In this document: positions 1-64,000 of the stretch, piece by piece
How the letters are laid out: each line of letters begins with the position of its first letter
How positions within the stretch are numbered: the stretch's first letter is position 1
Made by a program: the position numbers and the translations under genes
The notes under the pieces: model-generated
The model's input: only the letters and a program-made list of their open reading frames with translations
The model's database searches: none
What the model was told of the DNA's origin: nothing
From: Corynebacterium glyciniphilum AJ 3170
Lineage (GTDB): Bacteria; Actinomycetota; Actinomycetes; Mycobacteriales; Mycobacteriaceae
DNA length: 64,000 nucleotides
Reading direction: 5' to 3'
NCBI RefSeq assembly: GCF_000626675.1
Contig: NZ_CP006842.1
Coordinates: 806,001-870,000 of the forward strand

Positions 1-139
1 GTACTGGGAACTGCTCTGACAGGCCGCTGCGTGTGCGCTGGGGCATTCAGGGAGCGGTAACCAGGCGCCGGTGGTCCGTCGGTGCGCCAACAGAGTTCAA
101 TGTAGATCCTGTCCCACGAACGGGGGTGTGCGGACACGG

Positions 140-173
140 GAAACGGCCCCGACCATGTGGTCGGAGCCGTTTC
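140..173 (-). terminator. Hairpin downstream of the small secreted protein gene
   Basis: An inverted repeat with arms GAAACGGC and GCCGTTTC and an inner CCGACCA/TGGTCGG stem lies about 45 bases after the stop codon of the minus-strand gene at 219-518. There is no clear U-run, so termination is inferred from the stem strength and position. Confidence 0.6.
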
Positions 174-218
174 TAGAGTGGTCCCTCAGGGGCCGAGCAT
201 CATTGATGATGCGTCACA

Positions 219-518
219 TCAGAAGGGGAAGTTCGGGATCTTCCCGGTGATGTCGTCCACCATGTCCTGGAAGTCGTTCACGGCGTCGTTGATGTTCGGA
301 AGGATGCTGATCGAGCCGGCCACAGCCTTGCCGAAGTCATTGAAGATGGTCAGGGTCTCGGTCGAGCCCTCGATGCTGCCGAGCAGCTCGGCGGAGGAGG
401 AGGTCTCCTCGGTCGGCGGGGTCTCCGGGGTATCGTCCTGTGCGGAAGCGATGCCGGTGCCAGCGATGGCGACAGTGGTGGCGGTGGCTGCGGCGAGCAG
501 GCCCTTCTTGAAAGTCAT
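219..518 (-). CDS. Small secreted protein of unknown function
   Basis: A 99-residue protein with a Sec signal peptide: basic start (MTFKK), hydrophobic Ala/Thr core and a likely signal peptidase I site after ASA near residue 26. The mature part is about 73 residues, starts with an acidic Pro/Thr/Ser-rich linker (residues 27-42) and ends in a predicted amphipathic stretch. It has no cysteines, so no lipobox. A GAGGA ribosome site precedes the ATG. It is divergent from rplN across a long gap and is followed by a hairpin. I recognise no domain. A small exported protein just upstream of rplN fits my recollection of other corynebacteria, but no function can be given. Confidence 0.8.
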   Translation of the reverse strand: MTFKKGLLAAATATTVAIAGTGIASAQDDTPETPPTEETSSSAELLGSIEGSTETLTIFNDFGKAVAGSISILPNINDAVNDFQDMVDDITGKIPNFPF

Positions 519-1244
519 GTGTGTATCCTCACTGAACTTGTGTGGCCGTCCGGAGGTGCAGTTCTCCGGCCGGAGGCGGGACGTCCCGCCGTTCGGGTGA
601 GAAGTTACCAGCGTCGCCGTGATCTGTCGTGGGGTAATTCCGATGAGAATACATCAGTGCCTAAAACGAAGACTTGTGAGAGCCTTACCTGAGTAGCCTT
701 CTGCAATTCCGCGGAGATGACTCGTTCATATAGATGTCACCTGTGTGGTGGGTTGTGTACGGCCGTTAGTATTGCCACTCTTGATGGTGTTGTTTCCCAT
801 CGTTCCAGCTAGGGCGGTAAATGCCCCGGAGGGTACTTGTAGTGATGCGCGTTGTGCGCAGCCCTCCGGCGATGCGTTTCGAGGTACGGGGACGAGCGCA
901 AGGTGATTGTGACATTGTCAGAATCATGCCGTTACTGTGACATGAGACACCTACCGCCGATCGGGGGTGGTGGCATCCCGTAATTAGATGTGACACGTCG
1001 TGTGGGGAGACCGGGCCGGGAAGCCAGTGATCTGATCCGACGTTGATGGCGTGCGGCAGTCGGGTTTGTTCCATATCCTCGCCAATGGCATACTTGAGCG
1101 GTTGCCTGTGGTCCACAGGTTCCTCCGCCGTGTCCTGTACATGTGCGAGCGATCCTGAGGTGGCCACGGAGAGGCACGGACCGCGCGCGTGAGGGTCGGT
1201 AATCCCACGCGCACAGAACTACTAGGTCTACAAGGAGACTAGAA
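519..1244. other. Long intergenic region between the secreted protein and rplN
   Basis: These 726 bases hold no convincing gene. The minus-strand frames here (for example 766-1167) have composition unlike a protein and overlap each other. The region is visibly less GC-rich than its surroundings. It must carry the promoters for the divergent secreted-protein gene and for rplN; TAATCC near 1200 and TAGGTC near 1224 are weak -10 candidates. The S10 operon that usually precedes rplN is not here, so rplN probably has its own promoter. Confidence 0.6.
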
Positions 1245-1619
1245 GTGATTCAGCAGGAATCGCGTCTGAAGGTCGCCGATAACACCGGAGCCCGGGAAAT
1301 CCTGGTCATCCGCGTGCTCGGCGGCTCCACCCGACGCTCCGGCGGCATCGGCGACGTCGTCGTCGCCACCGTCAAGGAAGCAGCCCCCGGTGGCGCCATC
1401 AAGTCCGGTGACATCGTCAAGGCCGTCATCGTGCGCACCAAGAAGGAGACCCGTCGTCCCGACGGCTCCTACATCAAGTTCGACGAGAACGCAGCCGTCC
1501 TGATCAAGGGCGTCGACAACAACGACCCGCGCGGCACCCGTATCTTCGGGCCGGTTGCCCGCGAGCTGCGTGACAAGCGCTTCATGCGCATCGTTTCTCT
1601 CGCTCCGGAGGTGCTGTAA
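1245..1619 (+). CDS. rplN: 50S ribosomal protein L14
   Basis: This is a primary 23S rRNA-binding protein at the subunit interface. The 124-residue product (family about 122) starts at GTG with AAGGAG eight bases upstream, and opens with the typical [15 protein letters not shown] segment followed by the conserved RVLGGS and [11 protein letters not shown] stretches. It is the first gene of rplN-rplX-rplE, with three bases before rplX. The usual S10-operon neighbours (rplP, rpmC, rpsQ) are absent upstream. Confidence 0.98.
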
Positions 1620-1622
1620 CCC

Positions 1623-1937
1623 ATGAAGATCCGTAAGGGCGATACCGTCCTGGTCATCTCGGGCCCGGACAAGGGCGCCAAGGGCCGGGTCATTGAGGCC
1701 TACCCGCAGCGCGACAAGGTTCTTGTCGAGGGCGTCAACCGCATCAAGAAGCACGTCGTCAACTCCGCACCCGAGCGTGGCGCTGAGTCTGAGGGCATCG
1801 TCACCCAGGAGGCCCCCATCCACGTGTCCAACGTGATGGTCCTCGACGCTGACGGCGAGCCCACCCGCGTCGGCTACCGCTTCGATGAGGACGGCAAGAA
1901 GATCCGCATCTCCCGCCGCACCGGGAAGGACATCTGA
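1623..1937 (+). CDS. rplX: 50S ribosomal protein L24
   Basis: An assembly-initiator protein at the polypeptide exit side of the large subunit. It is 104 residues, full length, with an N-terminal KOW motif ([23 protein letters not shown]) and the NRIKKHV and VSNVMVLD segments of L24. Its stop overlaps the rplE start by one base (TGATG), a sign of translational coupling. Confidence 0.98.
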
Positions 1938-2509
1938 TGAGCGACAACTACACCCCCCGCCTCAAGACCCGCTACCGCGGCGAGATCCGGGAGACCCTGA
2001 ACAACGAGTTCCAGTTCGACAACGTCATGCAGATCCCCGGCGTGACCAAGGTTGTCGTGAACATGGGTGTCGGCGAGGCAGCCCGCGACTCCAAGCTGAT
2101 CAACGGTGCCATCAAGGACCTCACCCTGATCACCGGTCAGAAGCCGCAGATCCGCCAGGCCAAGAAGGCGATCTCGAACTTCAAGCTGCGTGAGGGCATG
2201 CCCATCGGTGCCCGCGTCACCCTGCGTGGCGACCGCATGTGGGAGTTCCTCGACCGCCTGCTGACCGTTGCCCTGCCCCGAATCCGCGACTTCCGCGGTC
2301 TCTCGGACCAGCAGTTCGATGGCAACGGCAACTACACCTTCGGTCTCAACGAGCAGTCCATGTTCTACGAGATCGACGTCGACTCCATCGACCGTCCCCG
2401 CGGTATGAACATCACCGTGGTGACCTCTGCGACCAACAACGATGAAGGCCGCGCGCTGCTGCGCGAGCTGGGCTTCCCGTTCAAGGCCGGCCAGAACGCC
2501 GAGAAGTAG
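1937..2509 (+). CDS. rplE: 50S ribosomal protein L5
   Basis: The 5S rRNA-binding protein of the central protuberance, 190 residues. The [21 protein letters not shown] and RDFRGL segments are diagnostic. The ATG overlaps the rplX stop by one base. It ends this part of the spc operon: a strong terminator follows, and rpsH, normally the next gene or next but one, lies 21 kb away. An rpsN gene (S14), usual between L5 and S8, is not present. Confidence 0.98.
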
Positions 2510-2545
2510 TCTTCCGGCTGCGCCGAGATCCTCTCGGCGACACTG

Positions 2546-2592
2546 ACGCCGTCCCACCCCGCTGCTCCAGCGGAGTGGGACGGCGTTTTCTG
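2546..2592 (+). terminator. Intrinsic terminator after rplE
   Basis: A long stem with left arm ACGCCGTCCCACCCCGCT and right arm AGCGGAGTGGGACGGCGT encloses a short loop and runs into TTTTCT. This is a textbook rho-independent terminator and marks a real end of the rplN-rplX-rplE transcript. Confidence 0.9.
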
Positions 2593-2598
2593 TGCTGG

Positions 2599-2958
2599 TC
2601 AAGACGGGTGTGCGAGCAGATGCTCAGCTGCCGCGGACAGTTCATTGCGGACCGCCGTAAGGTCCTCAGTTGACGCGGTGTCCAGCATCGTCACGATGGT
2701 CTGGTGGGCTTTCATCCGGTGTTCCCGGTCTTCGTCGTCCCATTCGCCGCTCACGTGCGCGGCGATCAGGTGTGCGTCGTCGTCCAGGAGGAGGGCAGCG
2801 TCCTGCGTCGTCGGTGCTGCGGTGGTCGTGGCGTCGATGTAGGTGCTGACGATGCCACGCAGTTGCGGGGGAATGGATTCGGAGGACATGGAGTCCAGTG
2901 TTGTGCTGTCGGTGGTGCGCCGCAACCCCGTGGACCCGGACCCGCCGTCACCCACCAT
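2599..2958 (-). CDS. Conserved-looking small acidic protein coupled to moaA
   Basis: A 119-residue, acidic, cysteine-free, mostly helical protein of unknown family. The ATG at 2958 overlaps the moaA stop by one base (TGATG), which suggests translational coupling; an internal ATG at 2889 (MSSESIPPQLRG) would give 95 residues and fits the start of the ordered part better. The sequence from about residue 30 reads as a helical bundle with aspartate-rich turns (LLDDDAH, EWDDEDREHR). No signal peptide or membrane segment is visible. Position alone suggests a link to molybdenum cofactor synthesis; I do not recognise the family. Confidence 0.65.
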   Translation of the reverse strand: MVGDGGSGSTGLRRTTDSTTLDSMSSESIPPQLRGIVSTYIDATTTAAPTTQDAALLLDDDAHLIAAHVSGEWDDEDREHRMKAHQTIVTMLDTASTEDLTAVRNELSAAAEHLLAHPS

Positions 2959-4010
2959 CACCCGCCGATGGCGCTCATCGTGCGTTCCGGCTGGACGTAT
3001 CCTTCGTCATTCAACGTGATCTCGTCCGACCCGTAGGCTCGGGGCTTGCCCCACATCGCCCGAGACCACTCCAGTGCCACGTCCTCGTCAGAGGCATTCC
3101 CGCGCAGCAGGCCCATCAGGTCGGTCTCCTCGTTCGAGAACAGGCAGCTGCGAATCTTGCCGTCCGCGGTGATGCGCGTGCGTGAGCATGCCGCACAGAA
3201 TGATTCCGTCACCGAGGCGATGATTCCCACCGTGCCGAGCCTCGCGCCGTCGCGCCCGCAGACCTCCCACAGCTGTGCCGGGGCGGAACCTCGCGGTGCC
3301 GGGTCCTCGCGCAGGACGAACCGCTCGGACAGTGCCGACCGGATCTCCGCCCCGGAGACCAGGTTCTCCCGCGCCCACGACCGGTCGGCGTCCAACGGCA
3401 TCTGTTCGATGAAACGCAGCTGGTAGCCGTGGTCCAGGCACCACTGCGCCAGATCGACCGCACCGTGGTCGTTGACCCCGCGCATCATCACCGCATTGAC
3501 TTTCACCGGCTCCAGACCCGCGTCCTTCGCCGCCTTCAGCCCCGCCATCACCTGCGGGAGGCGGTCGCGCCGCGTCAGCGCGGTGAACGCCTCCCGGTCG
3601 ACGGTGTCCAGGGAGACGTTCACCCGCGTCAGCCCGGCCTCCACCAGCTCGTCGATGCGCTTGTCCAGGCCGATGCCGTTCGTCGTGATCGAGATCGACA
3701 CTTCCGGGTGCAGCGTGCGTACACCGCGGATGATGTCGGCCAGGTCCTTCCGTACCAACGGTTCGCCGCCGGTGAAGCGGATGTCCTTCACCCCGAGCAC
3801 GCGCACACCGATGTCGGCGAGGCGGACGGCCTCGTCCGCGGTGAGCAGTTCGTCTTTCTTCAACCACGGCAGGCCCTCGGCCGGCATGCAGTAGGTGCAG
3901 CGCAGGTTGCACTTGTCGATCAGCGATATGCGCAGGTCGTCGGCGGTGCGTCCCCACCGGTCGGTGAGACGCAGCATGGTGGGCACAGTCGGCACAGTCG
4001 AAGCGGTCAC
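2958..4010 (-). CDS. moaA: GTP 3',8-cyclase MoaA
   Basis: A radical-SAM enzyme that, with MoaC, converts GTP to cyclic pyranopterin monophosphate, the first step of molybdenum cofactor synthesis. The 350-residue protein has the radical-SAM cluster motif CNLRCTYC (Cys34, Cys38, Cys41), the SAM-binding GGEP motif, the C-terminal second-cluster motif FCAACSRTRITADGKIRSC and the essential C-terminal Gly-Gly (SAIGG). The GTG start at 4010 has a good GGAGGTG site. It is divergent from modA; TAGACC and TAGGCA hexamers upstream are -10 candidates. Confidence 0.97.
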   Translation of the reverse strand: MTASTVPTVPTMLRLTDRWGRTADDLRISLIDKCNLRCTYCMPAEGLPWLKKDELLTADEAVRLADIGVRVLGVKDIRFTGGEPLVRKDLADIIRGVRTLHPEVSISITTNGIGLDKRIDELVEAGLTRVNVSLDTVDREAFTALTRRDRLPQVMAGLKAAKDAGLEPVKVNAVMMRGVNDHGAVDLAQWCLDHGYQLRFIEQMPLDADRSWARENLVSGAEIRSALSERFVLREDPAPRGSAPAQLWEVCGRDGARLGTVGIIASVTESFCAACSRTRITADGKIRSCLFSNEETDLMGLLRGNASDEDVALEWSRAMWGKPRAYGSDEITLNDEGYVQPERTMSAIGG

Positions 4011-4219
4011 CGGTTCACCTCCGTGGATTGACGTCGTTGCCTACCGGTCTACCCTGACACAGGGGGACGCCGCGAACCAGTGGCGTCCGGCAACTCCGAA
4101 CGGCGGTCCGGCACAGCAGGTTGTCCCGGCGGTTCGTTCCGGGACGGCGGCGCCGGGTGGGGTAGTACGATTCCAGCGTAACTGTCATGTGCCTGCGTAC
4201 CTTCTGAGAGCTGATCACC

Positions 4220-5086
4220 ATGTCCGTCACCACCGGTCCCCACATCGGACGCCGCCGCCTCGGTGTCCTCCGGGCCTTCAGCGCTGCCGTCGCCGGCGCT
4301 GGCCTGCTGTTCGCCTCCGCGTGTTCCACCTCGGGTGAGTCCGACGAATCCGCCGACACCACCGACGGTGCCTCCGGCGGCACCGGAACGGTCGAGGTCT
4401 TCGCCGCGGCATCACTGAACAACGCCGGGGACGAGCTGGCAGAGGCCTTCGCCGAGGACAACGACGGCGCGGAGCTGGAGTTCAACTTCGCCGGTTCCTC
4501 CAAGCTGGTCCAGCAGATCGAGCAGGGTGCGGACGCCGATGTGTTCATCAGCGCCGATGAGGAGAACATGGACGCCGCCCTCGACCTGCCCGAGTTCGAC
4601 GGTGCTGAACCGGAGGCCATCGCCACCAACCGTCTGGTGCTGGCGACCGCGCCGGGCAACCCGGCGGGCTTTGATTCCGTCGACGACCTGTCCACCACCG
4701 CCGACTTCCGTCTCGCCGTCTGCGCCGACGGTGTGCCCTGCGGCACCCTCGCCAACGACTATCTTGACGAGCGTGAGGACGGCGGCCACGGCCTCGGCCC
4801 GTCGACAGTCTCCGAGGAGGCGAATGTCTCCGACGTCTCCACGAAACTGGCCACCGGTGAGGCGGACGTCGGATTCATCTATTCCACGGACGCGAAGGCA
4901 CTGCAGGAGAATTCCACCGACGGTGAGGTCGAGGTCTTCGACCTCGACGCTGTCGAACCCAACAAGTACCCCGCAGCCCTGACCACCGCGGGTGAGGACA
5001 ATGACGCCGCCGCTGCCTTCCTCCAGTGGCTGACGTCCGACCGCGCCCGCGGCATCCTGGAGTCCTACGGCTTCGGTGCAGCGTAA
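4220..5086 (+). CDS. modA: Molybdate ABC transporter, substrate-binding lipoprotein
   Basis: Captures molybdate or tungstate outside the membrane and delivers it to ModB. The 288-residue protein has a lipoprotein signal ending in the lipobox FASAC (Cys35) and the ModA opening VEVFAAASLNNAGDELAEAF, followed by FNFAGSSKLVQQIEQGADADVFISAD, which supplies the oxyanion-binding serines and backbone. The C-terminal half keeps the TLANDYL and VGFIYSTDA segments. The ribosome site is weak (GAGAG); TACGAT at 4166-4171 is a likely -10. The stop lies 11 bases inside modB. Confidence 0.95.
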   Translation: MSVTTGPHIGRRRLGVLRAFSAAVAGAGLLFASACSTSGESDESADTTDGASGGTGTVEVFAAASLNNAGDELAEAFAEDNDGAELEFNFAGSSKLVQQIEQGADADVFISADEENMDAALDLPEFDGAEPEAIATNRLVLATAPGNPAGFDSVDDLSTTADFRLAVCADGVPCGTLANDYLDEREDGGHGLGPSTVSEEANVSDVSTKLATGEADVGFIYSTDAKALQENSTDGEVEVFDLDAVEPNKYPAALTTAGEDNDAAAAFLQWLTSDRARGILESYGFGAA

Positions 5087-5879
5087 ACCCGTCACCGCTG
5101 TCCCCGCGGCCGTCGCGTGCATCGCGCTGGCCGCGGTTCTTCTGCTGGTCGGACCACTTCTCGCCCTGCTGCTGAACATCCCCTGGGACCGGGCGGTGGA
5201 ACTGGTCACCGAGCCGGCGGCCGTGCAGTCGCTGACGCTGTCACTGAGCACCGCGGTGGCTGCCACCGTCCTGTGCATCGTCCTCGGCCTACCGTTGTCG
5301 ATGTGGCTGGTGGAACTGATGCGCCGGCACCCCGGCAGGGGAGAAGCCGTCCAGCTGATCGTCTACGCGCCGCTGGTGCTCTCCCCGGTGGTCTCGGGCC
5401 TGGCCCTGGTGTTCTTTTGGGGACGCCGCGGCCTGCTCGGCAGTTGGCTCGAGAATGTCGGCGTCCACGTCGCCTACACCTCCCTTGCTGTGATCGTGGT
5501 GCAGGTGTTCGTCTCGCTGCCGTTCTTCGTGTCCACCACCGTCACCGCGCTGCGCGGTATCCCGGTGGCACTGTCCGAGGCTGCCGCGTTGGACGGCGCG
5601 TCCCGTTGGCAGACGGTCCGTCGCGTACTCGTCCCCGTCGCCTGGCCCGGCATCGCCGCCGGAACCGTGTTAAGTTTCGCCCGGGCACTGTCGGAGTACG
5701 GGGCGACGCTCACGTTCGCCGGTAACGTCGCCGGGGAGACCCGCACCATCCCGTTGCTCGTCGAACTCGGTCTCAGCGCCAATGACATGGACCGTGCTCT
5801 CGGTGCATGCATCATGCTCATCGGCATCTACGTGTTCGTCGTCGGAGGGATCGCCGTGGTGCGCCGGATGCAGAGGTAA
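5076..5879 (+). CDS. modB: Molybdate ABC transporter permease
   Basis: The membrane channel of the molybdate importer, 267 residues with five to six transmembrane helices. The EAA loop that docks to an ATPase (LSEAAALDGASRWQT, from about residue 167) is intact, so an ATPase partner is required. The GTG start overlaps modA by 11 bases. The expected third gene, modC, is missing: moeA follows directly after a spacer built from GAGGAA repeats. Confidence 0.94.
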   Translation: MQRKPVTAVPAAVACIALAAVLLLVGPLLALLLNIPWDRAVELVTEPAAVQSLTLSLSTAVAATVLCIVLGLPLSMWLVELMRRHPGRGEAVQLIVYAPLVLSPVVSGLALVFFWGRRGLLGSWLENVGVHVAYTSLAVIVVQVFVSLPFFVSTTVTALRGIPVALSEAAALDGASRWQTVRRVLVPVAWPGIAAGTVLSFARALSEYGATLTFAGNVAGETRTIPLLVELGLSANDMDRALGACIMLIGIYVFVVGGIAVVRRMQR

Positions 5880-5881
5880 CT

Positions 5882-5910
5882 GAGGAAACAGAGGAAGCAG
5901 AGGAAGGGAG
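5882..5910 (+). repeat. Triple GAGGAA repeat ahead of moeA
   Basis: Three tandem 9-base units of the form GAGGAA(A/G)NN lie between modB and moeA. The last unit (GAGGAAGGG) serves as the moeA ribosome site; the other two are surplus Shine-Dalgarno-like copies. Confidence 0.6.
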
Positions 5911-5916
5911 CCCACC

Positions 5917-7164
5917 GTGGCGTGTACACCTGAAGACCATCTTGCCGCTGTCCGCGCGCTGCTCGGGGAGCTGCCGGTCGAGCACGCCACGCCCGCCGAC
6001 GCTGTGGGACGCCGCCTGGTGCAGGACGTCACGGCCGTCGAGGACTCTCCGCGCTTCGACAACTCCCAGATGGACGGCTATGCGCTCGGTGACGCGCACT
6101 TGGCCGGCGGCACCTTCCCTGTCGGCCCGACGATCCCTGCCGGGGCCGACCCCCGTGAGATCCTCGCCGGTCTGGCAGGGCCCGCGGCCGGGGTGGACGA
6201 CCGGGTCATTCCGGTGATGACCGGCGCGCGCCTGCCTGCCAACACCGCCGCGGTCGTGCCGGTCGAGACATGTGAGCCGTCGGAGTTCCTCAACAGCGGC
6301 AACAGTGAACCGGCCACCGTCACCGTCCCCGCCGCACCGGCGGGGCAGTTCGTGCGCACCCGCGGCTCAGATATCCGCGCGGGGGCCGTCCTGCTGCCTG
6401 CCGGGCACCGCGTGAACCCGCGCACCGTCGGCGTCGCCGCGGCCCAGGGCATCACCGGACTTCCGGTGCGGCGTCGTGCACGCATCGTGGTGTGCACCGG
6501 CGGCGACGAGATCGGCAGCGCCGGAGACATCCCCGGTGCAGCATCCATCCGTGACGCCAACGGGCCGATGCTGGAGGCGCTGTGCACCGCCCACGGCATC
6601 ACCGTCGCCGGAACGGTACGCACCAGTGACAACCCGGACGCCTTCCGTGCCTCGCTGGCCGACGCGGTCGATCGGGCACGTCCGGACGCGGTGGTGACCA
6701 GCGGTGGGATCAGCCACGGACGCTTCGAGGTGGTGCGCCAGGTGCTGCAGAGCGGTGCCGGTGTGGAGACAGGCTGGTTCGGCCACGTCGCCCAGCAACC
6801 CGGCGGGCCGCAGGGGTTGGCCCGCTTCCACGGTGTGCCCGTGGTGTGCCTGCCGGGGAATCCCGTGTCCACGGCGGTGAGCTTCCGGCTCTTCGCCGCT
6901 CCGGTCCTCGGGGAGGTGGACGCGACGGTCACCGGACGACTCACCGCGCCGGTGCAGGGCCTGGCCGGCCGCGACTGCTTCCTGCGGGCGAGGACGGAGG
7001 TCGGGGTTGACGACGGTGCCCACGGAGCCGTTGTCACCGTCACTCCCGTCGGCGGAACCGGATCGCACCTGCTGGCGCAGTCGGCGGAGGCGGACTGTCT
7101 GGCCCGCATCCCGGCGGGTGAGGACCTCGACCGGGGTGCCGTCGTGACCGTGTATCCGCTGTAG
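5917..7164 (+). CDS. moeA: Molybdopterin molybdotransferase MoeA (first copy)
   Basis: Inserts molybdate into adenylylated molybdopterin. The 415-residue protein has the full MoeA layout: the DNSQMDGYAL motif near residue 48, the central MPT-binding domain with VVTSGGISHGRFEVV near residue 260, the LPGNPVS loop and a C-terminal beta domain. The start is GTG at 5917, served by AGGAAGGG. It follows modAB on the same strand 37 bases downstream, so uptake and insertion of molybdate are probably co-expressed. A second, divergent MoeA lies at 9662-10867. Confidence 0.95.
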   Translation: MACTPEDHLAAVRALLGELPVEHATPADAVGRRLVQDVTAVEDSPRFDNSQMDGYALGDAHLAGGTFPVGPTIPAGADPREILAGLAGPAAGVDDRVIPVMTGARLPANTAAVVPVETCEPSEFLNSGNSEPATVTVPAAPAGQFVRTRGSDIRAGAVLLPAGHRVNPRTVGVAAAQGITGLPVRRRARIVVCTGGDEIGSAGDIPGAASIRDANGPMLEALCTAHGITVAGTVRTSDNPDAFRASLADAVDRARPDAVVTSGGISHGRFEVVRQVLQSGAGVETGWFGHVAQQPGGPQGLARFHGVPVVCLPGNPVSTAVSFRLFAAPVLGEVDATVTGRLTAPVQGLAGRDCFLRARTEVGVDDGAHGAVVTVTPVGGTGSHLLAQSAEADCLARIPAGEDLDRGAVVTVYPL

Positions 7165-7176
7165 GTACCTTCCGTC

Positions 7177-7230
7177 CGGTGCGACCGGACACTTTATGAG
7201 TTTACGGACGGTGTGACCGGACACTCCCGG
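7177..7230. promoter_or_regulatory. Tandem palindromic operator upstream of the LysR gene
   Basis: The segment CGGTG(C/T)GACCGGACACT occurs twice, at 7177-7193 and 7209-7225, 32 bases (about three helical turns) apart. The first copy lies in a perfect palindrome, GTCCGGT-GCG-ACCGGAC (7175-7191). A further GACCGG/CCGGTC inverted pair lies at 7216-7232. The block ends just before the putative -10 TAGGGT (7236-7241), a good position for autoregulation by the LysR protein. Confidence 0.65.
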
Positions 7231-7248
7231 TCAGGTAGGGTCACAGCC

Positions 7249-8139
7249 ATGCTGCTGTCCCAACTCGCCTACTTCGAGGCCCTCGCCCGGGAAGAACACT
7301 TCGGTCGCGCTGCAGAATCCTGCTACGTGTCCACGTCGACTCTGTCCGAGGCCATCCGCAAGCTCGAGGCCGAGGTAGGTTTCCCTCTGGTCAACCGGGG
7401 GAAGTCGACCTACCGTGGGTTGACCGGGGAGGGGCGGCTGGTCCTCGACTACGCCCGGCGCATCAACGCCGACCAACGCTCGCTGACCCAGGACCTCGCC
7501 TACCGGCGCGGTCACCTCGATGTCACCGTCCGCTTCGGGGCTATCCCGTCGGCCGCTGATCGCGCCGCGGAACTCCTCGGCCGGCTCGTCGACGCCAACC
7601 CGTCGGTCCGTGTCGACCTTGTCGCCGACCTCACCAGCGAAGATATCGTCTCCCGGGTGCTCAACCACGAACTCGACGCCGGGGTCATCCATCCTGGAGC
7701 CGCCCGCGGGCACACCCGCGTCGGACAGCAGGGCGCCGTCCGTCTCACCGCGCTGGGCTCCGTGCACTTCAGCGTCGTCGGACGACGTGCGACGATGGAC
7801 CGCTTCGACGGCCACGTCACCGGAGCGGACCTCGAACACCTGCCCGTCGCACTGCTGGGGCGAAACATGCTGGCCCGGGAAGGCTTCGACCGTGCCATGG
7901 AGGATGTCGGAGCATCTGTGACCCCCGCCGTGGAGACCACCTCCGTCGGCTCGCTGCGTGCCTTGGCGGCGACGGGGAACTGGGTGGCGGTGGTCCCGTC
8001 CTCCGGCGCCGAGTCCGGCGACCTCGTCTCGCTGCCGTTGACTGCGCCGAAGGTCGACCTGGACGTAGCGCTGGTGAGGCTGGACACGCGTCCACGTTCG
8101 ATGCTGATCGGTGCCCTTGACGAGGCTGCGCGCGCGTGA
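7249..8139 (+). CDS. LysR-family transcriptional regulator
   Basis: A 296-residue LysR regulator: N-terminal winged helix-turn-helix (LLSQLAYFEALAREEHFGRAAESCYVS, then STSTLSEAIRKLE) and a two-lobed effector domain from about residue 90. The ATG at 7249 is chosen because the protein then starts at the normal LysR position and TAGGGT ends seven bases upstream, which fits a leaderless transcript. It has no ribosome site. Placed after modAB-moeA and before the HPP and FNT genes, it may sense formate, nitrite or molybdate status; the ligand cannot be read from sequence. Its stop overlaps the next start by four bases. Confidence 0.92.
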   Translation: MLLSQLAYFEALAREEHFGRAAESCYVSTSTLSEAIRKLEAEVGFPLVNRGKSTYRGLTGEGRLVLDYARRINADQRSLTQDLAYRRGHLDVTVRFGAIPSAADRAAELLGRLVDANPSVRVDLVADLTSEDIVSRVLNHELDAGVIHPGAARGHTRVGQQGAVRLTALGSVHFSVVGRRATMDRFDGHVTGADLEHLPVALLGRNMLAREGFDRAMEDVGASVTPAVETTSVGSLRALAATGNWVAVVPSSGAESGDLVSLPLTAPKVDLDVALVRLDTRPRSMLIGALDEAARA

Positions 8140-8627
8140 ACGCACTGCACAGACTGTTCACTCCGGCGCAGCCGCGCATGCCGCTGGGTGGACTCGTCCT
8201 GTCCACCGTCGCCGTCGTCGTGGCGGTGGCACTGCTCAGCGGACTCAGTGAACTGTCCGGACACCCGTTCTTCATGGCGAGCCTCGGGGCCACCTGCGTC
8301 CTGCTGTTCATCCTGCCGGCGGCGCCGCTGTCGCAACCGCTGAACATCGTCGGTGGCTACCTCCTGTCGACGACGGTCGCCGTGGTCCTGTTTTCCTTCC
8401 TGCCGTCGGAGTGGTGGTCACTGGCACTGGCTACCGGTGCCGCGGCGATGTTGATGACCGGCCTGCGGATTCTTCATCCGCCCGCGGCGACGATGCCGAT
8501 GCTGGTGACCACCGGCGGGGAGTCCTGGCACTACCTGCTTGAACCCGTATTTGTCGGTGCACTCGTCGTCGCGGTCCTGGGGATCCTCTACCGCACGGTG
8601 GTTGGTGACCGGATCTGGGGGAGGTGA
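8136..8627 (+). CDS. HPP-family integral membrane protein
   Basis: A 163-residue protein with four transmembrane segments and the family-defining motif in RILHPPAATMPML. HPP proteins have been linked to nitrite transport in plastids and cyanobacteria, but their substrate in actinobacteria is not established. The GTG overlaps the LysR stop (GTGA), so the two are probably co-translated. The next gene on the same strand is an FNT-family channel, which strengthens a small-anion transport role. Confidence 0.88.
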   Translation: MNALHRLFTPAQPRMPLGGLVLSTVAVVVAVALLSGLSELSGHPFFMASLGATCVLLFILPAAPLSQPLNIVGGYLLSTTVAVVLFSFLPSEWWSLALATGAAAMLMTGLRILHPPAATMPMLVTTGGESWHYLLEPVFVGALVVAVLGILYRTVVGDRIWGR

Positions 8628-8774
8628 CAGTTTTCGCCGGACGTGCGTTCGGCGGTGTCGTCCGACGGGCTCCCGTCAGTCCAGTTCAGACGGTATTTCC
8701 GGTGTAGGTGCACCGTTCGGCTACGGCGAAAGTCTCTTCGCCGCCACCGGTGTCCCGGGGTAGCCTGACCCGAC

Positions 8775-9644
8775 GTGACTCACGACACAGCGACTGAAGC
8801 AGCACCCCGTACCGCCACTTTCACCGGCGCCTTCAACACGGCCGCGGACGCCGCGGTGCGCAAGAAGGCCGGACTGTTTGACGACGACCACGCCCGCTAC
8901 GCCGTACGCGCCGTCCTCGCCGGGGCCTACCTGACCCTCGGCACCGCCTTTGCCGCCGTGTGCGGTAACGCAGTCGAACACCTGGCCCCGGGACTGGGTC
9001 CTGTGGTCTTCGGCCTGTTGTTCTTCATCGGCCTGGCGATGATCCTCCAGCTCGGCGCGGAACTCGCCACCGGCACGATGATGTTCGCCGCCTTCGGTGC
9101 CGCCCGCGGCCACCTCAGCTGGGGGCGCGCAGCCTGGATGGTCATCGTCACGACGGTCTTCAACCTCATCGGCGCGGTCGCTGTCGCCGTCGTTCTCGGT
9201 CAGTCCGCGAAGCTCGGCGGCCTCGGGGCGGACCACCTGATCGCGAGCCTGGCCGACGGCAAGCTCACCAAGGATCCCTCCGGCATCTTCCTCGAGGCCG
9301 TCGTGGCGAACTTCGTGGTGAACATCGCCATCGTCGGCGGGCTGCTGATCAAGGACTACGCCGGCAAGTTCCTGTTCACCCACATGGTCATCGCGGTCTT
9401 CGTGGTGCTGGGCCTGGAGCACCTCATCGCCAACTTCTCCCTGTTCACCCTCGCCTTCTTCGGCCTGGGTGACGGCTTCGCCGCCGGCGCCGGGGTGCTT
9501 GACTCGCTGACCTGGTCCAATGTGCTGACGAACTGGGGGCTGGCGCTGGTCGGCAACGCGATCGGCGGCGGCCTGCTCATCGGTGGGGTCTACGCCTGGC
9601 TGAACCGGGGGACCACGCCGGGCGGGGAACTCTACCGGGACTAA
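8775..9644 (+). CDS. Formate/nitrite transporter (FNT) family channel
   Basis: A 289-residue membrane protein with six helices and FNT signatures: the N-terminal KAGLFDDDHARYAVRAVLAGAYLTLG, the LQLGAELATGTMMF loop, and NFVVNIAIVGG and GLEHLIANFSLF later. FNT pentamers conduct formate, nitrite or hydrosulfide. The GTG start has TAGCCT ending eight bases upstream and no ribosome site, so a leaderless transcript is likely. Formate is the most plausible substrate because fdhD and fdhF lie in the same island, but nitrite cannot be excluded given the HPP neighbour. Confidence 0.92.
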   Translation: MTHDTATEAAPRTATFTGAFNTAADAAVRKKAGLFDDDHARYAVRAVLAGAYLTLGTAFAAVCGNAVEHLAPGLGPVVFGLLFFIGLAMILQLGAELATGTMMFAAFGAARGHLSWGRAAWMVIVTTVFNLIGAVAVAVVLGQSAKLGGLGADHLIASLADGKLTKDPSGIFLEAVVANFVVNIAIVGGLLIKDYAGKFLFTHMVIAVFVVLGLEHLIANFSLFTLAFFGLGDGFAAGAGVLDSLTWSNVLTNWGLALVGNAIGGGLLIGGVYAWLNRGTTPGGELYRD

Positions 9645-9661
9645 GTTGATCCGATGGGTGG

Positions 9662-10867
9662 TCAGACCCTGATGTAGCGGACGGCGTCGCCGGGGGAGAG
9701 GCCGTCGGAGGGGACGATCATCAGCGCGTCGGCCACCGCATAGCCGCTGAGCATGTGGGAGTGCGCGCCGGGGACCGGGGCGAGTTCGCCGTCGTTCAAC
9801 CGGGCAGGGAGCAGCCGTACCCGGTCACGACGCAGCGGGCCGACGGCATCCGTCGTGGTTCCGTGACGGATGTCCGTACCGTCCGTACCGTCTGCACCAC
9901 CGCGTCCGGACAGCACCGCGACCGCCGGGGCGACGAAGGAATGCAGTGCGGCATGTGCGGCGAGAGGATTACCGGGGACCCCGAAGACCAGCTGGTCAGA
10001 GCGCCGGATGATCAACGTCGGATGCGCCGGCTGGCAGGCGACCTCGTCGGCGAGGACGTCGTCAGCGACGCGGGTGATGAATCGTCGGGCGAAGTCCTGC
10101 CCGGAACGGCCTGACCCGCCGGTCATGACGACCAGGTCGGCGTCCTGCACGTCCGGACGACGCAGCCAGTCCTCCACCGCCACCGGATCGTCCGGTACCC
10201 GGTCGGTGCAGACGACGTCCGCACCCCAGCGAGACAGCAGTGCAGGGAAGGAGACGCCGAAGGCGTCACGGACCTCACCCGGGGCGGGGACACCGTGGTC
10301 GATGACCTCATTGCCGGTGAACGCGCACGCCACCCGGGGCGGGGCGACGAGTTCGATCTCGTCGACTCCGCAGATTCCGAGCATCGCGCAGTGACCGGAG
10401 CCCAGCACCACCCCGGCATCAACGAGGGTCTCCCCACGCTCCCACTCCTGTCCGGCCGGACGGATGTCCCTGCCGTCGCCCGGGTAGTCGGCGGTGAGTG
10501 AAGATCCTGCCGTACTACTGTCCTCCGAACGCACCACCGCCGTCGTGCCGTCCGGCAGCAGCGACCCGGTGAGCACCGGCAGCGCCTGCCCCACGTCCAG
10601 CGCACCGCCGGTGTTGTGCACATTGCGTCCGTGTGCCCCGGTCACCGGCAGGGCGAGCAACTTCCACGGACCGGGGCCGTTCACCGCGAAGCCGTCCATC
10701 GCCGAGGATGTGTAGTGCGGTACGTCCCCCGGCGCGGTCACCGGGGCGGCGGTCACGTCCCCGGGGACGGGGGAGCGGCGCACGGTGCGATCCCGCGCGC
10801 CGGGCGTACGGCAGGCGTCGAGAACGCGGGCACGGGCCTCGTCCCAGGTCACCGGTGTGTGGGTCAT
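9662..10867 (-). CDS. moeA: Molybdopterin molybdotransferase MoeA (second, divergent copy)
   Basis: A 401-residue MoeA-family protein with the SSAMDGFAV motif near residue 56, a central VVMTGGSGRSGQDF segment and the VFGVPGNPLAAHA loop. The substrate loop differs clearly from that of the first copy (TSGGISHGRFE). Its start overlaps the mobA stop by four bases, giving a minus-strand operon moaD-mobA-moeA2. Two MoeA proteins in one island may divide molybdate and tungstate insertion, or the second may serve another late step. The 3' end faces the FNT gene 17 bases away. Confidence 0.9.
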   Translation of the reverse strand: MTHTPVTWDEARARVLDACRTPGARDRTVRRSPVPGDVTAAPVTAPGDVPHYTSSAMDGFAVNGPGPWKLLALPVTGAHGRNVHNTGGALDVGQALPVLTGSLLPDGTTAVVRSEDSSTAGSSLTADYPGDGRDIRPAGQEWERGETLVDAGVVLGSGHCAMLGICGVDEIELVAPPRVACAFTGNEVIDHGVPAPGEVRDAFGVSFPALLSRWGADVVCTDRVPDDPVAVEDWLRRPDVQDADLVVMTGGSGRSGQDFARRFITRVADDVLADEVACQPAHPTLIIRRSDQLVFGVPGNPLAAHAALHSFVAPAVAVLSGRGGADGTDGTDIRHGTTTDAVGPLRRDRVRLLPARLNDGELAPVPGAHSHMLSGYAVADALMIVPSDGLSPGDAVRYIRV

Positions 10868-11487
10868 GATGTCCTTCCGTAGCCGTGGGTCACGGCGTCG
10901 TCCCAGGTGTCGATGTCGGCGGCGGACGGCAGCGGCGTCTCCTGCAGATCCAGCCGACGCAGCAACGCCATGACGGGGGCATCAGTGAAGTCCCTGCCGT
11001 CGCCCGCTGCGCGCAGGGCGCCGAAGCGCACCACGCTGAACAGCGGCTGCATCCGGCCGTCGACGGTGCCGATACATCCGGCAGACCCCTCCCGCACAGA
11101 TTCCAGCAGGACGTTGACCGACGCTGCGGGGTCCACCAGGTCGGCGGCGAGGAGGAGGACGGGGTCAGTGTCGCTGACCGTCCCGTGGCCGTGCAACGCC
11201 GCGACTCCCGCGGCGAGGGCCGCTGCAGGCCCCGCCAGGGGCGGGTCCTCTTGCGTCAGCAGAACGTCGACGGGCAGCCCCGGCAGGTCCCGGGGAGGCG
11301 CGACGACGACACGGCAGGCGCAGGACGCCGTGGCGTCGAGCACCCGGTCGATCAACCGTCGCCCGTCCAGGCCGGGGAGCAACGGCTTGCGGGGGACGTC
11401 CCGGAGCGCGTCGCCCGGTGCCGACGCCGCCAGACGCGAGCCGGCACCACCGGCGACGATGATCGCATGGACACTACTGTCCGCCAT
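10864..11487 (-). CDS. mobA: Molybdenum cofactor nucleotidyltransferase (MobA family)
   Basis: Attaches a nucleotide, usually GMP, to molybdopterin to form the dinucleotide cofactor used by formate dehydrogenases. The 207-residue protein starts with the nucleotide-binding signature AIIVAGGAGSRLA, followed by the KPLLPGLDGRRLIDRVLDA segment and LTQEDPPLAGPAAALAAG, as in MobA. Its start lies immediately after the moaD stop, and its stop overlaps moeA2. In a few actinobacteria MobA is fused to a DUF6457 domain; here a free DUF6457 protein is encoded near fdhF. Confidence 0.9.
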   Translation of the reverse strand: MADSSVHAIIVAGGAGSRLAASAPGDALRDVPRKPLLPGLDGRRLIDRVLDATASCACRVVVAPPRDLPGLPVDVLLTQEDPPLAGPAAALAAGVAALHGHGTVSDTDPVLLLAADLVDPAASVNVLLESVREGSAGCIGTVDGRMQPLFSVVRFGALRAAGDGRDFTDAPVMALLRRLDLQETPLPSAADIDTWDDAVTHGYGRTS

Positions 11488-11757
11488 CTACCCTCCCGCG
11501 AACGGCGGCAGGACGTCGACGCGTCCGACCCCGGCCAACGAGGTCGCCGACGCGTCCGGCCGGGTGACTGTCCGCCCGTCGACGAGGAAACTGCACCGGT
11601 CGAAGATCCCGGCCAACGTCATCCCCCCGGCAGTGGAGTCCGTGTGACGCCTCCCGAGGTCATCGAGCAGGTCAGCGAGGGTGTCGTCGGCGGGGACCAC
11701 CTCGTGCGCAGCACCGCGTGCGGCACGGGCGGCGGCGAAATATCGGATCTCAACCAT
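11488..11757 (-). CDS. moaD: Molybdopterin synthase sulfur carrier subunit
   Basis: The small subunit of molybdopterin synthase, an 89-residue ubiquitin-like protein that carries the sulfur as a thiocarboxylate on its C-terminal glycine. The sequence starts VEIRYFAAARAARG and ends DVLPPFAGG, with the required terminal Gly-Gly. It leads the minus-strand moaD-mobA-moeA2 operon and is divergent from moaC, with only 41 bases between the two starts. Confidence 0.95.
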   Translation of the reverse strand: MVEIRYFAAARAARGAAHEVVPADDTLADLLDDLGRRHTDSTAGGMTLAGIFDRCSFLVDGRTVTRPDASATSLAGVGRVDVLPPFAGG

Positions 11758-11798
11758 GCGTCCCAGTGTAGCGGTGACGGCGGGTAACCTGGACGGTC

Positions 11799-12293
11799 AT
11801 GGAAGACCATCTCACCCACGTCCGCGAGGACGGGTCGGCCCACATGGTCGACGTCACCGCGAAGAACGAGACGAGCCGTACCGCCGTCGCCACCGGGCGG
11901 GTCCGTACCAGGGAGGACGTGCTCGACATGATCTTCAGCGGGGATCTCCCCAAGGGGGACGCGCTGCCCGTCGCCCGCGTCGCCGGCATCATGGGGGCGA
12001 AGAAGACCCCCGAGATCATCCCGCTGTGCCACCCGCTGCCGCTGGGGAAGATCACCGTCGACTTCAGCCGGGAGGACGGGTCTGATTTCGGCGCCGTGCG
12101 CATCGAGGCGTCGGTGAAGACCCGCGGCGTCACCGGTGTGGAAATGGAGGCACTCACCGCAGTGACCAGTGCTGCGCTGACCGTCTACGACATGATCAAG
12201 GCCGTCGACAAGCACGCCGTCATCGACGACGTCCGTGTGCTCGCGAAGTCCGGCGGCAAGTCCGGTGACTGGGACATCCGGGAGGACGCGTGA
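11799..12293 (+). CDS. moaC: Cyclic pyranopterin monophosphate synthase
   Basis: Acts after MoaA to form cyclic pyranopterin monophosphate. The 164-residue protein has [40 protein letters not shown] with the catalytic His and Lys region, and the [22 protein letters not shown] signature. TAACCT ends eight bases before the ATG and there is no ribosome site, so it is probably leaderless. It starts the plus-strand operon moaC-mog-moaE-moeZ-PPOX, whose genes all overlap at their ends. Confidence 0.97.
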
Positions 12294-12778
12294 CAGTCCC
12301 CGCAACAGCGTCCGTGATCGTGGCGTCCACCCGCGCCGCCGCCGGCACCTACACCGACCGCACCGGCCCCGTGCTCGTCGACTGGCTGCGAGGGCGCGGT
12401 CTGGACGTGCGGGACGCCACCGTCGTCGCCGACGCCGACGTCGCCGGGCAGGTGGATCGCACGCTCGTCGACGAGCAACCGACGGTGCTGCTCACCACCG
12501 GGGGCACCGGGGTGAGCCCCACCGACCAGACCGTGGCCGCCGTCCGCCCGCACCTCACCCACGAACTGCCCGGCCTGGTCACCGCCCTGCAGCAGCGCGG
12601 GGTGGACGCCGGGGTGCCGACCGCGGTGCTCTCCGGCGGTGTCGCCGGTGTCGCCGGACGCACCTTCGTGATGACCCTGCCCGGGTCCCGCGGCGGGGTG
12701 GAGGACGGCATCGCCGTCCTCGACCCGGTGCTGGACCACCTGCTCGACCAGTTGGAAGGACGTACCGACCATGAGTGA
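12290..12778 (+). CDS. Molybdopterin adenylyltransferase-like protein (MoaB/Mog family)
   Basis: Adenylylates molybdopterin before MoeA inserts the metal. The 162-residue protein has the family signature [15 protein letters not shown] and the C-terminal [11 protein letters not shown] loop. It is the only MoaB/Mog protein in the window, so it probably does the Mog step for one or both MoeA copies. The GTG overlaps the moaC stop and its end overlaps moaE by eight bases. A neutral name is used because MoaB and Mog cannot be separated securely by eye. Confidence 0.92.
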
Positions 12779-13238
12779 GAACACCGGCGACCCCGGCTAC
12801 GTCGCTGAGCAGACCGGCGTCGTCGTGCACACCGCCGTCTCCACCGAACCGCTGGAGGCGCACCTCGTCGACGCCAAGGACGCCACCGCCACCGATGCTA
12901 TGGGTGCGGTCGTCACCTTCGAAGGCACCGTCCGCAACCACGACGGCGGCGCCGGCGTGACCGCACTGACCTACTCCCACCACCCGACCGCGCCGGATGT
13001 GCTGGCCCGCATCGCCGCTGACACCGTCGCCGAGTACCCCGACGTCCGGCTGTGGGCCGAGCACCGCACCGGTGAGCTGGCGATCGGCGACCTCGCTTTC
13101 CTCGTTGTCGTCGCCGCCGCGCACCGCGGGCCCGCCTTCGAGGCCGTCGCCGCCGTCGCCGACGCCGTGAAGTCGCAGGTGCCGATCTGGAAGGAACAGG
13201 AACTCACCGACGGGAGCACGGACTGGGTGGGACTGTGA
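12771..13238 (+). CDS. moaE: Molybdopterin synthase catalytic subunit
   Basis: The large subunit, which transfers two sulfurs from MoaD to the pterin precursor. The 155-residue protein has GAVVTFEGTVRNHDGG near the N-terminus, the AAHRGPAFEAV active-site segment and the catalytic lysine loop VPIWKEQE. It overlaps mog by eight bases upstream and moeZ by four downstream. About 25 residues at the N-terminus precede the conserved core, typical for actinobacteria. Confidence 0.96.
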   Translation: MSENTGDPGYVAEQTGVVVHTAVSTEPLEAHLVDAKDATATDAMGAVVTFEGTVRNHDGGAGVTALTYSHHPTAPDVLARIAADTVAEYPDVRLWAEHRTGELAIGDLAFLVVVAAAHRGPAFEAVAAVADAVKSQVPIWKEQELTDGSTDWVGL

Positions 13239-14323
13239 CGGACCTTTCCCGCTACCAGCGGCAGATCACCCTCGCCGGCTTCGGTCTGGACGCCCAGCAG
13301 ACGCTCGCCGACGCCCATGTCGCCGTCCTCGGCGCCGGTGGCCTCGGCTCACCTGCGCTGCTGTACCTCGCCGCCGCCGGAGTCGGGGAGATCACCGTCA
13401 TCGATGACGACCTGGTGTCGACGTCAAACCTGCACCGCCAGGTCATCCACACCGACGCCGCCGTGGGTTCATCGAAGACAGAGTCGGCGCGCCGGGAGAT
13501 GCTGGCCCGCAACCCGGACGTGACGGTGCACGTCGCGTCGTCCCGCCTCACCGCAGACAACGCCGTCGCCCTGCTGCGCGGGGCGGACGTCGTCCTCGAC
13601 GGCACCGACAACTTCGCCGCCCGTTATGCCTGCTCCCACGCATGTGCTGTGCTCGGCATCCCGCAGGTGTGGGCGTCGATCCTCGGGTTCGACGGGCAGC
13701 TCTCCGTCTTCGGAATGCCCGCCGGACCCGTCTACGAGGACGTCTTCCCGACGCCGCCACCGGCCGGTGCGGTGCCGTCCTGCTCGGCGGCGGGTGTGCT
13801 GGGGCCGGTCGTCGGTGTCGTCGGCACCGCGATGGCGTTGGAGGCGGTGAAGGTCGTCACCGGCGTCGGCAGCCCGCTGTGCGGGGAGATCGGCTACTTT
13901 GACGGACTGTCCGGACGCTGGGAGTACATCCCGGTCGCCGCTGACCCGGCCGTGGCCGATCGCATCCGGCAGGCGCCGACACCGGTGGCTGAGGAACTGG
14001 CCGTCGAGCCGTCGGACGAGAGCGCGCCAATGGTGCCGTCGCTCGAGGACGCCGTCCTCCTCGACGTCCGCGAACCCGAGGAATACGCCACCGTGCACAT
14101 TCCCGGGGCGGTGAACGTGCCGCTGTCACGGCTGCGCGGCGCCGCGGCAGGGATTGCCGACGCCGCCAGACTTGCGGACGAGGCGACGACGTCCGGGCGT
14201 CCTCTCGTGGTCTACTGCGCCGCCGGGACACGCTCGGCGCAGGCCGTCGAGATCCTCGCCGACGCAGGCATCACCGGCGTGGACTACCCCGGCGGCATCA
14301 ACGCATGGCTGGAGCGACAGTGA
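13235..14323 (+). CDS. moeZ: MoaD-activating adenylyltransferase/sulfurtransferase, MoeZ type
   Basis: Adenylates the C-terminus of MoaD and replaces AMP with sulfur. The 362-residue protein has an N-terminal E1-like domain (ADAHVAVLGAGGLGSPALLYLAAAGVG, Arg finger and NLHRQ) and a C-terminal rhodanese domain with active-site VVYCAAGTRSAQ. The conserved PSCSAAGVLGP cysteine is kept. Both zinc-binding CXXC pairs of E. coli MoeB are missing: the first is replaced by GPVYEDVFP and the second is absent. Start and stop overlap its neighbours by four bases each, within the moaC operon. Confidence 0.92.
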   Translation: MTDLSRYQRQITLAGFGLDAQQTLADAHVAVLGAGGLGSPALLYLAAAGVGEITVIDDDLVSTSNLHRQVIHTDAAVGSSKTESARREMLARNPDVTVHVASSRLTADNAVALLRGADVVLDGTDNFAARYACSHACAVLGIPQVWASILGFDGQLSVFGMPAGPVYEDVFPTPPPAGAVPSCSAAGVLGPVVGVVGTAMALEAVKVVTGVGSPLCGEIGYFDGLSGRWEYIPVAADPAVADRIRQAPTPVAEELAVEPSDESAPMVPSLEDAVLLDVREPEEYATVHIPGAVNVPLSRLRGAAAGIADAARLADEATTSGRPLVVYCAAGTRSAQAVEILADAGITGVDYPGGINAWLERQ

Positions 14324-14967
14324 ATGACGTGGACAGTTACGCCGACATCGTCTTCGACGACTTCGTCACCGCCCGTCAGGAGGCCGTCGGGGTCGGTAAC
14401 CGCGTCGACGACTCCGGAGCGTCCGGCAGTGAGCTCGACCCGCGGGACGTGAAACTGATCCGGCAGGCGCGGATGTTCATGATGGCGACCGTCACCGGTA
14501 CGGGCTGGCCGTATGTCCAGCACAAAGGCGGGCCCGCCGGCTTCGTGAAGGTGACCGCGACGTCCGACGGCTCGCAGCTGATGTTCCCCGACTTCGCGGG
14601 GAACCGTCAGTACGTCACCGCCGGTAACCTCGACCGGGACGACCGGGTGTGCCTGTTCTTCGTCGATTTCGCCACGCGGTCGCGCGTGAAGGTCTTCGGG
14701 CATGTACGCACCGTCGACGCGTCCGACGACCCTGATCTCGTCACACAAGTGCGCGACCTGGGGGACCGACGCATCACTGCGGCGGTGGAGCGTGTCGTCG
14801 TAGTGGACGTCGTCGCGTCCGACGCCAACTGTTCCAAGCAGATCACGCCGCGCTGGACCCGGGAGGAGGTCGACGAGCGGATCGACCTGTACCGGAAGGA
14901 CATCGCGGCGCTGAAGGACGAACTCGCCGCGGCTCGGGCCGAGATTGCGGAGCTGACGGGCCGCTGA
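14320..14967 (+). CDS. Pyridoxamine 5'-phosphate oxidase-like flavin protein
   Basis: A 215-residue protein of the PPOX split-barrel superfamily, which usually binds FMN or F420. The core ARMFMMATVTGTGWPYVQHKGGPAGFVKV, MFPDFAGNRQYVTAGNL and VKVFGHVRTV covers residues 45-145; the C-terminal 40 residues form a predicted coiled coil. The GTG at 14320 overlaps the moeZ stop (GTGA) and is preferred over the ATG at 14305. Its place at the end of the moaC operon suggests co-expression with Moco synthesis, but its substrate is unknown and it may be a passenger. Confidence 0.85.
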   Translation: MNDVDSYADIVFDDFVTARQEAVGVGNRVDDSGASGSELDPRDVKLIRQARMFMMATVTGTGWPYVQHKGGPAGFVKVTATSDGSQLMFPDFAGNRQYVTAGNLDRDDRVCLFFVDFATRSRVKVFGHVRTVDASDDPDLVTQVRDLGDRRITAAVERVVVVDVVASDANCSKQITPRWTREEVDERIDLYRKDIAALKDELAAARAEIAELTGR

Positions 14968-15093
14968 CCAGGTGGGGTGTGGCTCAGGTGCCGAATACTG
15001 TCGTCACAGCCCCGCCGGCGTGACCATCTTTGACACCTGAGTCACACTGGTGCCGCTAGAGTAGGGGCGAGGGGACGATAACAGGGGAATATC

Positions 15094-16029
15094 ATGGGGG
15101 AGTACGCCGACCAGGCCATCTGGACCACCGCCGAACTCCGGGCGGCCGGCCACACACACAGGGACCTCGGCCGAGCCGTGTCCCAGCAGAAGTTGTTCAA
15201 GGTGACCCGCGGACACTACGTATCGAAGAATGACGCGGGAGTCGTGCTGATGGCGTTCACGAAGGCCTACCCGGGCATCATCTTCACCGGCCGCACCGCC
15301 GCATTCCTCTACGGGGCAGTTCCGATGGCGTGGCCGGCGACAGCGGAGCACTCCACGTCCCGCACGGCTAGTCCCCATCTGGAGCTTCGGCGGCGGGCGG
15401 CACGCCCCACCCGGCAGGTCGACTGGCTGCAGGTCGCCGTCCCCGCGAAGGTGGCGGTCGACCTCATTGCGACGGACGAAGCCGCCGCGCTCCGCGTCCT
15501 TGAGAGGGGATATACCGGATTCACGGGGACGCGGCGCCTGGAGGAAGACCTCGCAGGCCTCACCCGCGGCGAGCGCAAGCGACTCAACCCCGTACTACCC
15601 AAAGCTGTACTCGGAACAGCAAGTGAGCTGGAAAGAACTGCAGTGACCATCATCAGGCGGGCACTGGCGAAGGAAGTCGAGGAAGGGGTGGTCACCGTCG
15701 AGACGAACACGCTTTTCAGAGGCTACTGGTTCGACGTGATGATCAGGGAGGCCCGCCTCCTCATCGAGATCGACAGTTACGCCTTCCACGGCGAAGGGAG
15801 GGCAAGAAGATCCGCCTTCATCAGGGACCGGCATAAAGGTAACCAGGTCACCAGGTGGAACTGGCTGTTGTTACGCTACCCTGACCATGCGGTGACGAAC
15901 ATGCCGGGCTATGTGGGAGGTGAAGTGGCGGACACTGTGCGGTTCGTGCTTGACCATGACCGGCGCCGTCGTGAGAACGAAGCGCTTGACACTGACCGGC
16001 CAGTTCAGGTGTCCAGCTCCCCGGCGTAG
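15094..16029 (+). CDS. DUF559/AbiEi-like protein with a Vsr-type endonuclease fold
   Basis: A 311-residue protein. Residues 1-60 resemble the AbiEi antitoxin winged-helix domain (WTTAELRAAGHTHRDLGRAV, KVTRGHYV); residues 200-290 resemble the Vsr/PD-(D/E)XK fold of DUF559 (YWFDVMIREARLLIEIDSY, FHGEGRARRSAFIRDRHKGN, then the WNWLLLRYPDHAV strand). The Glu-X-Asp in LIEIDS and the RDR segment are candidate catalytic residues. AGGGGAAT precedes the ATG; TAGAGT at 15057-15062 is a possible -10. The last 25 bases overlap the convergent fdhD gene. A role in DNA defence or repair is only inferred from the folds. Confidence 0.75.
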   Translation: MGEYADQAIWTTAELRAAGHTHRDLGRAVSQQKLFKVTRGHYVSKNDAGVVLMAFTKAYPGIIFTGRTAAFLYGAVPMAWPATAEHSTSRTASPHLELRRRAARPTRQVDWLQVAVPAKVAVDLIATDEAAALRVLERGYTGFTGTRRLEEDLAGLTRGERKRLNPVLPKAVLGTASELERTAVTIIRRALAKEVEEGVVTVETNTLFRGYWFDVMIREARLLIEIDSYAFHGEGRARRSAFIRDRHKGNQVTRWNWLLLRYPDHAVTNMPGYVGGEVADTVRFVLDHDRRRRENEALDTDRPVQVSSSPA

Positions 16030-16886
16030 AGGTTGAACCGGTCGTCCCGGGTGAAGCCGGTGAGAAGCAGGCCCGCTTCCCTCGCCGTCTTCACCGCCAA
16101 CGACGTTGCGGCCGACACGGCGATGAGCCCGGAGAAACCGGCGAGAACGGCCTTCTGCACCAGCTCGAAGGACGCACGACTGCTGACCACCAGGTAGACG
16201 GGGGCGTCGGGGCTGTCTCCCCGCATCCGGACGTCGCCAGGCAGCCGGTCCTCCATGAGCAGGGCGCCGATGACCTTGTCGACGGCATTGTGACGTCCGA
16301 CGTCCTCCCTGATGAGCAGGGGATGCCCGTCGGCGGTGAAGGCTCCGGCGGCGTGGATGCCTCCGGTCTTGCGGAAGGCCTTCTGCCCCTCGGACAGGCG
16401 CTGCGGCATGGACACGACCAGCTCTGCAGCCGGGTGTTCCGGGGTCAGCGTGTAGCGCTTCTCCTTCACCAGGTCGTCGATGCTGGTCGTGCCGCACACG
16501 CCGCACGCGGAGTTGGTGGTGGCGATATTCCGGATCGGCAGCAACGGCAGCTCCGGCGCCGGGGCCGGCCGCAGCGCGATGTCCAGTGTGTTGTACGTGT
16601 TCGCGTTGTCCGGGCCGACGGCGCCGGCGCAGTAACGTGCGGTGACCACGTCATCCACCGAGGTGATCACCCCTTCGGCATGGAGCAGGCCGTGGGCGAG
16701 CTCGACGTCGTGGCCGGGGGTGCGCATCGTGGTGGTCAGGTCGGTGCCGTCCACACTGATCTGCAGCGGCTCCTCGACGGCGAGCGTGTCGGCGCGGGTG
16801 TCGAGTTCGTATTCGTCACCGCCACCATCGCGTCCGGAGCCGATCCGGACTTTCGTGACGCGTGCGTTGTCGGTCAACCTACCCAT
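16005..16886 (-). CDS. fdhD: Formate dehydrogenase sulfurtransferase FdhD
   Basis: Transfers sulfur to the molybdenum cofactor of formate dehydrogenase, which is needed for activity. The 293-residue protein has the CXXC pair in TTNSACGVCGTTSIDDL near residue 127, plus KTGGIHAAGAFTADG and REDVGRHNAVDKVIGALL. The ATG at 16886 has TACGCT ending eight bases upstream and no ribosome site, so a leaderless promoter sits in the 15-base gap after fdhF; read-through from fdhF is also possible. Confidence 0.96.
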   Translation of the reverse strand: MGRLTDNARVTKVRIGSGRDGGGDEYELDTRADTLAVEEPLQISVDGTDLTTTMRTPGHDVELAHGLLHAEGVITSVDDVVTARYCAGAVGPDNANTYNTLDIALRPAPAPELPLLPIRNIATTNSACGVCGTTSIDDLVKEKRYTLTPEHPAAELVVSMPQRLSEGQKAFRKTGGIHAAGAFTADGHPLLIREDVGRHNAVDKVIGALLMEDRLPGDVRMRGDSPDAPVYLVVSSRASFELVQKAVLAGFSGLIAVSAATSLAVKTAREAGLLLTGFTRDDRFNLYAGELDT

Positions 16887-16901
16887 GTAACTGCAGCGTA
16901 C

Positions 16902-19220
16902 TCACTTCTCCGCGTCGGGCAGGGGCGGCATGTCCTCGGCCCGGCGTCCGGTCGGTTCCAGGCGCACCGGCGTGGACTTCGACACCGGGGTGTTGGACTT
17001 CTCGGCGGCGTGGTCCAGGGGAATCACCACGTTGGCCTCGGGGAAGTAGGTGGTGCAGCCGCCGCGGGAGTGGGAGTACTCCACCACCCGGAAGTCGGGG
17101 GCACGGCGCTGCCCGTCGGACCAGTCGGAGACGATATCGACCATGTCGCCGTCGCGCAGCCCCAGGCCACGCAGGTCCTCGGCGCCGACGAGGACGACCC
17201 GACGTCCTCCGCGGATACCACGGTAGCGGTCGTCCATGCCGTAGACGGTGGAGTTGTACTGGTCGTGGGTACGCACAGTGTTCATCATCAGCTCACGGTC
17301 GCGCAGCTGCACCGTGTCCGGCTGGTTGACGGTGAGATGAGCCTTGCCGTCGGGCGTGGTGAAGCGCCGTTCGCGTGGGCCGTTGGGCAGGTAGAAGCCG
17401 CCGGGGTGCTCGAGGCGTTCATTGTAGTTCTCGAAGCCGGGGATCGTCGCGGCGATGTGGTCGCGCAACACGGCGTAGTCGTCGATCATCGGCTGCCAGA
17501 AGTCGTCGCCGAAGGTATCGCGGCCGACGGAGCAGATGATGTCGATCTCGCTCTTCAGGTTCTCCTTGCGGTTCGCCCGACGCTTACCGGTGGAGGCGTG
17601 GACCTTGCCGACGGAGTCCTCGACGGTCACCGACTGGCGTCCGGACTTCTGCAGGTCCAGGTCGGTGCGGGAGCGCACCGGCAGGATGAGCGACTTCTCG
17701 CCCGGCCACGCGTGGGATCCGTTCGGCTTCGTCGACAGGTGGACGGTCAGCTCGTTGGATGCCATGCTCTGCTCGGCGACGGCGGTGTCGGACGTGACGC
17801 GCACGAGGTTGCCGCCGAGGGACATGAAGAAGCGGTTGTGGCCGTCGCGCATGGAGCGCAGGGCGTCGACAGTGTCGTGGCCGTGTTCGCGGGGGACGGG
17901 GAAGCCGAAGTGGTTCTCGATGGAGGTCAGGAAGCTGTCGGGGGACTTCTCCCAGATACCCATCGTCCGGTTGCCCTGCACGTTGGAGTGTCCGCGCAGC
18001 GGCGCGGTGCCGGCACCGGGCTTGCCGATGTTGCCGGTGAGCAGGAGGGTGTTGGTCATCTCCTGGATGGTGGCGACAGCGTTCTTGTGCTGGGTCACCC
18101 CGAGGGTCCAGCTGATGATCATGGTGTCGGCGCGGATGATCTCGTCGACAGTCGCCAGGACCTGCTCGCGCGGGATGCCGTGGGCGGCGGCGAGTTCGTC
18201 GTCGTCCAGGTCGCGCAGGTGCGCGGTGAGGTCGTCGTAGCCGGTGGTGAACTGCGCGAGGAAGGCGTGGTCGACGGCGTCGCGTCGCACGAGCTCCTTG
18301 TTGATCGCCAGGAAGAGCGCCCGGTCACCGTCGAGACGGACCTGCAGGTAGTCGTCGGCGAGCCTCTCGGTCCGGCCCAGGTAGGTCATCGGGTCCTGCG
18401 GCTCGCGGAAGGCCATCAGCCCGGTCTCGGGGATGGGGTTGACCGCCAGGATGCGTCCGCCGTTCTCCTTGAGCCGGGTGAAGGCGGTCAGGGCACGCGG
18501 GTGGTTGGTTCCCGGGTTCTGGCCGACGGAGATCAGCAGATCGGTGGAGTGGATGTCGTTCATCGTCACCGAGCCCTTGCCCAGGCCGACCATGGCGGTC
18601 AGCGCAGAGCCGGTGGACTCATGGCACATGTTCGAGCAGTCAGGCAGGTTGTTGGTGCCCATACGCCGGGCCAGCAGCTGGAAGACGTAGGCGGCCTCGT
18701 TGGATGCCTTGCCGGAGGTGTAGAACACCGCCTCTTCCGGGCTCGTGCGGTGCAGCTGGTCGGCGATGATGCCGAAGGCGTCCTCCCAGGTGACGGGACG
18801 GTAGTGGCCGTCGCCGGAGCTCCGGTCGTAGAGCATCGGCTCGGTGATGCGTCCGACCTTGCCGAGCCAGTGGTCGGTCTTCTCCCGCAGTTGTTCGACG
18901 GTGTACTGCGCCCAGAAGTCCGGGCCGGCCTTCTTCGGGGTTGTTTCCTCGGCGACAGCCTTGGCGCCGTTCTCACAGAACTCCACGACGTTGAGGTCGG
19001 CCTGGTCGGGTTCGGGCCAGGCGCAGCCGGGGCAGTCGAAGCCCTTGTGCTTGTTGATGGTCAGCAGTGACGGCACGGCGTTGTTCGGCACGGCGTGCTG
19101 CATCGAGTGCAGGATCGCGGGCACGCCGGCAGCGGCGTGTTCGCGTTCGCTGACCTTGGGGTGGTCGAACCGGTTGGCGACCGGGTTCACCTGGCTGGGG
19201 GACTCGTGCAGGCTGGTCAT
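16902..19220 (-). CDS. fdhF: Molybdenum-dependent formate dehydrogenase, FdhF/YdeP family
   Basis: A cytoplasmic molybdopterin oxidoreductase that probably oxidises formate to CO2. The 772-residue protein has an N-terminal iron-sulfur segment (FDCPGCAWPEP with a later Cys in FCENGAKAV), the active-site segment CSNMCHESTGSALT in which cysteine takes the place of selenocysteine, the pterin-binding VGQNPGTNHPRAL, and a C-terminal dinucleotide-binding domain (MMNTVRTHDQYNSTVYG). The ATG at 19220 is chosen over 19256 because TACGCT ends seven bases before it. fdhF and fdhD between rplE and rpsH match the arrangement I recall in C. glutamicum. No electron-transfer partner subunit is nearby. Confidence 0.93.
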   Translation of the reverse strand: MTSLHESPSQVNPVANRFDHPKVSEREHAAAGVPAILHSMQHAVPNNAVPSLLTINKHKGFDCPGCAWPEPDQADLNVVEFCENGAKAVAEETTPKKAGPDFWAQYTVEQLREKTDHWLGKVGRITEPMLYDRSSGDGHYRPVTWEDAFGIIADQLHRTSPEEAVFYTSGKASNEAAYVFQLLARRMGTNNLPDCSNMCHESTGSALTAMVGLGKGSVTMNDIHSTDLLISVGQNPGTNHPRALTAFTRLKENGGRILAVNPIPETGLMAFREPQDPMTYLGRTERLADDYLQVRLDGDRALFLAINKELVRRDAVDHAFLAQFTTGYDDLTAHLRDLDDDELAAAHGIPREQVLATVDEIIRADTMIISWTLGVTQHKNAVATIQEMTNTLLLTGNIGKPGAGTAPLRGHSNVQGNRTMGIWEKSPDSFLTSIENHFGFPVPREHGHDTVDALRSMRDGHNRFFMSLGGNLVRVTSDTAVAEQSMASNELTVHLSTKPNGSHAWPGEKSLILPVRSRTDLDLQKSGRQSVTVEDSVGKVHASTGKRRANRKENLKSEIDIICSVGRDTFGDDFWQPMIDDYAVLRDHIAATIPGFENYNERLEHPGGFYLPNGPRERRFTTPDGKAHLTVNQPDTVQLRDRELMMNTVRTHDQYNSTVYGMDDRYRGIRGGRRVVLVGAEDLRGLGLRDGDMVDIVSDWSDGQRRAPDFRVVEYSHSRGGCTTYFPEANVVIPLDHAAEKSNTPVSKSTPVRLEPTGRRAEDMPPLPDAEK

Positions 19221-19352
19221 GGTATCCAGCGTATGCCGCCCGGGTTTGCCGGTCACCTCACCGGATCAACCCGCTCACGGGCGGGATGCGCGAAGCTGCA
19301 GGTTGTGACGGCGGTCATACGGTGCCGCCGTAAGGTCGTCCGGAGATACCGG

Positions 19353-19679
19353 TCAGTTTTTCCCGAGAGCGAGGTCGGTGACGTCCATGATTCGGACTCC
19401 GGCGGCGGCGGAATAGTTGTCTGCGGAGGGGTTTCCGTCAGCGGTGTCGGACGCTGCACGTCCGGCGGCGAGTCCGACGAGGAAGGCCGTCACCGGTGCC
19501 GCGGGCCGGGAGCGGTTGTGTGCGACGGCGGATGTCAGGTCGAGGATGCCCTTGATGTTCGTTCGCACCACGTCTTCCGGCAGCCCGAGTTCCGACGCCA
19601 CCTGGTCGAGCCAGGCGTGGGCGCTCTGCATTTCTTCGGGGGAGCCTTTTGCCGGGGAGCCTTCTGCAGGAGTGTTCAT
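19353..19679 (-). CDS. DUF6457-domain protein
   Basis: A 108-residue protein whose core (residues 22-75: AHAWLDQVASELGLPEDV, LDLTSAVAHNRSRPAAPVTAFLVGLAAGRA) matches DUF6457, a helical domain of unknown role found free or fused to MobA and other Moco proteins. TAGCGT ends seven bases upstream of the ATG, so it is probably leaderless. It lies 133 bases upstream of fdhF on the same strand. The family and the location together suggest a role in Moco delivery to, or activation of, the formate dehydrogenase; this is inference. Confidence 0.72.
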   Translation of the reverse strand: MNTPAEGSPAKGSPEEMQSAHAWLDQVASELGLPEDVVRTNIKGILDLTSAVAHNRSRPAAPVTAFLVGLAAGRAASDTADGNPSADNYSAAAGVRIMDVTDLALGKN

Positions 19680-19700
19680 GTTTCCGACGCTACCCGGCGT

Positions 19701-20858
19701 CTATTCGGCGTCACCACCGTACAGGGCGGCCGCAGCGGTGAGCAGCATCTCGCCGGACTGTGGTCCGAAGCTCAATGACTGACTGTCCGGAATGGCCAGG
19801 ACCCGCTCGTTCTTGCCCGCCGTGGTCTGGGCGATACCGGGCTTGGCCAGCAGTCCGTCCAACCCACCGGTGGAGTCCAGTCCGGCGGACATCATGACCA
19901 GCACGTCGGGGTTCAGATCCGCCAGCGATTCGGCATTGGCGGGCGACGCCTGCCCGATGCCCTCCTCTTTGGCGGCATCGACACCACCGAGTGCTTCGAT
20001 GAGGTCGTCGGTGCCGTCGTCCGGCCCGAGGATGTAGAACACGCCGCCGTCGCCGCGGGCGTACAGGAAGGCCATGCGCAGAGGACCACCGGAAACCGCG
20101 TCGTCGGTGGCGCGTCGGATGGCTTCGACGGCGCGGGAGATTTCAGCGTCGGCACGTTCGCCGAGTCGCTCGCCGTTCTGCGCAAGCCCGACGATCCCGG
20201 CAATCGTGTCGATATCGCTGCTGACGGTGTCGATCGTATGTTCCGGATTGATCTTGACCACCGGCACTCCGGCATCCCGTAACTGGTTGAGAGCATCGCC
20301 GGGCCCGATGCTGCCGTCGACGATCACCAGCGACGGGTTGAGGTTCAGCACGGCCTCGGCGTTGATGGAGTGTCCGCCCTGGGTGACCACCGGAAGATCC
20401 TGCAGGCTCGGCTCGGTCGACGACACGGTGCGCCCCACGATGTTGTCCCGCAGCCCCAGCCCGGCGAGCGTTCGCGAGATCGTGCCGTAGATGTCCAGGG
20501 GGATGATGCGTGAGATGTCGTCGACGGTGACGTCCCGGCCGTCGGCATCTGTCAGATCGACGGGAAGGTCGGCCTCCTCGGCGGTCTCCCCGTCGACCGG
20601 AGTGACGTCGCCGACGGTCTCCGCGTGGGAGACGCCGTGACTCTCGTGCGCCTCTGGCAGGCCGTTGTCCACCATGTGGGTGAATGTGTCGAGGGCGGTG
20701 TCGAAGGAGGTCTCCTCTGCCTGTGCGGTCTGCCCGGCGCCGTTGTCAGCACCGATGCCGCAGGCGGTGAGCGAGCCCGTCACCAGCACGGCAGCAGCGA
20801 CGGCGGCGCTGATCGTGGCGACAGCACGGTGCAGGGAGGACGGTCGACGTGTGGACAT
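19701..20858 (-). CDS. Heme-binding substrate-binding lipoprotein, HmuT-like
   Basis: A 385-residue class III periplasmic-binding-fold lipoprotein with lipobox LTAC (Cys33) and an acidic spacer to about residue 95. The HmuT-type core follows: LGLRDNIVGRTVSS, VVTQGGHSINAEAVLNLNPSLVI with a likely heme-ligand histidine, and the FLYARGDGGVFYILG region with a candidate tyrosine. HmuT hands heme to the HmuUV importer, yet no permease or ATPase gene is adjacent. TAATTT ends six bases before the ATG (leaderless) and overlaps the inverted repeat at 20868-20881. Confidence 0.85.
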   Translation of the reverse strand: MSTRRPSSLHRAVATISAAVAAAVLVTGSLTACGIGADNGAGQTAQAEETSFDTALDTFTHMVDNGLPEAHESHGVSHAETVGDVTPVDGETAEEADLPVDLTDADGRDVTVDDISRIIPLDIYGTISRTLAGLGLRDNIVGRTVSSTEPSLQDLPVVTQGGHSINAEAVLNLNPSLVIVDGSIGPGDALNQLRDAGVPVVKINPEHTIDTVSSDIDTIAGIVGLAQNGERLGERADAEISRAVEAIRRATDDAVSGGPLRMAFLYARGDGGVFYILGPDDGTDDLIEALGGVDAAKEEGIGQASPANAESLADLNPDVLVMMSAGLDSTGGLDGLLAKPGIAQTTAGKNERVLAIPDSQSLSFGPQSGEMLLTAAAALYGGDAE

Positions 20859-20867
20859 GGGACGAAA

Positions 20868-20881
20868 TTAGCACATGCTTA
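20868..20881. promoter_or_regulatory. Inverted repeat over the hmuT-like promoter
   Basis: The near-palindrome TTAGCACATGCTTA (one mismatch) overlaps the putative -10 element TAATTT, read on the minus strand, immediately upstream of the lipoprotein start. A repressor bound here would block transcription. The element resembles but does not match the DtxR box, because its half-sites are spaced differently. Confidence 0.45.
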
Positions 20882-20889
20882 CCCGACGG

Positions 20890-21519
20890 TCAGTGGGGCG
20901 GGGGAGGGGGTCCACCGAGGGCATGGCGTGAATGGGCGGCGAGTTCGCGGGCCAAGGCGGGCATCTCCCGGTGCCACGATGTACCCGCCGAATCATCCGC
21001 GGCGTCGCTGATGATCTTGGCCAGCTGCACAGGGACACCGAACCACTGTGCCACCGCCGCTACCGCGTAACCCTCCATGTCGACCAGGTCGGCGTCCTGT
21101 GCCAACCGGTCGCGGGTCGCACCGTCCTCGACGAACACGTCGCCGGTGGCGAGGGTCAGACCGGCGGGTGGATCAGAGCGGTCCGTCCCGAGGTCGATCG
21201 GCGGGTACTCGTCCCTGCCGGTCAACGCGGCGACACCGGTGTGGGAGAAATCGTGCAGGATGACCCGGTCAACGCGGTGGACTCCGGTGAGCCCCGGACG
21301 GAGGGCGCCGGCGGTGCCGACATTGATGATCGCGCTGGGCAGCCCACCCGCCCGCAGATAGCGGTGCAGGCAGTCGGTCAACGCGAGCGTGGCGTTGAGC
21401 CGTCCTATGCCGGTCATGAGGACCGGGGCGTCCTCATCCATGTCGGCGGCCTCGGCCGCGACGGCGACGACGATGAGCGGCTGGCCGGGAACGACTCGGC
21501 CCTGGAAGAGTTCGAGCAT
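20890..21519 (-). CDS. Nucleosidase of the PNP/UDP phosphorylase family (MTA/SAH nucleosidase-like)
   Basis: A 209-residue protein with the nucleoside phosphorylase superfamily fold: glycine-rich VLMTGIGRLNATLAL, INVGTAGALRPGL, the ATGDVFV loop and the ribose-binding VDMEGYAVAAVAQWFGVPVQLAKIISDAADDSAG. It probably cleaves a purine nucleoside such as methylthioadenosine or adenosylhomocysteine. The ATG at 21519 is preferred over 21564 because TAGATT ends seven bases upstream and the protein then starts at the fold. It lies 17 bases after the purF stop on the same strand, so purine salvage and synthesis may be linked. The tail is a proline run. Confidence 0.82.
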   Translation of the reverse strand: MLELFQGRVVPGQPLIVVAVAAEAADMDEDAPVLMTGIGRLNATLALTDCLHRYLRAGGLPSAIINVGTAGALRPGLTGVHRVDRVILHDFSHTGVAALTGRDEYPPIDLGTDRSDPPAGLTLATGDVFVEDGATRDRLAQDADLVDMEGYAVAAVAQWFGVPVQLAKIISDAADDSAGTSWHREMPALARELAAHSRHALGGPPPPPH

Positions 21520-21536
21520 AGGGCCCAATCTACCGC

Positions 21537-23030
21537 TCAGGAGACCTGGTTGTCGCGGACCCACTCCAGGTATTCGTCGGTGACGGTGCCGGTGACATAC
21601 CGACCGTCGAAACAGCTCATGTCCAGGCCGTCAAGCTGTGCGTCCGTCTGGCCGTCGAGGATCGCACCCTCAAGGTCCTCGACTTTCTGGTACACGAGGT
21701 GGTCGGCGCCGAGGACCTTGCAGACCTCGGGTACGGACCTGCCGGCGGCGACGAGTTCGTCGCGGTCGGGGATGTTGATGCCGTAGACGTGCGGATGCCG
21801 GATCGGAGGCGCCGCGGACGCGAAGCTGACTTTCCGGGCGCCGGCAGCACGGGCCATGGCGATGATTTCGTAGCTGGTCGTGCCGCGGACAATGGAGTCG
21901 TCGATGAGCAGCACATGTTTACCGGCGAACTCCGAGGACATGGCGTTGAGCTTCTGCCGCACGCTCTTCTTGCGCACCGCCTGTCCCGGCATGATGAAGG
22001 TCCGTCCAACATAACGGTTCTTGAAGAATCCCTCGCGGTAGGGGAGATCGAGGACCCGGGCGACCTCCATCGCCGCCGGGCGGGCCGAGTCGGGGATGGG
22101 CATGACGACGTCCACGTCATCGGTAGGGACATGCTCGGCGATGGTGTTCGCCAGCCGTGCGCCCATCCGCAGCCGCGAATCGTAGACGCTGATGCCGTTC
22201 ATCACCGAGTCCGGCCGGGCCAGGTAGACGTACTCGAAGGAACAGGGCTCCAGGCGGGCGTCGGTGACACACTGCCGTGAGTACAGGGTGCCGTCCGCGG
22301 TGATGAACACGGCCTCGCCCGGGGCGATTTCACGCTCGAGTTCGTAGTCGGCGTTCTCCAGTACCAGCGACTCACTGGCGACGACCCATTCGTCATGCCC
22401 GCCGACGGCGTGGGAACCACCCGTGGCAGTCGGGCGGCGGCGTCCCAGCACCAGTGGACGGATCCCGTTGGGGTCCCGGAAGGCCAATAGTCCGTGGTGG
22501 GCGATCAGGGAGATCACACCGTAGGCACCTTCGATCCGGCCCATCGTCGCCGTGACCGCATCGAAGATGCCGTCGGCGTTGAGGTCGTCCGGCCCGGTGG
22601 TGGACTGCAGCTCATGGGCCAGGACATTCAGCAGCAGCTCTGTGTCGCTGGAGGTGTTGAGGTGACGGCGGTCGCGGTGCCGCATCTCGGTGGTCAGCTC
22701 ACGGGTGTTGGTCAGGTTCCCGTTGTGCACCAGGGTGATGCCGTAGGGGGAGTTGACGTAGAAGGGCTGTGACTCCTGCTCATTCGAGGCGGCGCCGCGG
22801 GTCACGTAACGGACGTGACCCAGGCCGGCGGTGCCGAGCAGTGACCGCATGTCACGGGTACGGAAAGACTCGCGCACCATGCCGCGGGCGCGGAAGAGGT
22901 GCATGTGTCCCCCCTCCTCGGCGGTCGCCATGCCCGTCGAATCCTGCCCGCGATGCTGCAGGAGCAGTAGAGCGTCGTAAATGTCCTGGTTGACCGGCTG
23001 GTTTCCCACCATGCCGACGATGCCGCACAT
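21537..23030 (-). CDS. purF: Amidophosphoribosyltransferase, E. coli-type PurF
   Basis: Makes phosphoribosylamine from PRPP and glutamine, the first committed purine step. The 497-residue enzyme starts MCGIVGMVG, with the nucleophile Cys2 exposed by Met removal and no propeptide. It has a class II glutaminase domain (LLLQHRGQDS, QPFYVNSPYGITLVHNGNLTN) and a PRTase domain (VLLIDDSIVRGTTS). The glutaminase loops and the C-terminal segment CFDGRYVTGTVTDEYLEWV resemble E. coli PurF rather than the ECGVFG-type actinobacterial enzyme that has a propeptide. GAGGA serves as ribosome site. Confidence 0.93.
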   Translation of the reverse strand: MCGIVGMVGNQPVNQDIYDALLLLQHRGQDSTGMATAEEGGHMHLFRARGMVRESFRTRDMRSLLGTAGLGHVRYVTRGAASNEQESQPFYVNSPYGITLVHNGNLTNTRELTTEMRHRDRRHLNTSSDTELLLNVLAHELQSTTGPDDLNADGIFDAVTATMGRIEGAYGVISLIAHHGLLAFRDPNGIRPLVLGRRRPTATGGSHAVGGHDEWVVASESLVLENADYELEREIAPGEAVFITADGTLYSRQCVTDARLEPCSFEYVYLARPDSVMNGISVYDSRLRMGARLANTIAEHVPTDDVDVVMPIPDSARPAAMEVARVLDLPYREGFFKNRYVGRTFIMPGQAVRKKSVRQKLNAMSSEFAGKHVLLIDDSIVRGTTSYEIIAMARAAGARKVSFASAAPPIRHPHVYGINIPDRDELVAAGRSVPEVCKVLGADHLVYQKVEDLEGAILDGQTDAQLDGLDMSCFDGRYVTGTVTDEYLEWVRDNQVS

Positions 23031-23078
23031 TGCGCTGAGGTGTCCTCACTGTGTCCCGGAAGATGGATGCAGGTGTAG

Positions 23079-23106
23079 AGCCTACGCCCATAGTTGACCA
23101 TAACAA
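23079..23106 (-). promoter_or_regulatory. Putative purF promoter
   Basis: On the minus strand TTGTTA (23106-23101) is followed after 16 bases by TAGGCT (23084-23079), giving -35 and -10 boxes about 50 bases upstream of the purF start. No PurR-like operator was recognised. Confidence 0.55.
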
Positions 23107-23167
23107 CGATCGGGCGGGGATCAGGGAGGGGATCGGGAAGGTCGCAGGATGCTGGACCACCGCGGTT

Positions 23168-23196
23168 TTGCCTTTATTTTCCCAGGTTGGTAACGT
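23168..23196 (+). promoter_or_regulatory. Putative rpsH operon promoter
   Basis: TTGCCT (23168-23173) and TAACGT (23191-23196) are separated by 17 bases, a good fit to a housekeeping promoter in this GC-rich DNA. It lies about 245 bases upstream of rpsH and would drive the second part of the spc operon. Confidence 0.55.
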
Positions 23197-23440
23197 GAAC
23201 GGGTCTCGCTGTGGGGTTGCCCTTGTCTGCCAAGGATGACGCGCGCCGCTGCAGCATGTCGAGACTCCTGAACATGAACCACTTTGTCGCAGGCCCACCG
23301 CCTATTGCGGCCGCGCGGAACACAAGGCAGCGAGCAAGCCGGACTACTGAGTCCGGGGAGCGTTGAGTTGCCGGACACAAATGCGCGGTGACGCCCGGGT
23401 GGACGGGGAACCGTGACGAGAAAGGCTAGAGGTCACTTCC

Positions 23441-23839
23441 ATGACCATGACTGACCCCATCGCGGACATGCTGTCCCGCGTGAGGAACGCGTCCAACGCG
23501 TACCACGACAGCGTCTCGATGCCGTCCTCGAAGATCAAGGCCAACATCGCCGAGATCCTCAAGTCCGAGGGCTACATCGCCGACTATGCCGTCGAGGACG
23601 CCTCGACCGGCAAGAAGCTCACCCTGGAACTGAAGTACAGCACGTCCCGCGAGCGTTCGATCGCAGGGCTGCGTCGCGTGTCCAAGCCGGGCCTGCGCGT
23701 GTACGCCAAGTCCACCAACCTCCCGAAGGTCCTCGGCGGCCTGGGCGTGGCGATCATCTCCACCTCCAACGGCCTGCTGACCGACCGTCAGGCGACCGAG
23801 AAGGGCGTGGGTGGGGAAGTCCTCGCCTACGTCTGGTAG
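23441..23839 (+). CDS. rpsH: 30S ribosomal protein S8
   Basis: A central-domain 16S rRNA-binding protein of 132 residues; [22 protein letters not shown] and the C-terminal [19 protein letters not shown] are diagnostic. It is the first gene after the 21-kb interruption of the spc operon, with 15 bases to rplF. In E. coli S8 represses the spc operon by binding the L5 leader; here rplE is remote, so any such control must use the rpsH leader. Confidence 0.98.
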
Positions 23840-23854
23840 AAGGAGGACGAAGCA

Positions 23855-24391
23855 ATGTCACGAATCGGTAAGAACCCCGTGGCCGTTCCCGCCGGCGTCA
23901 CCGTCGCCATCGACGGCCAGAACGTCGAGGTCAAGGGCCCCAAGGGTACTCTCTCGCAGGTCATCCCGGCACCGATCTCCGTTGTCCAGGAGGACAACGA
24001 GCTCGTGGTCAGCCGTCCGGACGACCACCGCAAGAACCGCTCCCTGCACGGCCTGTCCCGCTCTCTCGTCAACAACATGGTTGTCGGCGTGACTGAGGGC
24101 TACACCACCAAGATGGAAATCTTCGGTGTCGGCTACCGCGTCCAGGCCAAGGGCAGCAACCTCGAGTTCGCCCTCGGCTACTCCCACCCCGTCCTCATTG
24201 AGGCTCCGGAGGGAATCACCTTCGCGGTCGACGGAAACACCAAGTTCTCCATCACCGGTATCGATAAGCAGCAGGTCGGACAGATCGCCGCAAATATCCG
24301 TCGTCTCCGTAAGGACGACCCCTACAAGGGCAAGGGTATCCGCTACGCGGGCGAGCAGATCCGTCGCAAGGTCGGAAAGACGGGTAAGTAG
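23855..24391 (+). CDS. rplF: 50S ribosomal protein L6
   Basis: Binds 23S rRNA near the sarcin-ricin loop. It has 178 residues with the [15 protein letters not shown] start, two repeated L6 folds and the conserved [20 protein letters not shown] end. AGAAGGAGG lies before the ATG and rplR begins two bases after the stop. Confidence 0.98.
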
Positions 24392-24393
24392 AG

Positions 24394-24798
24394 ATGGCAC
24401 AGAGTACTGCAACCAGCAAGCGTCTCCCGGTGGGCAAGGACATCTCCACCCGCCGACGCGTCGCACGCGCACGTCGTCACTACCGTCTGCGCAAGAACAT
24501 CTCCGGTACCCCCGAGACCCCGCGTCTCGTGGTGCACCGCACCTCACGTCACATGCACGTCCAGGTCATCGATGACACCAAGGGTCACACCCTGGCCGCT
24601 GCGTCGACGATCGAGCCCGACGTCCGTGCACTGGACGGTGACAAGAAGGACCGTGGCGCTCGCGTCGGTCAGCTGATCGCCGAGCGCGCCAAGGCTGCCG
24701 GAGTCGAGACCGTCGTCTTCGACCGTGGTGGCTACCAGTACCACGGCCGGGTCGCCGCCCTGGCAGACGCCGCCCGTGAAGGTGGTCTGAAGTTCTAA
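24394..24798 (+). CDS. rplR: 50S ribosomal protein L18
   Basis: A 5S rRNA-binding protein of 134 residues. After a basic N-terminal tail, [39 protein letters not shown] and [28 protein letters not shown] are the L18 core. It sits in the uninterrupted rpsH-rplF-rplR-rpsE-rpmD-rplO run. Confidence 0.98.
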
Positions 24799-24838
24799 TG
24801 CGCAACGACAACATTTTCACCGACGGAAGGACTGCGTG

Positions 24839-25489
24839 ATGTCGGAACGTGATCGTAACGGCGGACGCACCGCCGACAGCAACAACAAGGACAACCGGGA
24901 CAACCGGGGCCGTGGCAACAACGGTGGTCGTGACGACCGTCGCGGTGGCCGTCGTGACCAGCAGGACGAGCGCTCGCAGTACCTCGAGCGCGTCGTGACC
25001 ATCAACCGCGTCTCCAAGGTCGTGAAGGGTGGTCGTCGCTTCAGCTTCACCGCCCTCGTGATCGTCGGTGACGGTCAGGGCATGGTCGGCGTCGGCTACG
25101 GCAAGGCCAAGGAAGTTCCCGCCGCGATCCAGAAGGGTGCCGAGGAAGCTCGCAAGAACTTCTTCCGCGTCCCGATGATCGCCGGCACCATCACCCACGA
25201 GGTCCAGGGCGAAGCCGCCGCTGGTGTCGTGTGGATGAAGCCTGCTGCACCGGGTACCGGTGTCATCGCCGGCGGTGCCGCCCGCCCCGTGCTCGAGTGT
25301 GCCGGCGTTCAGGACGTTCTGTCGAAGTCCCTGGGCTCCGACAACGCCATCAACGTCGTCCACGCCACCGTGGACGCACTCAAGCAGCTGGTCCGCCCCG
25401 AAGAGGTCGCTGCCCGTCGCGGTAAGTCCCTCGAAGAGGTCACCCCGGCACCGATGCTGCGCGCCCGCGCTGCAGGACAGGGAGCGTGA
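24839..25489 (+). CDS. rpsE: 30S ribosomal protein S5
   Basis: Works in translational accuracy and mRNA unwinding. It has 216 residues, about 50 more than E. coli S5, because of an N-terminal tail rich in Arg, Asn, Asp and Gly (residues 4-45, with [23 protein letters not shown] repeats). The core [31 protein letters not shown] and the C-terminal KSLEEVTP are standard. The ATG at 24839 follows an in-frame GTG at 24836; GGAAGG lies upstream. Confidence 0.96.
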
Positions 25490-25494
25490 TTGAG

Positions 25495-25680
25495 ATGGCA
25501 CTGAAGATCACCCAGCTCAAGGGCACTGTCGGAACCATTCCTAAGCAGCGGAACTCGCTGCGCTCGCTTGGCCTGAAGCGTATCGGCCAGTCGGTCATCC
25601 GTGAGGACGGTCCCATCGTCCGCGGTCAGATCAACACCGTGCGCCACCTGGTCCAGGTCGAGGAAGTAGCAGGGGAGTAA
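25495..25680 (+). CDS. rpmD: 50S ribosomal protein L30
   Basis: A 61-residue protein with the L30 sequence [19 protein letters not shown] and [11 protein letters not shown]. The ATG at 25495 gives the normal family length; the GTG at 25486 would add three residues. It lies five bases after rpsE and two before rplO. Confidence 0.96.
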
Positions 25681-25682
25681 CA

Positions 25683-26141
25683 ATGAGCGAACCCATCAAG
25701 CTGCACGACCTCCGGCCGTCCAAGGGTGCCAACACCGCCAAGACCCGCGTCGGTCGTGGTGAGGCATCCAAGGGCAAGACCGCCGGTCGTGGTACCAAGG
25801 GCACCCGAGCCCGCAAGCAGGTTTCTGCCGCCTTCGAGGGTGGCCAGATGCCGCTGCACATGCGTCTGCCGAAGCTCAAGGGCTTCAAGAACCCGGCGAA
25901 GGTCGTCTTCCAGGTCGTCAATGTCTCTGACCTGGCCAAGGCTTTCCCCAAGGGTGGCGACGTGACCGTGGCGGACATCGTGTCCGCCGGCCTGGTCCGC
26001 GTGAACCAGCCCGTGAAGGTTCTGGGCGACGGCGAGATCTCCGTGGCACTCAACGTGACCGCGGACAAGTTCTCCCGGTCCGCCAAGGAGAAGATCGAGG
26101 CAGCGGGCGGCAGCGTCGCCAACGCCTCCGAGGCTTCCTAG
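25683..26141 (+). CDS. rplO: 50S ribosomal protein L15
   Basis: A late-assembly protein of 152 residues. The N-terminal [34 protein letters not shown] is the extended glycine-rich arm that enters the ribosome interior; the globular half has [19 protein letters not shown]. It is the last gene of this transcript, as a terminator follows 42 bases later. secY, directly next to rplO in many bacteria, is more than 500 bases away. Confidence 0.98.
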
Positions 26142-26183
26142 TCGGAACCTCTGTCGCACACTGATTCTCTGAGTGTGTGGCTC

Positions 26184-26240
26184 GCAGAAGCCCCGTTCCC
26201 CGCTGACGATCAGCGGGGGACGGGGCTTCTGCCTGTGCGG
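26184..26240 (+). terminator. Intrinsic terminator after rplO
   Basis: Arms GCAGAAGCCCCGTTCCCCGCTGA and TCAGCGGGGGACGGGGCTTCTGC pair almost perfectly (26184-26232). The long GC stem lies just past rplO; no long U-run follows. It separates rplO from secY-adk-map. Confidence 0.85.
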
Positions 26241-26663
26241 GGCAGGTCCGGGGAGACAGGGTGTGGTGGCAGAGGCGGCGGTCGTGCGGCAGAGGCACCG
26301 GGGCGATTCGAGTACCGGAAACAACCGTCACCTCTGTCGTCCTGCCGATCACTCTGCCACGTGCTGGTGGCGTGTGCGGTGCGGTGAGAACGGCCCTGTG
26401 CCGGCACATCGGGTCAGCCCGCTATCGTCGGTGACGTCCTACGAACGGCTCCGAGTCCGCGTAGTTGGTCACGGAAGTGTAACCTTCCAGGCGACCCCTG
26501 CTATTCTTGTGCAGTTGTCTGTCCCCCGCGGGCCACGCCCTTCTGACACCGGGCGTCACCGGCAGGGGATTCAGTGACCGAACACTTACCCCAAGTAGAA
26601 ACCTTCGGCGGCCCGCCCCGGGAGTGGTACTCCCGACAGTGACTGCCGAGCCAGGAGGCAAAC
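26241..26663. other. Intergenic region and leader before secY
   Basis: No gene is visible in these roughly 420 bases. TATTCT at 26502-26507 is the best -10 candidate for secY-adk-map and would give a leader of about 150 bases. A GGGAGTGGTACTCCC palindrome (26620-26634) lies shortly before the secY ribosome site and may fold in the leader. Confidence 0.55.
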
Positions 26664-27995
26664 GTGACCGCCTTGCTCTCGGCGTTCCGGGATGCTGATC
26701 TACGCAAGAAGATATTCTTCACCCTTGCGATGATCATCCTCTACCGGATCGGAGCACAGATCCCGACCCCCGGTGTCGACTACGCGGAAGTCACCTCGCA
26801 GGTCCGTTCGCTGACCGAGGACGGCTCGAACAGCATGTACACGCTGATCAACCTGTTCTCCGGTGGCGCATTACTCCAGCTGTCGGTTTTCGCGATCGGC
26901 ATCATGCCGTACATCACCGCGTCGATCATCGTGCAGCTGTTGACCGTGGTGATCCCCCGCTTCGAACAGCTGAAGAAGGAGGGGCAGTCCGGCCAGGCGA
27001 AGATGACCGAGTACACCAGGTACCTGACGGTCGCGCTGGCGTTGCTGCAGTCTGCGGGCATCGTCGCTCTTGCCGACCGTCAGCAGCTGCTGGGCGCCAA
27101 TGTCCGCGTCCTGCACGAGGACATCGGTGTCTTCGGTCTGATCACCATGGTCACCATCATGACGGCCGGTGCCGTGCTGGTGATGTGGTTCGGTGAGCTG
27201 ATCACGGACCGGGGTGTCGGTAACGGTATGTCGCTGCTGATTTTCGCCGGTATCGCCACGCAGCTTCCCGCCCAGGGCATGCAGATTCTGCGCAGCTCCG
27301 GTGGATTCGTCTTCGCCGGCGTCATCGTCGCTGTGCTGGTGCTGGTGATCGCGGTCATCTTCATCGAGCAGGGGCAGCGCCGGATTCCGGTGCAGTACGC
27401 CAAGCGCATGGTCGGCCGCCGCCAGTACGGTGAGACCTCGACGTACCTCCCGCTCAAGGTCAACCAGGCCGGCGTGATCCCGGTGATCTTCGCCTCCTCG
27501 ATTCTCACGGTCCCGATCCTGATCACCCAGATCATCCAGTCCGGTGACGCCGGGCAGGAGGACAACTGGTGGAACCGGAACGTGATGACCATGCTCTCGG
27601 ACCCGTCGAGCTGGCCCTACATCCTGATCTTCGCGTTGCTGATCATCTTCTTCTCCTACTTTTACGTGTCGATCCAGTACGACCCGAATGACCAGGCCGA
27701 CAACATGAAGAAGTACGGTGGGTTCATCCCGGGCATCCGTCCGGGCCGACCGACGTCCGAGTACCTCTGGTACGTCATGACCCGACTGCTGCTCGTTGGC
27801 TCGGTGTATCTCGCCGTTATCGCCGTTCTTCCGAACGTGGCGATTACGATGGGACTCGCCTCTGACGGCGCGGCCTCAAGTCTGGGCGCGTTCGGTGGTA
27901 CCGCTATCCTGATTATGGTCTCGGTTGCTCTGACCACGGTCAAGCAGATCGAGTCCCAGCTCATGCAAGCCAACTACGAAGGATTCCTCAAATGA
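26664..27995 (+). CDS. secY: Preprotein translocase subunit SecY
   Basis: The protein-conducting channel of the Sec system in the cytoplasmic membrane. It has 443 residues and ten transmembrane helices; [45 protein letters not shown] helix 2 and the conserved cytoplasmic loop [16 protein letters not shown] are present. The start is GTG with AGGAGG seven bases upstream. The stop overlaps adk by four bases (ATGA), so SecY and Adk are coupled. Confidence 0.98.
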
Positions 27996-28537
27996 GACTC
28001 GTTCTCCTCGGCCCTCCCGGTGCAGGTAAGGGTACGCAGGCCGCCATCCTCGCCGACTCGCTGGGCGTGCCGCACATCTCCACGGGTGATCTCTTCCGCG
28101 AGAACATCTCCAAGGAGACCGACCTGGGTCGTCAGGCACAGGAGTACATGGATGCCGGCAAACTCGTCCCGACCTCGGTCACCGCGGACATGGTCAGCAA
28201 GCGCCTCGACCAGAAGGACGCCGCCGACGGCTTTCTGCTGGACGGCTTCCCGCGCACGGTGGAGCAGGCCGAGATCCTCTCTGAGATCCTCGAGCGCAAG
28301 GGCACTGCACTGAACAACGTGCTCAACTACCAGGTGTCCGAAGATGTCGTTGTCGAGCGCATGCTCGCCCGCGGGCGCAGCGACGACACGGAAGACACGA
28401 TCCGTACCCGTCTGCAGGTCTACCGCGACGAAACCGCCCCGCTGATCGACTACTACGCGGACATCATCGTCAACGTGGACGCTGAGGGCACCGTGGAGGA
28501 CATCTCGTCCTCGACGCTCGACGCCCTCGACCGGTAG
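27992..28537 (+). CDS. adk: Adenylate kinase
   Basis: Interconverts ATP plus AMP and two ADP. The 181-residue short form lacks the zinc lid, as is usual in actinobacteria. Walker A is [11 protein letters not shown] (residues 7-17), the AMP-binding [11 protein letters not shown] follows, and FLLDGFPRT is the adenylate kinase signature. It is in the secY-adk-map gene order found in most bacteria. Confidence 0.97.
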
Positions 28538-28593
28538 CAAGCCCGGTACCAGGCCCGGTAACGGGACCGCTAGAACGCACTGATTGGTTGTTG

Positions 28594-29397
28594 ATGGGTT
28601 TCCGCAGGAAGAGCAAGATCATCAGGGGGAAGACCCCGGGCGAACTCGACGCGATGCAGGCGTCCGGAGAGATCGTGGGACGCGCACTCCAGGCTGTCCG
28701 CGCCGCGGCTGCCGCCGGTGTCAGTACCCTCGACCTGGATGCCGTCGCCGAGGAGACGATCCGTGCCGCTGGCGCGGTACCGACGTTCAAGGGGTACGGC
28801 GGTTTCCCGGGCAGCATCTGTTCCTCGGTCAACGACATGATCGTCCACGGTATTCCTGATGCGGCCACCGTCCTGAAGGACGGGGACCTGGTGTCCATCG
28901 ACTGCGGGGCAACACTGGACGGCTGGGTCGGCGACTCGGCCTGGTCATTCGCCGTCGGTGGCGATGACACCCTCGCCCCCGAGACCCTGAAGCTGAATCA
29001 GGCCACTGAGTGGGTCCTCTACGAGGGGATGAAGGCGATGGTCCCGGGCAACCGGCTGACTGACGTCTCATGGGCGCTCGAGGAAGCCACGGAGCGTGCC
29101 GAGGAGAAGTTCGGCGTGTCGCTCTACATCGTCGACGGCTACGGTGGTCATGGCATCGGCCACGAGATGCACGAGGACCCGTACCTCGCCAACGAAGGCG
29201 CACCGGGTAAGGGGCCGCACATCGAGGCGGGCAGCACACTGGCCATTGAGCCGATGCTCGCTCTCGGTACGGTCGACTCCTACGTGCTGGACGACGACTG
29301 GGGAGTCAAGACCTTGGACGGCTCTCCCGCCTCGCACTGGGAGCACACCGTGGCGGCCACCGATGACGGCCCCCGGATCCTCACTCCCCGGTACTGA
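28594..29397 (+). CDS. map: Type I methionine aminopeptidase
   Basis: Removes the initiator methionine from nascent proteins. The 267-residue enzyme has the pita-bread fold with metal ligands in [19 protein letters not shown] (two Asp), [15 protein letters not shown] (His) and [10 protein letters not shown] plus the C-terminal WEHTV (Glu). The ATG at 28594 is preferred over upstream TTG codons. Ribosome binding looks weak, with no clear AGGAG. Confidence 0.96.
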
Positions 29398-29442
29398 TCC
29401 TTCCGGTCACCTCCCCGCTCGACCTTCGGACACCGACGCCGC

Positions 29443-29488
29443 GGCCCTGGACGTGACGAATGCACGCGCATTTGTCATGTCCAGGGCC
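29443..29488. other. Long hairpin between map and infA
   Basis: Two 21-base arms (GGCCCTGGACGTGACGAATGC and, in reverse complement, the same with two G-to-A changes) flank the 4-base loop ACGC. As RNA both differences become G-U pairs, giving an unbroken 21-pair stem. It lacks a U-run. It could terminate map transcripts or regulate infA. Confidence 0.75.
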
Positions 29489-29612
29489 GATGCCGTATCG
29501 TCAACCGTTGGTGTGGACACGTGGGCACTGCGAGACCGCAGACTGCCCGGCACACCATCGAGACCAGACCTAAAGGTCCGTCGTCAGTGACGGGCCGGGA
29601 AAAGTGGAGGAT

Positions 29613-29831
29613 ATGGCTAAAGAAGGCGCCATCGAGGTTGAGGGCAAGATCATCGAGCCCCTGCCGAACGCGATGTTCCGCGTTGAGCTGGACAACGGGC
29701 ACAAGGTGCTCGCTCACATTTCCGGCAAGATGCGTCAGCACTATATCCGTATCCTCCCCGAGGACCGGGTCGTCGTGGAGTTGTCTCCTTACGACCTGAC
29801 CCGTGGCCGGATCGTCTACCGCTACAAGTAG
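29613..29831 (+). CDS. infA: Translation initiation factor IF-1
   Basis: A 72-residue OB-fold protein that binds the 30S A site during initiation. [41 protein letters not shown] is the standard sequence. The ATG at 29613 has GGAGG four bases upstream and is preferred over the GTG at 29604. The rpmJ gene (L36) that often follows infA is not present in the next 220 bases. Confidence 0.98.
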
Positions 29832-29931
29832 ACAGTCCGCCACGCCCAGCGCTGGTCGCACAGTCATTCAGCCTCCACACATCCAGCCGGTGGCCCATTG
29901 AACCCTTCCGAGGGCTCTCGGGTACCGGACA

Positions 29932-30001
29932 ACCACCTTCGGCCGCGGCGGCTGAAGCCCGCCGTCCCGTTCCTGCCCTCTGCGGCAGGGAAGGACGGAA
30001 C
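29932..30001. other. GC-rich hairpins upstream of rpsM
   Basis: The infA-rpsM gap contains CTTCGGCCGC/GCGGCTGAAG and a larger inverted segment, CCGTCCCGTTCCTGCC against GGCAGGGAAGGACGG, around 29961-29998. These probably fold in the leader of the rpsM operon, a usual site of S4 or S13 autoregulation, though I cannot assign a known motif. Confidence 0.45.
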
Positions 30002-30053
30002 CACGGGACGTGTGTGGAGAAAACCGCCGCAGTAATCCGGAAGGAACTGCCAT

Positions 30054-30422
30054 ATGGCACGCCTTGCTGGTGTTGACCTCCCGCGCGACAAGCGCATGGA
30101 GGTTGCACTCACCTACATCTACGGCATCGGCCCCGCCCGTGCCGCCGAGCTGCTGGAGAAGACCGGCATCTCTCCCGACCTGCGGTCCAAGGACCTCACG
30201 GACGAGCACATCTCCACTCTGAGGGACGCGATCGAGAGCACCTGGAAGGTCGAGGGCGATCTTCGCCGCGAGGTCCAGGCTGACATCCGTCGCAAGATCG
30301 AGATCGGTTGCTACCAGGGCATCCGCCACCGTCGTGGCCTGCCTGTGCGCGGTCAGCGCACGAAGACCAACGCTCGTACGCGTAAGGGCCCGAAGAAGAC
30401 GATCGCAGGAAAGAAGAAGTAG
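30054..30422 (+). CDS. rpsM: 30S ribosomal protein S13
   Basis: A 122-residue protein in the head of the 30S subunit. [26 protein letters not shown] and the basic tail [23 protein letters not shown] are diagnostic. A GGAAGGA site lies upstream. It is the first gene of the rpsM-rpsK-rpsD-rpoA-rplQ operon, three bases from rpsK. Confidence 0.98.
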
Positions 30423-30425
30423 TCT

Positions 30426-30830
30426 ATGCCTCCCAAAGCACGCTCCGGCGCGCGCCGTACCGGCCGTCGCGTCGTAAAGAAGAATGTGGCGCACGGCGCC
30501 GCATACATCAAGTCCACCTTCAACAACACCATTGTGTCCATCACGGACCCGAAGGGTGCTGTCATCTCCTGGGCCTCCTCAGGACACGTCGGCTTCAAGG
30601 GCTCCCGCAAGTCCACGCCGTTCGCTGCCCAGATGGCCGCCGAGTCTGCCGCCCGCAAGGCGATGGAGCACGGCATGAAGAAGGTTGACGTTTTCGTCAA
30701 GGGCCCGGGCTCCGGCCGCGAGACCGCCATCCGTTCCCTGTCCACCGCCGGCCTCGAAGTCGGCACGATCTCCGACGTGACCCCTCAGCCGCACAACGGC
30801 TGCCGTCCGCCGAAGCGTCGTCGCGTCTAG
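30426..30830 (+). CDS. rpsK: 30S ribosomal protein S11
   Basis: A platform protein of 134 residues with [28 protein letters not shown] and the C-terminal [19 protein letters not shown]. It lies between rpsM and rpsD with gaps of 3 and 21 bases. Confidence 0.98.
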
Positions 30831-30851
30831 AAGAAAGGATAGGGATACCAC

Positions 30852-31457
30852 ATGGCTCGCTATACCGGATCCGCCACCCGTAAGTCCCGTCGTCTCCGCG
30901 TCGACCTCGTCGGCGGGGACCGCTCCTTCGAGCGTCGCCCGTACCCCCCGGGACAGGCCGGTCGTACCCGCATCAAGGAGTCGGAGTACCTGACCCAGCT
31001 GCAGGAGAAGCAGAAGGCCCGCTTCACCTACGGTGTCATGGAGAAGCAGTTCCGCCGCTACTACGCAGAGGCCAACCGTCGTCCCGGCAAGACCGGTGAC
31101 AACCTGGTCATCCTGCTGGAGTCCCGGCTGGACAACGTCGTCTACCGTGCAGGCCTGGCCCGCACCCGTCGACAGGCACGTCAGCTCGTCTCTCACGGTC
31201 ACTTCACTGTGAACGGCAAGAACATCAACGTGCCGTCCTTCCAGGTCTCCCAGTACGACATCATCGACGTCCGGGACCGTTCCCGCTCGATGCTGTGGTT
31301 CGAGGAGGCCCAGGAGCTCCTGGTCGACGCCGTCGTCCCGGCCTGGCTCCAGGTTGTGCCGTCTTCCCTGCGCATCCTCGTGCACCAGCTGCCCGAGCGC
31401 GCCCAGATCGACGTGCCGCTGCAGGAGCAGCTCATCGTCGAGTTCTACTCCAAGTAG
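30852..31457 (+). CDS. rpsD: 30S ribosomal protein S4
   Basis: An assembly initiator that binds the 5' domain of 16S rRNA; in many bacteria it also represses its own operon. The 201-residue form has no N-terminal zinc cysteines (the cysteine-free type); the S4 RNA-binding domain is LESRLDNVVYRAGLARTRRQARQLVSHGHFTVNG. AGAAAGGATAGGG lies before the ATG. Confidence 0.98.
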   Translation: MARYTGSATRKSRRLRVDLVGGDRSFERRPYPPGQAGRTRIKESEYLTQLQEKQKARFTYGVMEKQFRRYYAEANRRPGKTGDNLVILLESRLDNVVYRAGLARTRRQARQLVSHGHFTVNGKNINVPSFQVSQYDIIDVRDRSRSMLWFEEAQELLVDAVVPAWLQVVPSSLRILVHQLPERAQIDVPLQEQLIVEFYSK

Positions 31458-31575
31458 GACATTCGGTCGCACCACCCCCGCCCACCGCCGCACACGTGGC
31501 CGGTGGCGGTTCCCGTCAAGATCAGTTGTTCATCTCTACGGCGTCAAATAGCGGTCGCCACCAAGGAGAAGCAAG

Positions 31576-32589
31576 ATGCTCATTTCACAGCGCCCGGCGT
31601 TGAGCGAAGAGTTCGTCAGTCCTGCCCGGTCCCGGTTCGTCATCGAGCCGCTGGAGCCCGGTTTCGGCTACACCCTCGGCAACTCACTGCGCCGTACCCT
31701 GCTGTCGTCCATCCCGGGCGCAGCGGTCACCTCCATCCGGATCGAGGGTGTGCTCCACGAGTTCACCACCATCCCCGGCGTCAAGGAGGATGTCTCCGAC
31801 ATCATCCTGAACATCAAGTCCCTGGTTCTGTCCTCGGATTCTGATGAGCCGGTCACGATGTACATCCGCAAGGAAGGTGCCGGTGAGGTCACCGGGGCAG
31901 ACGTCGTCGCCCCGACCGGTGTGGAGGTCCACAACCCGGACCTGCACATCGCCACCCTCAATGAGCAGGGCAAGATCGACATCGAGCTCGTCGTCGAGCG
32001 CGGTCGCGGATACGTCCCGGCCGCCCCCACCACCGGTGAGATCGGCCGCATCCCGGTCGACCAGATCTACTCCCCGGTGCTGAAGGTCAGCTACAAAGTC
32101 GAGGCAACCCGTGTCGAACAGCGCACGGACTTCGACAAGCTGGTCATCGACGTCGAGACCAAGAACTCCATCACCGCCCGCGACGCCATGGCGTCCGCAG
32201 GCAAGACCCTGGTGGAGCTGTTCGGTCTGGCCCAGGAACTCAACCTGGCTGCTGAAGGTATCGAGATCGGCCCGTCTCCGATGGAGACCGAGCACATCGC
32301 CGCCTACAGCACCCCGATCGAGGACCTCGACTTCTCCGTGCGGTCGTACAACTGCCTGAAGCGTGAGGACATCCACACCGTCGGCGAACTCGCCGGACGG
32401 ACCGAGTCCGACCTGCTGGATATCCGTAACTTCGGTCAGAAGTCCATCAACGAGGTGAAGGTCAAGCTCGCTGAGCTCGGCCTGGGCCTCAAGGACGCAC
32501 CCGAGGGCTTCGACATCAACGACATCGAGGGCTACGACCCGGAGTCCGGCGAATTCGTCGACACCGAGGGCGAAGACATCGCCGAGTAG
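31576..32589 (+). CDS. rpoA: RNA polymerase alpha subunit
   Basis: The assembly platform of RNA polymerase. It has 337 residues: N-terminal dimerisation domain ([28 protein letters not shown]), then a linker and a C-terminal UP-element and activator-binding domain ([46 protein letters not shown]). An acidic tail follows (about residues 315-337). The 118-base gap after rpsD contains an AAGGAGAAG ribosome site. Confidence 0.98.
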
Positions 32590-32694
32590 TCACTTCGTAG
32601 GGAATCGCCGTCGGCTGTGCTGAGTGGGACATCCGGTGGTTCACCGACACCGCGCTTGACTCAGTCTGACTAAAGAAACACACGAGGAGAAGTT

Positions 32695-33231
32695 ATGCCT
32701 ACCCCGAAGAAGGGTGCCCGCCTCGGCGGATCTGCTTCCCACCAGAAGAAGATCCTCGCCAACCTGGCAGCTCAGCTCATTGAGCACGGCGCCATCAAGA
32801 CCACGGACGCCAAGGCCAAGGTCCTGCGCCCGTACGTCGAGAAGATCATCACCAAGGCGAAGAAGGGTACTGTCGCCGACCGTCGTAACGTGCTGAAGCT
32901 CATCACGGACAAGGAGGTCGTCGCCTACCTGTTCAACGAGCTCGCGCCGAAGTTTGAGGGCCGTAACGGTGGTTACACCCGCATCATCAAGCTCGAGAAC
33001 CGCAAGGGTGACAACGCTCCGATGAGCCAGATCTCCCTGGTCCTCGAGGAGCTCGCGTCCGCTGAGGCGACTCGCGCGACCCGCGCCGCCGCGTCCAAGG
33101 CTGCTGATGAGGCCGTCGAGGATGCCCCGGTTGTCGAGGCTGACGAGGCCACCGACGCCGCTGCCGCCGACGAGGCAGCAGAGGCTGAGGCTGCCGAGGA
33201 GACCGTCGAGGACTCCACCGAGGAGAAGTAG
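32695..33231 (+). CDS. rplQ: 50S ribosomal protein L17 with an acidic C-terminal extension
   Basis: Residues 1-120 are normal L17 ([50 protein letters not shown]). Residues 121-178 are a low-complexity tail of Ala, Glu, Asp and Val, absent in E. coli; similar tails occur in other actinobacteria. It closes the alpha operon with a strong terminator 36 bases later. Confidence 0.97.
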
Positions 33232-33267
33232 TTCCCCGGTAGTCCGCTCTCCGCGGTACCTGACGAT

Positions 33268-33306
33268 GCCCGCCCCGCCGTTGTTTACGGTGGGGCGGGC
33301 GTTTTC
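33268..33306 (+). terminator. Intrinsic terminator after rplQ
   Basis: Arms GCCCGCCCCGCCGT and ACGGTGGGGCGGGC enclose TGTTT and run into GTTTTC. This is a strong rho-independent terminator for the rpsM-rplQ transcript. Confidence 0.92.
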
Positions 33307-33392
33307 GTGTCCACGATCAGCGTGGTGGGCGCTGTGGTGCGGACCGGCGCGTACTCACGGCTCCAGGGGTCGGGTTGGTAGAGTCATGCCTT

Positions 33393-34220
33393 GTGTTGAC
33401 CTACCGACTTGCCGGCGTGCTGCTGTTCCTCAGTGGCCTTGCCACAGGTTTCGGGCATATTGTCGCCCTGATGAGCTGGCGGGGGCTGTATTCGTTCACC
33501 GACAACCGCATCAGCGACTTCACGGTCACCGAGTGCCAGGTCCTGCGGGACAATCTTGGCACCAGGTACGTCTGCAACCCGTCGTACCTGATCACCAACG
33601 CGTCCTATATTGTGGCGGCCTTCATCATCGTCGTCGCCGCCGGTGTGATGTGGTTGGCGGCAGGCAGGGAAGGACATCGCTCGGTGAAGATACCTGCGGT
33701 GCTCATCGCGGGCGCGGGTGCGATGTCGATGCTGGCGGGATTGTTTCCCTACAATGTGTCACCGGCGATTCACGACCTGTCGATGCTCGTCTACGCGATC
33801 CTCATGTGGTCGTTCATGGCTTTCCTCACCGGCGTGGGGACGGCACGCTCTGCAGTGGGACGTGGCCCGCATCCGTTGATCTACGGTGCGTATCTGCTGA
33901 TCACCCGCCTGATGCTCACAGCATCGGTGGTAGGGATGCTCGCCCTGCTGTTGCTGGGACCCCGGGGCCTGCCGGGAGCCTATGAGCGACTTGCCTTCGA
34001 TACCTTGACCGTGTGGCTGATGGTGATCGGTGTCTGCATGTACTCACTGGGAGGAGCGGCGGACCAGGAGAGCAGACGGGTCGCCGACATGGAGGCGGCC
34101 GGGGTAGCCGGGATGGACGCCGATTCAGCACCCCGTCGCTATCCTGGCTTCCACGGAACGCTGTCATCGGGGTGGGGGCGTCGTCGTCACCAGGGTGACC
34201 GGAAGGAGAACGGACAATGA
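33393..34220 (+). CDS. DUF998 integral membrane protein
   Basis: A 275-residue protein with about six transmembrane helices and the DUF998 pattern (DNRISDF near the first loop, [42 protein letters not shown] with helix histidine). The family has no known function. The GTG at 33393 is chosen because TAGAGT ends eight bases upstream (leaderless pattern). The C-terminal 60 residues are hydrophilic and partly overlap the ribosome site of truA; the stop overlaps the truA ATG by four bases. Confidence 0.83.
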
Positions 34221-35137
34221 CGGATCCGGTACGTGTCCGGCTGGATGTGGCCTACGACGGGACGGACTTCCACGGGTGGGCCCGTCAGAAGGGCCCGCAG
34301 GAAGGACTGCGCACCGTTGCCGGCGTTCTGGAGGACGCCTTGTCGCTGGTTGTCCGGGAACCGGTGGAACTCGTGGTCGCAGGGCGGACCGACGCCGGTG
34401 TACACGCGAACGGCCAGGTGGCACATGTGGACCTGCCGGCACCTGCATTTCGACAACGGTCGTTGGATCGTCCGGAGGCCCTGGTCCGTCGGCTGTCGCG
34501 CATCCTGCCGGAGGATATCCGCCTCCACGGGGCGACCGCGGCACCCGCGGGGTTCGACGCCCGGTTTTCCGCACTCTCGCGCCGTTACGTCTACCGGGTG
34601 ACCACGGCACCGGCCGGGCCGCTGCCGCTGCGGGTCCGCGACACGGCGACCTGGCGACGCGAGGTGGACCTCGGAGCCGTCCAGGCGGCATCAGACATTC
34701 TCGTCGGGCTCCACGATTTCGCTGCCTTCTGCCGCTACCGGCCGAATGCGACCACGGTGCGCGAACTCCAGGAGTTCAGTTGGCGGGACATCTCGTCGCC
34801 CACGGAGCCGTCCACTTACGAGGCGACGGTGGTAGCCGACGCCTTCTGCTGGTCGATGGTACGGTCCCTCGTCGGCGCGGTACTGACGGTGGGAGAGGGA
34901 CGACGGGACAGGGACTTCACCAGCGAACTGCTGGAGGAACGGTCGCGGAGTTCTGCAGTCCCCGTCGCCCCGGCCTGTGGACTGAATCTCGTGTCCGTGC
35001 AGTACCCGCCGGAATCGGAGCTGGCGGCACGCGTTGCCGTCACGCGGGACCGGCGTGCTCCGGTCGAGAAGCCCGGGTCTGCGACCGGGCTTGCGACTGG
35101 GCCCGGTCCCGGTCACCACAGCGGTCGTCGGCTTTGA
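34217..35137 (+). CDS. truA: tRNA pseudouridine(38-40) synthase
   Basis: Converts uridines 38-40 of the tRNA anticodon arm to pseudouridine. The 306-residue enzyme has the N-terminal [12 protein letters not shown] segment, the catalytic aspartate in [16 protein letters not shown] (Asp59) and [15 protein letters not shown]. The ATG overlaps the DUF998 stop (ATGA). About 30 residues at the C-terminus are extra, Gly/Pro/Ala-rich. Proximity to rplQ is common in bacteria. Confidence 0.96.
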
Positions 35138-35385
35138 GTTACGGAGACTTCTGTGGCACGGTAGTCGCGGACCAGAACGAGCCGGGGTCGCACCGATGGG
35201 TGGCCCGACAGACAGGGAAGGCAGGTGAGGAATCGTGAACAGTGACAGTTCCCCTGACAGACATTGCAGCGCGCCTTCCCTGCAGTACGGACGGTTGATC
35301 TGACCTGACCTGAGCCGTGTGCACGCGTGGGCGCCTTACCCCACCATGACGTGAGAGACACACGGGACTCCGGTTAGGACTCAGC

Positions 35386-36744
35386 ATGAACACACAGCAG
35401 ATCATCGACGCGATCGATCTCACTGACACCGTCGAAGAGCTGGTGGAGGCCAAGAACTTCACCGGCATCGTCGAAGCCGTCACGCCCCTGTCCACAGAAC
35501 AGGTCACGGCGCTTCTCGAGCGCCTGCCGATCGAACAGCGGGCCATCGTCTACCGGCTGCTGCCCAAGGACAACGCCATCGAGGTCTTCGAGCGCTTTTC
35601 GCCGGCACTGCAGCGGGACCTGATTCAGGGACTTCGGGACGGCGAGGTCGCCACGATCTTCAGCGACCTCGACCCGGATGACCGGGTGTGGTTGCTCGAC
35701 GAACTCCCCGCCGCACTGGCACCGCGGCTGCTCCACGGGTTGTCCACGAAAGACCGGCAGCTGACCTCGGAGGTACTCGGCTATCCGAAAGGATCTGTTG
35801 GACGGCGGATGACGCCGGAGTACGTCTCCACCCGGACCGACGCCACGGTGGGAGAGGCTCTTCAGCGGGTCCACGCCCAACTCGATGACGCAGAGACGGT
35901 GTACACCCTCCCCGTGCTGGACGGGAGCCGGCACCTGATCGGTGTCGTCAGTCTCCGTGACCTGCTGCGTTCCGCATCTGAGGTCGGGATCTCGGAGATC
36001 ATGCAGGACGTCAGTGCCATGACCGCGTACGAGACGGCGGAGGCCGCGGCCCGACGCTGCGCCGAACTCGGCTTCCTCGCACTGCCGATCGTTGACCGGG
36101 AAGACCGCCTCGTCGGCATGCTCACCATCGACGATGCTGCACGGATCCTCGAGCACGAGGAGACCGAGGACGCTGCACGCCAGGGCGGCGTGGAACCGCT
36201 GCGTCGTCCGTACCTCGCCACGCCCGTGCGTTCCCTGGTGAGTTCACGCATCGTCTGGCTGCTGGTGCTCGCCATCGGCGCGACGCTGACCGTCCAGGTC
36301 CTGTCGGTGTTTGAGGCGACACTTGAACAGGTCACGGTGCTTGCCCTGTTCATGCCCCTGATGATCGGTACCGGCGGCAACACCGGTAACCAGGCGGCCA
36401 CGACCGTGACCCGTGCGCTGGCACTGGGGGATGTGCGGCCCAAGGACGTGTGGAAGGTGCTTCTCCGGGAGCTCGGTGTGGGGATGTCATTGGGGGCGCT
36501 GCTCGGGCTGCTCGGTGGTGTGGTCACCACCGTCATCTACGACCCGTCGGTGGGGCTCATCATCGGGCTGACTCTTCTGGCCGTCTGCACGATGGCAGCG
36601 ACCATCGGCGGCATCATGCCCATGATCGCCCGTGCACTCCGGGCAGACCCCGCAGTGTTCTCCAACCCTTTCATCAGCACTTTCGTCGATGCCGCGGGGC
36701 TGATCGTCTACTTCATGATCGCCCAGGCCGTCCTGCATCTCTGA
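35386..36744 (+). CDS. mgtE: MgtE-family magnesium transporter
   Basis: A homodimeric Mg2+ channel gated by cytoplasmic Mg2+. The 452-residue protein has an N-terminal superhelical domain (to about 135, with LLERLPIEQRAIVYRLLPKDNAIEVFE), two CBS domains (about 140-265) and five C-terminal helices holding the signature GTGGNTGNQAATTVTRALALGD in the pore. No M-box riboswitch is recognisable in the 248-base upstream gap. Its end overlaps the convergent Acr3-like gene by 32 bases. Confidence 0.94.
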   Translation: MNTQQIIDAIDLTDTVEELVEAKNFTGIVEAVTPLSTEQVTALLERLPIEQRAIVYRLLPKDNAIEVFERFSPALQRDLIQGLRDGEVATIFSDLDPDDRVWLLDELPAALAPRLLHGLSTKDRQLTSEVLGYPKGSVGRRMTPEYVSTRTDATVGEALQRVHAQLDDAETVYTLPVLDGSRHLIGVVSLRDLLRSASEVGISEIMQDVSAMTAYETAEAAARRCAELGFLALPIVDREDRLVGMLTIDDAARILEHEETEDAARQGGVEPLRRPYLATPVRSLVSSRIVWLLVLAIGATLTVQVLSVFEATLEQVTVLALFMPLMIGTGGNTGNQAATTVTRALALGDVRPKDVWKVLLRELGVGMSLGALLGLLGGVVTTVIYDPSVGLIIGLTLLAVCTMAATIGGIMPMIARALRADPAVFSNPFISTFVDAAGLIVYFMIAQAVLHL

Positions 36745-37705
36745 CGGGTGCGGCGGCCGGAAACAAGAGCGGCACCAGCCGGACCAGGAGCACCATGACC
36801 ACCAGTTCGACCAGCGTCTGGGCGACGACCACCGACGGTGCCAGCGCATATTCTGCAGGCAGGGCAAGCACCAGCGGTAGCACCACCAGCGAGTTCCGTG
36901 TCACCCCGGTGAACACCACCGCGCGTCGCCCCGGTACATCCGTCCGGGAGACACGTCCGGCCACCCATCCCACCGCCGTCATCAACACGGCGAACAACAC
37001 GTAGACGGGCACCACCCGGATCAACGATGACCACTGCCGGTACACCTCGCCGATCTGCGAGGCGACCACCACCGCGAGGGTGAGCATCATCAGCGGGACC
37101 ATGGCCCCGCCCACCGTCGCCCGGACCCTGCGACCCGTCTGACCCGGGACAGCCTGGGTCAGTCCCGCGGCGCACAGGGGCAGCAGGATCAGCACCACGA
37201 ACGCCTCGATAAAGGGGGTGCCGTCAAACTCGGCCACCACGTCCGCCCCGACGAAGAACCACAGGAAAACCGGGAGCAGCAGCATCTGTACCAGCATCAG
37301 CAACGGAGCAGCGGCCAACAGTCTGTCAGCGGCCCCACCAGCTAACCCGGTAAACACGATGACATAGTCGATGCAGGGAGCGAGAAGGACGAATAACGCC
37401 CCGACCAGGAGGACATCGTCGCCGGCCACGGGTCTGGTCACCAGCCATGCCACCAGAGGTGCCAGCACGAAGTTCACCACGGTGACGGTGACCAGGAAAC
37501 TCCTGTCCCGCAGCGTCGCCGCTGCCCCGCGGAGCGGAATTCCAAGGAACGTCGCATAGAGCAGCAACCCCAGCACCGGATTCACCGCCGATGCCAGCCC
37601 GCTGTCCGCATCGGGGAATGCCGTACCGACGGCACCTCCGACCAGGAGCGCACCGAGATACAGGGAAATCTGATGCCGCTCCATCCAGACCACGAAGGTA
37701 TCCAT
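36713..37705 (-). CDS. Acr3-like arsenite efflux or bile-acid:sodium symporter family protein
   Basis: A 330-residue membrane protein with about ten helices. LGLLLYATFLGIPL, LVGALFVLLAPCIDYVIVFTGLAGG (the conserved cysteine used by Acr3 transporters) and TGVTRNSLVVLPLVLALP match the arsenic-resistance branch of the BASS superfamily. The ATG at 37705 is preferred over 37756 because TACGCT ends seven bases upstream. No arsR or arsC is adjacent, so substrate assignment is tentative. Confidence 0.85.
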   Translation of the reverse strand: MDTFVVWMERHQISLYLGALLVGGAVGTAFPDADSGLASAVNPVLGLLLYATFLGIPLRGAAATLRDRSFLVTVTVVNFVLAPLVAWLVTRPVAGDDVLLVGALFVLLAPCIDYVIVFTGLAGGAADRLLAAAPLLMLVQMLLLPVFLWFFVGADVVAEFDGTPFIEAFVVLILLPLCAAGLTQAVPGQTGRRVRATVGGAMVPLMMLTLAVVVASQIGEVYRQWSSLIRVVPVYVLFAVLMTAVGWVAGRVSRTDVPGRRAVVFTGVTRNSLVVLPLVLALPAEYALAPSVVVAQTLVELVVMVLLVRLVPLLFPAAAPVRDAGRPGRS

Positions 37706-37766
37706 TGCCGTCAGCGTAGCGGACCGCAGACCCCGACCCCATGCCCCCACCGTCACGACGCCACCG

Positions 37767-38594
37767 TCATGTTCGCAGTGGCAACGGGGTGATGCCCACC
37801 GTCACCCCACCGGTACTCACCGTTCCGACGGTGAGATCGACGACGATATCCGGCAGACACCCGTCGCCCAGGTCGCCGTCGGTGTCGACCACCACCCGGC
37901 AGAGCTGTGGATGCCAGGCGGATTCCCACCCAGTGAGGGACGAGGAGAGTACGACGTCCTGACCGAGAACCCTTCCGGACGGCGGAATGGTCAGGGAGAC
38001 CACGTCGGCGGCGATGCCGCGCAGCAGAGTCGTGGTCCCCGGTGGCAGGTGCAGGACGACCGGCTCGCCGTAGGCGTCCGTGCCGACGACCCACCCCGGC
38101 AACGTGGTCACCAGCAGCGGGTTCCGGGAGTCCTCGGCGGAGGTGCGGAGGCGCATTCCGTCAGGTAGACCACCTAGTCGTGACGCCAGCAGGCCACATC
38201 CTGCCGCGGCCCACCGCATCCGGTCGGATGCCGACTCCGGCACCCCGACCAGGCTGTACGTGGACAAGCGGAGCAGGGAGGCCATTCCGGCGTACGACCG
38301 TTCCACCGTGGACGTCGCCCGCGGTGCCGGGGCGACCGCCGTGACCAGCTCATCAGCGCCCCCGTCCATCCGCAGACCGTCGGCCAGCCGGTGCCGTATA
38401 CACTCGTCCAGCGCGACCGGCTCCACTGCGTCAACCGGGTCGGCGTCGGTGACGTCCTGCGGGGCTCTCCACAGCCGCGGGTGCGGGACATGGACCCGGA
38501 ACCACACCAGTGGCTGCTCACCGCCGCCACCGTGTACCTGCCGGTGGAACCGACGCACCGATGAAACCACCGCTGCACGCACGGATGTCCCCAT
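37767..38594 (-). CDS. ESX-4-linked protein in the eccE position
   Basis: A 275-residue protein divergent from eccB. It has no signal peptide or clear transmembrane segment, so it differs from typical EccE with two N-terminal helices. Residues 100-160 (VERSYAGMASLLRLSTYSLVGVPESASDRMRWAAAGCGLLASRLGG) read as helices, and 160-270 as a beta-rich domain. Its place at the edge of the locus and its sharing of a control region with eccB suggest an ESX component or a remote EccE relative. I cannot assign a family by eye. Confidence 0.65.
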   Translation of the reverse strand: MGTSVRAAVVSSVRRFHRQVHGGGGEQPLVWFRVHVPHPRLWRAPQDVTDADPVDAVEPVALDECIRHRLADGLRMDGGADELVTAVAPAPRATSTVERSYAGMASLLRLSTYSLVGVPESASDRMRWAAAGCGLLASRLGGLPDGMRLRTSAEDSRNPLLVTTLPGWVVGTDAYGEPVVLHLPPGTTTLLRGIAADVVSLTIPPSGRVLGQDVVLSSSLTGWESAWHPQLCRVVVDTDGDLGDGCLPDIVVDLTVGTVSTGGVTVGITPLPLRT

Positions 38595-38728
38595 GTTGTC
38601 CCCTTTGCCCCGTTTCTCACTTTGTCCCCACGATCACCCCGCGATCTGCCTCCCAGGGCGGGAGGGTGAGGTACCATCAGCAAGCATAGGCACTGTGTGC
38701 CGGGGGGGGGACAACAAGGGGATTCTCT
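38595..38728. promoter_or_regulatory. Divergent ESX-4 control region with GGGGACAA motifs and a G9 tract
   Basis: GGGGACAAC occurs on the minus strand at 38603-38595, GGGGACAAA on the minus strand near 38628-38620 and GGGGACAAC again on the plus strand near 38707-38715, so copies face each other across the divergent promoters. A run of nine G (38702-38710) lies between a -10-like TAGGCA and the eccB ribosome site. Both features could affect eccB expression. Confidence 0.5.
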
Positions 38729-39913
38729 ATGAGGACAACAGGCCTGCAGGTGTCGGGCTACGCATTTCTGCTGCGACGCACGGAACTGGCGCTGGTCACC
38801 GGTGACGCACGCATGGCGCAGGACCCGCTACGCACCCAACGGCGGGCGACGGGTGTCGGCGTCCTGCTGACGCTGCTCGTCACCGGCGGGATGCTACTGG
38901 TGGCGATGCTGCGACCGCAGCCCGCCATCGACGACGCCGGCCTCGTGGCCGACGAATCCGGCACATTGCACGTCCGGGTCGGCGAGGCTTTCCACCCGGT
39001 GACCAACGTCGCCTCGGGGCGGTTACTGCTCGGGGCCGCCGACGAGGTCACCAGATCGACCTCTGAACAGCTGGGGCGCTTCGCCACCGGCCCCACGCTC
39101 GGCATTCCGGACGCCCCGGGGCTTGTCCCGGCGCCGGAGTCCTTCTGGGCCCGGTGCGCGCACGGTGTTGTCGCGGCAGCCTCTCTGCCGGATGCCGGAG
39201 CAGTAGTGCTGGAGGCTCCGTCCGGTTGGTGGCTGGCAGTCGACGGCAGGCGACTCCTGCTGTCCGACGGGCCCGTTCTGGCCCGGGCACTCGGAGCAAC
39301 ACCCGTATCAGTCAGCGACGACGTCCTCGGTGTCCTGGACCGTGGGCCGGATGTGGCCCTGACGTCGTTGCGACACACGGTATACAGCGGCGACCGGGTC
39401 TTTCTCGCTGGAGAAGCCGGTGTCGCAGAGGTCACCGGCGCTCGCCGCACCATCGCCGAAGCGCTCACCCCGCCACCGGTCAGTGACAGCCTGCCCACCC
39501 TGCTGTCCCGGCCGGAGGTGACCGGGACCGACGCGCTTGCCCACGTGCCCGTCGATCTGGAGTTGGCGGACGGTGCGGAGATGGGTGAGGTGTGCATCGG
39601 TGAGTACGTCGTGGCTGCCAGGGATCTGGACACCGCCGGTGTCGAGGCGCCGACACCGGATGCCCATTTCGTCGGTCCGCGGGGAACGTCCACCGTCATC
39701 ACGGAACGAGGATTCATTCTGGTCAGCGAGACGGGCGTGCGGTACTCGCTGACTACGGCGGAGGATCTCCGCGTCCTGGGGCTCGTCGTCGATGATGATG
39801 CGGTCGGCGAGCCGACGGCGGTGGCGTTCCGGGTGCTGGCAGGGCTGCCTGACGGAGGAGTGCTGTCAGAGGAACGGGCCAGCCGGACGCTGGTGGGCGC
39901 GGCGGCACACTGA
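38729..39913 (+). CDS. eccB: Type VII secretion protein EccB (ESX-4)
   Basis: A membrane-anchored component of the ESX translocon with a large extracytoplasmic domain. The 394-residue protein starts with the EccB signature TTGLQVSGYAFLLRRTELALVTGDARM, then a basic segment and one helix (ATGVGVLLTLLVTGGMLLVAML, residues 49-70), then the external repeat domain (about 80-390). FWARC and LTSLRHTVYSGDRVFL are recognisable. AAGGGGA is the ribosome site. It stands alone on the plus strand between the EccE-position gene and mycP. Confidence 0.92.
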   Translation: MRTTGLQVSGYAFLLRRTELALVTGDARMAQDPLRTQRRATGVGVLLTLLVTGGMLLVAMLRPQPAIDDAGLVADESGTLHVRVGEAFHPVTNVASGRLLLGAADEVTRSTSEQLGRFATGPTLGIPDAPGLVPAPESFWARCAHGVVAAASLPDAGAVVLEAPSGWWLAVDGRRLLLSDGPVLARALGATPVSVSDDVLGVLDRGPDVALTSLRHTVYSGDRVFLAGEAGVAEVTGARRTIAEALTPPPVSDSLPTLLSRPEVTGTDALAHVPVDLELADGAEMGEVCIGEYVVAARDLDTAGVEAPTPDAHFVGPRGTSTVITERGFILVSETGVRYSLTTAEDLRVLGLVVDDDAVGEPTAVAFRVLAGLPDGGVLSEERASRTLVGAAAH

Positions 39914-39951
39914 CGGGCCCTGAGCGGAGATCAGCCGTACCGTGCGCACGA

Positions 39952-41091
39952 TCAGCGGACACGCAGTATCAAGGTGGTGAGGACCGCGGCCACCACGGTG
40001 GTTGCCAGGAGAAGAGGAATGCGGACGTCCAGGGGAGGAGAGACCGCCCGCGACACGGTCACCTCCGTCGGGACCTCGTACCGTGTTGTCTGGGCCCTGT
40101 CCATCACATTCGCCCCGGCATCCATGGCGGCACTTACCGCGCTCACCGGGGAAACAACCGGAACCGCCCCCTGGTCCGCGGTGGCGATCAGCAGTGAGCG
40201 GACCTGAGCCGCAGAGAACTCCGGACGCACCTGCCATATCAAGGCGGCCGTACCGGCAACGACGGGAGCGGCGAAGCTCGTCCCGGAGAACGGGGCAGGG
40301 TCACCGATGATGGTCCTGTCCTGCTGGTCTGTGTCCATCGGGTTCCTGCTGTCTCCGGTCTCGAGGACGGCGGAGACCGGCCCGCCGGGCGCGTAGAGCT
40401 CCACCCAGTCGCCGGGAACGGAGTAGTCGGCGGGACGTCGTCCTGCGTTGAGGTCATCGCTGTGTCGGGCATCGATCCCGCCGACAGTGAGCACGTCCGG
40501 TAACGCCGCGGGATAGGGCACCTGTCCGTCCCGGCACTGCCCGGCGTTTCCCGCGGCGGCGATGAGCAGGAGCCCGGCCTCGTCCGCGGCGGCGACCGAG
40601 GCACGGAGCTCGGCGGTATCGTCGCAGGCGATGACGGAGATGTTCACGATCCGGACTCCGTGGTCCGCGGCGGTGACACGGGCCCGGTCGAGTGCCGTGA
40701 CCAGATCAGCGACCGTGGTGTCACGGTCGCCGTCGCCCTGCCTGACCGACACGATGCGGCTGTCGGGGGCGACGGTGCGTATCGTCCCGGCGACGGCGGT
40801 GCCGTGCAGCAGACAGCTGTCCCGGTCACCGGGTTGATCCGCGACGACCCCCGGGGCGGACACCCCGGTATCGACAACCGCAACGCCGATCTCGCGGCCG
40901 GTTGACAGGTCGTGGGGGAGTTGCACGTCCACGGGAATCGCATCACCGAACGCGGGGTGGTCACAGCGGGGCTGGGAGTCGGACGAAGGGATCGGCATGG
41001 TCGAGAGCAACAGCGCGGAGAGCAGCACCCTGCCGACGGCAGGTCTCCGCGGTGACCTGTGGAACCTCTGGAGCCTCTGGAACCTGGTCAT
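39952..41091 (-). CDS. mycP: Mycosin-type subtilisin protease of ESX-4
   Basis: A membrane-anchored extracytoplasmic serine protease required for ESX assembly. The 379-residue protein has a signal peptide (to about residue 40), the catalytic triad Asp74 (GVAVVDTG), His96 (CLLHGTAVAG) and Ser272 (FSGTSFAAP), oxyanion Asn182, and a C-terminal anchor (residues 358-376). The ATG at 41091 overlaps the eccD stop (ATGA); an upstream open frame to 41400 is rejected because it lies inside eccD. The first codons form a 9-base repeat encoding RFQRLQRFHR. Confidence 0.95.
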   Translation of the reverse strand: MTRFQRLQRFHRSPRRPAVGRVLLSALLLSTMPIPSSDSQPRCDHPAFGDAIPVDVQLPHDLSTGREIGVAVVDTGVSAPGVVADQPGDRDSCLLHGTAVAGTIRTVAPDSRIVSVRQGDGDRDTTVADLVTALDRARVTAADHGVRIVNISVIACDDTAELRASVAAADEAGLLLIAAAGNAGQCRDGQVPYPAALPDVLTVGGIDARHSDDLNAGRRPADYSVPGDWVELYAPGGPVSAVLETGDSRNPMDTDQQDRTIIGDPAPFSGTSFAAPVVAGTAALIWQVRPEFSAAQVRSLLIATADQGAVPVVSPVSAVSAAMDAGANVMDRAQTTRYEVPTEVTVSRAVSPPLDVRIPLLLATTVVAAVLTTLILRVR

Positions 41092-42338
41092 CCGATACCC
41101 CTGACGACCTCGAAGACCCCTGTCGTCGTGATCAGCAGTGGTACGCAGGTGGTGAAAGCGAGGGTCTCGAGGATGTCGAGGACCCGCCCGGCCAGAGGCG
41201 AGGTCACCCGCACAGCAGGGAGAGCGGTGGGAATTAGCGCCAGCAGCATCCAGGGTGGCGGTAGGTGGAGAGCGACCCAGAGCACCAGCAGAGTCGCGGT
41301 GAGTGTCACGGTCACGGCATGGACCGGGCGGGTGGCTCGGGCGGACAGCCCCACCGCGGCGACGGTCAGGAGTGCTGCTTCGGTCCACCCCAGCGGCCAT
41401 CCCGGGCTGGGCTCATACCCGGGTGGCAGGAGCTGGACAGCGCCGGCGAGGATGATAATGCAGCAGGTCACCACGATAGCGGGGTGGAGGCGAAGAGCCC
41501 GGGTGGCTTCGGTTGATCCGGTTGATGCAGCTCCGTCGGGGTTGGTGGGTGTGCCGGTGGAGGTGGCGGTGAAGAGGCCGGTTGCCGGGATTCGGGGGAG
41601 GGTGATCCCCGCCAGCCCCACGGCGAGCTGTCCCGAGAATGTCAGTGGGACCACGGCGAGCAGTGTTGTCAGCCCGGGCGCGACGTTGACTGCCGCAGCC
41701 AGGGATAGTCCCACGGTCACGGTGCGGATCACACCGCCGCGCCACACTGCCAGGGCCGAGAGCACGCAGGCCGTCAGAATATTGACCTGCAGGCCGAGAC
41801 CGAATCCCAGCACCGCGGCGACGCTGACGTACCGTCGGTCGGCCAGCGATCCCGCGGCTGCAGCCAGGGTGGCGAGTAGCAGCGCAGCAAGGACGGGCAG
41901 TGATCCTGTGCTGTCTGTCCCCTCGAGCAGCCCGCGTGCGGTGTTGCTGATCTCCAGGGGATGCCAGTGGACCTGTTCCCCGACGTCCCACACTGGTGCC
42001 CAGGACACGGCACACACCGCGGCGGTGATGAGGGCCGCGACCCAGACGGCGGGTGAGACGGCGACCGGCGTACTCAGGCGCCCGACATCGTCGATCGGTG
42101 GTGGCGGCAGACTGTCCTTGTCGAGAGTGAGGCGTTCACCGGGCCGGACCGCACCTTCAGCGAGGGAGTGCTCGGGGCGGAGTACCCCGAGCGGGCCGGA
42201 CAGGCGCCAGACCTCGCCGGGTGCGGCGTCGACGAGGTGAGGTATCAGTTCGGCGACCGGTACGGTATCTGCGATGGTGGCCTCGACGGTGCGGGCGTCA
42301 TCGCTGTGTGGGCGGACGGTGATGCTCACGGCGATCAT
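41088..42338 (-). CDS. eccD: Type VII secretion integral membrane protein EccD (ESX-4)
   Basis: The polytopic membrane barrel subunit of the ESX complex. The 416-residue protein has an N-terminal ubiquitin-like domain (residues 2-75, IAVSITVRPHSDDARTVEATIADTVPV and GERLTLDKDSLPPPPIDDVG) followed by about eleven transmembrane helices (from WVAALITAAVCAVSW). The ATG at 42338 has GGGGGAAG upstream and gives the normal start. It forms an operon with mycP and is divergent from eccC. Confidence 0.93.
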   Translation of the reverse strand: MIAVSITVRPHSDDARTVEATIADTVPVAELIPHLVDAAPGEVWRLSGPLGVLRPEHSLAEGAVRPGERLTLDKDSLPPPPIDDVGRLSTPVAVSPAVWVAALITAAVCAVSWAPVWDVGEQVHWHPLEISNTARGLLEGTDSTGSLPVLAALLLATLAAAAGSLADRRYVSVAAVLGFGLGLQVNILTACVLSALAVWRGGVIRTVTVGLSLAAAVNVAPGLTTLLAVVPLTFSGQLAVGLAGITLPRIPATGLFTATSTGTPTNPDGAASTGSTEATRALRLHPAIVVTCCIIILAGAVQLLPPGYEPSPGWPLGWTEAALLTVAAVGLSARATRPVHAVTVTLTATLLVLWVALHLPPPWMLLALIPTALPAVRVTSPLAGRVLDILETLAFTTCVPLLITTTGVFEVVRGIG

Positions 42339-42496
42339 GACGGGTGCTTCCCCCTGTTGTGGTATGCCCCACGACCGGCCGCGTCCCCCTGACACGTCCC
42401 CGACGGTCGTGGTCGGATGCTTCGAGAGTGTACAGTCTGTTGTCGACAGCTGTCGCGCAGGGGGCGGGGCAGGGGGACGCGAGGGGAATTTCGCAG

Positions 42497-45400
42497 ATGA
42501 AGTCACAGGCTCCACCGACACTGCCGAAGAACAAACAGCCGTTCGTCCGGATCCTCATGCCGGTCGTCATGGTCGTCGCCGTGGTCGGCATGGTCGCGGC
42601 GATGGTGCTGTCGGGGATGGGGCGGTCGCCGATGGCGTTCATATTCCCGTTGATGATGCTGGGCAGCCTGGCGATGATGATCAGTCCTGGTGGACAGGAC
42701 GTTGACGAGGTTCGCAGGGGGTTTCACCGGCACCTGGACGCGTTGTCGGACTCCCTGCACCGGGCGCGTCGGGACCAGTGGGAGCGTGCGGCGGTAACTC
42801 AGCCTCATCCGCAGGCGTTGTGGACGTTCGCGGATGCCGGTTCTACCGGCGGTAGAGAGCAGACACATGATGTCCGGCACGCTGACCCGGGTGTGGTGCG
42901 TATCGGGACGGCGGTGCAGACTCCGGATGATCCGCTGGAGATCCCGGTGGACGCTCCGCCGGAGGACCTCGAACCGGTGTGCGCCACGACGTTGCGGAAT
43001 CTGGCCGGAAGTTACGCCACCATCGAGGCTCCGGTGGCGGTCGACCTGCGGGAGTTCGATTGCGTCGTGGTCACCGGCGAAGGGGCACCGGGGCTGGTCA
43101 GGGCGATGCAGGGGCAGCTGGTGATCGGGGATGACGTGGGGGTACGCGTCACGGGCCCGCACGACCGTTGGCTGTCGGGTGACGGCGCGCTGCATGTGCG
43201 TTTCGTACACCTCGATCCCGAAGGCGGAAGCACCGGCGGTGAGGTCCCGGTTCCCTTGTCCGGTGCGGTGACGGTGGTGGCTGACCCGGCATCGGTGGCT
43301 CCTGCGTGGCATGAACTGGCCGCGACCGGTGGTCTGTTGCTCCATGCGCAGGACGGGACACTGTCCGCCTGGACCGTTGACGGGTGGCGCGCTTTCGCCA
43401 CCGCGGATGATCTGAGTGATGTGGAGCTTGCCGCCCTATGCCGGTCGCGAGCGGTGAGCAGGGCGTCCCGATCGGTGTTGGATGTGCCGGGCGGAGGATT
43501 ACGTGCGGCCATCGGTTTCTCACCGGCACCGGTTCACCTGGATATCCGGGAGTCTGCCCAGGGCGGTATCGGACCGCACGGGTTGTGCATCGGGGCGACC
43601 GGCAGTGGTAAGTCTGAACTGCTCCGCGCGGTGGTGACCAGCTTTGCGCACCAGCACTCCCCGGAAGAACTCAACTTCGTGTTGATCGACTTCAAGGGTG
43701 GTGCGGCCTTCGCGGGGATGGAGCGACTACCGCACACGTCGGCGGTGATCACGAACCTGTCGGATGAGGCGGTGCTGGTCGACCGCATGCAGGACTCCCT
43801 GCTGGGGGAACTGCACCGCCGCCAGGAACGGCTCCACGCCGCAGGGCTGGCTACAGCGGCAGAGTATAACCGGGCCTACCCGGGGGCGATGCCGGCGTTG
43901 TTCGTGATCGTCGATGAATTCTCCGAGTTGCTGCATGCCCGTCCGGAGTTCGCCGAGGTTTTCGCCGCCATCGGACGTCTGGGGCGTAGCCTGCAGATCC
44001 ATCTGCTGTTGGCGAGTCAGCGGTTGGAGGAGGGCAGGCTACGCGGTCTGGAGTCGCACCTGTCGTACCGGATCGCACTGCGGACGTTCTCGGCAACGGA
44101 GTCACGTCAACTCATCGGGTCGACCGCGGCATACGAACTGCCTTCGACTCCGGGGTCGGCGATCCTGAGTTCCATCGGCCAGGTTCGCTTCCAGGCTGCG
44201 TATGTCTCTGGCCCGGAGGCGCCACTGGATTCCCGCGTGGTACGTGAGCTGGGCGTGGAACCGGAGTCGGCGGGCACCACCATGGACCTGGTGATCGACC
44301 GCCTCGCGGGGCCGAACCGGATGCCGATCTGGTTGGAACCTCTGCCCGAGTTACTGCCGGCCAGCGCAGTGATGGGTGATCCTGCCACATCCGACACCGC
44401 CTTGACGGTACGGCTGGGGCTGGAGGACCTTCCGTTCGACGGCGTGCAGCGTCCGTTCGTCCTGGATCTGCGGCGTCGTCACTGGGCGGTGGTGGGGCAG
44501 CCGGGAACAGGGAAGACGACGCTGGTGCGGTCGCTCGTCCTGGGACTGGCTCTGAGTTCGCCGGGTGTGGGGATCTACGTGGTGGACCCTGCCGGTTCCC
44601 TGCACGACCTTGAGAGACTTCCGCAGGTGGCGGCGGTGGTCGGCACTGAGCTTCTGCCCCGATTGCTTGATGAACTGGAGCAGGACGGACCTGACGAGAC
44701 CGTGGGGCGCAGGGTGTTGGTCGTCGACGGTATCGACGCGGTCGGCGAAGAAGACCGGAGGCTCGCCGCGCTCGTCGCCGGAGGTATGGAACGTGGCGTC
44801 CATGTGGTGGTGACGTCATTACGGTGGACATTTCGCCCCGGCCTGCGTGACCTGCTCACCGGCGCGGTGGAGTTGCGGCTCACCCCGTCGGAGTCGGTGT
44901 TCCGTGACGCTCAGCGCACTCTGCCGGATCACCCGGGACGCGGCGTGTCACCGGACGGTAAACACCTGCAGGTCGCCTACTCCGACGCCCAGGATGTCGA
45001 GCACGTCCGCAAGGTCAGCGCGTCCCGCGGTGAGCGGCCCAGGACGATGCGGGTGCTGCCCGAGGTGGTCGGTGTCGGGGAGCTGGAGGAGATTGCCGGG
45101 GCAGGCATCCCTGTCGGTGTCGGTGGCCCGCGGTTGTCCACGGTGAGCTGGGATCTCGACACATTCCCCCACCTGACCGTCGTGGGGCAGTCCAGAGCAG
45201 GCGGGACGACGACGCTGCACACTGTCGCACAGGCCGCGGCGGGGAGGGAGGAGACGGAGGTGCTGTCCACCGACATCCGTCGAGGTCTCCTCGGCGCGCC
45301 GGGCTATCGCCCCACTGCAGCGTTCACCACGGTTCTGAACAGCTGGATTGAGGAACTCACTGCGCGCATTCCCGGTGAGGAGGTGGAGCTGACCCCGGCG

Positions 45401-45811
45401 AGCCTGCGGGAGCGGTCGTGGTGGAGCGGTACCGAGCGCGTCATTGTCGTGGATGACCTGGACCAGTCTGCCGACCTGGCATCCGTTGTGGACCAGCTGG
45501 TTCCGCTGCTCCCGCATGCAGCAGACATCGGGCTGCATCTGGTGACGGCCCGTCGCAGTGCGCTGGTGGGACGCACCGCCTACACCGCGCTGATGCAGGG
45601 TACCCGGGATCTCACGGCGTGGGTGCTCCTGTCGGCGCCCAGGGAGGACGGCCCGGTTGCCGGCCACGTACTGTCGCCGCGCCCACCGGGAAGGGGCATG
45701 CTTGTCCAAGAGACGGCCGAGGAGATCCAGGTGGCGACTGTCAGCCGGGCCGACGGGACCGACGGGGCCGAGACTGCTGAGGCTGTGGATGCGGTGGAGG
45801 TGGGGAGATGA
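42497..45811 (+). CDS. eccC: Type VII secretion ATPase EccC, single-chain (ESX-4)
   Basis: The motor that recognises WXG100 substrates. The 1104-residue protein has two N-terminal helices (about 17-40 and 44-62), a DUF domain and three FtsK/SpoIIIE-type ATPase domains. Walker A of the first is GATGSGKSE (about 366) with DEFSELL; the second is GQPGTGKTT (about 667) with VVDGID; the third is GQSRAGGTTT (about 897), which lacks the lysine. The ATG at 42497 has GAGGGGA upstream; TACAGT near 42430 is a likely -10. Four bases overlap the next gene. Confidence 0.96.
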   Translation: MKSQAPPTLPKNKQPFVRILMPVVMVVAVVGMVAAMVLSGMGRSPMAFIFPLMMLGSLAMMISPGGQDVDEVRRGFHRHLDALSDSLHRARRDQWERAAVTQPHPQALWTFADAGSTGGREQTHDVRHADPGVVRIGTAVQTPDDPLEIPVDAPPEDLEPVCATTLRNLAGSYATIEAPVAVDLREFDCVVVTGEGAPGLVRAMQGQLVIGDDVGVRVTGPHDRWLSGDGALHVRFVHLDPEGGSTGGEVPVPLSGAVTVVADPASVAPAWHELAATGGLLLHAQDGTLSAWTVDGWRAFATADDLSDVELAALCRSRAVSRASRSVLDVPGGGLRAAIGFSPAPVHLDIRESAQGGIGPHGLCIGATGSGKSELLRAVVTSFAHQHSPEELNFVLIDFKGGAAFAGMERLPHTSAVITNLSDEAVLVDRMQDSLLGELHRRQERLHAAGLATAAEYNRAYPGAMPALFVIVDEFSELLHARPEFAEVFAAIGRLGRSLQIHLLLASQRLEEGRLRGLESHLSYRIALRTFSATESRQLIGSTAAYELPSTPGSAILSSIGQVRFQAAYVSGPEAPLDSRVVRELGVEPESAGTTMDLVIDRLAGPNRMPIWLEPLPELLPASAVMGDPATSDTALTVRLGLEDLPFDGVQRPFVLDLRRRHWAVVGQPGTGKTTLVRSLVLGLALSSPGVGIYVVDPAGSLHDLERLPQVAAVVGTELLPRLLDELEQDGPDETVGRRVLVVDGIDAVGEEDRRLAALVAGGMERGVHVVVTSLRWTFRPGLRDLLTGAVELRLTPSESVFRDAQRTLPDHPGRGVSPDGKHLQVAYSDAQDVEHVRKVSASRGERPRTMRVLPEVVGVGELEEIAGAGIPVGVGGPRLSTVSWDLDTFPHLTVVGQSRAGGTTTLHTVAQAAAGREETEVLSTDIRRGLLGAPGYRPTAAFTTVLNSWIEELTARIPGEEVELTPASLRERSWWSGTERVIVVDDLDQSADLASVVDQLVPLLPHAADIGLHLVTARRSALVGRTAYTALMQGTRDLTAWVLLSAPREDGPVAGHVLSPRPPGRGMLVQETAEEIQVATVSRADGTDGAETAEAVDAVEVGR

Positions 45812-46953
45812 GTACCAGCATCGTGGCGACGGCGGTGGCACTCACGGAATCGGGGATCCTGGTCAACGGCTTGTGCGTCACTGACCTGCTGAGCGGTTAC
45901 GAGGTCCGGTGCGCAGACTCGGAAACTGATGGAGACATCGACGGAAGCGCTGGTGCTCCGGTGTTCCGTGGTTCCGGTGTGCCTGTGCGTCGGCTGGAGG
46001 CAGTCCGGGAACTGGTGGAGGAGGTTCTTCAGGCCCGGGCCGATGACCCCGAGCTCACCAGTGCGAATCCGCTCGTGCCACGTACGGTGTTTCCCTGGGG
46101 CATCGGCGCAGACACGACGGATATCCTTGTCGCCGGCCCGGACAAAGACGCCACCGCCGCCTACCTGTGCATGACGGGTGTGCGGGCGAGGACAGTGGAC
46201 GTCAGCCGGGCGCTGCGACTGGCCGGCGACCTGGCCGAGGCACGGGCGGAAGTCGCCGCGACGGCGTCGCCGGATGACGAGCCTGACCGGGACGAGGACA
46301 TGCCGCACATCATCGTCGATGGAGACAGGGGTGGCGGAACGCTGTCGCGCCGGGTGCGGGTCCTGGCTGCCGTCTCTGTGACACTGGTGTGTCTTGTCGC
46401 GGGGGTCGTCGCTTTACGGTCGACCGGGGCAGGGCAGGCCTCGGGGACGGCCACCGGCATACAGCTGGAGGAGGGGGAAGAGAGTCCGGAGGAGAAGCCG
46501 GATCAAGGTGACTCGGGATGGCGCGAGTTGAGCGCGGGTGACTCTCCGGCAGGAGAGGGGGCAGGGGACCCCGTCGCGGCAGTGACGGTTGATGTCGCGG
46601 GTTGGCGGATGACCGAGAGCACGTCCGACAGTGAGATCTGGACATCCGGGGACGCGGGGATGCGTGTGCTCGTTGCCGCCCGCCCGACACCGGTGGGGAC
46701 GCAGGGAGAACTGGATGCGGCAATGCTCGGTGCCCTCGACGGACTCGACGGTAACGGTGACATCGCGGTGACGAACCGCTCCCCGGTCGCCTACGAGGAG
46801 TATTTCCCCGATTCGACGACGTCCTGGCAGGTCCGACTGGTGGACGGCCATCAGGTGTCGGTCGGATGCCAGTACCGGGAGGTTTCCGATGAGCGGCGGG
46901 AGACCTGTGAACGGTTCAACGCTACTGCCCGAGTGACCGCAGCGGCTGGTTGA
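45808..46953 (+). CDS. Type VII secretion-associated protein, Rv3446c-like
   Basis: A 381-residue single-pass protein. Residues 1-150 are a cytoplasmic domain ([37 protein letters not shown]), one helix spans about 187-207 ([19 protein letters not shown]), and residues 255-381 are an external domain ([52 protein letters not shown]). The layout matches the ESX-4 accessory family typified by Rv3446c. The ATG overlaps eccC by four bases; the 3' end overlaps lldD by 32 bases tail to tail. Confidence 0.85.
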
Positions 46954-48178
46954 TCCGGTTGAAGCGGGTGAGTTGGGTGACATGCTCCGGTCCGAGTTCA
47001 TCGAGACTGGTGACCTGTAGCAGCTTCATGGTGCGTTCGATCTGGGAACGCAGGATGCTGATCGTCCGGTCGACACCGTCGCGTCCGCCGGCCATGAGGC
47101 CGTAGAGGTAGGCACGGCCTATGAGGGTGAAGTCCGCGCCCAGCGCGATCGCCGCCACGATGTCGGCACCGTTCATGATGCCGGTGTCGATGATGATCTC
47201 CACGTCGTCACCGACGGCACGGCGGACCTCGGGCAACAGGTGGAAGGGGACCGGGGCGCGGTCGAGTTGGCGTCCGCCGTGGTTGGACAGGGTGAGGGAG
47301 TCGACGCCGAGGTCGACGAGGGTCCGGGCGTCCTCCACGTTCTGGACGCCCTTGACCGAGATCGTGCCGGGCCACATCTCGCGGATGACCTCAAGGTCCG
47401 TGAAGTTGATGGTGGGGTCCATAGCGGAGTCGAGGAGTTCGCCGACGGTGCCCCCGGTGGAGGACAAGGACGCGAACTCCAGTGGCGGGGTGGTCAGGAA
47501 GTCGTACCACCACCATGGGCGCGGGATGGCGTCCAGGATCGTTTTCGCGGTGAGCTGCGGGGGGATGGAGAAGCCGTGGCGGGTATCGCGCATGCGGTTG
47601 CCGGCGACGGGGGCGTCGACGGTGAAGAACAGGGTGTCGAAACCCGCTTTCGCCGCGCGTTCGACCAGCCCGTAGGAGATGTCGCGGTCCTTCATCACGT
47701 AGAGCTGGAACCAGTTCCGGCCGTGCGGGTTGCTGGCTTTGACGACTTCGATGGAGGTGGTCCCCAGGGTTGAAAGACTGAACGGGATACCGGCGGCTGC
47801 GGCGGCGCCGGCACCGGCGACCTCGCCCTCGGTCTGCATCAGGCGGGTGAAACCGGTGGGCGCGATGCCGAAGGGGAGGGCGGATGTTCCACCGTGGATA
47901 CTGGCGGTGGTGTCGATCTGTGAGGCGTCCTTGAGGATCGACGGGTGGAACTCGATGTCCTCGAAAGCTTGGCGGGCCCGGGCGATGGAGATCTCCTCCT
48001 CGGCGGCGCCGTCGGTGTAGTCGAAGGCTGAGGCCGGGGTACGGCGTTTGGCGATCTTACGCAGGTCGTAGATGGTGAGTGCGGAATCCAGACGACGCTT
48101 CCTGGCGTTGAACTCGGGTTTCTTGAACTGCATGAGGTCGAGGATCTCGGAGGGGTTGGGGAGTTGGCGCTTGACCAT
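46922..48178 (-). CDS. lldD: Quinone-dependent L-lactate dehydrogenase
   Basis: An FMN enzyme at the inner membrane face that oxidises L-lactate to pyruvate. The 418-residue protein has [33 protein letters not shown], the FMN-lysine segment TISVKGVQN and the catalytic His-Arg pair in [15 protein letters not shown]. The ATG at 48178 has AAGGAAG six bases upstream, better than the ATG at 48211. An LldR-type operator (48222-48232) lies just upstream. Confidence 0.95.
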
Positions 48179-48219
48179 GGTCGCTTCCTTATTGTTGTCG
48201 GGGACTGTCATCTTTTTCC

Positions 48220-48236
48220 TGTGGTCAGACCACAGG
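48220..48236. promoter_or_regulatory. lldD: LldR-type operator before lldD
   Basis: CTGTGGTCAGACCACAG is a 17-base palindrome containing TGGTCAGACCA (48222-48232), which matches the LldR pattern TNGTNNNACNA I recall from C. glutamicum. It lies between the lldP stop and the lldD start and is repeated exactly at its core upstream of lldP. Confidence 0.8.
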
Positions 48237-48258
48237 TGTCTGTTGCCGAGGGTACGCG

Positions 48259-49944
48259 TCACGGCAGCATCCACTGCAGCACGGTGGCCTGGAGACCGTT
48301 GATCACGCAGATGGCCACCAGCATGCCGATGCTCCACCACATCACTTTCCGCAGGATCTCCGATTCGCGTCCGGCGAGGCCCACGGCGGTGGCGACGATG
48401 GTGAGGTTCTGCGGGCTGACGAGTTTGCCGACGACCCCACCGGAGGTATTGGATGCCACCATGAGTGCGGGGTCAAGGTCGGCCTGGGTGGCGGCCGTCT
48501 GCTGAAGGGTGGCGAACAAAGCGTTGGCGCTGGTGTCGGATCCGGTGACGGCGGTGCCGAGCCAGCCGAGAATCGGGGCGAAGAAGGCGAACGACGCTCC
48601 GGCGCCGGCGATCCAGTGGCCGATGGTGATCGTCTGGCCGGACTGGTTCATCACGTACGCCAACGACAGGACGGCGGCGACCGTGAGAATCGAGAAACGC
48701 ATCTTGACCAGGTTCTCCCAGTAGGCCCGGACTGCCACGGCCGGGGAGACCCGGTACACCGCGGCAACGATCACGCCGGTGATCAGGAGCAGGGTTCCCG
48801 GGGACGACAGCCAGGGGAAGCCGTAGACGGTGGCGGTCGAGATGGCCCCCTCGGCGGTCAGGATGTTGCCGTCGAGACCCGGCCAGGCGAGCGAGAGGTC
48901 GGTGGAGGCGAGGAAGTCCTTGGCCGGGTCCCACAGTTTGGCGACGGAGAAGACGACGATGACCAGGAGGTACGGGAACAGTGCCATGAGGGTACGCCTG
49001 GTCGTCAGCTCACCTGTGGTGGTCTCGGTGCCGCTGGTTGCGCTGGTCACGTCCTGTACATCACCGCTCGCCTCTTCCTGGCGTCGTTCGGTGAGTAGTC
49101 GTTGCCGAGCCTCGGCAGTTCCGTCGGGACGCCAGAATCGCAGCATGATGACGGCGACGGCGAGCCCAGAGAGTGCCGAGATGATGTCGGTCAGTTCGAC
49201 GGAGATGTAGTTCGCTGCCACGAACTGCACCACGGCGAAGACGGCACCTATGGTCAGCGCGATCGGCCAACACTGTTTCAGGCCCTTTCGGCCATCGACG
49301 AGGAGGCAGAGGAAAAGTGGGACCACCAGGGCGATGAACGGCGTCTGTCGACCGACGATGCTGCCGATGTGTTCGTAGTCGATGCCGGTCAGGGCGCCGG
49401 CGGTGATGATGGGGGTTGCGATGGCACCGAAGGCCACTGGTGCGGTGTTGGCGACCAGGACGGCGACAGCGGCACGCATCCGGGCGAAACCGACAGCGAG
49501 CAGCATCACACCGGTGATGGCCAGCGGAGCGCCGAAGCCGGCGAGGGCCTCAAGCATGCCACCGAAGCAGAAGGCGATGAGGATCGCCTGGATTCGAGGG
49601 TCGTCGGAGATCCGGTCGATCACGGCCCGCAGGTCAAGGAAGCGTCCCGAGCGGACGGTGAGTTCGTAGAACCAGATTGCGGAGACGACGATCCACATAA
49701 TCGGGAACAGGCCGAAGACGGCGCCCTGTGTCGCGGAGAGTCCGGCCAGGTCGGCAGGCATGCCGTACACGCCCACGGCGATGACGAGGGAGACAGCGAG
49801 GGCGCCCAGACCTGCCCAATGGGCTCGCCACCGTAGGACGCCGAGCGTGACGAATACCGTGATGAGGGGGAGGAGGGCGACCAGTGACGACAGGAACAGA
49901 TTGTCTGCGACCGGTGCGAGATCGGGGAGGTAGGTGGAACTCAT
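48259..49944 (-). CDS. lldP: L-lactate permease
   Basis: Proton-coupled lactate uptake, 561 residues with about 13 helices. [63 protein letters not shown] and the C-terminal [36 protein letters not shown] match the LctP family. The ATG at 49944 has GAGG upstream and is preferred over 49986. lldP and lldD form a minus-strand operon with an extra operator between them; lldR is divergent. Confidence 0.95.
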
Positions 49945-50001
49945 GATGTCCTCGTGGATGGTGTGGGGACGTGGGGTGTACGCCACGTGGTCGTGATGCT
50001 G

Positions 50002-50026
50002 ACCACATCAGTGGTCAGACCACAGC
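50002..50026. promoter_or_regulatory. LldR-type operators between lldP and lldR
   Basis: TGGTCAGACCA (50012-50022) is identical to the copy before lldD and matches TNGTNNNACNA. It overlaps an inverted repeat TGACCAC-N4-GTGGTCA (50000-50017). Placed between divergent lldP and lldR, it could serve repression of the operon and autoregulation. Confidence 0.82.
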
Positions 50027-50103
50027 GTAGATCACGTCAAGTTTTGCGGTCAAGACATTTTCCTGTTCTCTCCGCAGTCGGGGGGACATGGTAGAAAAAG
50101 ACC

Positions 50104-50826
50104 ATGACTGACGAACCTGCCTGGACACCGGTCCCCCGCATCCGGACTCACCAGATGGTCGTCGACGCCATCGAGAACCAGATCCTCTCCGGTGCGCTCC
50201 ATGTCGGTGACCTTCTTCCGGCGGAGCGGACCCTCTCGGAACAGCTACAGGTCAGCAGGGCGGCCGTCCGTGAGGCAATCAGGGTTCTCGAAGGGCAGGG
50301 GGTGCTGGAGTCCAACGTCGGTTCCGGCCACAAGGCGGGGACATTCATCGCGGCGATGCCTTCAGAGGCGCTGTCCAGGTTCCTTCGACTGCATGTCGCA
50401 CTGTCCAACTTCGGACTGGCGGAGGTGGTGCAGACGCGCACCATCCTGGAGGTCGAGAGTGCACGTCTTGCTGCCACGGAGCAGGATGCTGATGCTCTGG
50501 ACGGCATGCGGACGGCGATCGGTGACATGGACCGACACGGGGTCTCGCGTGAGGAGTTCAATGACGCTGACACCCGGTTCCACATTGCGCTCGCACACGG
50601 GGCAGGCAACCGGCTGTTCGCCGATATGACCCAGGCGATCCGGGAGTCCCTGCGGTTGCCGATCCTGAAGGGATTCCGGGACCAGGAGAACTGGGAGTCG
50701 GTGGCGGACACCTTGCGCGAACAACATAAAGCGATCCTTACGGCTGTGGAGCGTGGTGACGCTGAGGGTGCTGGAGCGCTGATGGCCGAGCACATCTCGA
50801 CGGCGTACCACTCACTGTTGGAGTAA
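50104..50826 (+). CDS. lldR: Lactate-responsive repressor LldR (FadR/GntR family)
   Basis: A 240-residue FadR-type regulator: winged helix-turn-helix in residues 15-75 (VVDAIENQILSGALHVGDLLPAERTLSEQLQVSRAAVREAIRVLEGQGVLE) and a helical FCD effector domain with metal-binding Asp/His pattern (DADTRFHIALAHGAGNRLF, EQHKAILTAVERGD). LldR proteins release DNA on binding L-lactate. Divergent from lldP, with operators between them. Confidence 0.92.
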   Translation: MTDEPAWTPVPRIRTHQMVVDAIENQILSGALHVGDLLPAERTLSEQLQVSRAAVREAIRVLEGQGVLESNVGSGHKAGTFIAAMPSEALSRFLRLHVALSNFGLAEVVQTRTILEVESARLAATEQDADALDGMRTAIGDMDRHGVSREEFNDADTRFHIALAHGAGNRLFADMTQAIRESLRLPILKGFRDQENWESVADTLREQHKAILTAVERGDAEGAGALMAEHISTAYHSLLE

Positions 50827-50861
50827 CTGCGCGGTGATGTCGGGGAGGTTCGGTGGGGTGG

Positions 50862-50889
50862 GGAACCTTTCCGGCGCCCGGTGAGTCTC
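50862..50889 (+). promoter_or_regulatory. ECF-sigma-type promoter of the WXG100 genes
   Basis: GGAAC (50862-50866) and GTCTC (50885-50889) are separated by 18 bases, the layout of ECF (SigM/SigE-like) promoters. The same boxes, the same spacing and much of the flanking sequence (GGGAACCTTTC and GTGAGTCTCTCT) recur at 54341-54368. It would start a transcript about 65 bases before the first WXG100 gene. Confidence 0.72.
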
Positions 50890-50964
50890 TCTACGGTGAC
50901 GTCTCCGGCATAGGCCCCGGGGAGCGGCATACAGAGTCAAGAGACTACGACAGGGGAGGGACCC

Positions 50965-51249
50965 ATGAGCTTCAGAACAACAACCGAGGTCATGCAGGCC
51001 ACGGCAGGCAAAGTCGACACGGTCAATGACCAGGTGCAGTCCGAGCTGACCCGACTACAGGGCACCGTCGACGGTGTGGCAGGGGCGTGGAAAGGGGACG
51101 CCCAGGTCGCATTCGCCAATCTCATGATCCGGTGGCACGAGTCTGCGCGTGAGCTACGACAGGCACTCGACGGGATCTCGGAGAATATCCGCAGTAACGC
51201 CCGGGCTTTCCAACAGGTCGAGGACGACAACATCGCGGCATTCCGCTGA
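50965..51249 (+). CDS. WXG100 secreted protein of ESX-4 (first of pair)
   Basis: A 94-residue helical-hairpin protein with the turn motif Trp-Lys-Gly in GVAGAWKGDAQVAFANL near residue 40. The C-terminus (NARAFQQVEDDNIAAF) carries a degenerate form of the YxxxD/E export signal. These proteins leave as heterodimers through EccC. AGGGGAGGG is the ribosome site. It is the likely counterpart of EsxU or EsxB; which of the pair it represents cannot be settled by eye. Confidence 0.92.
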   Translation: MSFRTTTEVMQATAGKVDTVNDQVQSELTRLQGTVDGVAGAWKGDAQVAFANLMIRWHESARELRQALDGISENIRSNARAFQQVEDDNIAAFR

Positions 51250-51290
51250 CCACCCCACCACCGTCGACACACTTCTGAAGGAATGACACC

Positions 51291-51572
51291 GTGATCCAGT
51301 ACGACTTCGGCCACATCGCCCAGGCGTCCGCCGACATCCACGCCACCAACCGCAACATCAACGGCATGCTCGACCAACTCAAGGGAGACATCGCCCCGAT
51401 GGTGGCGGAATGGGAGGGGGAGAGCGCCTCGGCATACCAGACGGCACAGAAGCGGTGGGACGCTGCTGCCGAGGAACTCAACCAGGTGTTGCAGACCATC
51501 GCCAGAGCCGTGGACAACGCCAATTCCCGTATGAGCCAGATCAACACCAGCGCAGCGAACAGCTGGGCCTGA
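51291..51572 (+). CDS. WXG100 secreted protein of ESX-4 (second of pair)
   Basis: A 93-residue WXG100 protein with Trp-Glu-Gly in APMVAEWEGESASAYQTAQKRW near residue 41 and long flanking helices. It starts GTG 41 bases after its partner with GAAGGA upstream, so both are probably translated in similar amounts and secreted as a dimer. The C-terminus ends in NSWA, with no clear YxxxD motif. It is the likely EsxT/EsxA counterpart. Confidence 0.92.
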   Translation: MIQYDFGHIAQASADIHATNRNINGMLDQLKGDIAPMVAEWEGESASAYQTAQKRWDAAAEELNQVLQTIARAVDNANSRMSQINTSAANSWA

Positions 51573-51605
51573 CACGGGGCCGTCCGGCCTGCGTCGTGCG
51601 TGTGC

Positions 51606-51638
51606 CGTCGCCGTTCCCTCCGGGGGAGGGCGGCGGCA
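51606..51638 (+). terminator. Possible terminator after the WXG100 pair
   Basis: GCCGTCGCCGTTCCCTCC can pair with GGGAGGGCGGCGGC with small mismatches, making a GC-rich hairpin followed by ATCGTTGTC. It lies between the WXG100 genes and the rplM promoter. Confidence 0.45.
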
Positions 51639-51653
51639 TCGTTGTCGGTTGAC

Positions 51654-51683
51654 TTGGTTCAGGAGATGCACATCCGGTAATCT
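51654..51683 (+). promoter_or_regulatory. Putative rplM promoter
   Basis: TTGGTT (51654-51659) and TAATCT (51678-51683) are 18 bases apart, giving a leader of about 140 bases before rplM. It separates rplM-rpsI transcription from the upstream ESX genes. Confidence 0.5.
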
Positions 51684-51833
51684 CCATCAGGTTGCGATTA
51701 TCCATGCCCGTGTCACGGCGCATCGATGGTCGGCCCGCAGGTCCCCACCGGCCGCTGCGGGCACCTCTCCCGGGGTTTCCCGGGATCGAGGGGTCTTCCG
51801 GCTGGCAGTTCCATGAAGACCAAGGAGTCATAC

Positions 51834-52277
51834 ATGACTACTTTCCACCCGAAGAGCGGTGACCTGACCCGTAAGTGGTACGTCATCGACGCCAATGACG
51901 TGGTCCTGGGTCGTCTCGCCACCCACGCGGCAGACCTGCTGCGCGGCAAGGGCAAGCCGATCTACGCCCCCAACGTCGACTGTGGTGACAACGTCATCAT
52001 CATCAACGCGGACAAGGTTCACATCTCGTCCAACAAGCGGGACCGTGAGTTCCGTTACCGCCACTCCGGTTACCCGGGCGGCCTCAAGACGATGTCCCTG
52101 GGTCGCTCCATGGAGCTGCACCCGGAGCGCGTCGTCGCCGACGCCATCGTCGGCATGATGCCGCACAACAGGCTCAACCGCGAGTCCGCCAAGAAGCTCC
52201 GCGTCTTCGCCGGCTCCGAGCACCCCTTTGCGGCTCAGAAGCCCGAGTCCTACGAGATCAAGAAGGTGGAACAGTGA
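51834..52277 (+). CDS. rplM: 50S ribosomal protein L13
   Basis: An early-assembling 23S rRNA-binding protein of 147 residues ([95 protein letters not shown]). The ATG at 51834 has AAGGAG upstream and gives the family length; earlier ATGs are rejected. It overlaps rpsI by four bases. Confidence 0.98.
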
Positions 52278-52822
52278 CCGATAACGAGAACTACGAGGCC
52301 GAGTCCGTGGACGAAGAGGTCTTGGCTGCCACCGACGCCGTGAACGAGGAGTTCGTGGCCAGCATCGGTGACTCCATCGCCGAGGTGTCCGAGGAAGCGG
52401 AGGGTGACGACTTCGTCGCCGCCCCCACCGTCTTCGACGGCCCGATCCAGACCGTCGGTCGCCGTAAGGAAGCCGTCGTCCGTATCCGCATGGTGCAGGG
52501 CTCCGGCCAGTTCACCTGCAACGGTCGCACCCTGGAGGAGTACTTCCCCAACAAGCTGCACCAGCAGCTGATCAAGGCTCCGCTCGTCCTGCTCGAGCGC
52601 GAGAACCAGTTCGACTTCCAGGTCAACCTCAAGGGCGGTGGCCCGTCCGGTCAGGCCGGTGCGATGCGTCTCGCCATCTCCCGGGCCCTGAACAAGTACA
52701 ACCCGGAGGAGCGTTCCGAGCTGAAGAAGGCTGGCTTCCTCACCCGTGACGCCCGTGCCGTGGAGCGCAAGAAGGCTGGTCTGCACAAGGCCCGTCGCGC
52801 ACCGCAGTACTCCAAGCGCTGA
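52274..52822 (+). CDS. rpsI: 30S ribosomal protein S9 with an acidic N-terminal extension
   Basis: S9 places its C-terminal tail in the decoding site. Residues 55-182 are standard S9 ([62 protein letters not shown] with the terminal KR). Residues 1-52 are an acidic extension, seen in actinobacteria and absent in E. coli. The GTG start overlaps the rplM stop. Confidence 0.97.
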
Positions 52823-52873
52823 CTCATACGAGCCTTCGCTCGACTGCCGTGCGGCCTCGCAGCCGCACACGAC

Positions 52874-52915
52874 AACGCCGCCCCGTCCCGCACTCTGTGT
52901 GGGCGGGGCGGCGTT
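52874..52915 (+). terminator. Intrinsic terminator after rpsI
   Basis: AACGCCGCCCCG and CGGGGCGGCGTT form the base of a long GC stem extended by TCCCGCAC/GTGTGGG. It ends the rplM-rpsI transcript ahead of the separate glmM promoter. Confidence 0.88.
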
Positions 52916-52964
52916 GCCTGTCGTTTGGGGGAGTTGGGGGCATGACGGTCTAGACTGGCACTCC

Positions 52965-54311
52965 ATGAGCAGACTTTTCGGTACGGACGGGGTTAGGGGC
53001 CTCGCCAACAGGTCGCTGACGGCACCACTGGCACTGCGGCTGGGGGCGGCTGCCGCGCGTGTCCTCACGACGACGGGCCAGGGATCGCAGCGTCGACCCA
53101 CGGCGGTCATCGGTCGTGACCCGCGGGTGTCGGGTGAGATGCTGGCAGGCGCTCTGTCCGCTGGAATGGCGTCTCAGGGCGTGGACGTGCTGAATGTCGG
53201 TGTTCTTCCGACACCGGCGGTCGCGTTCCTCACCGATGACTACGGGGCGGACATGGGCGTGATGATCTCCGCATCACACAATCCGATGCCCGACAACGGC
53301 ATCAAATTCTTCGCTGCGGGTGGGCGAAAACTCGATGACTCCGTGGAAGACGAGATCGAGTCGGCGATGCTCGAACTGGAGGAACGTGGTCCCACCGGAG
53401 CTGCGATCGGCCGGGTCATCGAGGAGTCCGGGGACGCTCTGGAACGGTACCTGTTCCATCTGCAGGATGCCGCGCCACGGCCGTTGGACGGCATCCGGGT
53501 GGTTGTCGACTGCGCCAATGGCGCCGCAAGCCTCGCTGCTCCCATGGCCTACGAGGCCGCTGGCGCGGAGGTGGTGGCGATCCACAACTCTCCGAACTCC
53601 TTCAACATCAACGACAACTGCGGATCGACCCATATCGAGGTCATTCAGCAGGCCGTCCTCGACCATCATGCGGACCTGGGACTGTCCCATGACGGCGACG
53701 CGGACCGGTGCCTCGCGGTGGACTCCGAAGGCCGGGTGATTGACGGTGACCAGATCATGGCCATCCTCGCGGTGGACATGAAGGAGTCGGGGGAGTTGCG
53801 GAAGAACACTCTCGTGGCAACGGTGATGTCCAACCTCGGTTTGACCCTGGCGATGAAAGAGCACGACATCACACTGCGCCGCACCAAGGTCGGTGACCGG
53901 TATGTGCTGGCGGACCTCATGGCCAATGATTTTTCGCTGGGAGGGGAACAGTCCGGCCATATCGTGATTCCGTCGCATGCGACGACAGGCGACGGTACGC
54001 TCACCGGACTGAGGCTGATGGCGAGGATGGCGGACACCGGACAGTCGCTGCGTGAACTGGCCGACGTGATGACGGTGCTCCCCCAGACCCTCGTCAATGT
54101 GCCGGTCGAAGAGAAGGAGCGTATTCACACCTCCGAGGTTGTCCGTCAGGCTATCGAGGAGGCTGAGGCCGAACTCGGTGACACCGGTCGTGTGCTGCTG
54201 CGCCCCAGCGGTACTGAGCAGGTCTACCGGGTGATGGTGGAGGCTCCAACGTCCGCGGAGGCCAAACGGGTCGCAGGACGGCTCGCGGCGATCGTCGTCG
54301 CCGAAGGGTAG
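52965..54311 (+). CDS. glmM: Phosphoglucosamine mutase
   Basis: Converts glucosamine-6-phosphate to glucosamine-1-phosphate for peptidoglycan precursors. The 448-residue enzyme has [18 protein letters not shown], the catalytic phosphoserine loop [13 protein letters not shown], the metal loop [13 protein letters not shown] and the sugar loop GGEQSGHIV. The ATG at 52965 is chosen because TAGACT ends eight bases upstream (leaderless); the long frame to 52746 runs into rpsI. glmS, the preceding pathway step, is 3.3 kb downstream. Confidence 0.97.
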
Positions 54312-54340
54312 GGGCAGCCGCGCCTGGTTCCCCGGGGGAG

Positions 54341-54368
54341 GGAACCTTTCGGCACTCCAGTGAGTCTC
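54341..54368 (+). promoter_or_regulatory. ECF-sigma-type promoter of the ESX-linked operon
   Basis: GGAAC (54341-54345) and GTCTC (54364-54368) with an 18-base spacer repeat the layout and flanks of the WXG100 promoter at 50862-50889. The pair is the best sequence evidence that the operon at 54463-56485 belongs to the same regulon as the secreted WXG100 proteins. Confidence 0.72.
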
Positions 54369-54462
54369 TCTTGTCACGGGCCAACGAATGGGTCGTTGGC
54401 TGGTGGCCCACGTGACGGCTACGGCTGTGCTGTGTCACCGGAGAGATGAAGGGGGTGTGCCC

Positions 54463-54780
54463 GTGGCACCGGATAACAGCAGCCTCGGGGTGGACGTCGC
54501 CGCTGCACAGTCGGCATTGTCAGAGGCGTTCACCGCCGTGGAGGGGCGGCAGGAGAAGATCCAGGCCGATGCCCCGCGACGGGTGGCAGAGAGTTACGGG
54601 CGTGGTCTCGGCGAACAGGCAGCTCGGCTGGTGGAGCTGCGTCGGCGCGCACATGAGGTGCGGCTGGCACACATCGACCGGTTGCGCCGCGGGCTGGAGA
54701 ATGCGGCCGGTACGTTGACCGCGGTCTCGGACACGGAGGAAGAGTCGCAGCGCGCACTGAGCGCGGGGGAGGGGCGGTGA
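54463..54780 (+). CDS. Small helical protein, first gene of the ESX-linked operon
   Basis: A 105-residue all-helical protein (LGVDVAAAQSALSEAFTAVEGRQEKIQADAPRRVAESYGRGLGEQAARLVELRRRAHEVRLAHIDRLRRGLENAAGTL). The length and two long helices around a glycine turn (SYGRGLGEQ) resemble WXG100 proteins, but no tryptophan is present. The GTG at 54463 with AAGGGGG seven bases upstream is preferred over the in-frame ATG at 54388. In position and size it corresponds to Rv3440c next to mrsA/glmM in M. tuberculosis, as I recall it. Function unknown; its 3' end overlaps the next ATG (TGATG). Confidence 0.75.
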   Translation: MAPDNSSLGVDVAAAQSALSEAFTAVEGRQEKIQADAPRRVAESYGRGLGEQAARLVELRRRAHEVRLAHIDRLRRGLENAAGTLTAVSDTEEESQRALSAGEGR

Positions 54781-56270
54781 TGTCGGTACAAGGTGATCAA
54801 GCGAGGCTCATTGCCTCAGTGAGCAAGCTCGACCAGGCGGGCAGCACGGTGACCAGGGCTCTTCCCGCCGCCGTGCCCTGGATCATCACCGGAGTCACTA
54901 CGCTGGTGGAGTTTGCCGACGGCATGTCGCTTGGGGGTGGTGACGACAGCAACGGGGACGGCAAGGAATCGAAAGAGTCATCCGGTGGAGAACCCGGGAA
55001 GGGAGGCGGGAAGAAAGGCTTTGTCGGTGAGGTGTTGTCGACATTGAGGGACTACGTGGTCGGAATCAGCGGAGGCGTGCTGGCCAACAAATTGGGAGTC
55101 GGCAGCGATGACCACGAAGAGCATGAGGAGACCGTGGATCATGCGGATGCGGCGCTGCTGAGCTGTGACCGCGTCTTGGAATCCATCCAGTCCCTGTGCA
55201 CCGGGGAAGTCGAATCATGCGTGGACGGTGCCGTTGCTACGGCAATGGGGCTGTACCGAGCGTCGAAGGCTCTGCAACCCACCGACCCGGTCGCGGCGCA
55301 GACCATGCTCGAGACGGCTGCGCAGCTTCTCTGCTCTGCCGCAGACGGCGTCGGAAGCATAGTGGAGGGACGAAACACGCAGATGGGTGAATGTATGGAA
55401 CTCACTATCGCCGAGTGTCTCCCGGCGGCCGAGGAGGGGCAGTGCCGTACCCCGTTGGCCGCGGATCCGGCACCGGGAGCTGTGGCGTCCGACTGTGACG
55501 TCGCACCCGTACCACAGGACGTGGCTGCGGTTGGGGCCTCGTCCGTGGCGTCGGTGGAATCCTGTCCTCCACTGTCCGGACAACTGCCCACGACGGGGAC
55601 TACGTCAGGTGTTGCCGCGACTGCCGCGACCGCCGTCGCATCCGCAGGACTGGGCTCCTCGGTGACACCATCGCTGTCCTTGCCCTGTCCCCCTGTGGTG
55701 AATACGCCTGATCTCGTCGGGGAAATCAGTGGCTGGGTCAAAGGGGCAGTCGAGGGTGCAGTGAACGTCGCTGTAGAGAACTCCGGGTCGCTGATCGACG
55801 TAGGCGATATCGCCGTGAACCTGTGCCCGCCCGAGACGCCTGTGGAGGAAGGTGGCAGCGACTGCGCCGACCAGCGCGTCGAGCCGGAACCATGTCTGCC
55901 GGAACCCGCTGAGCCGGAGCCGTGCGAGCCGGAGCCATGTGAACCGGAGGAACAGGATGAGCCCGATGCCCCGGCTCCGTCGACCGTTGACCCCGAGAAA
56001 GGGTTCGACAAGAGTACGTACGTGCCGGAAACAGCCACCGCGGGAGGCGGGGCGGACCAACCTGCATCCCCTGTCGAGGCAGATTTTCCGCCGGCGGTGG
56101 ATCCTGCTGCCGTGGATGACTCGTTGGAATCTCCACACGCCCCCGATGGTCCCGACACCCCGGATCCTCCGGAGAACGCCTCTGCCTACGACGGGTGGAC
56201 ACCGGACGTATGGCTGACAGGTGAAAAATCCGGCGATGCACCGTCGGTGGCAAGGAGCGGACAGTGGTGA
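54780..56270 (+). CDS. Large Ala/Pro/Glu- and Cys-rich protein of the ESX-linked operon
   Basis: A 496-residue protein. Residues 1-50 are helical (DQARLIASVSKLDQAGSTVTRALPAAVPW), 55-75 a Gly/Ser/Lys spacer, 80-205 a helical domain with spaced cysteines (LLSCDRVLESIQSLCTGEVESC, LLCSAADG), 205-345 Ala/Ser/Val-rich, and 355-405 carries a PEPCEPEPCEPEE-like Cys-Pro-Glu repeat. The tail is Pro/Asp-rich. No signal peptide is seen. The size and low-complexity make-up fit Rv3439c, annotated alanine- and proline-rich. It is a plausible ESX-4 substrate or scaffold; the cysteines suggest disulfides outside the cell. ATG at 54780. Confidence 0.72.
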   Translation: MSVQGDQARLIASVSKLDQAGSTVTRALPAAVPWIITGVTTLVEFADGMSLGGGDDSNGDGKESKESSGGEPGKGGGKKGFVGEVLSTLRDYVVGISGGVLANKLGVGSDDHEEHEETVDHADAALLSCDRVLESIQSLCTGEVESCVDGAVATAMGLYRASKALQPTDPVAAQTMLETAAQLLCSAADGVGSIVEGRNTQMGECMELTIAECLPAAEEGQCRTPLAADPAPGAVASDCDVAPVPQDVAAVGASSVASVESCPPLSGQLPTTGTTSGVAATAATAVASAGLGSSVTPSLSLPCPPVVNTPDLVGEISGWVKGAVEGAVNVAVENSGSLIDVGDIAVNLCPPETPVEEGGSDCADQRVEPEPCLPEPAEPEPCEPEPCEPEEQDEPDAPAPSTVDPEKGFDKSTYVPETATAGGGADQPASPVEADFPPAVDPAAVDDSLESPHAPDGPDTPDPPENASAYDGWTPDVWLTGEKSGDAPSVARSGQW

Positions 56271-56485
56271 ACACCAGAAGTCCCATAGAGGCTGCGTTGG
56301 ACACCTACGTCCAGGTTGTCGGCACTGCGACGGAGAAGTTCCAGAGACAGATGGATGAAGCGACCCGCCTGCTGAAGGAGGCCGGGGTGGCGGAACCCAC
56401 CGAGCCCGGTGAGCCCCGTCCGGAGACAGGCCGCGGCGGCACCGAACGCACGCCGGGGCGCCGAAGCCCCGGTATCTTCGACTGA
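56267..56485 (+). CDS. Small protein, third gene of the ESX-linked operon
   Basis: A 72-residue protein: a helical first half (SPIEAALDTYVQVVGTATEKFQRQMDEATRLLKEAG) and a disordered Pro/Glu/Gly/Arg second half. GTG at 56267 overlaps the previous stop by four bases, with CAAGGAG upstream. Coupling to the two preceding genes implies a common function; the family is not recognised. Confidence 0.62.
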   Translation: MNTRSPIEAALDTYVQVVGTATEKFQRQMDEATRLLKEAGVAEPTEPGEPRPETGRGGTERTPGRRSPGIFD

Positions 56486-56495
56486 CCGGCAGCGA

Positions 56496-57392
56496 TCAGG
56501 CCCGGAGTGCCTCATTCACGGCGTCGAGCGGATCAGCGAATTCCGGCAGATTCTCGAACAGGTCGCCCCGGTTCTTGACCTCGGAATTCTTGATCTTCGC
56601 CTCGGGGTCCCGGAAGCCTGCATAGTGCTTGTCGTCCTCTGCAAGGATAAACCCGGTCGACAGAGAACGGATGAAATCCTGCGCAGCGAACTCGAACCCG
56701 CTGTTCGTCGTCAGGAACTTACGGGTCAACTTCTCGTGGAACCCGGAGGCCGATGCCTTGGTGATCCTGCGGAACACCACGGGGCCTCCCCACAGCGCAG
56801 CGACGCGCTCCGGCTCACCGGCCTCGATACCCAACGTGCGTCCCGGAGCAAGAACCAGGCCGGGGGCCTGGACATGCCGAGCAGCCTGGTAGCAACTCGG
56901 CGAGGTGTCTGACGGGTGGATAGCGATCACGCCGGCGACCGTCGGCCGGTCACGGTAGTGCTTCTTGGCAGGTTCGGCAGGAGCCCGTCCCGTCGCGGCC
57001 AGAACGGCGGCTCCGGCGCCCATGCCGTGCCCGGCGAAGAACAGCTTGTTCGGGTCCACCGTAATGTTTCCGACTCCCAGCCGGACCCCGGAGAGGATCT
57101 GCATGCAGGACTCCAGGTCCGAGGCGAAACCACGGTGATTCGGCAAGATGCCCCGCTCCGTGTCCGGTGCAGCCACGGCGATACCCCAACTGGCCAGGTG
57201 GCGCAGAGTGGCATGATAGCCGTCCACGCCGACCCGCCAGTCGTGGCCGAATGCCACGCCGGCGATCGCCTTGCCTTCAGCAGGCGTGTAGATACGGCCG
57301 GGGATTCCGGCGAAGTCGAGTTCGCCGACCAGGACCCTGTGCGGGCCCCGCTTCTCCAACCGGGGGACCAGGTTCTTCACGTTGTCTGCCAC
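56496..57392 (-). CDS. Alpha/beta-hydrolase-like protein lacking the nucleophile
   Basis: A 298-residue protein of the alpha/beta hydrolase fold related to dienelactone-hydrolase or acetylxylan-esterase-like proteins (VAFGHDWRVGVDGYHATLRHLASWGIAVAAPDT). The nucleophile elbow reads KLFFAGHGMGAGAA: the usual Gly-X-Ser/Cys-X-Gly has Gly in the nucleophile position. A late histidine (EDDKHYAGF) is kept. The GTG at 57392 is chosen because TAGGCT ends seven bases upstream; the 57527 start lacks support. It faces the ESX-linked operon tail to tail, as Rv3438 does beside Rv3439c. Confidence 0.78.
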   Translation of the reverse strand: MADNVKNLVPRLEKRGPHRVLVGELDFAGIPGRIYTPAEGKAIAGVAFGHDWRVGVDGYHATLRHLASWGIAVAAPDTERGILPNHRGFASDLESCMQILSGVRLGVGNITVDPNKLFFAGHGMGAGAAVLAATGRAPAEPAKKHYRDRPTVAGVIAIHPSDTSPSCYQAARHVQAPGLVLAPGRTLGIEAGEPERVAALWGGPVVFRRITKASASGFHEKLTRKFLTTNSGFEFAAQDFIRSLSTGFILAEDDKHYAGFRDPEAKIKNSEVKNRGDLFENLPEFADPLDAVNEALRA

Positions 57393-57591
57393 GGATCTCA
57401 GCCTAGTAGATAGAACCGTGCCGCGGGGCGGGGGTCTTCGCAGCACGTGCCGCGCGGTGACCCGGGGGCCGCGCCGCAGCCATCTCACGACGGGGAACAC
57501 ACACAGGGAAGTCATTGCGCGGATCATGGTCAGGGGTGCCTAGCGGGACGCGCTTCACGGGCGGAAAAGCAGACCAGTATTGTTGTCGAGT

Positions 57592-59466
57592 ATGTGTGGC
57601 ATCGTTGGATACATCGGAAGCGCCCGGAGCTCCGCCAAGGCACTTGACATCGGCCTGGAGGCCCTGGCCAGGATGGAGTACCGGGGGTACGACTCCGCCG
57701 GCATCGCTGTCATCTCGGACGGTGACATCGAGGTCGAGAAAAAGGCAGGGAAGCTGGCGAACCTGCAGCAGCAGATCGCGGAAACAGGTCGCGACAGATT
57801 CAACGGGAAAGCCTGTATCGGCCACACCCGGTGGGCCACGCACGGGCGTCCCAATGACGTCAATGCGCACCCGCACGTCTCCTTCGACGGCAAAGCCGTG
57901 ATCGTGCACAACGGCATCATCGAGAACTTCGCCCCCCTGCGCGCCGAGATCGAGGCGGCAGGCGTCGAACTGACCAGCGAGACCGACTCCGAGGTCGCCG
58001 CCCACCTGCTCGCCCTGGCATACGCCGCTGGGCCGACGGCGGGTGACCTGGAGGCGTCCGCGCTGTCGGTGCTGCGTCGCCTGGAAGGTGCGTTCACCGT
58101 CCTGTTCGCCCATGCGGACGAGCCCGGGAAGATCGTCGCCGGACGCCGCTCCACCCCGCTGATTGTGGGTGTCGGCGAGGACGGCATGTTCCTCGGCTCC
58201 GATGTCGCAGGATTCATCGCACACACCCGCGAAGCGGTCGAACTCGACGAGAACAACGCTGTCGTCATCACCGCGGACGGGTACCGCGTCATGGACTTCG
58301 ACGGAACCCCGACCGAAGGGCGCCCCTTCACCATTGACTGGGATCTCGCGGCCGCAGAGAAGGGGGGCTTCGATTCCTTCATGATGAAGGAGATCTTCGA
58401 GCAGCCCGCCGCAGTGCGGGATACGCTGGCAGGTCACTACGTCGACGGACGGGTCGTACTCGACGAACAGCGACTGTCCGATGATGATCTGCGGCAGGTC
58501 GAGAAGGTCTTCGTGGTGGCTTGTGGTTCTGCCTACCACTCCGGCCTGTTGGCGAAGTACGCCATCGAGCACTGGGTGCGACTGCCTGTGGAGATCGAGG
58601 TCGCCAGCGAATTCCGTTACCGTGATCCGGTCCTTGACCGACAGACGCTCGTGGTGGCAGTCTCGCAGTCCGGTGAGACCGCAGACACCCTGGAAGCGGT
58701 CCGGCACGCCAAGAAACAGGGTGCCCGGGTACTGGCGGTCTGCAACACCAACGGTTCGCAGATTCCGCGCGAGGCCGATGCTGTGCTCTACACCCATGCA
58801 GGCCCCGAGATCGGTGTCGCCTCCACCAAGGCATTCCTGGCACAGGTCGCGGCAAACTACATCGTGGGCCTGGCGCTGGCCCAGGCCCGGGGGACAAAGT
58901 TCTCCGACGAGATCGAGACGACCTACCGCCAGCTCGAGGAGATCCCGGGCAAGATCGAGAAGGTCCTGGAACTCAAAGACACGGTTCTGGAACTGGCGGC
59001 GGAGCTCGGCCCGATCCCGACCATGCTGTTCCTCGGCCGTCATGTCGGCTACCCGGTGGCTCTCGAAGGAGCCCTGAAGCTTAAGGAACTGGCCTACATC
59101 CATGCTGAGGGGTTCCCCGCCGGTGAGCTCAAGCACGGTCCGATCGCCCTGATCGAGGACGATCTGCCGGTGGTTGTGGTCGTGCCGTCCCCGCAGGGCA
59201 GGGAGATCCTGCACTCGAAGATTGTCACCAACATCCAGGAGATCCGCGCCCGCGGTGCCCGGACCATCGTCATCGCCGAGGAGGGCGATGAGGCGGTGCG
59301 ACCGTTCGCCAATGATCTGCTGGAGATCCCGCAGTGCCCGACCCTGCTGCAGCCGCTTCTCTCCACCGTGCCGTTGCAGTTCCTGTCGGCCGAGATCGCC
59401 CGCCAGTGCGGTAACACCGACATCGACAAGCCGCGGAACCTGGCCAAGTCCGTGACTGTGGAGTAG
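57592..59466 (+). CDS. glmS: Glutamine-fructose-6-phosphate aminotransferase (isomerising)
   Basis: Makes glucosamine-6-phosphate, the entry to UDP-GlcNAc. The 624-residue enzyme has a glutaminase domain with Cys2 (MCGIVGYIGSARSS, RYDSAGIAV, HTRWATHGRP) and two SIS isomerase domains (ACGSAYHSGLLAKYAIE, SQSGETADTLEAV, HPR-type KLKELAYIHAEGFPAGELKHGPIALIE). It ends KSVTVE as GlmS does. TATTGT ends eight bases before the ATG (leaderless). No glmS ribozyme was recognised. Confidence 0.97.
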   Translation: MCGIVGYIGSARSSAKALDIGLEALARMEYRGYDSAGIAVISDGDIEVEKKAGKLANLQQQIAETGRDRFNGKACIGHTRWATHGRPNDVNAHPHVSFDGKAVIVHNGIIENFAPLRAEIEAAGVELTSETDSEVAAHLLALAYAAGPTAGDLEASALSVLRRLEGAFTVLFAHADEPGKIVAGRRSTPLIVGVGEDGMFLGSDVAGFIAHTREAVELDENNAVVITADGYRVMDFDGTPTEGRPFTIDWDLAAAEKGGFDSFMMKEIFEQPAAVRDTLAGHYVDGRVVLDEQRLSDDDLRQVEKVFVVACGSAYHSGLLAKYAIEHWVRLPVEIEVASEFRYRDPVLDRQTLVVAVSQSGETADTLEAVRHAKKQGARVLAVCNTNGSQIPREADAVLYTHAGPEIGVASTKAFLAQVAANYIVGLALAQARGTKFSDEIETTYRQLEEIPGKIEKVLELKDTVLELAAELGPIPTMLFLGRHVGYPVALEGALKLKELAYIHAEGFPAGELKHGPIALIEDDLPVVVVVPSPQGREILHSKIVTNIQEIRARGARTIVIAEEGDEAVRPFANDLLEIPQCPTLLQPLLSTVPLQFLSAEIARQCGNTDIDKPRNLAKSVTVE

Positions 59467-59484
59467 GCACGGGGAGCAGCGGTG

Positions 59485-61296
59485 ATGAGTGAACGATCCG
59501 GCCGCGACCTCTGCGACCACCACGACCCTCGCGACCACGCCCTCGCCGAGCTCGTCGTTGATCTCGGCGCCATCGACCACAATGTGCGGACCCTGGTCCG
59601 TATCGCCGCACCCGCAGGTGTGATGGCGATCGTCAAGGCTGACGGGTACAACCATGGCATGGTCGACGTCGCCCGGACGGCACTCGACGCAGGGGCCGTC
59701 GCCCTCGGGGTTGCGACGCTCGGCGAGGCGCTGGCGTTGCGGGACGCCGGGGTGACGGCACCTGTGACCGCGTGGATGTGGCTGCCGGATCCTGACCAGG
59801 AGGACATCGCCGCGGCGTGCACTGCCGGCGTCACCCTGGGTGTGCCGTCGGTCGAGCATCTGCATGCTGCCGTCGCGGCGTCACGGTCAGCGGTGGCCGG
59901 GGGTTCGTCGCCGCTGACGGTCGGACTGATGGCAGACACCGGCCTGTCCCGGTCCGGCATTGAGGCGGCACGGTGGGACGAGGCGGTGTCCCTGGCAGTG
60001 GCGGCGGTCCGCGACGGTGTCCTCACGGTCTCCGGCGTACTGTCACATCTCGCGAGCGCGGATGACCCCGCCTCGCCGGTGACCGACCTGCAGGCGCGAC
60101 GGTTTGTCGCGGCCGTCGAGACCTGCCGTGCGATGGGCCTCGACGTACCGGTGAATCACATCGCCAATACTCCGGCAACGTTGTCACGTCCTGATCTACG
60201 CCACGAGATGGTGCGGCCCGGGGTCAGCGTGTACGGCGTGTACGCCGTCGACCCGACCGTGATTCCGGTGGGGGAGAGTGGGCCGGTCCGGTTACGTGAG
60301 GCGATGACGGTCAGGGCACGCGTTGTGACCACCCGGGTCGTTCCTGCTGGGGAAGGTGTCAGTTACGGACACCTCTGGCGTGCCGAGCGGGACACCCGTA
60401 CCGCCGTCGTGGCGATCGGTTATGCCGACGGCGTGCCGAGGAACATGTCGGGACGGTTCGGGGTGACCGTCAACGGTGTGTGGTTCCCGCAGATCGGACG
60501 GGTGTGCATGGATCAGATCGTCATCGACCTGGGAGCAGCCGGCGAGGACGGCCCCGGGGCATCGGTGCGGCCCGGTGACTGGGCCGTGATCTTCGGTACC
60601 GGGGGACGCTCCGTCGAGGAGATCGCCACCGCTGCCGGCACCATCGCCTACGAGGTACTTACCCTGCCCCGTGGGAGGGTGCGCCGCCGCGTCCTGCCCA
60701 CCACTCCTGCTGCCGACGAGGGCCCTTTCACCGGGGTATTCGACGCAGCATCGGGCACCGTGGAGGTCAGCTCCGCCGAGTCGATGCGCGCGCTCGGGCG
60801 GGAGCTCGGCAGGCAGCTCCGGGCCGGGGACGTCGTGGTGCTCACCGGTGCGCTCGGGGCGGGGAAGACAACCGTCACACAGGGCATCGCCACCGGCCTG
60901 GGGGTGAAGGGTCGGGTCCAGTCGCCGACGTTCACGATCATCCGGGAACACCGGCCCGGGACCGACGGGACGGGACGCCCCGGGATGTTGCACATGGATG
61001 CCTACCGGTTGCTCGGCGAGGGTGCCCATGGCAGCGGGCCTGACAGCGGCCCGACGCGCGGTGCGGTGCTCGACGCCCTGGAGTCCCTGGACATCGATGC
61101 CGACCTGGAGGACCGTGTACTCGTCGCAGAATGGGGTCGCGGGGTGGTGGAGTCGCTGGCGCCGGCGCGGTGGATCGACATCGAGATCGACCGGTCCGGA
61201 GGCGACGGTTCTGACGGTGACTCTGACGGTGACTCTGATGTCGGCTACGAGGACGAGTCACCTCGCCAATTTCATTGGCGCTGGTCACAGGGGTAG
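59485..61296 (+). CDS. Alanine racemase fused to TsaE
   Basis: A 603-residue bifunctional protein. Residues 20-400 are alanine racemase: PLP lysine Lys51 in AIVKADGYNHG, the catalytic tyrosine region EGVSYGHLWRAERDT, RVCMDQIVIDLG and YEVLTLPRG. After a short linker, residues 425-580 are the TsaE ATPase of t6A tRNA modification: Walker A LTGALGAGKTTVTQGIATG (about 453-470), SPTFTIIREH, MDAYRL and LVAEWG. An Asp/Gly/Ser tail closes it. The two enzymes have unrelated roles (D-alanine for the wall; tRNA modification). GGGGAG lies before the ATG, 19 bases after glmS. Confidence 0.93.
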   Translation: MSERSGRDLCDHHDPRDHALAELVVDLGAIDHNVRTLVRIAAPAGVMAIVKADGYNHGMVDVARTALDAGAVALGVATLGEALALRDAGVTAPVTAWMWLPDPDQEDIAAACTAGVTLGVPSVEHLHAAVAASRSAVAGGSSPLTVGLMADTGLSRSGIEAARWDEAVSLAVAAVRDGVLTVSGVLSHLASADDPASPVTDLQARRFVAAVETCRAMGLDVPVNHIANTPATLSRPDLRHEMVRPGVSVYGVYAVDPTVIPVGESGPVRLREAMTVRARVVTTRVVPAGEGVSYGHLWRAERDTRTAVVAIGYADGVPRNMSGRFGVTVNGVWFPQIGRVCMDQIVIDLGAAGEDGPGASVRPGDWAVIFGTGGRSVEEIATAAGTIAYEVLTLPRGRVRRRVLPTTPAADEGPFTGVFDAASGTVEVSSAESMRALGRELGRQLRAGDVVVLTGALGAGKTTVTQGIATGLGVKGRVQSPTFTIIREHRPGTDGTGRPGMLHMDAYRLLGEGAHGSGPDSGPTRGAVLDALESLDIDADLEDRVLVAEWGRGVVESLAPARWIDIEIDRSGGDGSDGDSDGDSDVGYEDESPRQFHWRWSQG

Positions 61297-61404
61297 CACT
61301 TCTGAATCCCCCCGATAATATCCCCCATAAGCAGGATTGATTGGCGAGAATCTGCATGTGGTGCCAAAATGGATGTCGGATCACCGTGAGGGGTGTATCC
61401 AGAG

Positions 61405-61435
61405 GCCCCGTCGCAATTGGAGAGTGCGACGGGGC
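61405..61435 (+). terminator. Terminator after alr-tsaE
   Basis: GCCCCGTCGCA and TGCGACGGGGC pair around a 9-base loop and are followed by TTCGCCTATTCC. It separates alr-tsaE from the tsaB-rimI-tsaD promoter (TAGGAT at 61465-61470). Confidence 0.8.
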
Positions 61436-61478
61436 TTCGCCTATTCCGTACCGGACCACCGGGGTAGGATCGCATCCC

Positions 61479-63854
61479 ATGCATGTTCTCTCGGTCGACA
61501 CCTCCACCTCGTACGTCGTCGCAGGAGTGGTGGACTGTCCCGTCGACTCCACGGTCGGTTCTGAATCACGGCCACGCCTGCTTGCCGAGCGGGTGGAGCT
61601 CAATCCCCGGGGGCATATGGAGGTGCTCACGCCGAACATCCTCGCATCACTCGAGGAAGCCGGAATCACGCCCGAGGACCTGGATGCGGTCGTCGTGGGT
61701 GTCGGTCCCGGGCCGTTCACCGGACTGCGCGTCGGGATGGCGACCGCTGCGGCCTTCGGTGACGCCCTCGGCATTCCGGTTCACGGCGTCCCGGGCCATC
61801 TTGCGACCGCCACCACAGTCGGCTCGCGTCGTCTGGTTGTCAGTGACGCGCGACGGCGTGAGTGGTACTGGAGCCTTGTCGACGGTGCCACCGGGTCGGT
61901 GCTCGACGGCCCGTCGGTCGCCGCGCCGGACGACGTCATCGCGGCGGTTCCGGAGGCAGAGGTTCTGGCCTCCCGGGAGGTCGCCGAGCGTGCCGACGCA
62001 GTGGCGGGGTGGACGGTGACGGACGCTGACGCACGTCCCACGCCGGTCGGTCTCGTTACCGCGGCGGTGCAGATCCTCGGGGGGGCCGAGGGACTGCGGC
62101 ATCCTGCAGCGCCGCTGCGGGCGTTGTACCTGCGCCGTCCCGATGCAGTGGAACCGAAGGCGGTACAGGTTTCCGCGGCCCTCGACTTCAGCAGTGTGGA
62201 GGAGGTCGATGACGTCGACGGGGCAGGTAAGGCGGCGTCGCCGGACGATGTGACGGGTGCGGAGCGACCGAGCGTGGGGCCTCTCTCCCCTCAGGCCGCG
62301 GCCCGGTGCGCCGAGATCGAGGCGGAGCTCTTCCGCGGGGACTCGCCGTGGCCGGAGGCGGGGTTCGCCAGTGAGATCACCGCGCCGAACACGGTCTATC
62401 TGGGCATGGTCACCGGGCAAGGAACATCGCAGGAGCGGTTGGTCGGCTATGCCGGTCTGGCGAAGAACGGTCCGGCTGACGATCCGGAGTTCGAGATCCA
62501 TACGATCGGCCTGGAGCCTGCCGTGCAGGGGCGCGGGTGGTCGCGCACGCTGATGGATCCGTTGATGGACCTCGCAGACAGGGACGATGGTCCGGTCTAC
62601 CTGGAGGTCCGGACCGACAACGATCCGGCGATCCGTCTGTACCGCAGCTACGGTTTCGACATTACCGGCACCCGCCGGAACTACTACCGGCCTTCCGGTG
62701 CGGACGCCTACACGATGTGCCGCCCGGCGCGGTCACAGCGCATCTCGGAGGCGCCCCGCCTGATCATGGGAATCGAGAGCTCCTGTGACGAGACCGGCGT
62801 GGGAGTCGTCGAACTGCATTCCGACGGGCGGGTCCGGCAGGTGTCGAACCGGGTGGCCTCATCGATGGAGCAGCATGCCCGTTTCGGTGGGGTGGTCCCG
62901 GAGATCGCCTCCCGTGCACACCTGGAATCGATGGGCCCGACGATGACGGCGGCCCTCGACGATCTTGAACGGGCCACGGCGGCCACCGGGAGGCGTCGCC
63001 GTCCGGACGCGGTTGCGGCGACGGTGGGACCCGGTCTCGCCGGGGCACTGTTGGTCGGGGCGGCGGCAGCCAAGGCGTACGCGGCAGCGTGGGGTGTGCC
63101 GTTCTACGGTGTCAATCACCTCGGGGGCCACGTTGCCGTCGGCACGCTCGAGGCGGGCGGTGACTCTGGCGCGGTCGGCGATCTCGATCGCGCGGTCGCA
63201 CTGCTGGTCAGCGGTGGGCACACGCAGATCCTCCGGGTCAACGGGGTCGGCAGTCCGATGGCGGAGTTGGGTTCCACGCTGGACGACGCCGCCGGTGAGG
63301 CCTACGACAAGGTTGCCCGGTTGCTCGGCCTCGGGTACCCGGGAGGGCCCGTGATCGACCGGCTCGCTGCGCGGGGGGACTCCGCGGCGATCGCCTTCCC
63401 CCGGGGGATGAGCCGCCCCGGGGACGCCGCCTACGACTTCTCCTTCTCCGGGCTCAAGACGGCGGTCGCCCGATTCGTAGAGAAGGCCACTACGGAGGGC
63501 CGCAGCATCCCGGTTGAAGACGTCTGTGCCTCCTTCCAGGAGGCGGTCGTGGACGTGTTGACCGCGAAAGCGGTCCGGGCCTGTGTGGACACCGGCGCCA
63601 CGGTGATGCTGCTGGGTGGGGGAGTGTCGGCCAACCGCCGTCTGCGGGCGCTCGCCGCCGAGCGGTGTGCGGAGGCAGGTGTGCGTCTGGTCGTCCCGGC
63701 CCTGCCCCTGTGCACGGACAACGGTGTGATGATCGCGACGCTGGCGGCACGGTTGATCGAGGCCGGTGCCCCGGCCAGTTCACTGGATGCCGCGACGGAT
63801 CCGTCGATGGATGTCGAGGTGCCGGTCTTAGCACCCACCCTTGTTGAGGGCTAG
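61479..63854 (+). CDS. TsaB-RimI-TsaD triple fusion
   Basis: A single 791-residue polypeptide. Residues 1-245 are TsaB ([38 protein letters not shown]); 270-419 are a RimI-type GNAT N-acetyltransferase ([42 protein letters not shown]-like [13 protein letters not shown]); 430-791 are TsaD ([29 protein letters not shown], the metal-binding [18 protein letters not shown]-type [31 protein letters not shown]). It starts the t6A KEOPS-like assembly on one chain. TAGGAT ends eight bases before the ATG (leaderless). The frame is continuous with no sign of a frameshift at either junction. Confidence 0.94.
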
Positions 63855-63880
63855 CACTTGGCAGGGTAGAGTGCCAAGTG
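63851..63880. promoter_or_regulatory. CIRCE element (HrcA operator) upstream of groES
   Basis: CTAGCACTT-N9-GAGTGCCAA (63851-63877) matches CIRCE (TTAGCACTC-N9-GAGTGCTAA) with small changes, and covers the tsaD stop codon. A second, perfect inverted repeat, CACTTGGCA-N8-TGCCAAGTG (63855-63880), overlaps it and could act as the tsaD terminator or a further operator. Confidence 0.85.
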
Positions 63881-63990
63881 GTTGTGTGACACACAGTTGT
63901 TCACCCGCGACGACGGCTGTGCAGGATATACCAACCGGAACACAAGACAATTCCGATCACTGCATGTACGCAAACACGGAGGTATTCAAC

Positions 63991-64000
63991 GTGGCTAACG
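63991..64000 (+). CDS. groES: Start of the co-chaperonin GroES gene (cut by the window end)
   Basis: GTG-GCT-AAC follows CGGAGG by eight bases and would encode Met-Ala-Asn, the usual actinobacterial GroES start. Only three codons are visible. A CIRCE operator lies 114 bases upstream, as expected for groES. Confidence 0.75.

Follow-up and report, generated by a model that had tools for sequence, protein, structure and literature searches.

Paired putative ECF-type promoters, probably of SigM, ahead of esxU-esxT and a second operon in Corynebacterium glyciniphilum

We predict that a single ECF sigma factor, most likely SigM, uses two matching sites as promoters in a 64,000-nucleotide stretch of the soil bacterium Corynebacterium glyciniphilum AJ 3170 (NZ_CP006842.1, positions 806,001 to 870,000; hereafter the window), and we put the probability of this reading, with the regulon described here, at roughly 0.8. 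A comparison of genomes strongly supports the view that the motif marks a small conserved regulon, which would join the ESX-4 pair esxU-esxT with wall hydrolase, nuclease and DNA-recombination genes; the presence of recA and DNA-repair genes among its predicted members is apparently new.

Two matching sites beside an ESX-4 locus

The window carries an ESX-4 locus with eccB, eccC, eccD and mycP genes (eccD by position, mycP under its model's cut-off) and a WXG100 pair near rplM-rpsI. The features under discussion are:

38729..39913, plus strand: eccB4 (TIGR03919)
39952..41400, minus strand: mycP4, a mycosin (TIGR03921, under the model cut-off)
41088..42521, minus strand: eccD4, named from its position and hydrophobic sequence (no NCBIfam match)
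42497..45811, plus strand: eccC4 (TIGR03924, TIGR03925)
45808..46953, plus strand: Rv3446c-like ESX-4 protein (TIGR03931)
50862..50892, plus strand: predicted ECF-type promoter of esxU-esxT, with -35 GGAACC, 16-base spacer, -10 AGTC and tail TCTCT
50965..51249, plus strand: esxU-like WXG100 protein, 94 aa (PF06013, E=2.6e-22)
51291..51572, plus strand: esxT-like WXG100 protein, 93 aa (PF06013, E=2.3e-19)
51834 and 52274: rplM and rpsI, both ahead of glmM
52965..54311, plus strand: glmM, lying between the two promoters and serving as anchor
54341..54371, plus strand: predicted ECF-type promoter of the operon 3′ of glmM, with elements and spacing as at 50862
54463..54780, plus strand: second operon gene 1, 105 aa, a predicted helical hairpin, in what we take to be the Rv3440c position
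54777..56270, plus strand: second operon gene 2, about 496 aa, presumably in the Rv3439c position
56267..56485, plus strand: second operon ORF 3, small, 72 aa, read from the sequence

A preliminary description of this DNA had placed twin ECF-type promoters at 50862 and 54341, and reading the sequence confirms both positions on the plus strand (GGAACCTTTCCGGCGCCCGGTGAGTCTCTCT and GGAACCTTTCGGCACTCCAGTGAGTCTCTCT, respectively), the two sites being identical at 25 of their first 32 bases. The accompanying statement that the match lies far beyond chance stands for the core taken with its flanks: GGAACCTTTC-N9-GTGAGTCTCTCT matches exactly at 50862 and 54341, and with up to two mismatches the window yields just these two sites, against none in 100 shuffles. 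It fails for the bare core GGAAC-N16..20-GTCTC, which occurs twice in the window against 1.26 expected, and at least twice in 35 of 100 shuffles, so that it is the flanks that supply the significance.

In a set of 29 loci drawn from Corynebacterium and six other genera, 25 carry a site of the form GGAAC-N16..19-GTC upstream of esxU, the range running from Saccharopolyspora to Mycolicibacter; 3′ of glmM a site is present at 24 of 29 Corynebacterium loci, and also at a Mycolicibacter locus (L146). The patterns for both places required GTC in the -10. Each of the four misses upstream of esxU (L105, L106, L119 and L123) shows a near variant on reading (AGTC, AGTA, GCC and AGTA, with no GTT), and the esxU matches of L127 and L109 are without the usual tail; the Corynebacterium misses 3′ of glmM are L106, L110, L119, L123 and L127. 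A site score of at least 12 was reached upstream of esxU in 23 of the 24 windows scored, with a consensus built from the same esx sites, which makes the score circular for esx and less so for recA, and with a background of 22 in 600 at that threshold, true sites included. The sites combine a GGAAC -35 with a GTC-type -10 at fixed spacing upstream of genes, and their conservation upstream of esxU and 3′ of glmM leads us to read them as probable ECF-type promoters, an assignment strongly supported genus-wide at both places and, for esxU, also beyond the genus.

Within the second operon, the 105-aa protein has no Pfam match above the cut-off; its relatives were found and aligned, and AlphaFold2 (pLDDT 86.7) models it with helices at residues 12-35 and 50-102. 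A WXG100-type fold was considered for it and set aside, the fold search returning 96 matches (E up to 10) and none at or below 0.001. The product of 54777..56270 belongs to no Pfam or NCBIfam family and has tblastn relatives in the same location in many Corynebacterium loci.

A small regulon across 30 genomes

In the whole C. glyciniphilum genome, GGAAC-N18-GTCTC has 17 matches against three for the reversed pattern, 12 of the 17 lacking the CCT..GAGTCTC flanks. The fuller GGAACCT-N15-AGTCTC has five exact matches in 3.57 Mb, namely the window pair and C1:942687 (minus strand), C1:1670227 (plus) and C1:2052923 (plus), and the looser GGAACCT-N13..18-AGTCT returns the identical five (reversed control, three). 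Allowing the fixed pattern up to two mismatches gives 52 matches against 29 for the reversed control, so the weaker matches are mostly noise; a scan with the spacer lengthened by one gave 64 against 58, and its weak matches were set aside. Ten weak matches were read in this genome, and L047 alone was kept because its gene is an HNH nuclease found under the motif elsewhere.

The motif has 115 matches in 20 Corynebacterium genomes against 35 for the reversed pattern (summed rows), and 109 against 11 in 10 other genomes; 87 distinct sites were examined downstream in each set, on the motif strand only. The recurrent downstream genes across these 30 genomes are esxUT, the second operon, an NlpC/P60 hydrolase operon, an HNH nuclease, DNA glycosylases, DUF559 proteins and recA, and in other members of the group eccB4 or eccC4 stands behind the motif in one genome each. 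The earlier proposal that a shared regulon links the secreted pair with the second operon is thereby strongly supported, by site conservation and by these genome-wide targets. Its label of an ESX-4 regulon proves too narrow: most recurrent targets are non-ESX, recA and DNA-repair genes among them, and no convincing site stands ahead of the window's own ESX-4 core genes (for eccB4, no GGAACC site within 230 bases upstream).

A start codon that opens at least 60 codons lies 4-6 bases 3′ of the motif at 48 of the 87 distinct Corynebacterium sites and at 38 of the 87 others, against means of 3.6 and 6.2 (maxima 8 and 12) for the remaining three-base stretches, taken out to 57 bases past the motif. 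This clustering is as expected for leaderless transcripts and supports a predicted transcript start a few bases behind the -10. Long, well-conserved elements at fixed spacing might also be bound by a repressor or an activator, the spacing being conserved by a dimeric protein; we consider this highly improbable, as neither of the halves GGAACC and AGTC repeats the other, ECF promoters have just these bases and this spacing, and the start codons fall where leaderless transcripts would have them.

Of the 30 genomes, 17 carry the motif upstream of recA, and none carries the reversed control pattern there. Three lineages have one altered motif common to esxU and recA; TGAACC precedes both genes in C. 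variabile and C. jeikeium (C. variabile retaining GGAACC 3′ of glmM), CGCC(A/T)AAC precedes both in the genome of L119, and the C. glyciniphilum clade has GAGTCTCTC at each of the three sites. The recA variants GGATCC (G002, G011), GGAGCC (G005, G007) and GGACCC (G009) are not common to esxU. One further recA site, in G028, has a score of 12 and a spacer of 14 and is doubtful.

SigM as the candidate factor

SigM, named as the natural candidate in the preliminary description, is likewise our best candidate for both promoters, because its M. smegmatis targets match and the consensuses published for other C. glutamicum ECF factors depart from the motif (PMC5483222, PMC10012870 and PMC6338062, in the parts available); the place of the gene lends further support. 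We assign as its orthologue the gene at C1:3500092-3500799, outside the window and in its usual genomic place (murJ-sigM-trxB-trxA), whose top NCBIfam model is SigM (NF007225) at 117 bits, under the cut-off of 190. trxB adjoins the best SigM match in 24 of 28 genomes, and the trxB-adjacent matches in other species share 26-53% identity with SigM of this clade. Excerpts of a review (PMC9514802) count ESX-4, a wall hydrolase and a nuclease among the genes under direct SigM control in M. smegmatis, target classes that match those found here (esxUT/ESX-4, wall hydrolase, nuclease), and an M. tuberculosis sigM mutant shows 2-4-fold lower esx-4 expression (PMC10117145, in part). Beyond these targets shared with the mycobacterial SigM regulon, the regulon predicted here differs in its -10 tail (GTCYAAY or GTCTCTC), in its recA and DNA glycosylase members, in window ESX-4 core genes without a clear site, and in having no anti-sigma gene between sigM and trxB. 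The C. glutamicum factor of the same name has been tied to disulfide stress (trxB1, sufR, trxB, trxC); as far as the excerpts of PMC5483222 go, a later test showed the four promoters proposed for it to depend on SigH, and the directed search found no SigM promoter.

The sites could instead be SigE or SigH promoters, and the regulon would then be one arm of the response to envelope or heat stress. The -35 core is the same and the spacing similar, the C. glutamicum consensus GGAAC-N16-cGTT differs by one -10 base, and SigH recognises GGAAN, overlapping SigE and SigD (excerpts of PMC10012870 and PMC6338062). Against this, GTC rather than GTT occupies the -10 of both window sites and of the esxU and glmM sites recovered in most other species (with a GTC-requiring pattern), and no GTT occurs in the four esxU misses. 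The targets given for SigH/SigE in those excerpts (dnaK, clgR, sigB, dnaJ2, cseE) are absent from our recurrent targets, as found with genome patterns that required GTC and in which GTT sites could not show up. We regard SigE or SigH as improbable and retain SigM.

Co-loss of sigM and the motif offered no clean test, the genome of L119 having sigM and the motif only in changed form. The genome of L110 has a partial sigM frame and no site 3′ of glmM, that of L127 no SigM match adjoining trxB and no good site, and G034 has sigM and no site 3′ of glmM; in G036 tblastn gave no SigM match ahead of trxB, and the search 3′ of glmM found no site.

A possible role in contact or DNA exchange

When SigM is active, RNA polymerase would initiate at GGAACC-N16-AGTC, and EsxU/EsxT and the Rv3440c/Rv3439c-type operon would be made alongside the peptidoglycan hydrolase operon, the HNH nuclease, RecA and a few more proteins; elsewhere in the group the set would extend to DNA glycosylases, DUF559 proteins and, in single genomes, EccB4 or EccC4. 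The second operon may encode ESX-4 substrates or partners, and the programme may ready the cell for contact and DNA uptake.

The make-up of the regulon hints at a programme for cell-cell contact or DNA exchange. In a fuller and tentative form, which we hold to be possible but rather doubtful, SigM of Mycobacteriales would direct a conserved programme by which recipient cells acquire DNA, and in which contact leads to ESX-4 and its substrates, NlpC/P60 wall opening, HNH/DUF559/YraN-type trimming, RecA, and Tag/OGG-like repair of the incoming strand. An alternative to this purpose, and not to the regulon, is that recA and the glycosylases answer oxidative or envelope damage that harms DNA too, to which we give a substantial chance, somewhat short of even. 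Damaged bases are the substrates of Tag and OGG-like enzymes, sigM adjoins trxB/trxA, and the disulfide-stress link of C. glutamicum SigM (PMC5483222, in part) points the same way; contact or DNA exchange is the better fit for ESX-4, the wall hydrolase and the nuclease, and contact reportedly releases SigM in M. smegmatis recipients (PMC9514802, in part).

A strict competence reading was set aside; the motif stands at yraN-comM in 3 of 30 genomes (a fourth match, in G001, with the shortest spacer and without a tail, was not counted). comEA/comEC do not figure in the lists of recurrent downstream genes, and dprA itself was not seen in the stretches examined. The motif also precedes a DUF4244 gene, presumably pilin-like, in two Gordonia genomes, a likeness to Micrococcus luteus, whose transformation is reportedly Flp-pilus dependent; unlike that system, Corynebacterium has no DUF4244 upstream site with the right tail in 19 readable genomes, and comEA/comEC do not recur. 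Further DUF4244 matches, without the tail, lie at -436 in Rhodococcus G021 and at -296 in Corynebacterium G005, and the locus L444 has almost no upstream sequence. A SAF protein was considered as a pilus part and dismissed, its CpaB model match being far under the cut-off.

These sites provide concrete candidate SigM promoters for Corynebacterium, where the directed C. glutamicum search found none (PMC5483222, in part). If the recipient programme were true, Corynebacterium and Gordonia would have the programme used by mycobacterial recipients. With recA and base-repair genes under what is probably an esxUT-type promoter, the idea of ESX-4 in DNA exchange, loose before, can be put to the test in laboratory species that are harmless.

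Twin predicted promoter sites at the ESX-4 locus

Two predicted ECF-type promoter sites (-35 GGAACC, -10 GTC) were re-read in the window sequence where the preliminary description had placed them:

50862, + strand: site before esxU-esxT; GTCTC lies 75 bases upstream of the ATG of the esxU-like gene
54341, + strand: site before the second operon after glmM (54463-56485); GTCTC lies 94 bases upstream of its GTG

That their recurrence exceeds chance, as also proposed, holds for the core with its flanks, GGAACCTTTC-N9-GTGAGTCTCTCT, which is exact at both sites and found in 0/100 shuffles even allowing two mismatches, and not for the bare core GGAAC-N16..20-GTCTC, which gives at least two matches in 35/100 shuffles of the window. 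The ESX-4 locus here encodes EccB, a mycosin, a membrane protein in the eccD position, EccC and an Rv3446c-like protein. Next come two genes on the minus strand and a regulator that by eye is of GntR type, followed by esxU and esxT (WXG100), rplM, rpsI, glmM and the second operon; 3' of the latter, on the opposite strand, lie a hydrolase-like gene and then glmS. We take this order to be that of M. tuberculosis Rv3445c-Rv3436c, and because the two match, the second operon, previously described as unstudied, would occupy the Rv3440c-Rv3439c position. The window's GlmM shares 98% identity with its Corynebacterium glyciniphilum counterpart (L103) and, over most of its length, 99% with the Corynebacterium sp. 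CNJ-954 protein (L104).

Across 80 named loci retrieved by GlmM, we searched for GGAAC-N16..19-GTC up to 350 bases upstream of esxU and up to 450 bases downstream of glmM. Where esxU was found with enough sequence, the site is present in 25/29 loci (19/23 Corynebacterium and 6/6 others, namely Rhodococcus, Rhodococcoides, Mycolicibacter, Saccharopolyspora, Prauserella and Kutzneria). Behind glmM it occurs in 28/79 loci, comprising 24/29 from Corynebacterium and 4/50 from elsewhere (Mycolicibacter, a single Gordonia, Kutzneria with a distant site and one poor Streptomyces match); as a negative control, 2/44 non-Corynebacterium loci in which esxU was not found have a glmM-side match. In Corynebacterium the site usually reads GGAACC-N16-AGTCCAAT, in place of which the window's clade carries GAGTCTCTCT.

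The first protein of the second operon (105 aa) has relatives at the same place, and an alignment of 20 sequences including it retains one invariant glycine. Its predicted structure is a helical hairpin (pLDDT 86.7) with no significant match in PDB, and a profile search recovered 41 proteins, all without precomputed Pfam domains, those named by their source being hypothetical. From its shape, its place and the shared promoter, we infer that this protein and its neighbor are ESX-4 substrates or partners.

Shared motif variants and the candidate sigma factor

A site also lies within 400 bases upstream of recA in 17/30 genomes (Corynebacterium 14/24, Gordonia 3/3, Rhodococcus-type 0/2, Mycolicibacter 0/1), against 0/30 for the reversed control. 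A graded score of at least 12, whose consensus was drawn from the same esx sites and is thus circular for those and less so for recA, is reached at 23/24 esxU, 21/30 glmM-side and 19/30 recA regions and in 22/600 random windows. In three lineages the same variant is seen at esxU and recA. In C. variabile and C. jeikeium it is TGAACC, in the genome of locus L119 CGCC(A/T)AAC, and in the C. glyciniphilum clade GAGTCTCTC, which the glmM-side site there also has. A single factor drifting along with its sites would explain these shared variants well; against it stand variants confined to recA, GGATCC (G002, G011), GGAGCC (G005, G007) and GGACCC (G009), and the retention of GGAACC behind glmM in C. 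variabile.

The window's genome has 22 matches to sigma region 4, nine in frames that read as sigma-like and the rest in response regulators. The frame at C1:3500092, between murJ and trxB-trxA close to the chromosome end, has SigM as its best-scoring NCBIfam model (117 bits, below the cut-off of 190). Since the stop of this frame overlaps the trxB start, no anti-sigma gene lies between them. Among 28 Corynebacterium genomes, trxB adjoins the best SigM match in 24; in G016 the best match adjoins murJ, in G017 a weaker match adjoins trxB, and G033 and G036 have no intact match beside trxB. The L110 genome retains, upstream of trxB (L397), only part of an ECF sigma factor, and it lacks the glmM-side site; loss of sigM or an assembly error may account for the partial frame.

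The C. glutamicum consensuses published for the other ECF factors (PMC5483222, PMC6338062 and PMC10012870), SigH (GGAAT..GTT), SigH/SigE (GGAAC..cGTT), SigD (GTAAC..GAT) and SigC (GGAAAC..CGACT), do not fit the predicted motif. In M. smegmatis, according to a review (PMC9514802), ESX-4, a cell wall hydrolase and a nuclease are direct SigM targets, and contact releases SigM in recipients. Of the non-ESX targets seen here, a wall hydrolase and a nuclease are among the most frequent.

The predicted regulon

The pattern GGAACC-N14..17-GTCYAAY gives 115 matches across 20 named Corynebacterium genomes, versus 35 when reversed, with 0 in G020; the genes downstream were read for 87 distinct sites.

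Genes under the motif in Corynebacterium
Small helical protein, then NlpC/P60 protein: 10 genomes and the window's
182-211 aa protein without family: 9 genomes
HNH/GmrSD_C nuclease with hydrophobic N-terminus: 7 genomes and the window's
SAF-domain protein: 7 genomes
DNA-3-methyladenine glycosylase: 6 genomes
RecA: 5 genomes and the window's (Corynebacterium pattern)
DUF559 or related proteins: several groups
DUF4192: 2 genomes
YraN-ComM: 2 genomes by this pattern
EccB: 1 genome (named by eye)
EccC: 1 genome (named by eye)

The 182-211 aa family lies directly under the motif in L217, L223, L226, L229, L239, L243, L252, L259 and L266, and the one member tested matched nothing in Pfam or NCBIfam. 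Outside Corynebacterium, GGAACC-N15,16-CGTCNAA gives 109 matches versus 11 in ten genomes (Gordonia, Rhodococcus-type, Mycolicibacter, Saccharopolyspora, Prauserella and Kutzneria). In Gordonia or Rhodococcus the genes behind these sites encode RecA, HNH nucleases, DUF559 and DUF222-HNH proteins, a glycosylase resembling OGG, a DUF4244 protein, and small proteins, some of them PE-like. The motif precedes yraN-comM in 3/30 genomes and DUF4244 in 2/27. Five related proteins of Gordonia G024 (L333, L336, L346, L347, L349), of which the one tested is DUF222-HNH, each have their start 5 bases past the motif, and a repeated gene family seems to have been carried together with its promoter.

A start codon opening at least 60 codons stands 4-6 bases past the motif at 48/87 distinct Corynebacterium sites and 38/87 of the other set, the remaining three-base stretches having means of 3.6 and 6.2 and maxima of 8 and 12, respectively. 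This peak would coincide with the transcript start expected from an ECF -10 GTC, and we rank it first among the sequence evidence for a promoter. At esxU, the second operon and recA, the sites are followed by leaders rather than by an adjacent start codon.

Six credible sites are present in the genome of the window, the twin sites and the following:

C1:942687, - strand: before genes for a 113-aa and an NlpC/P60 protein
C1:1392302, - strand: one mismatch and a spacer one base longer; 8 bases upstream of an HNH/GmrSD_C protein
C1:1670227, + strand: before recA
C1:2052923, + strand: before genes for a 167-aa and a RelA/SpoT-like protein

The operon at C1:941325-942679 (L100 5326-6680, - strand) encodes the 113-aa protein, without family, and the 338-aa NlpC/P60 protein; its start codon lies directly behind the motif, and the pair is perhaps a small T7SS-type partner with a wall hydrolase. 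At C1:2052960-2054437 (L013 1538-3015), the 167-aa gene, also without family, starts 9 bases past the motif and is followed by the RelA/SpoT-like gene (PF04607); C. variabile (L270) has a similar pair. The RelA/SpoT-like member may connect the regulon with (p)ppGpp.

Our literature search, of titles and abstract openings and mostly outside subscription papers, returned neither a Corynebacterium SigM promoter nor a SigM regulon that includes recA, the gene lists of Raman 2006, Agarwal 2007 and Clark 2018 lying beyond its coverage. The connection of SigM with ESX-4 is already known; what appears to be new is how deeply the twin sites are conserved, the consensus in Corynebacterium, and the membership of recA and DNA-repair genes.
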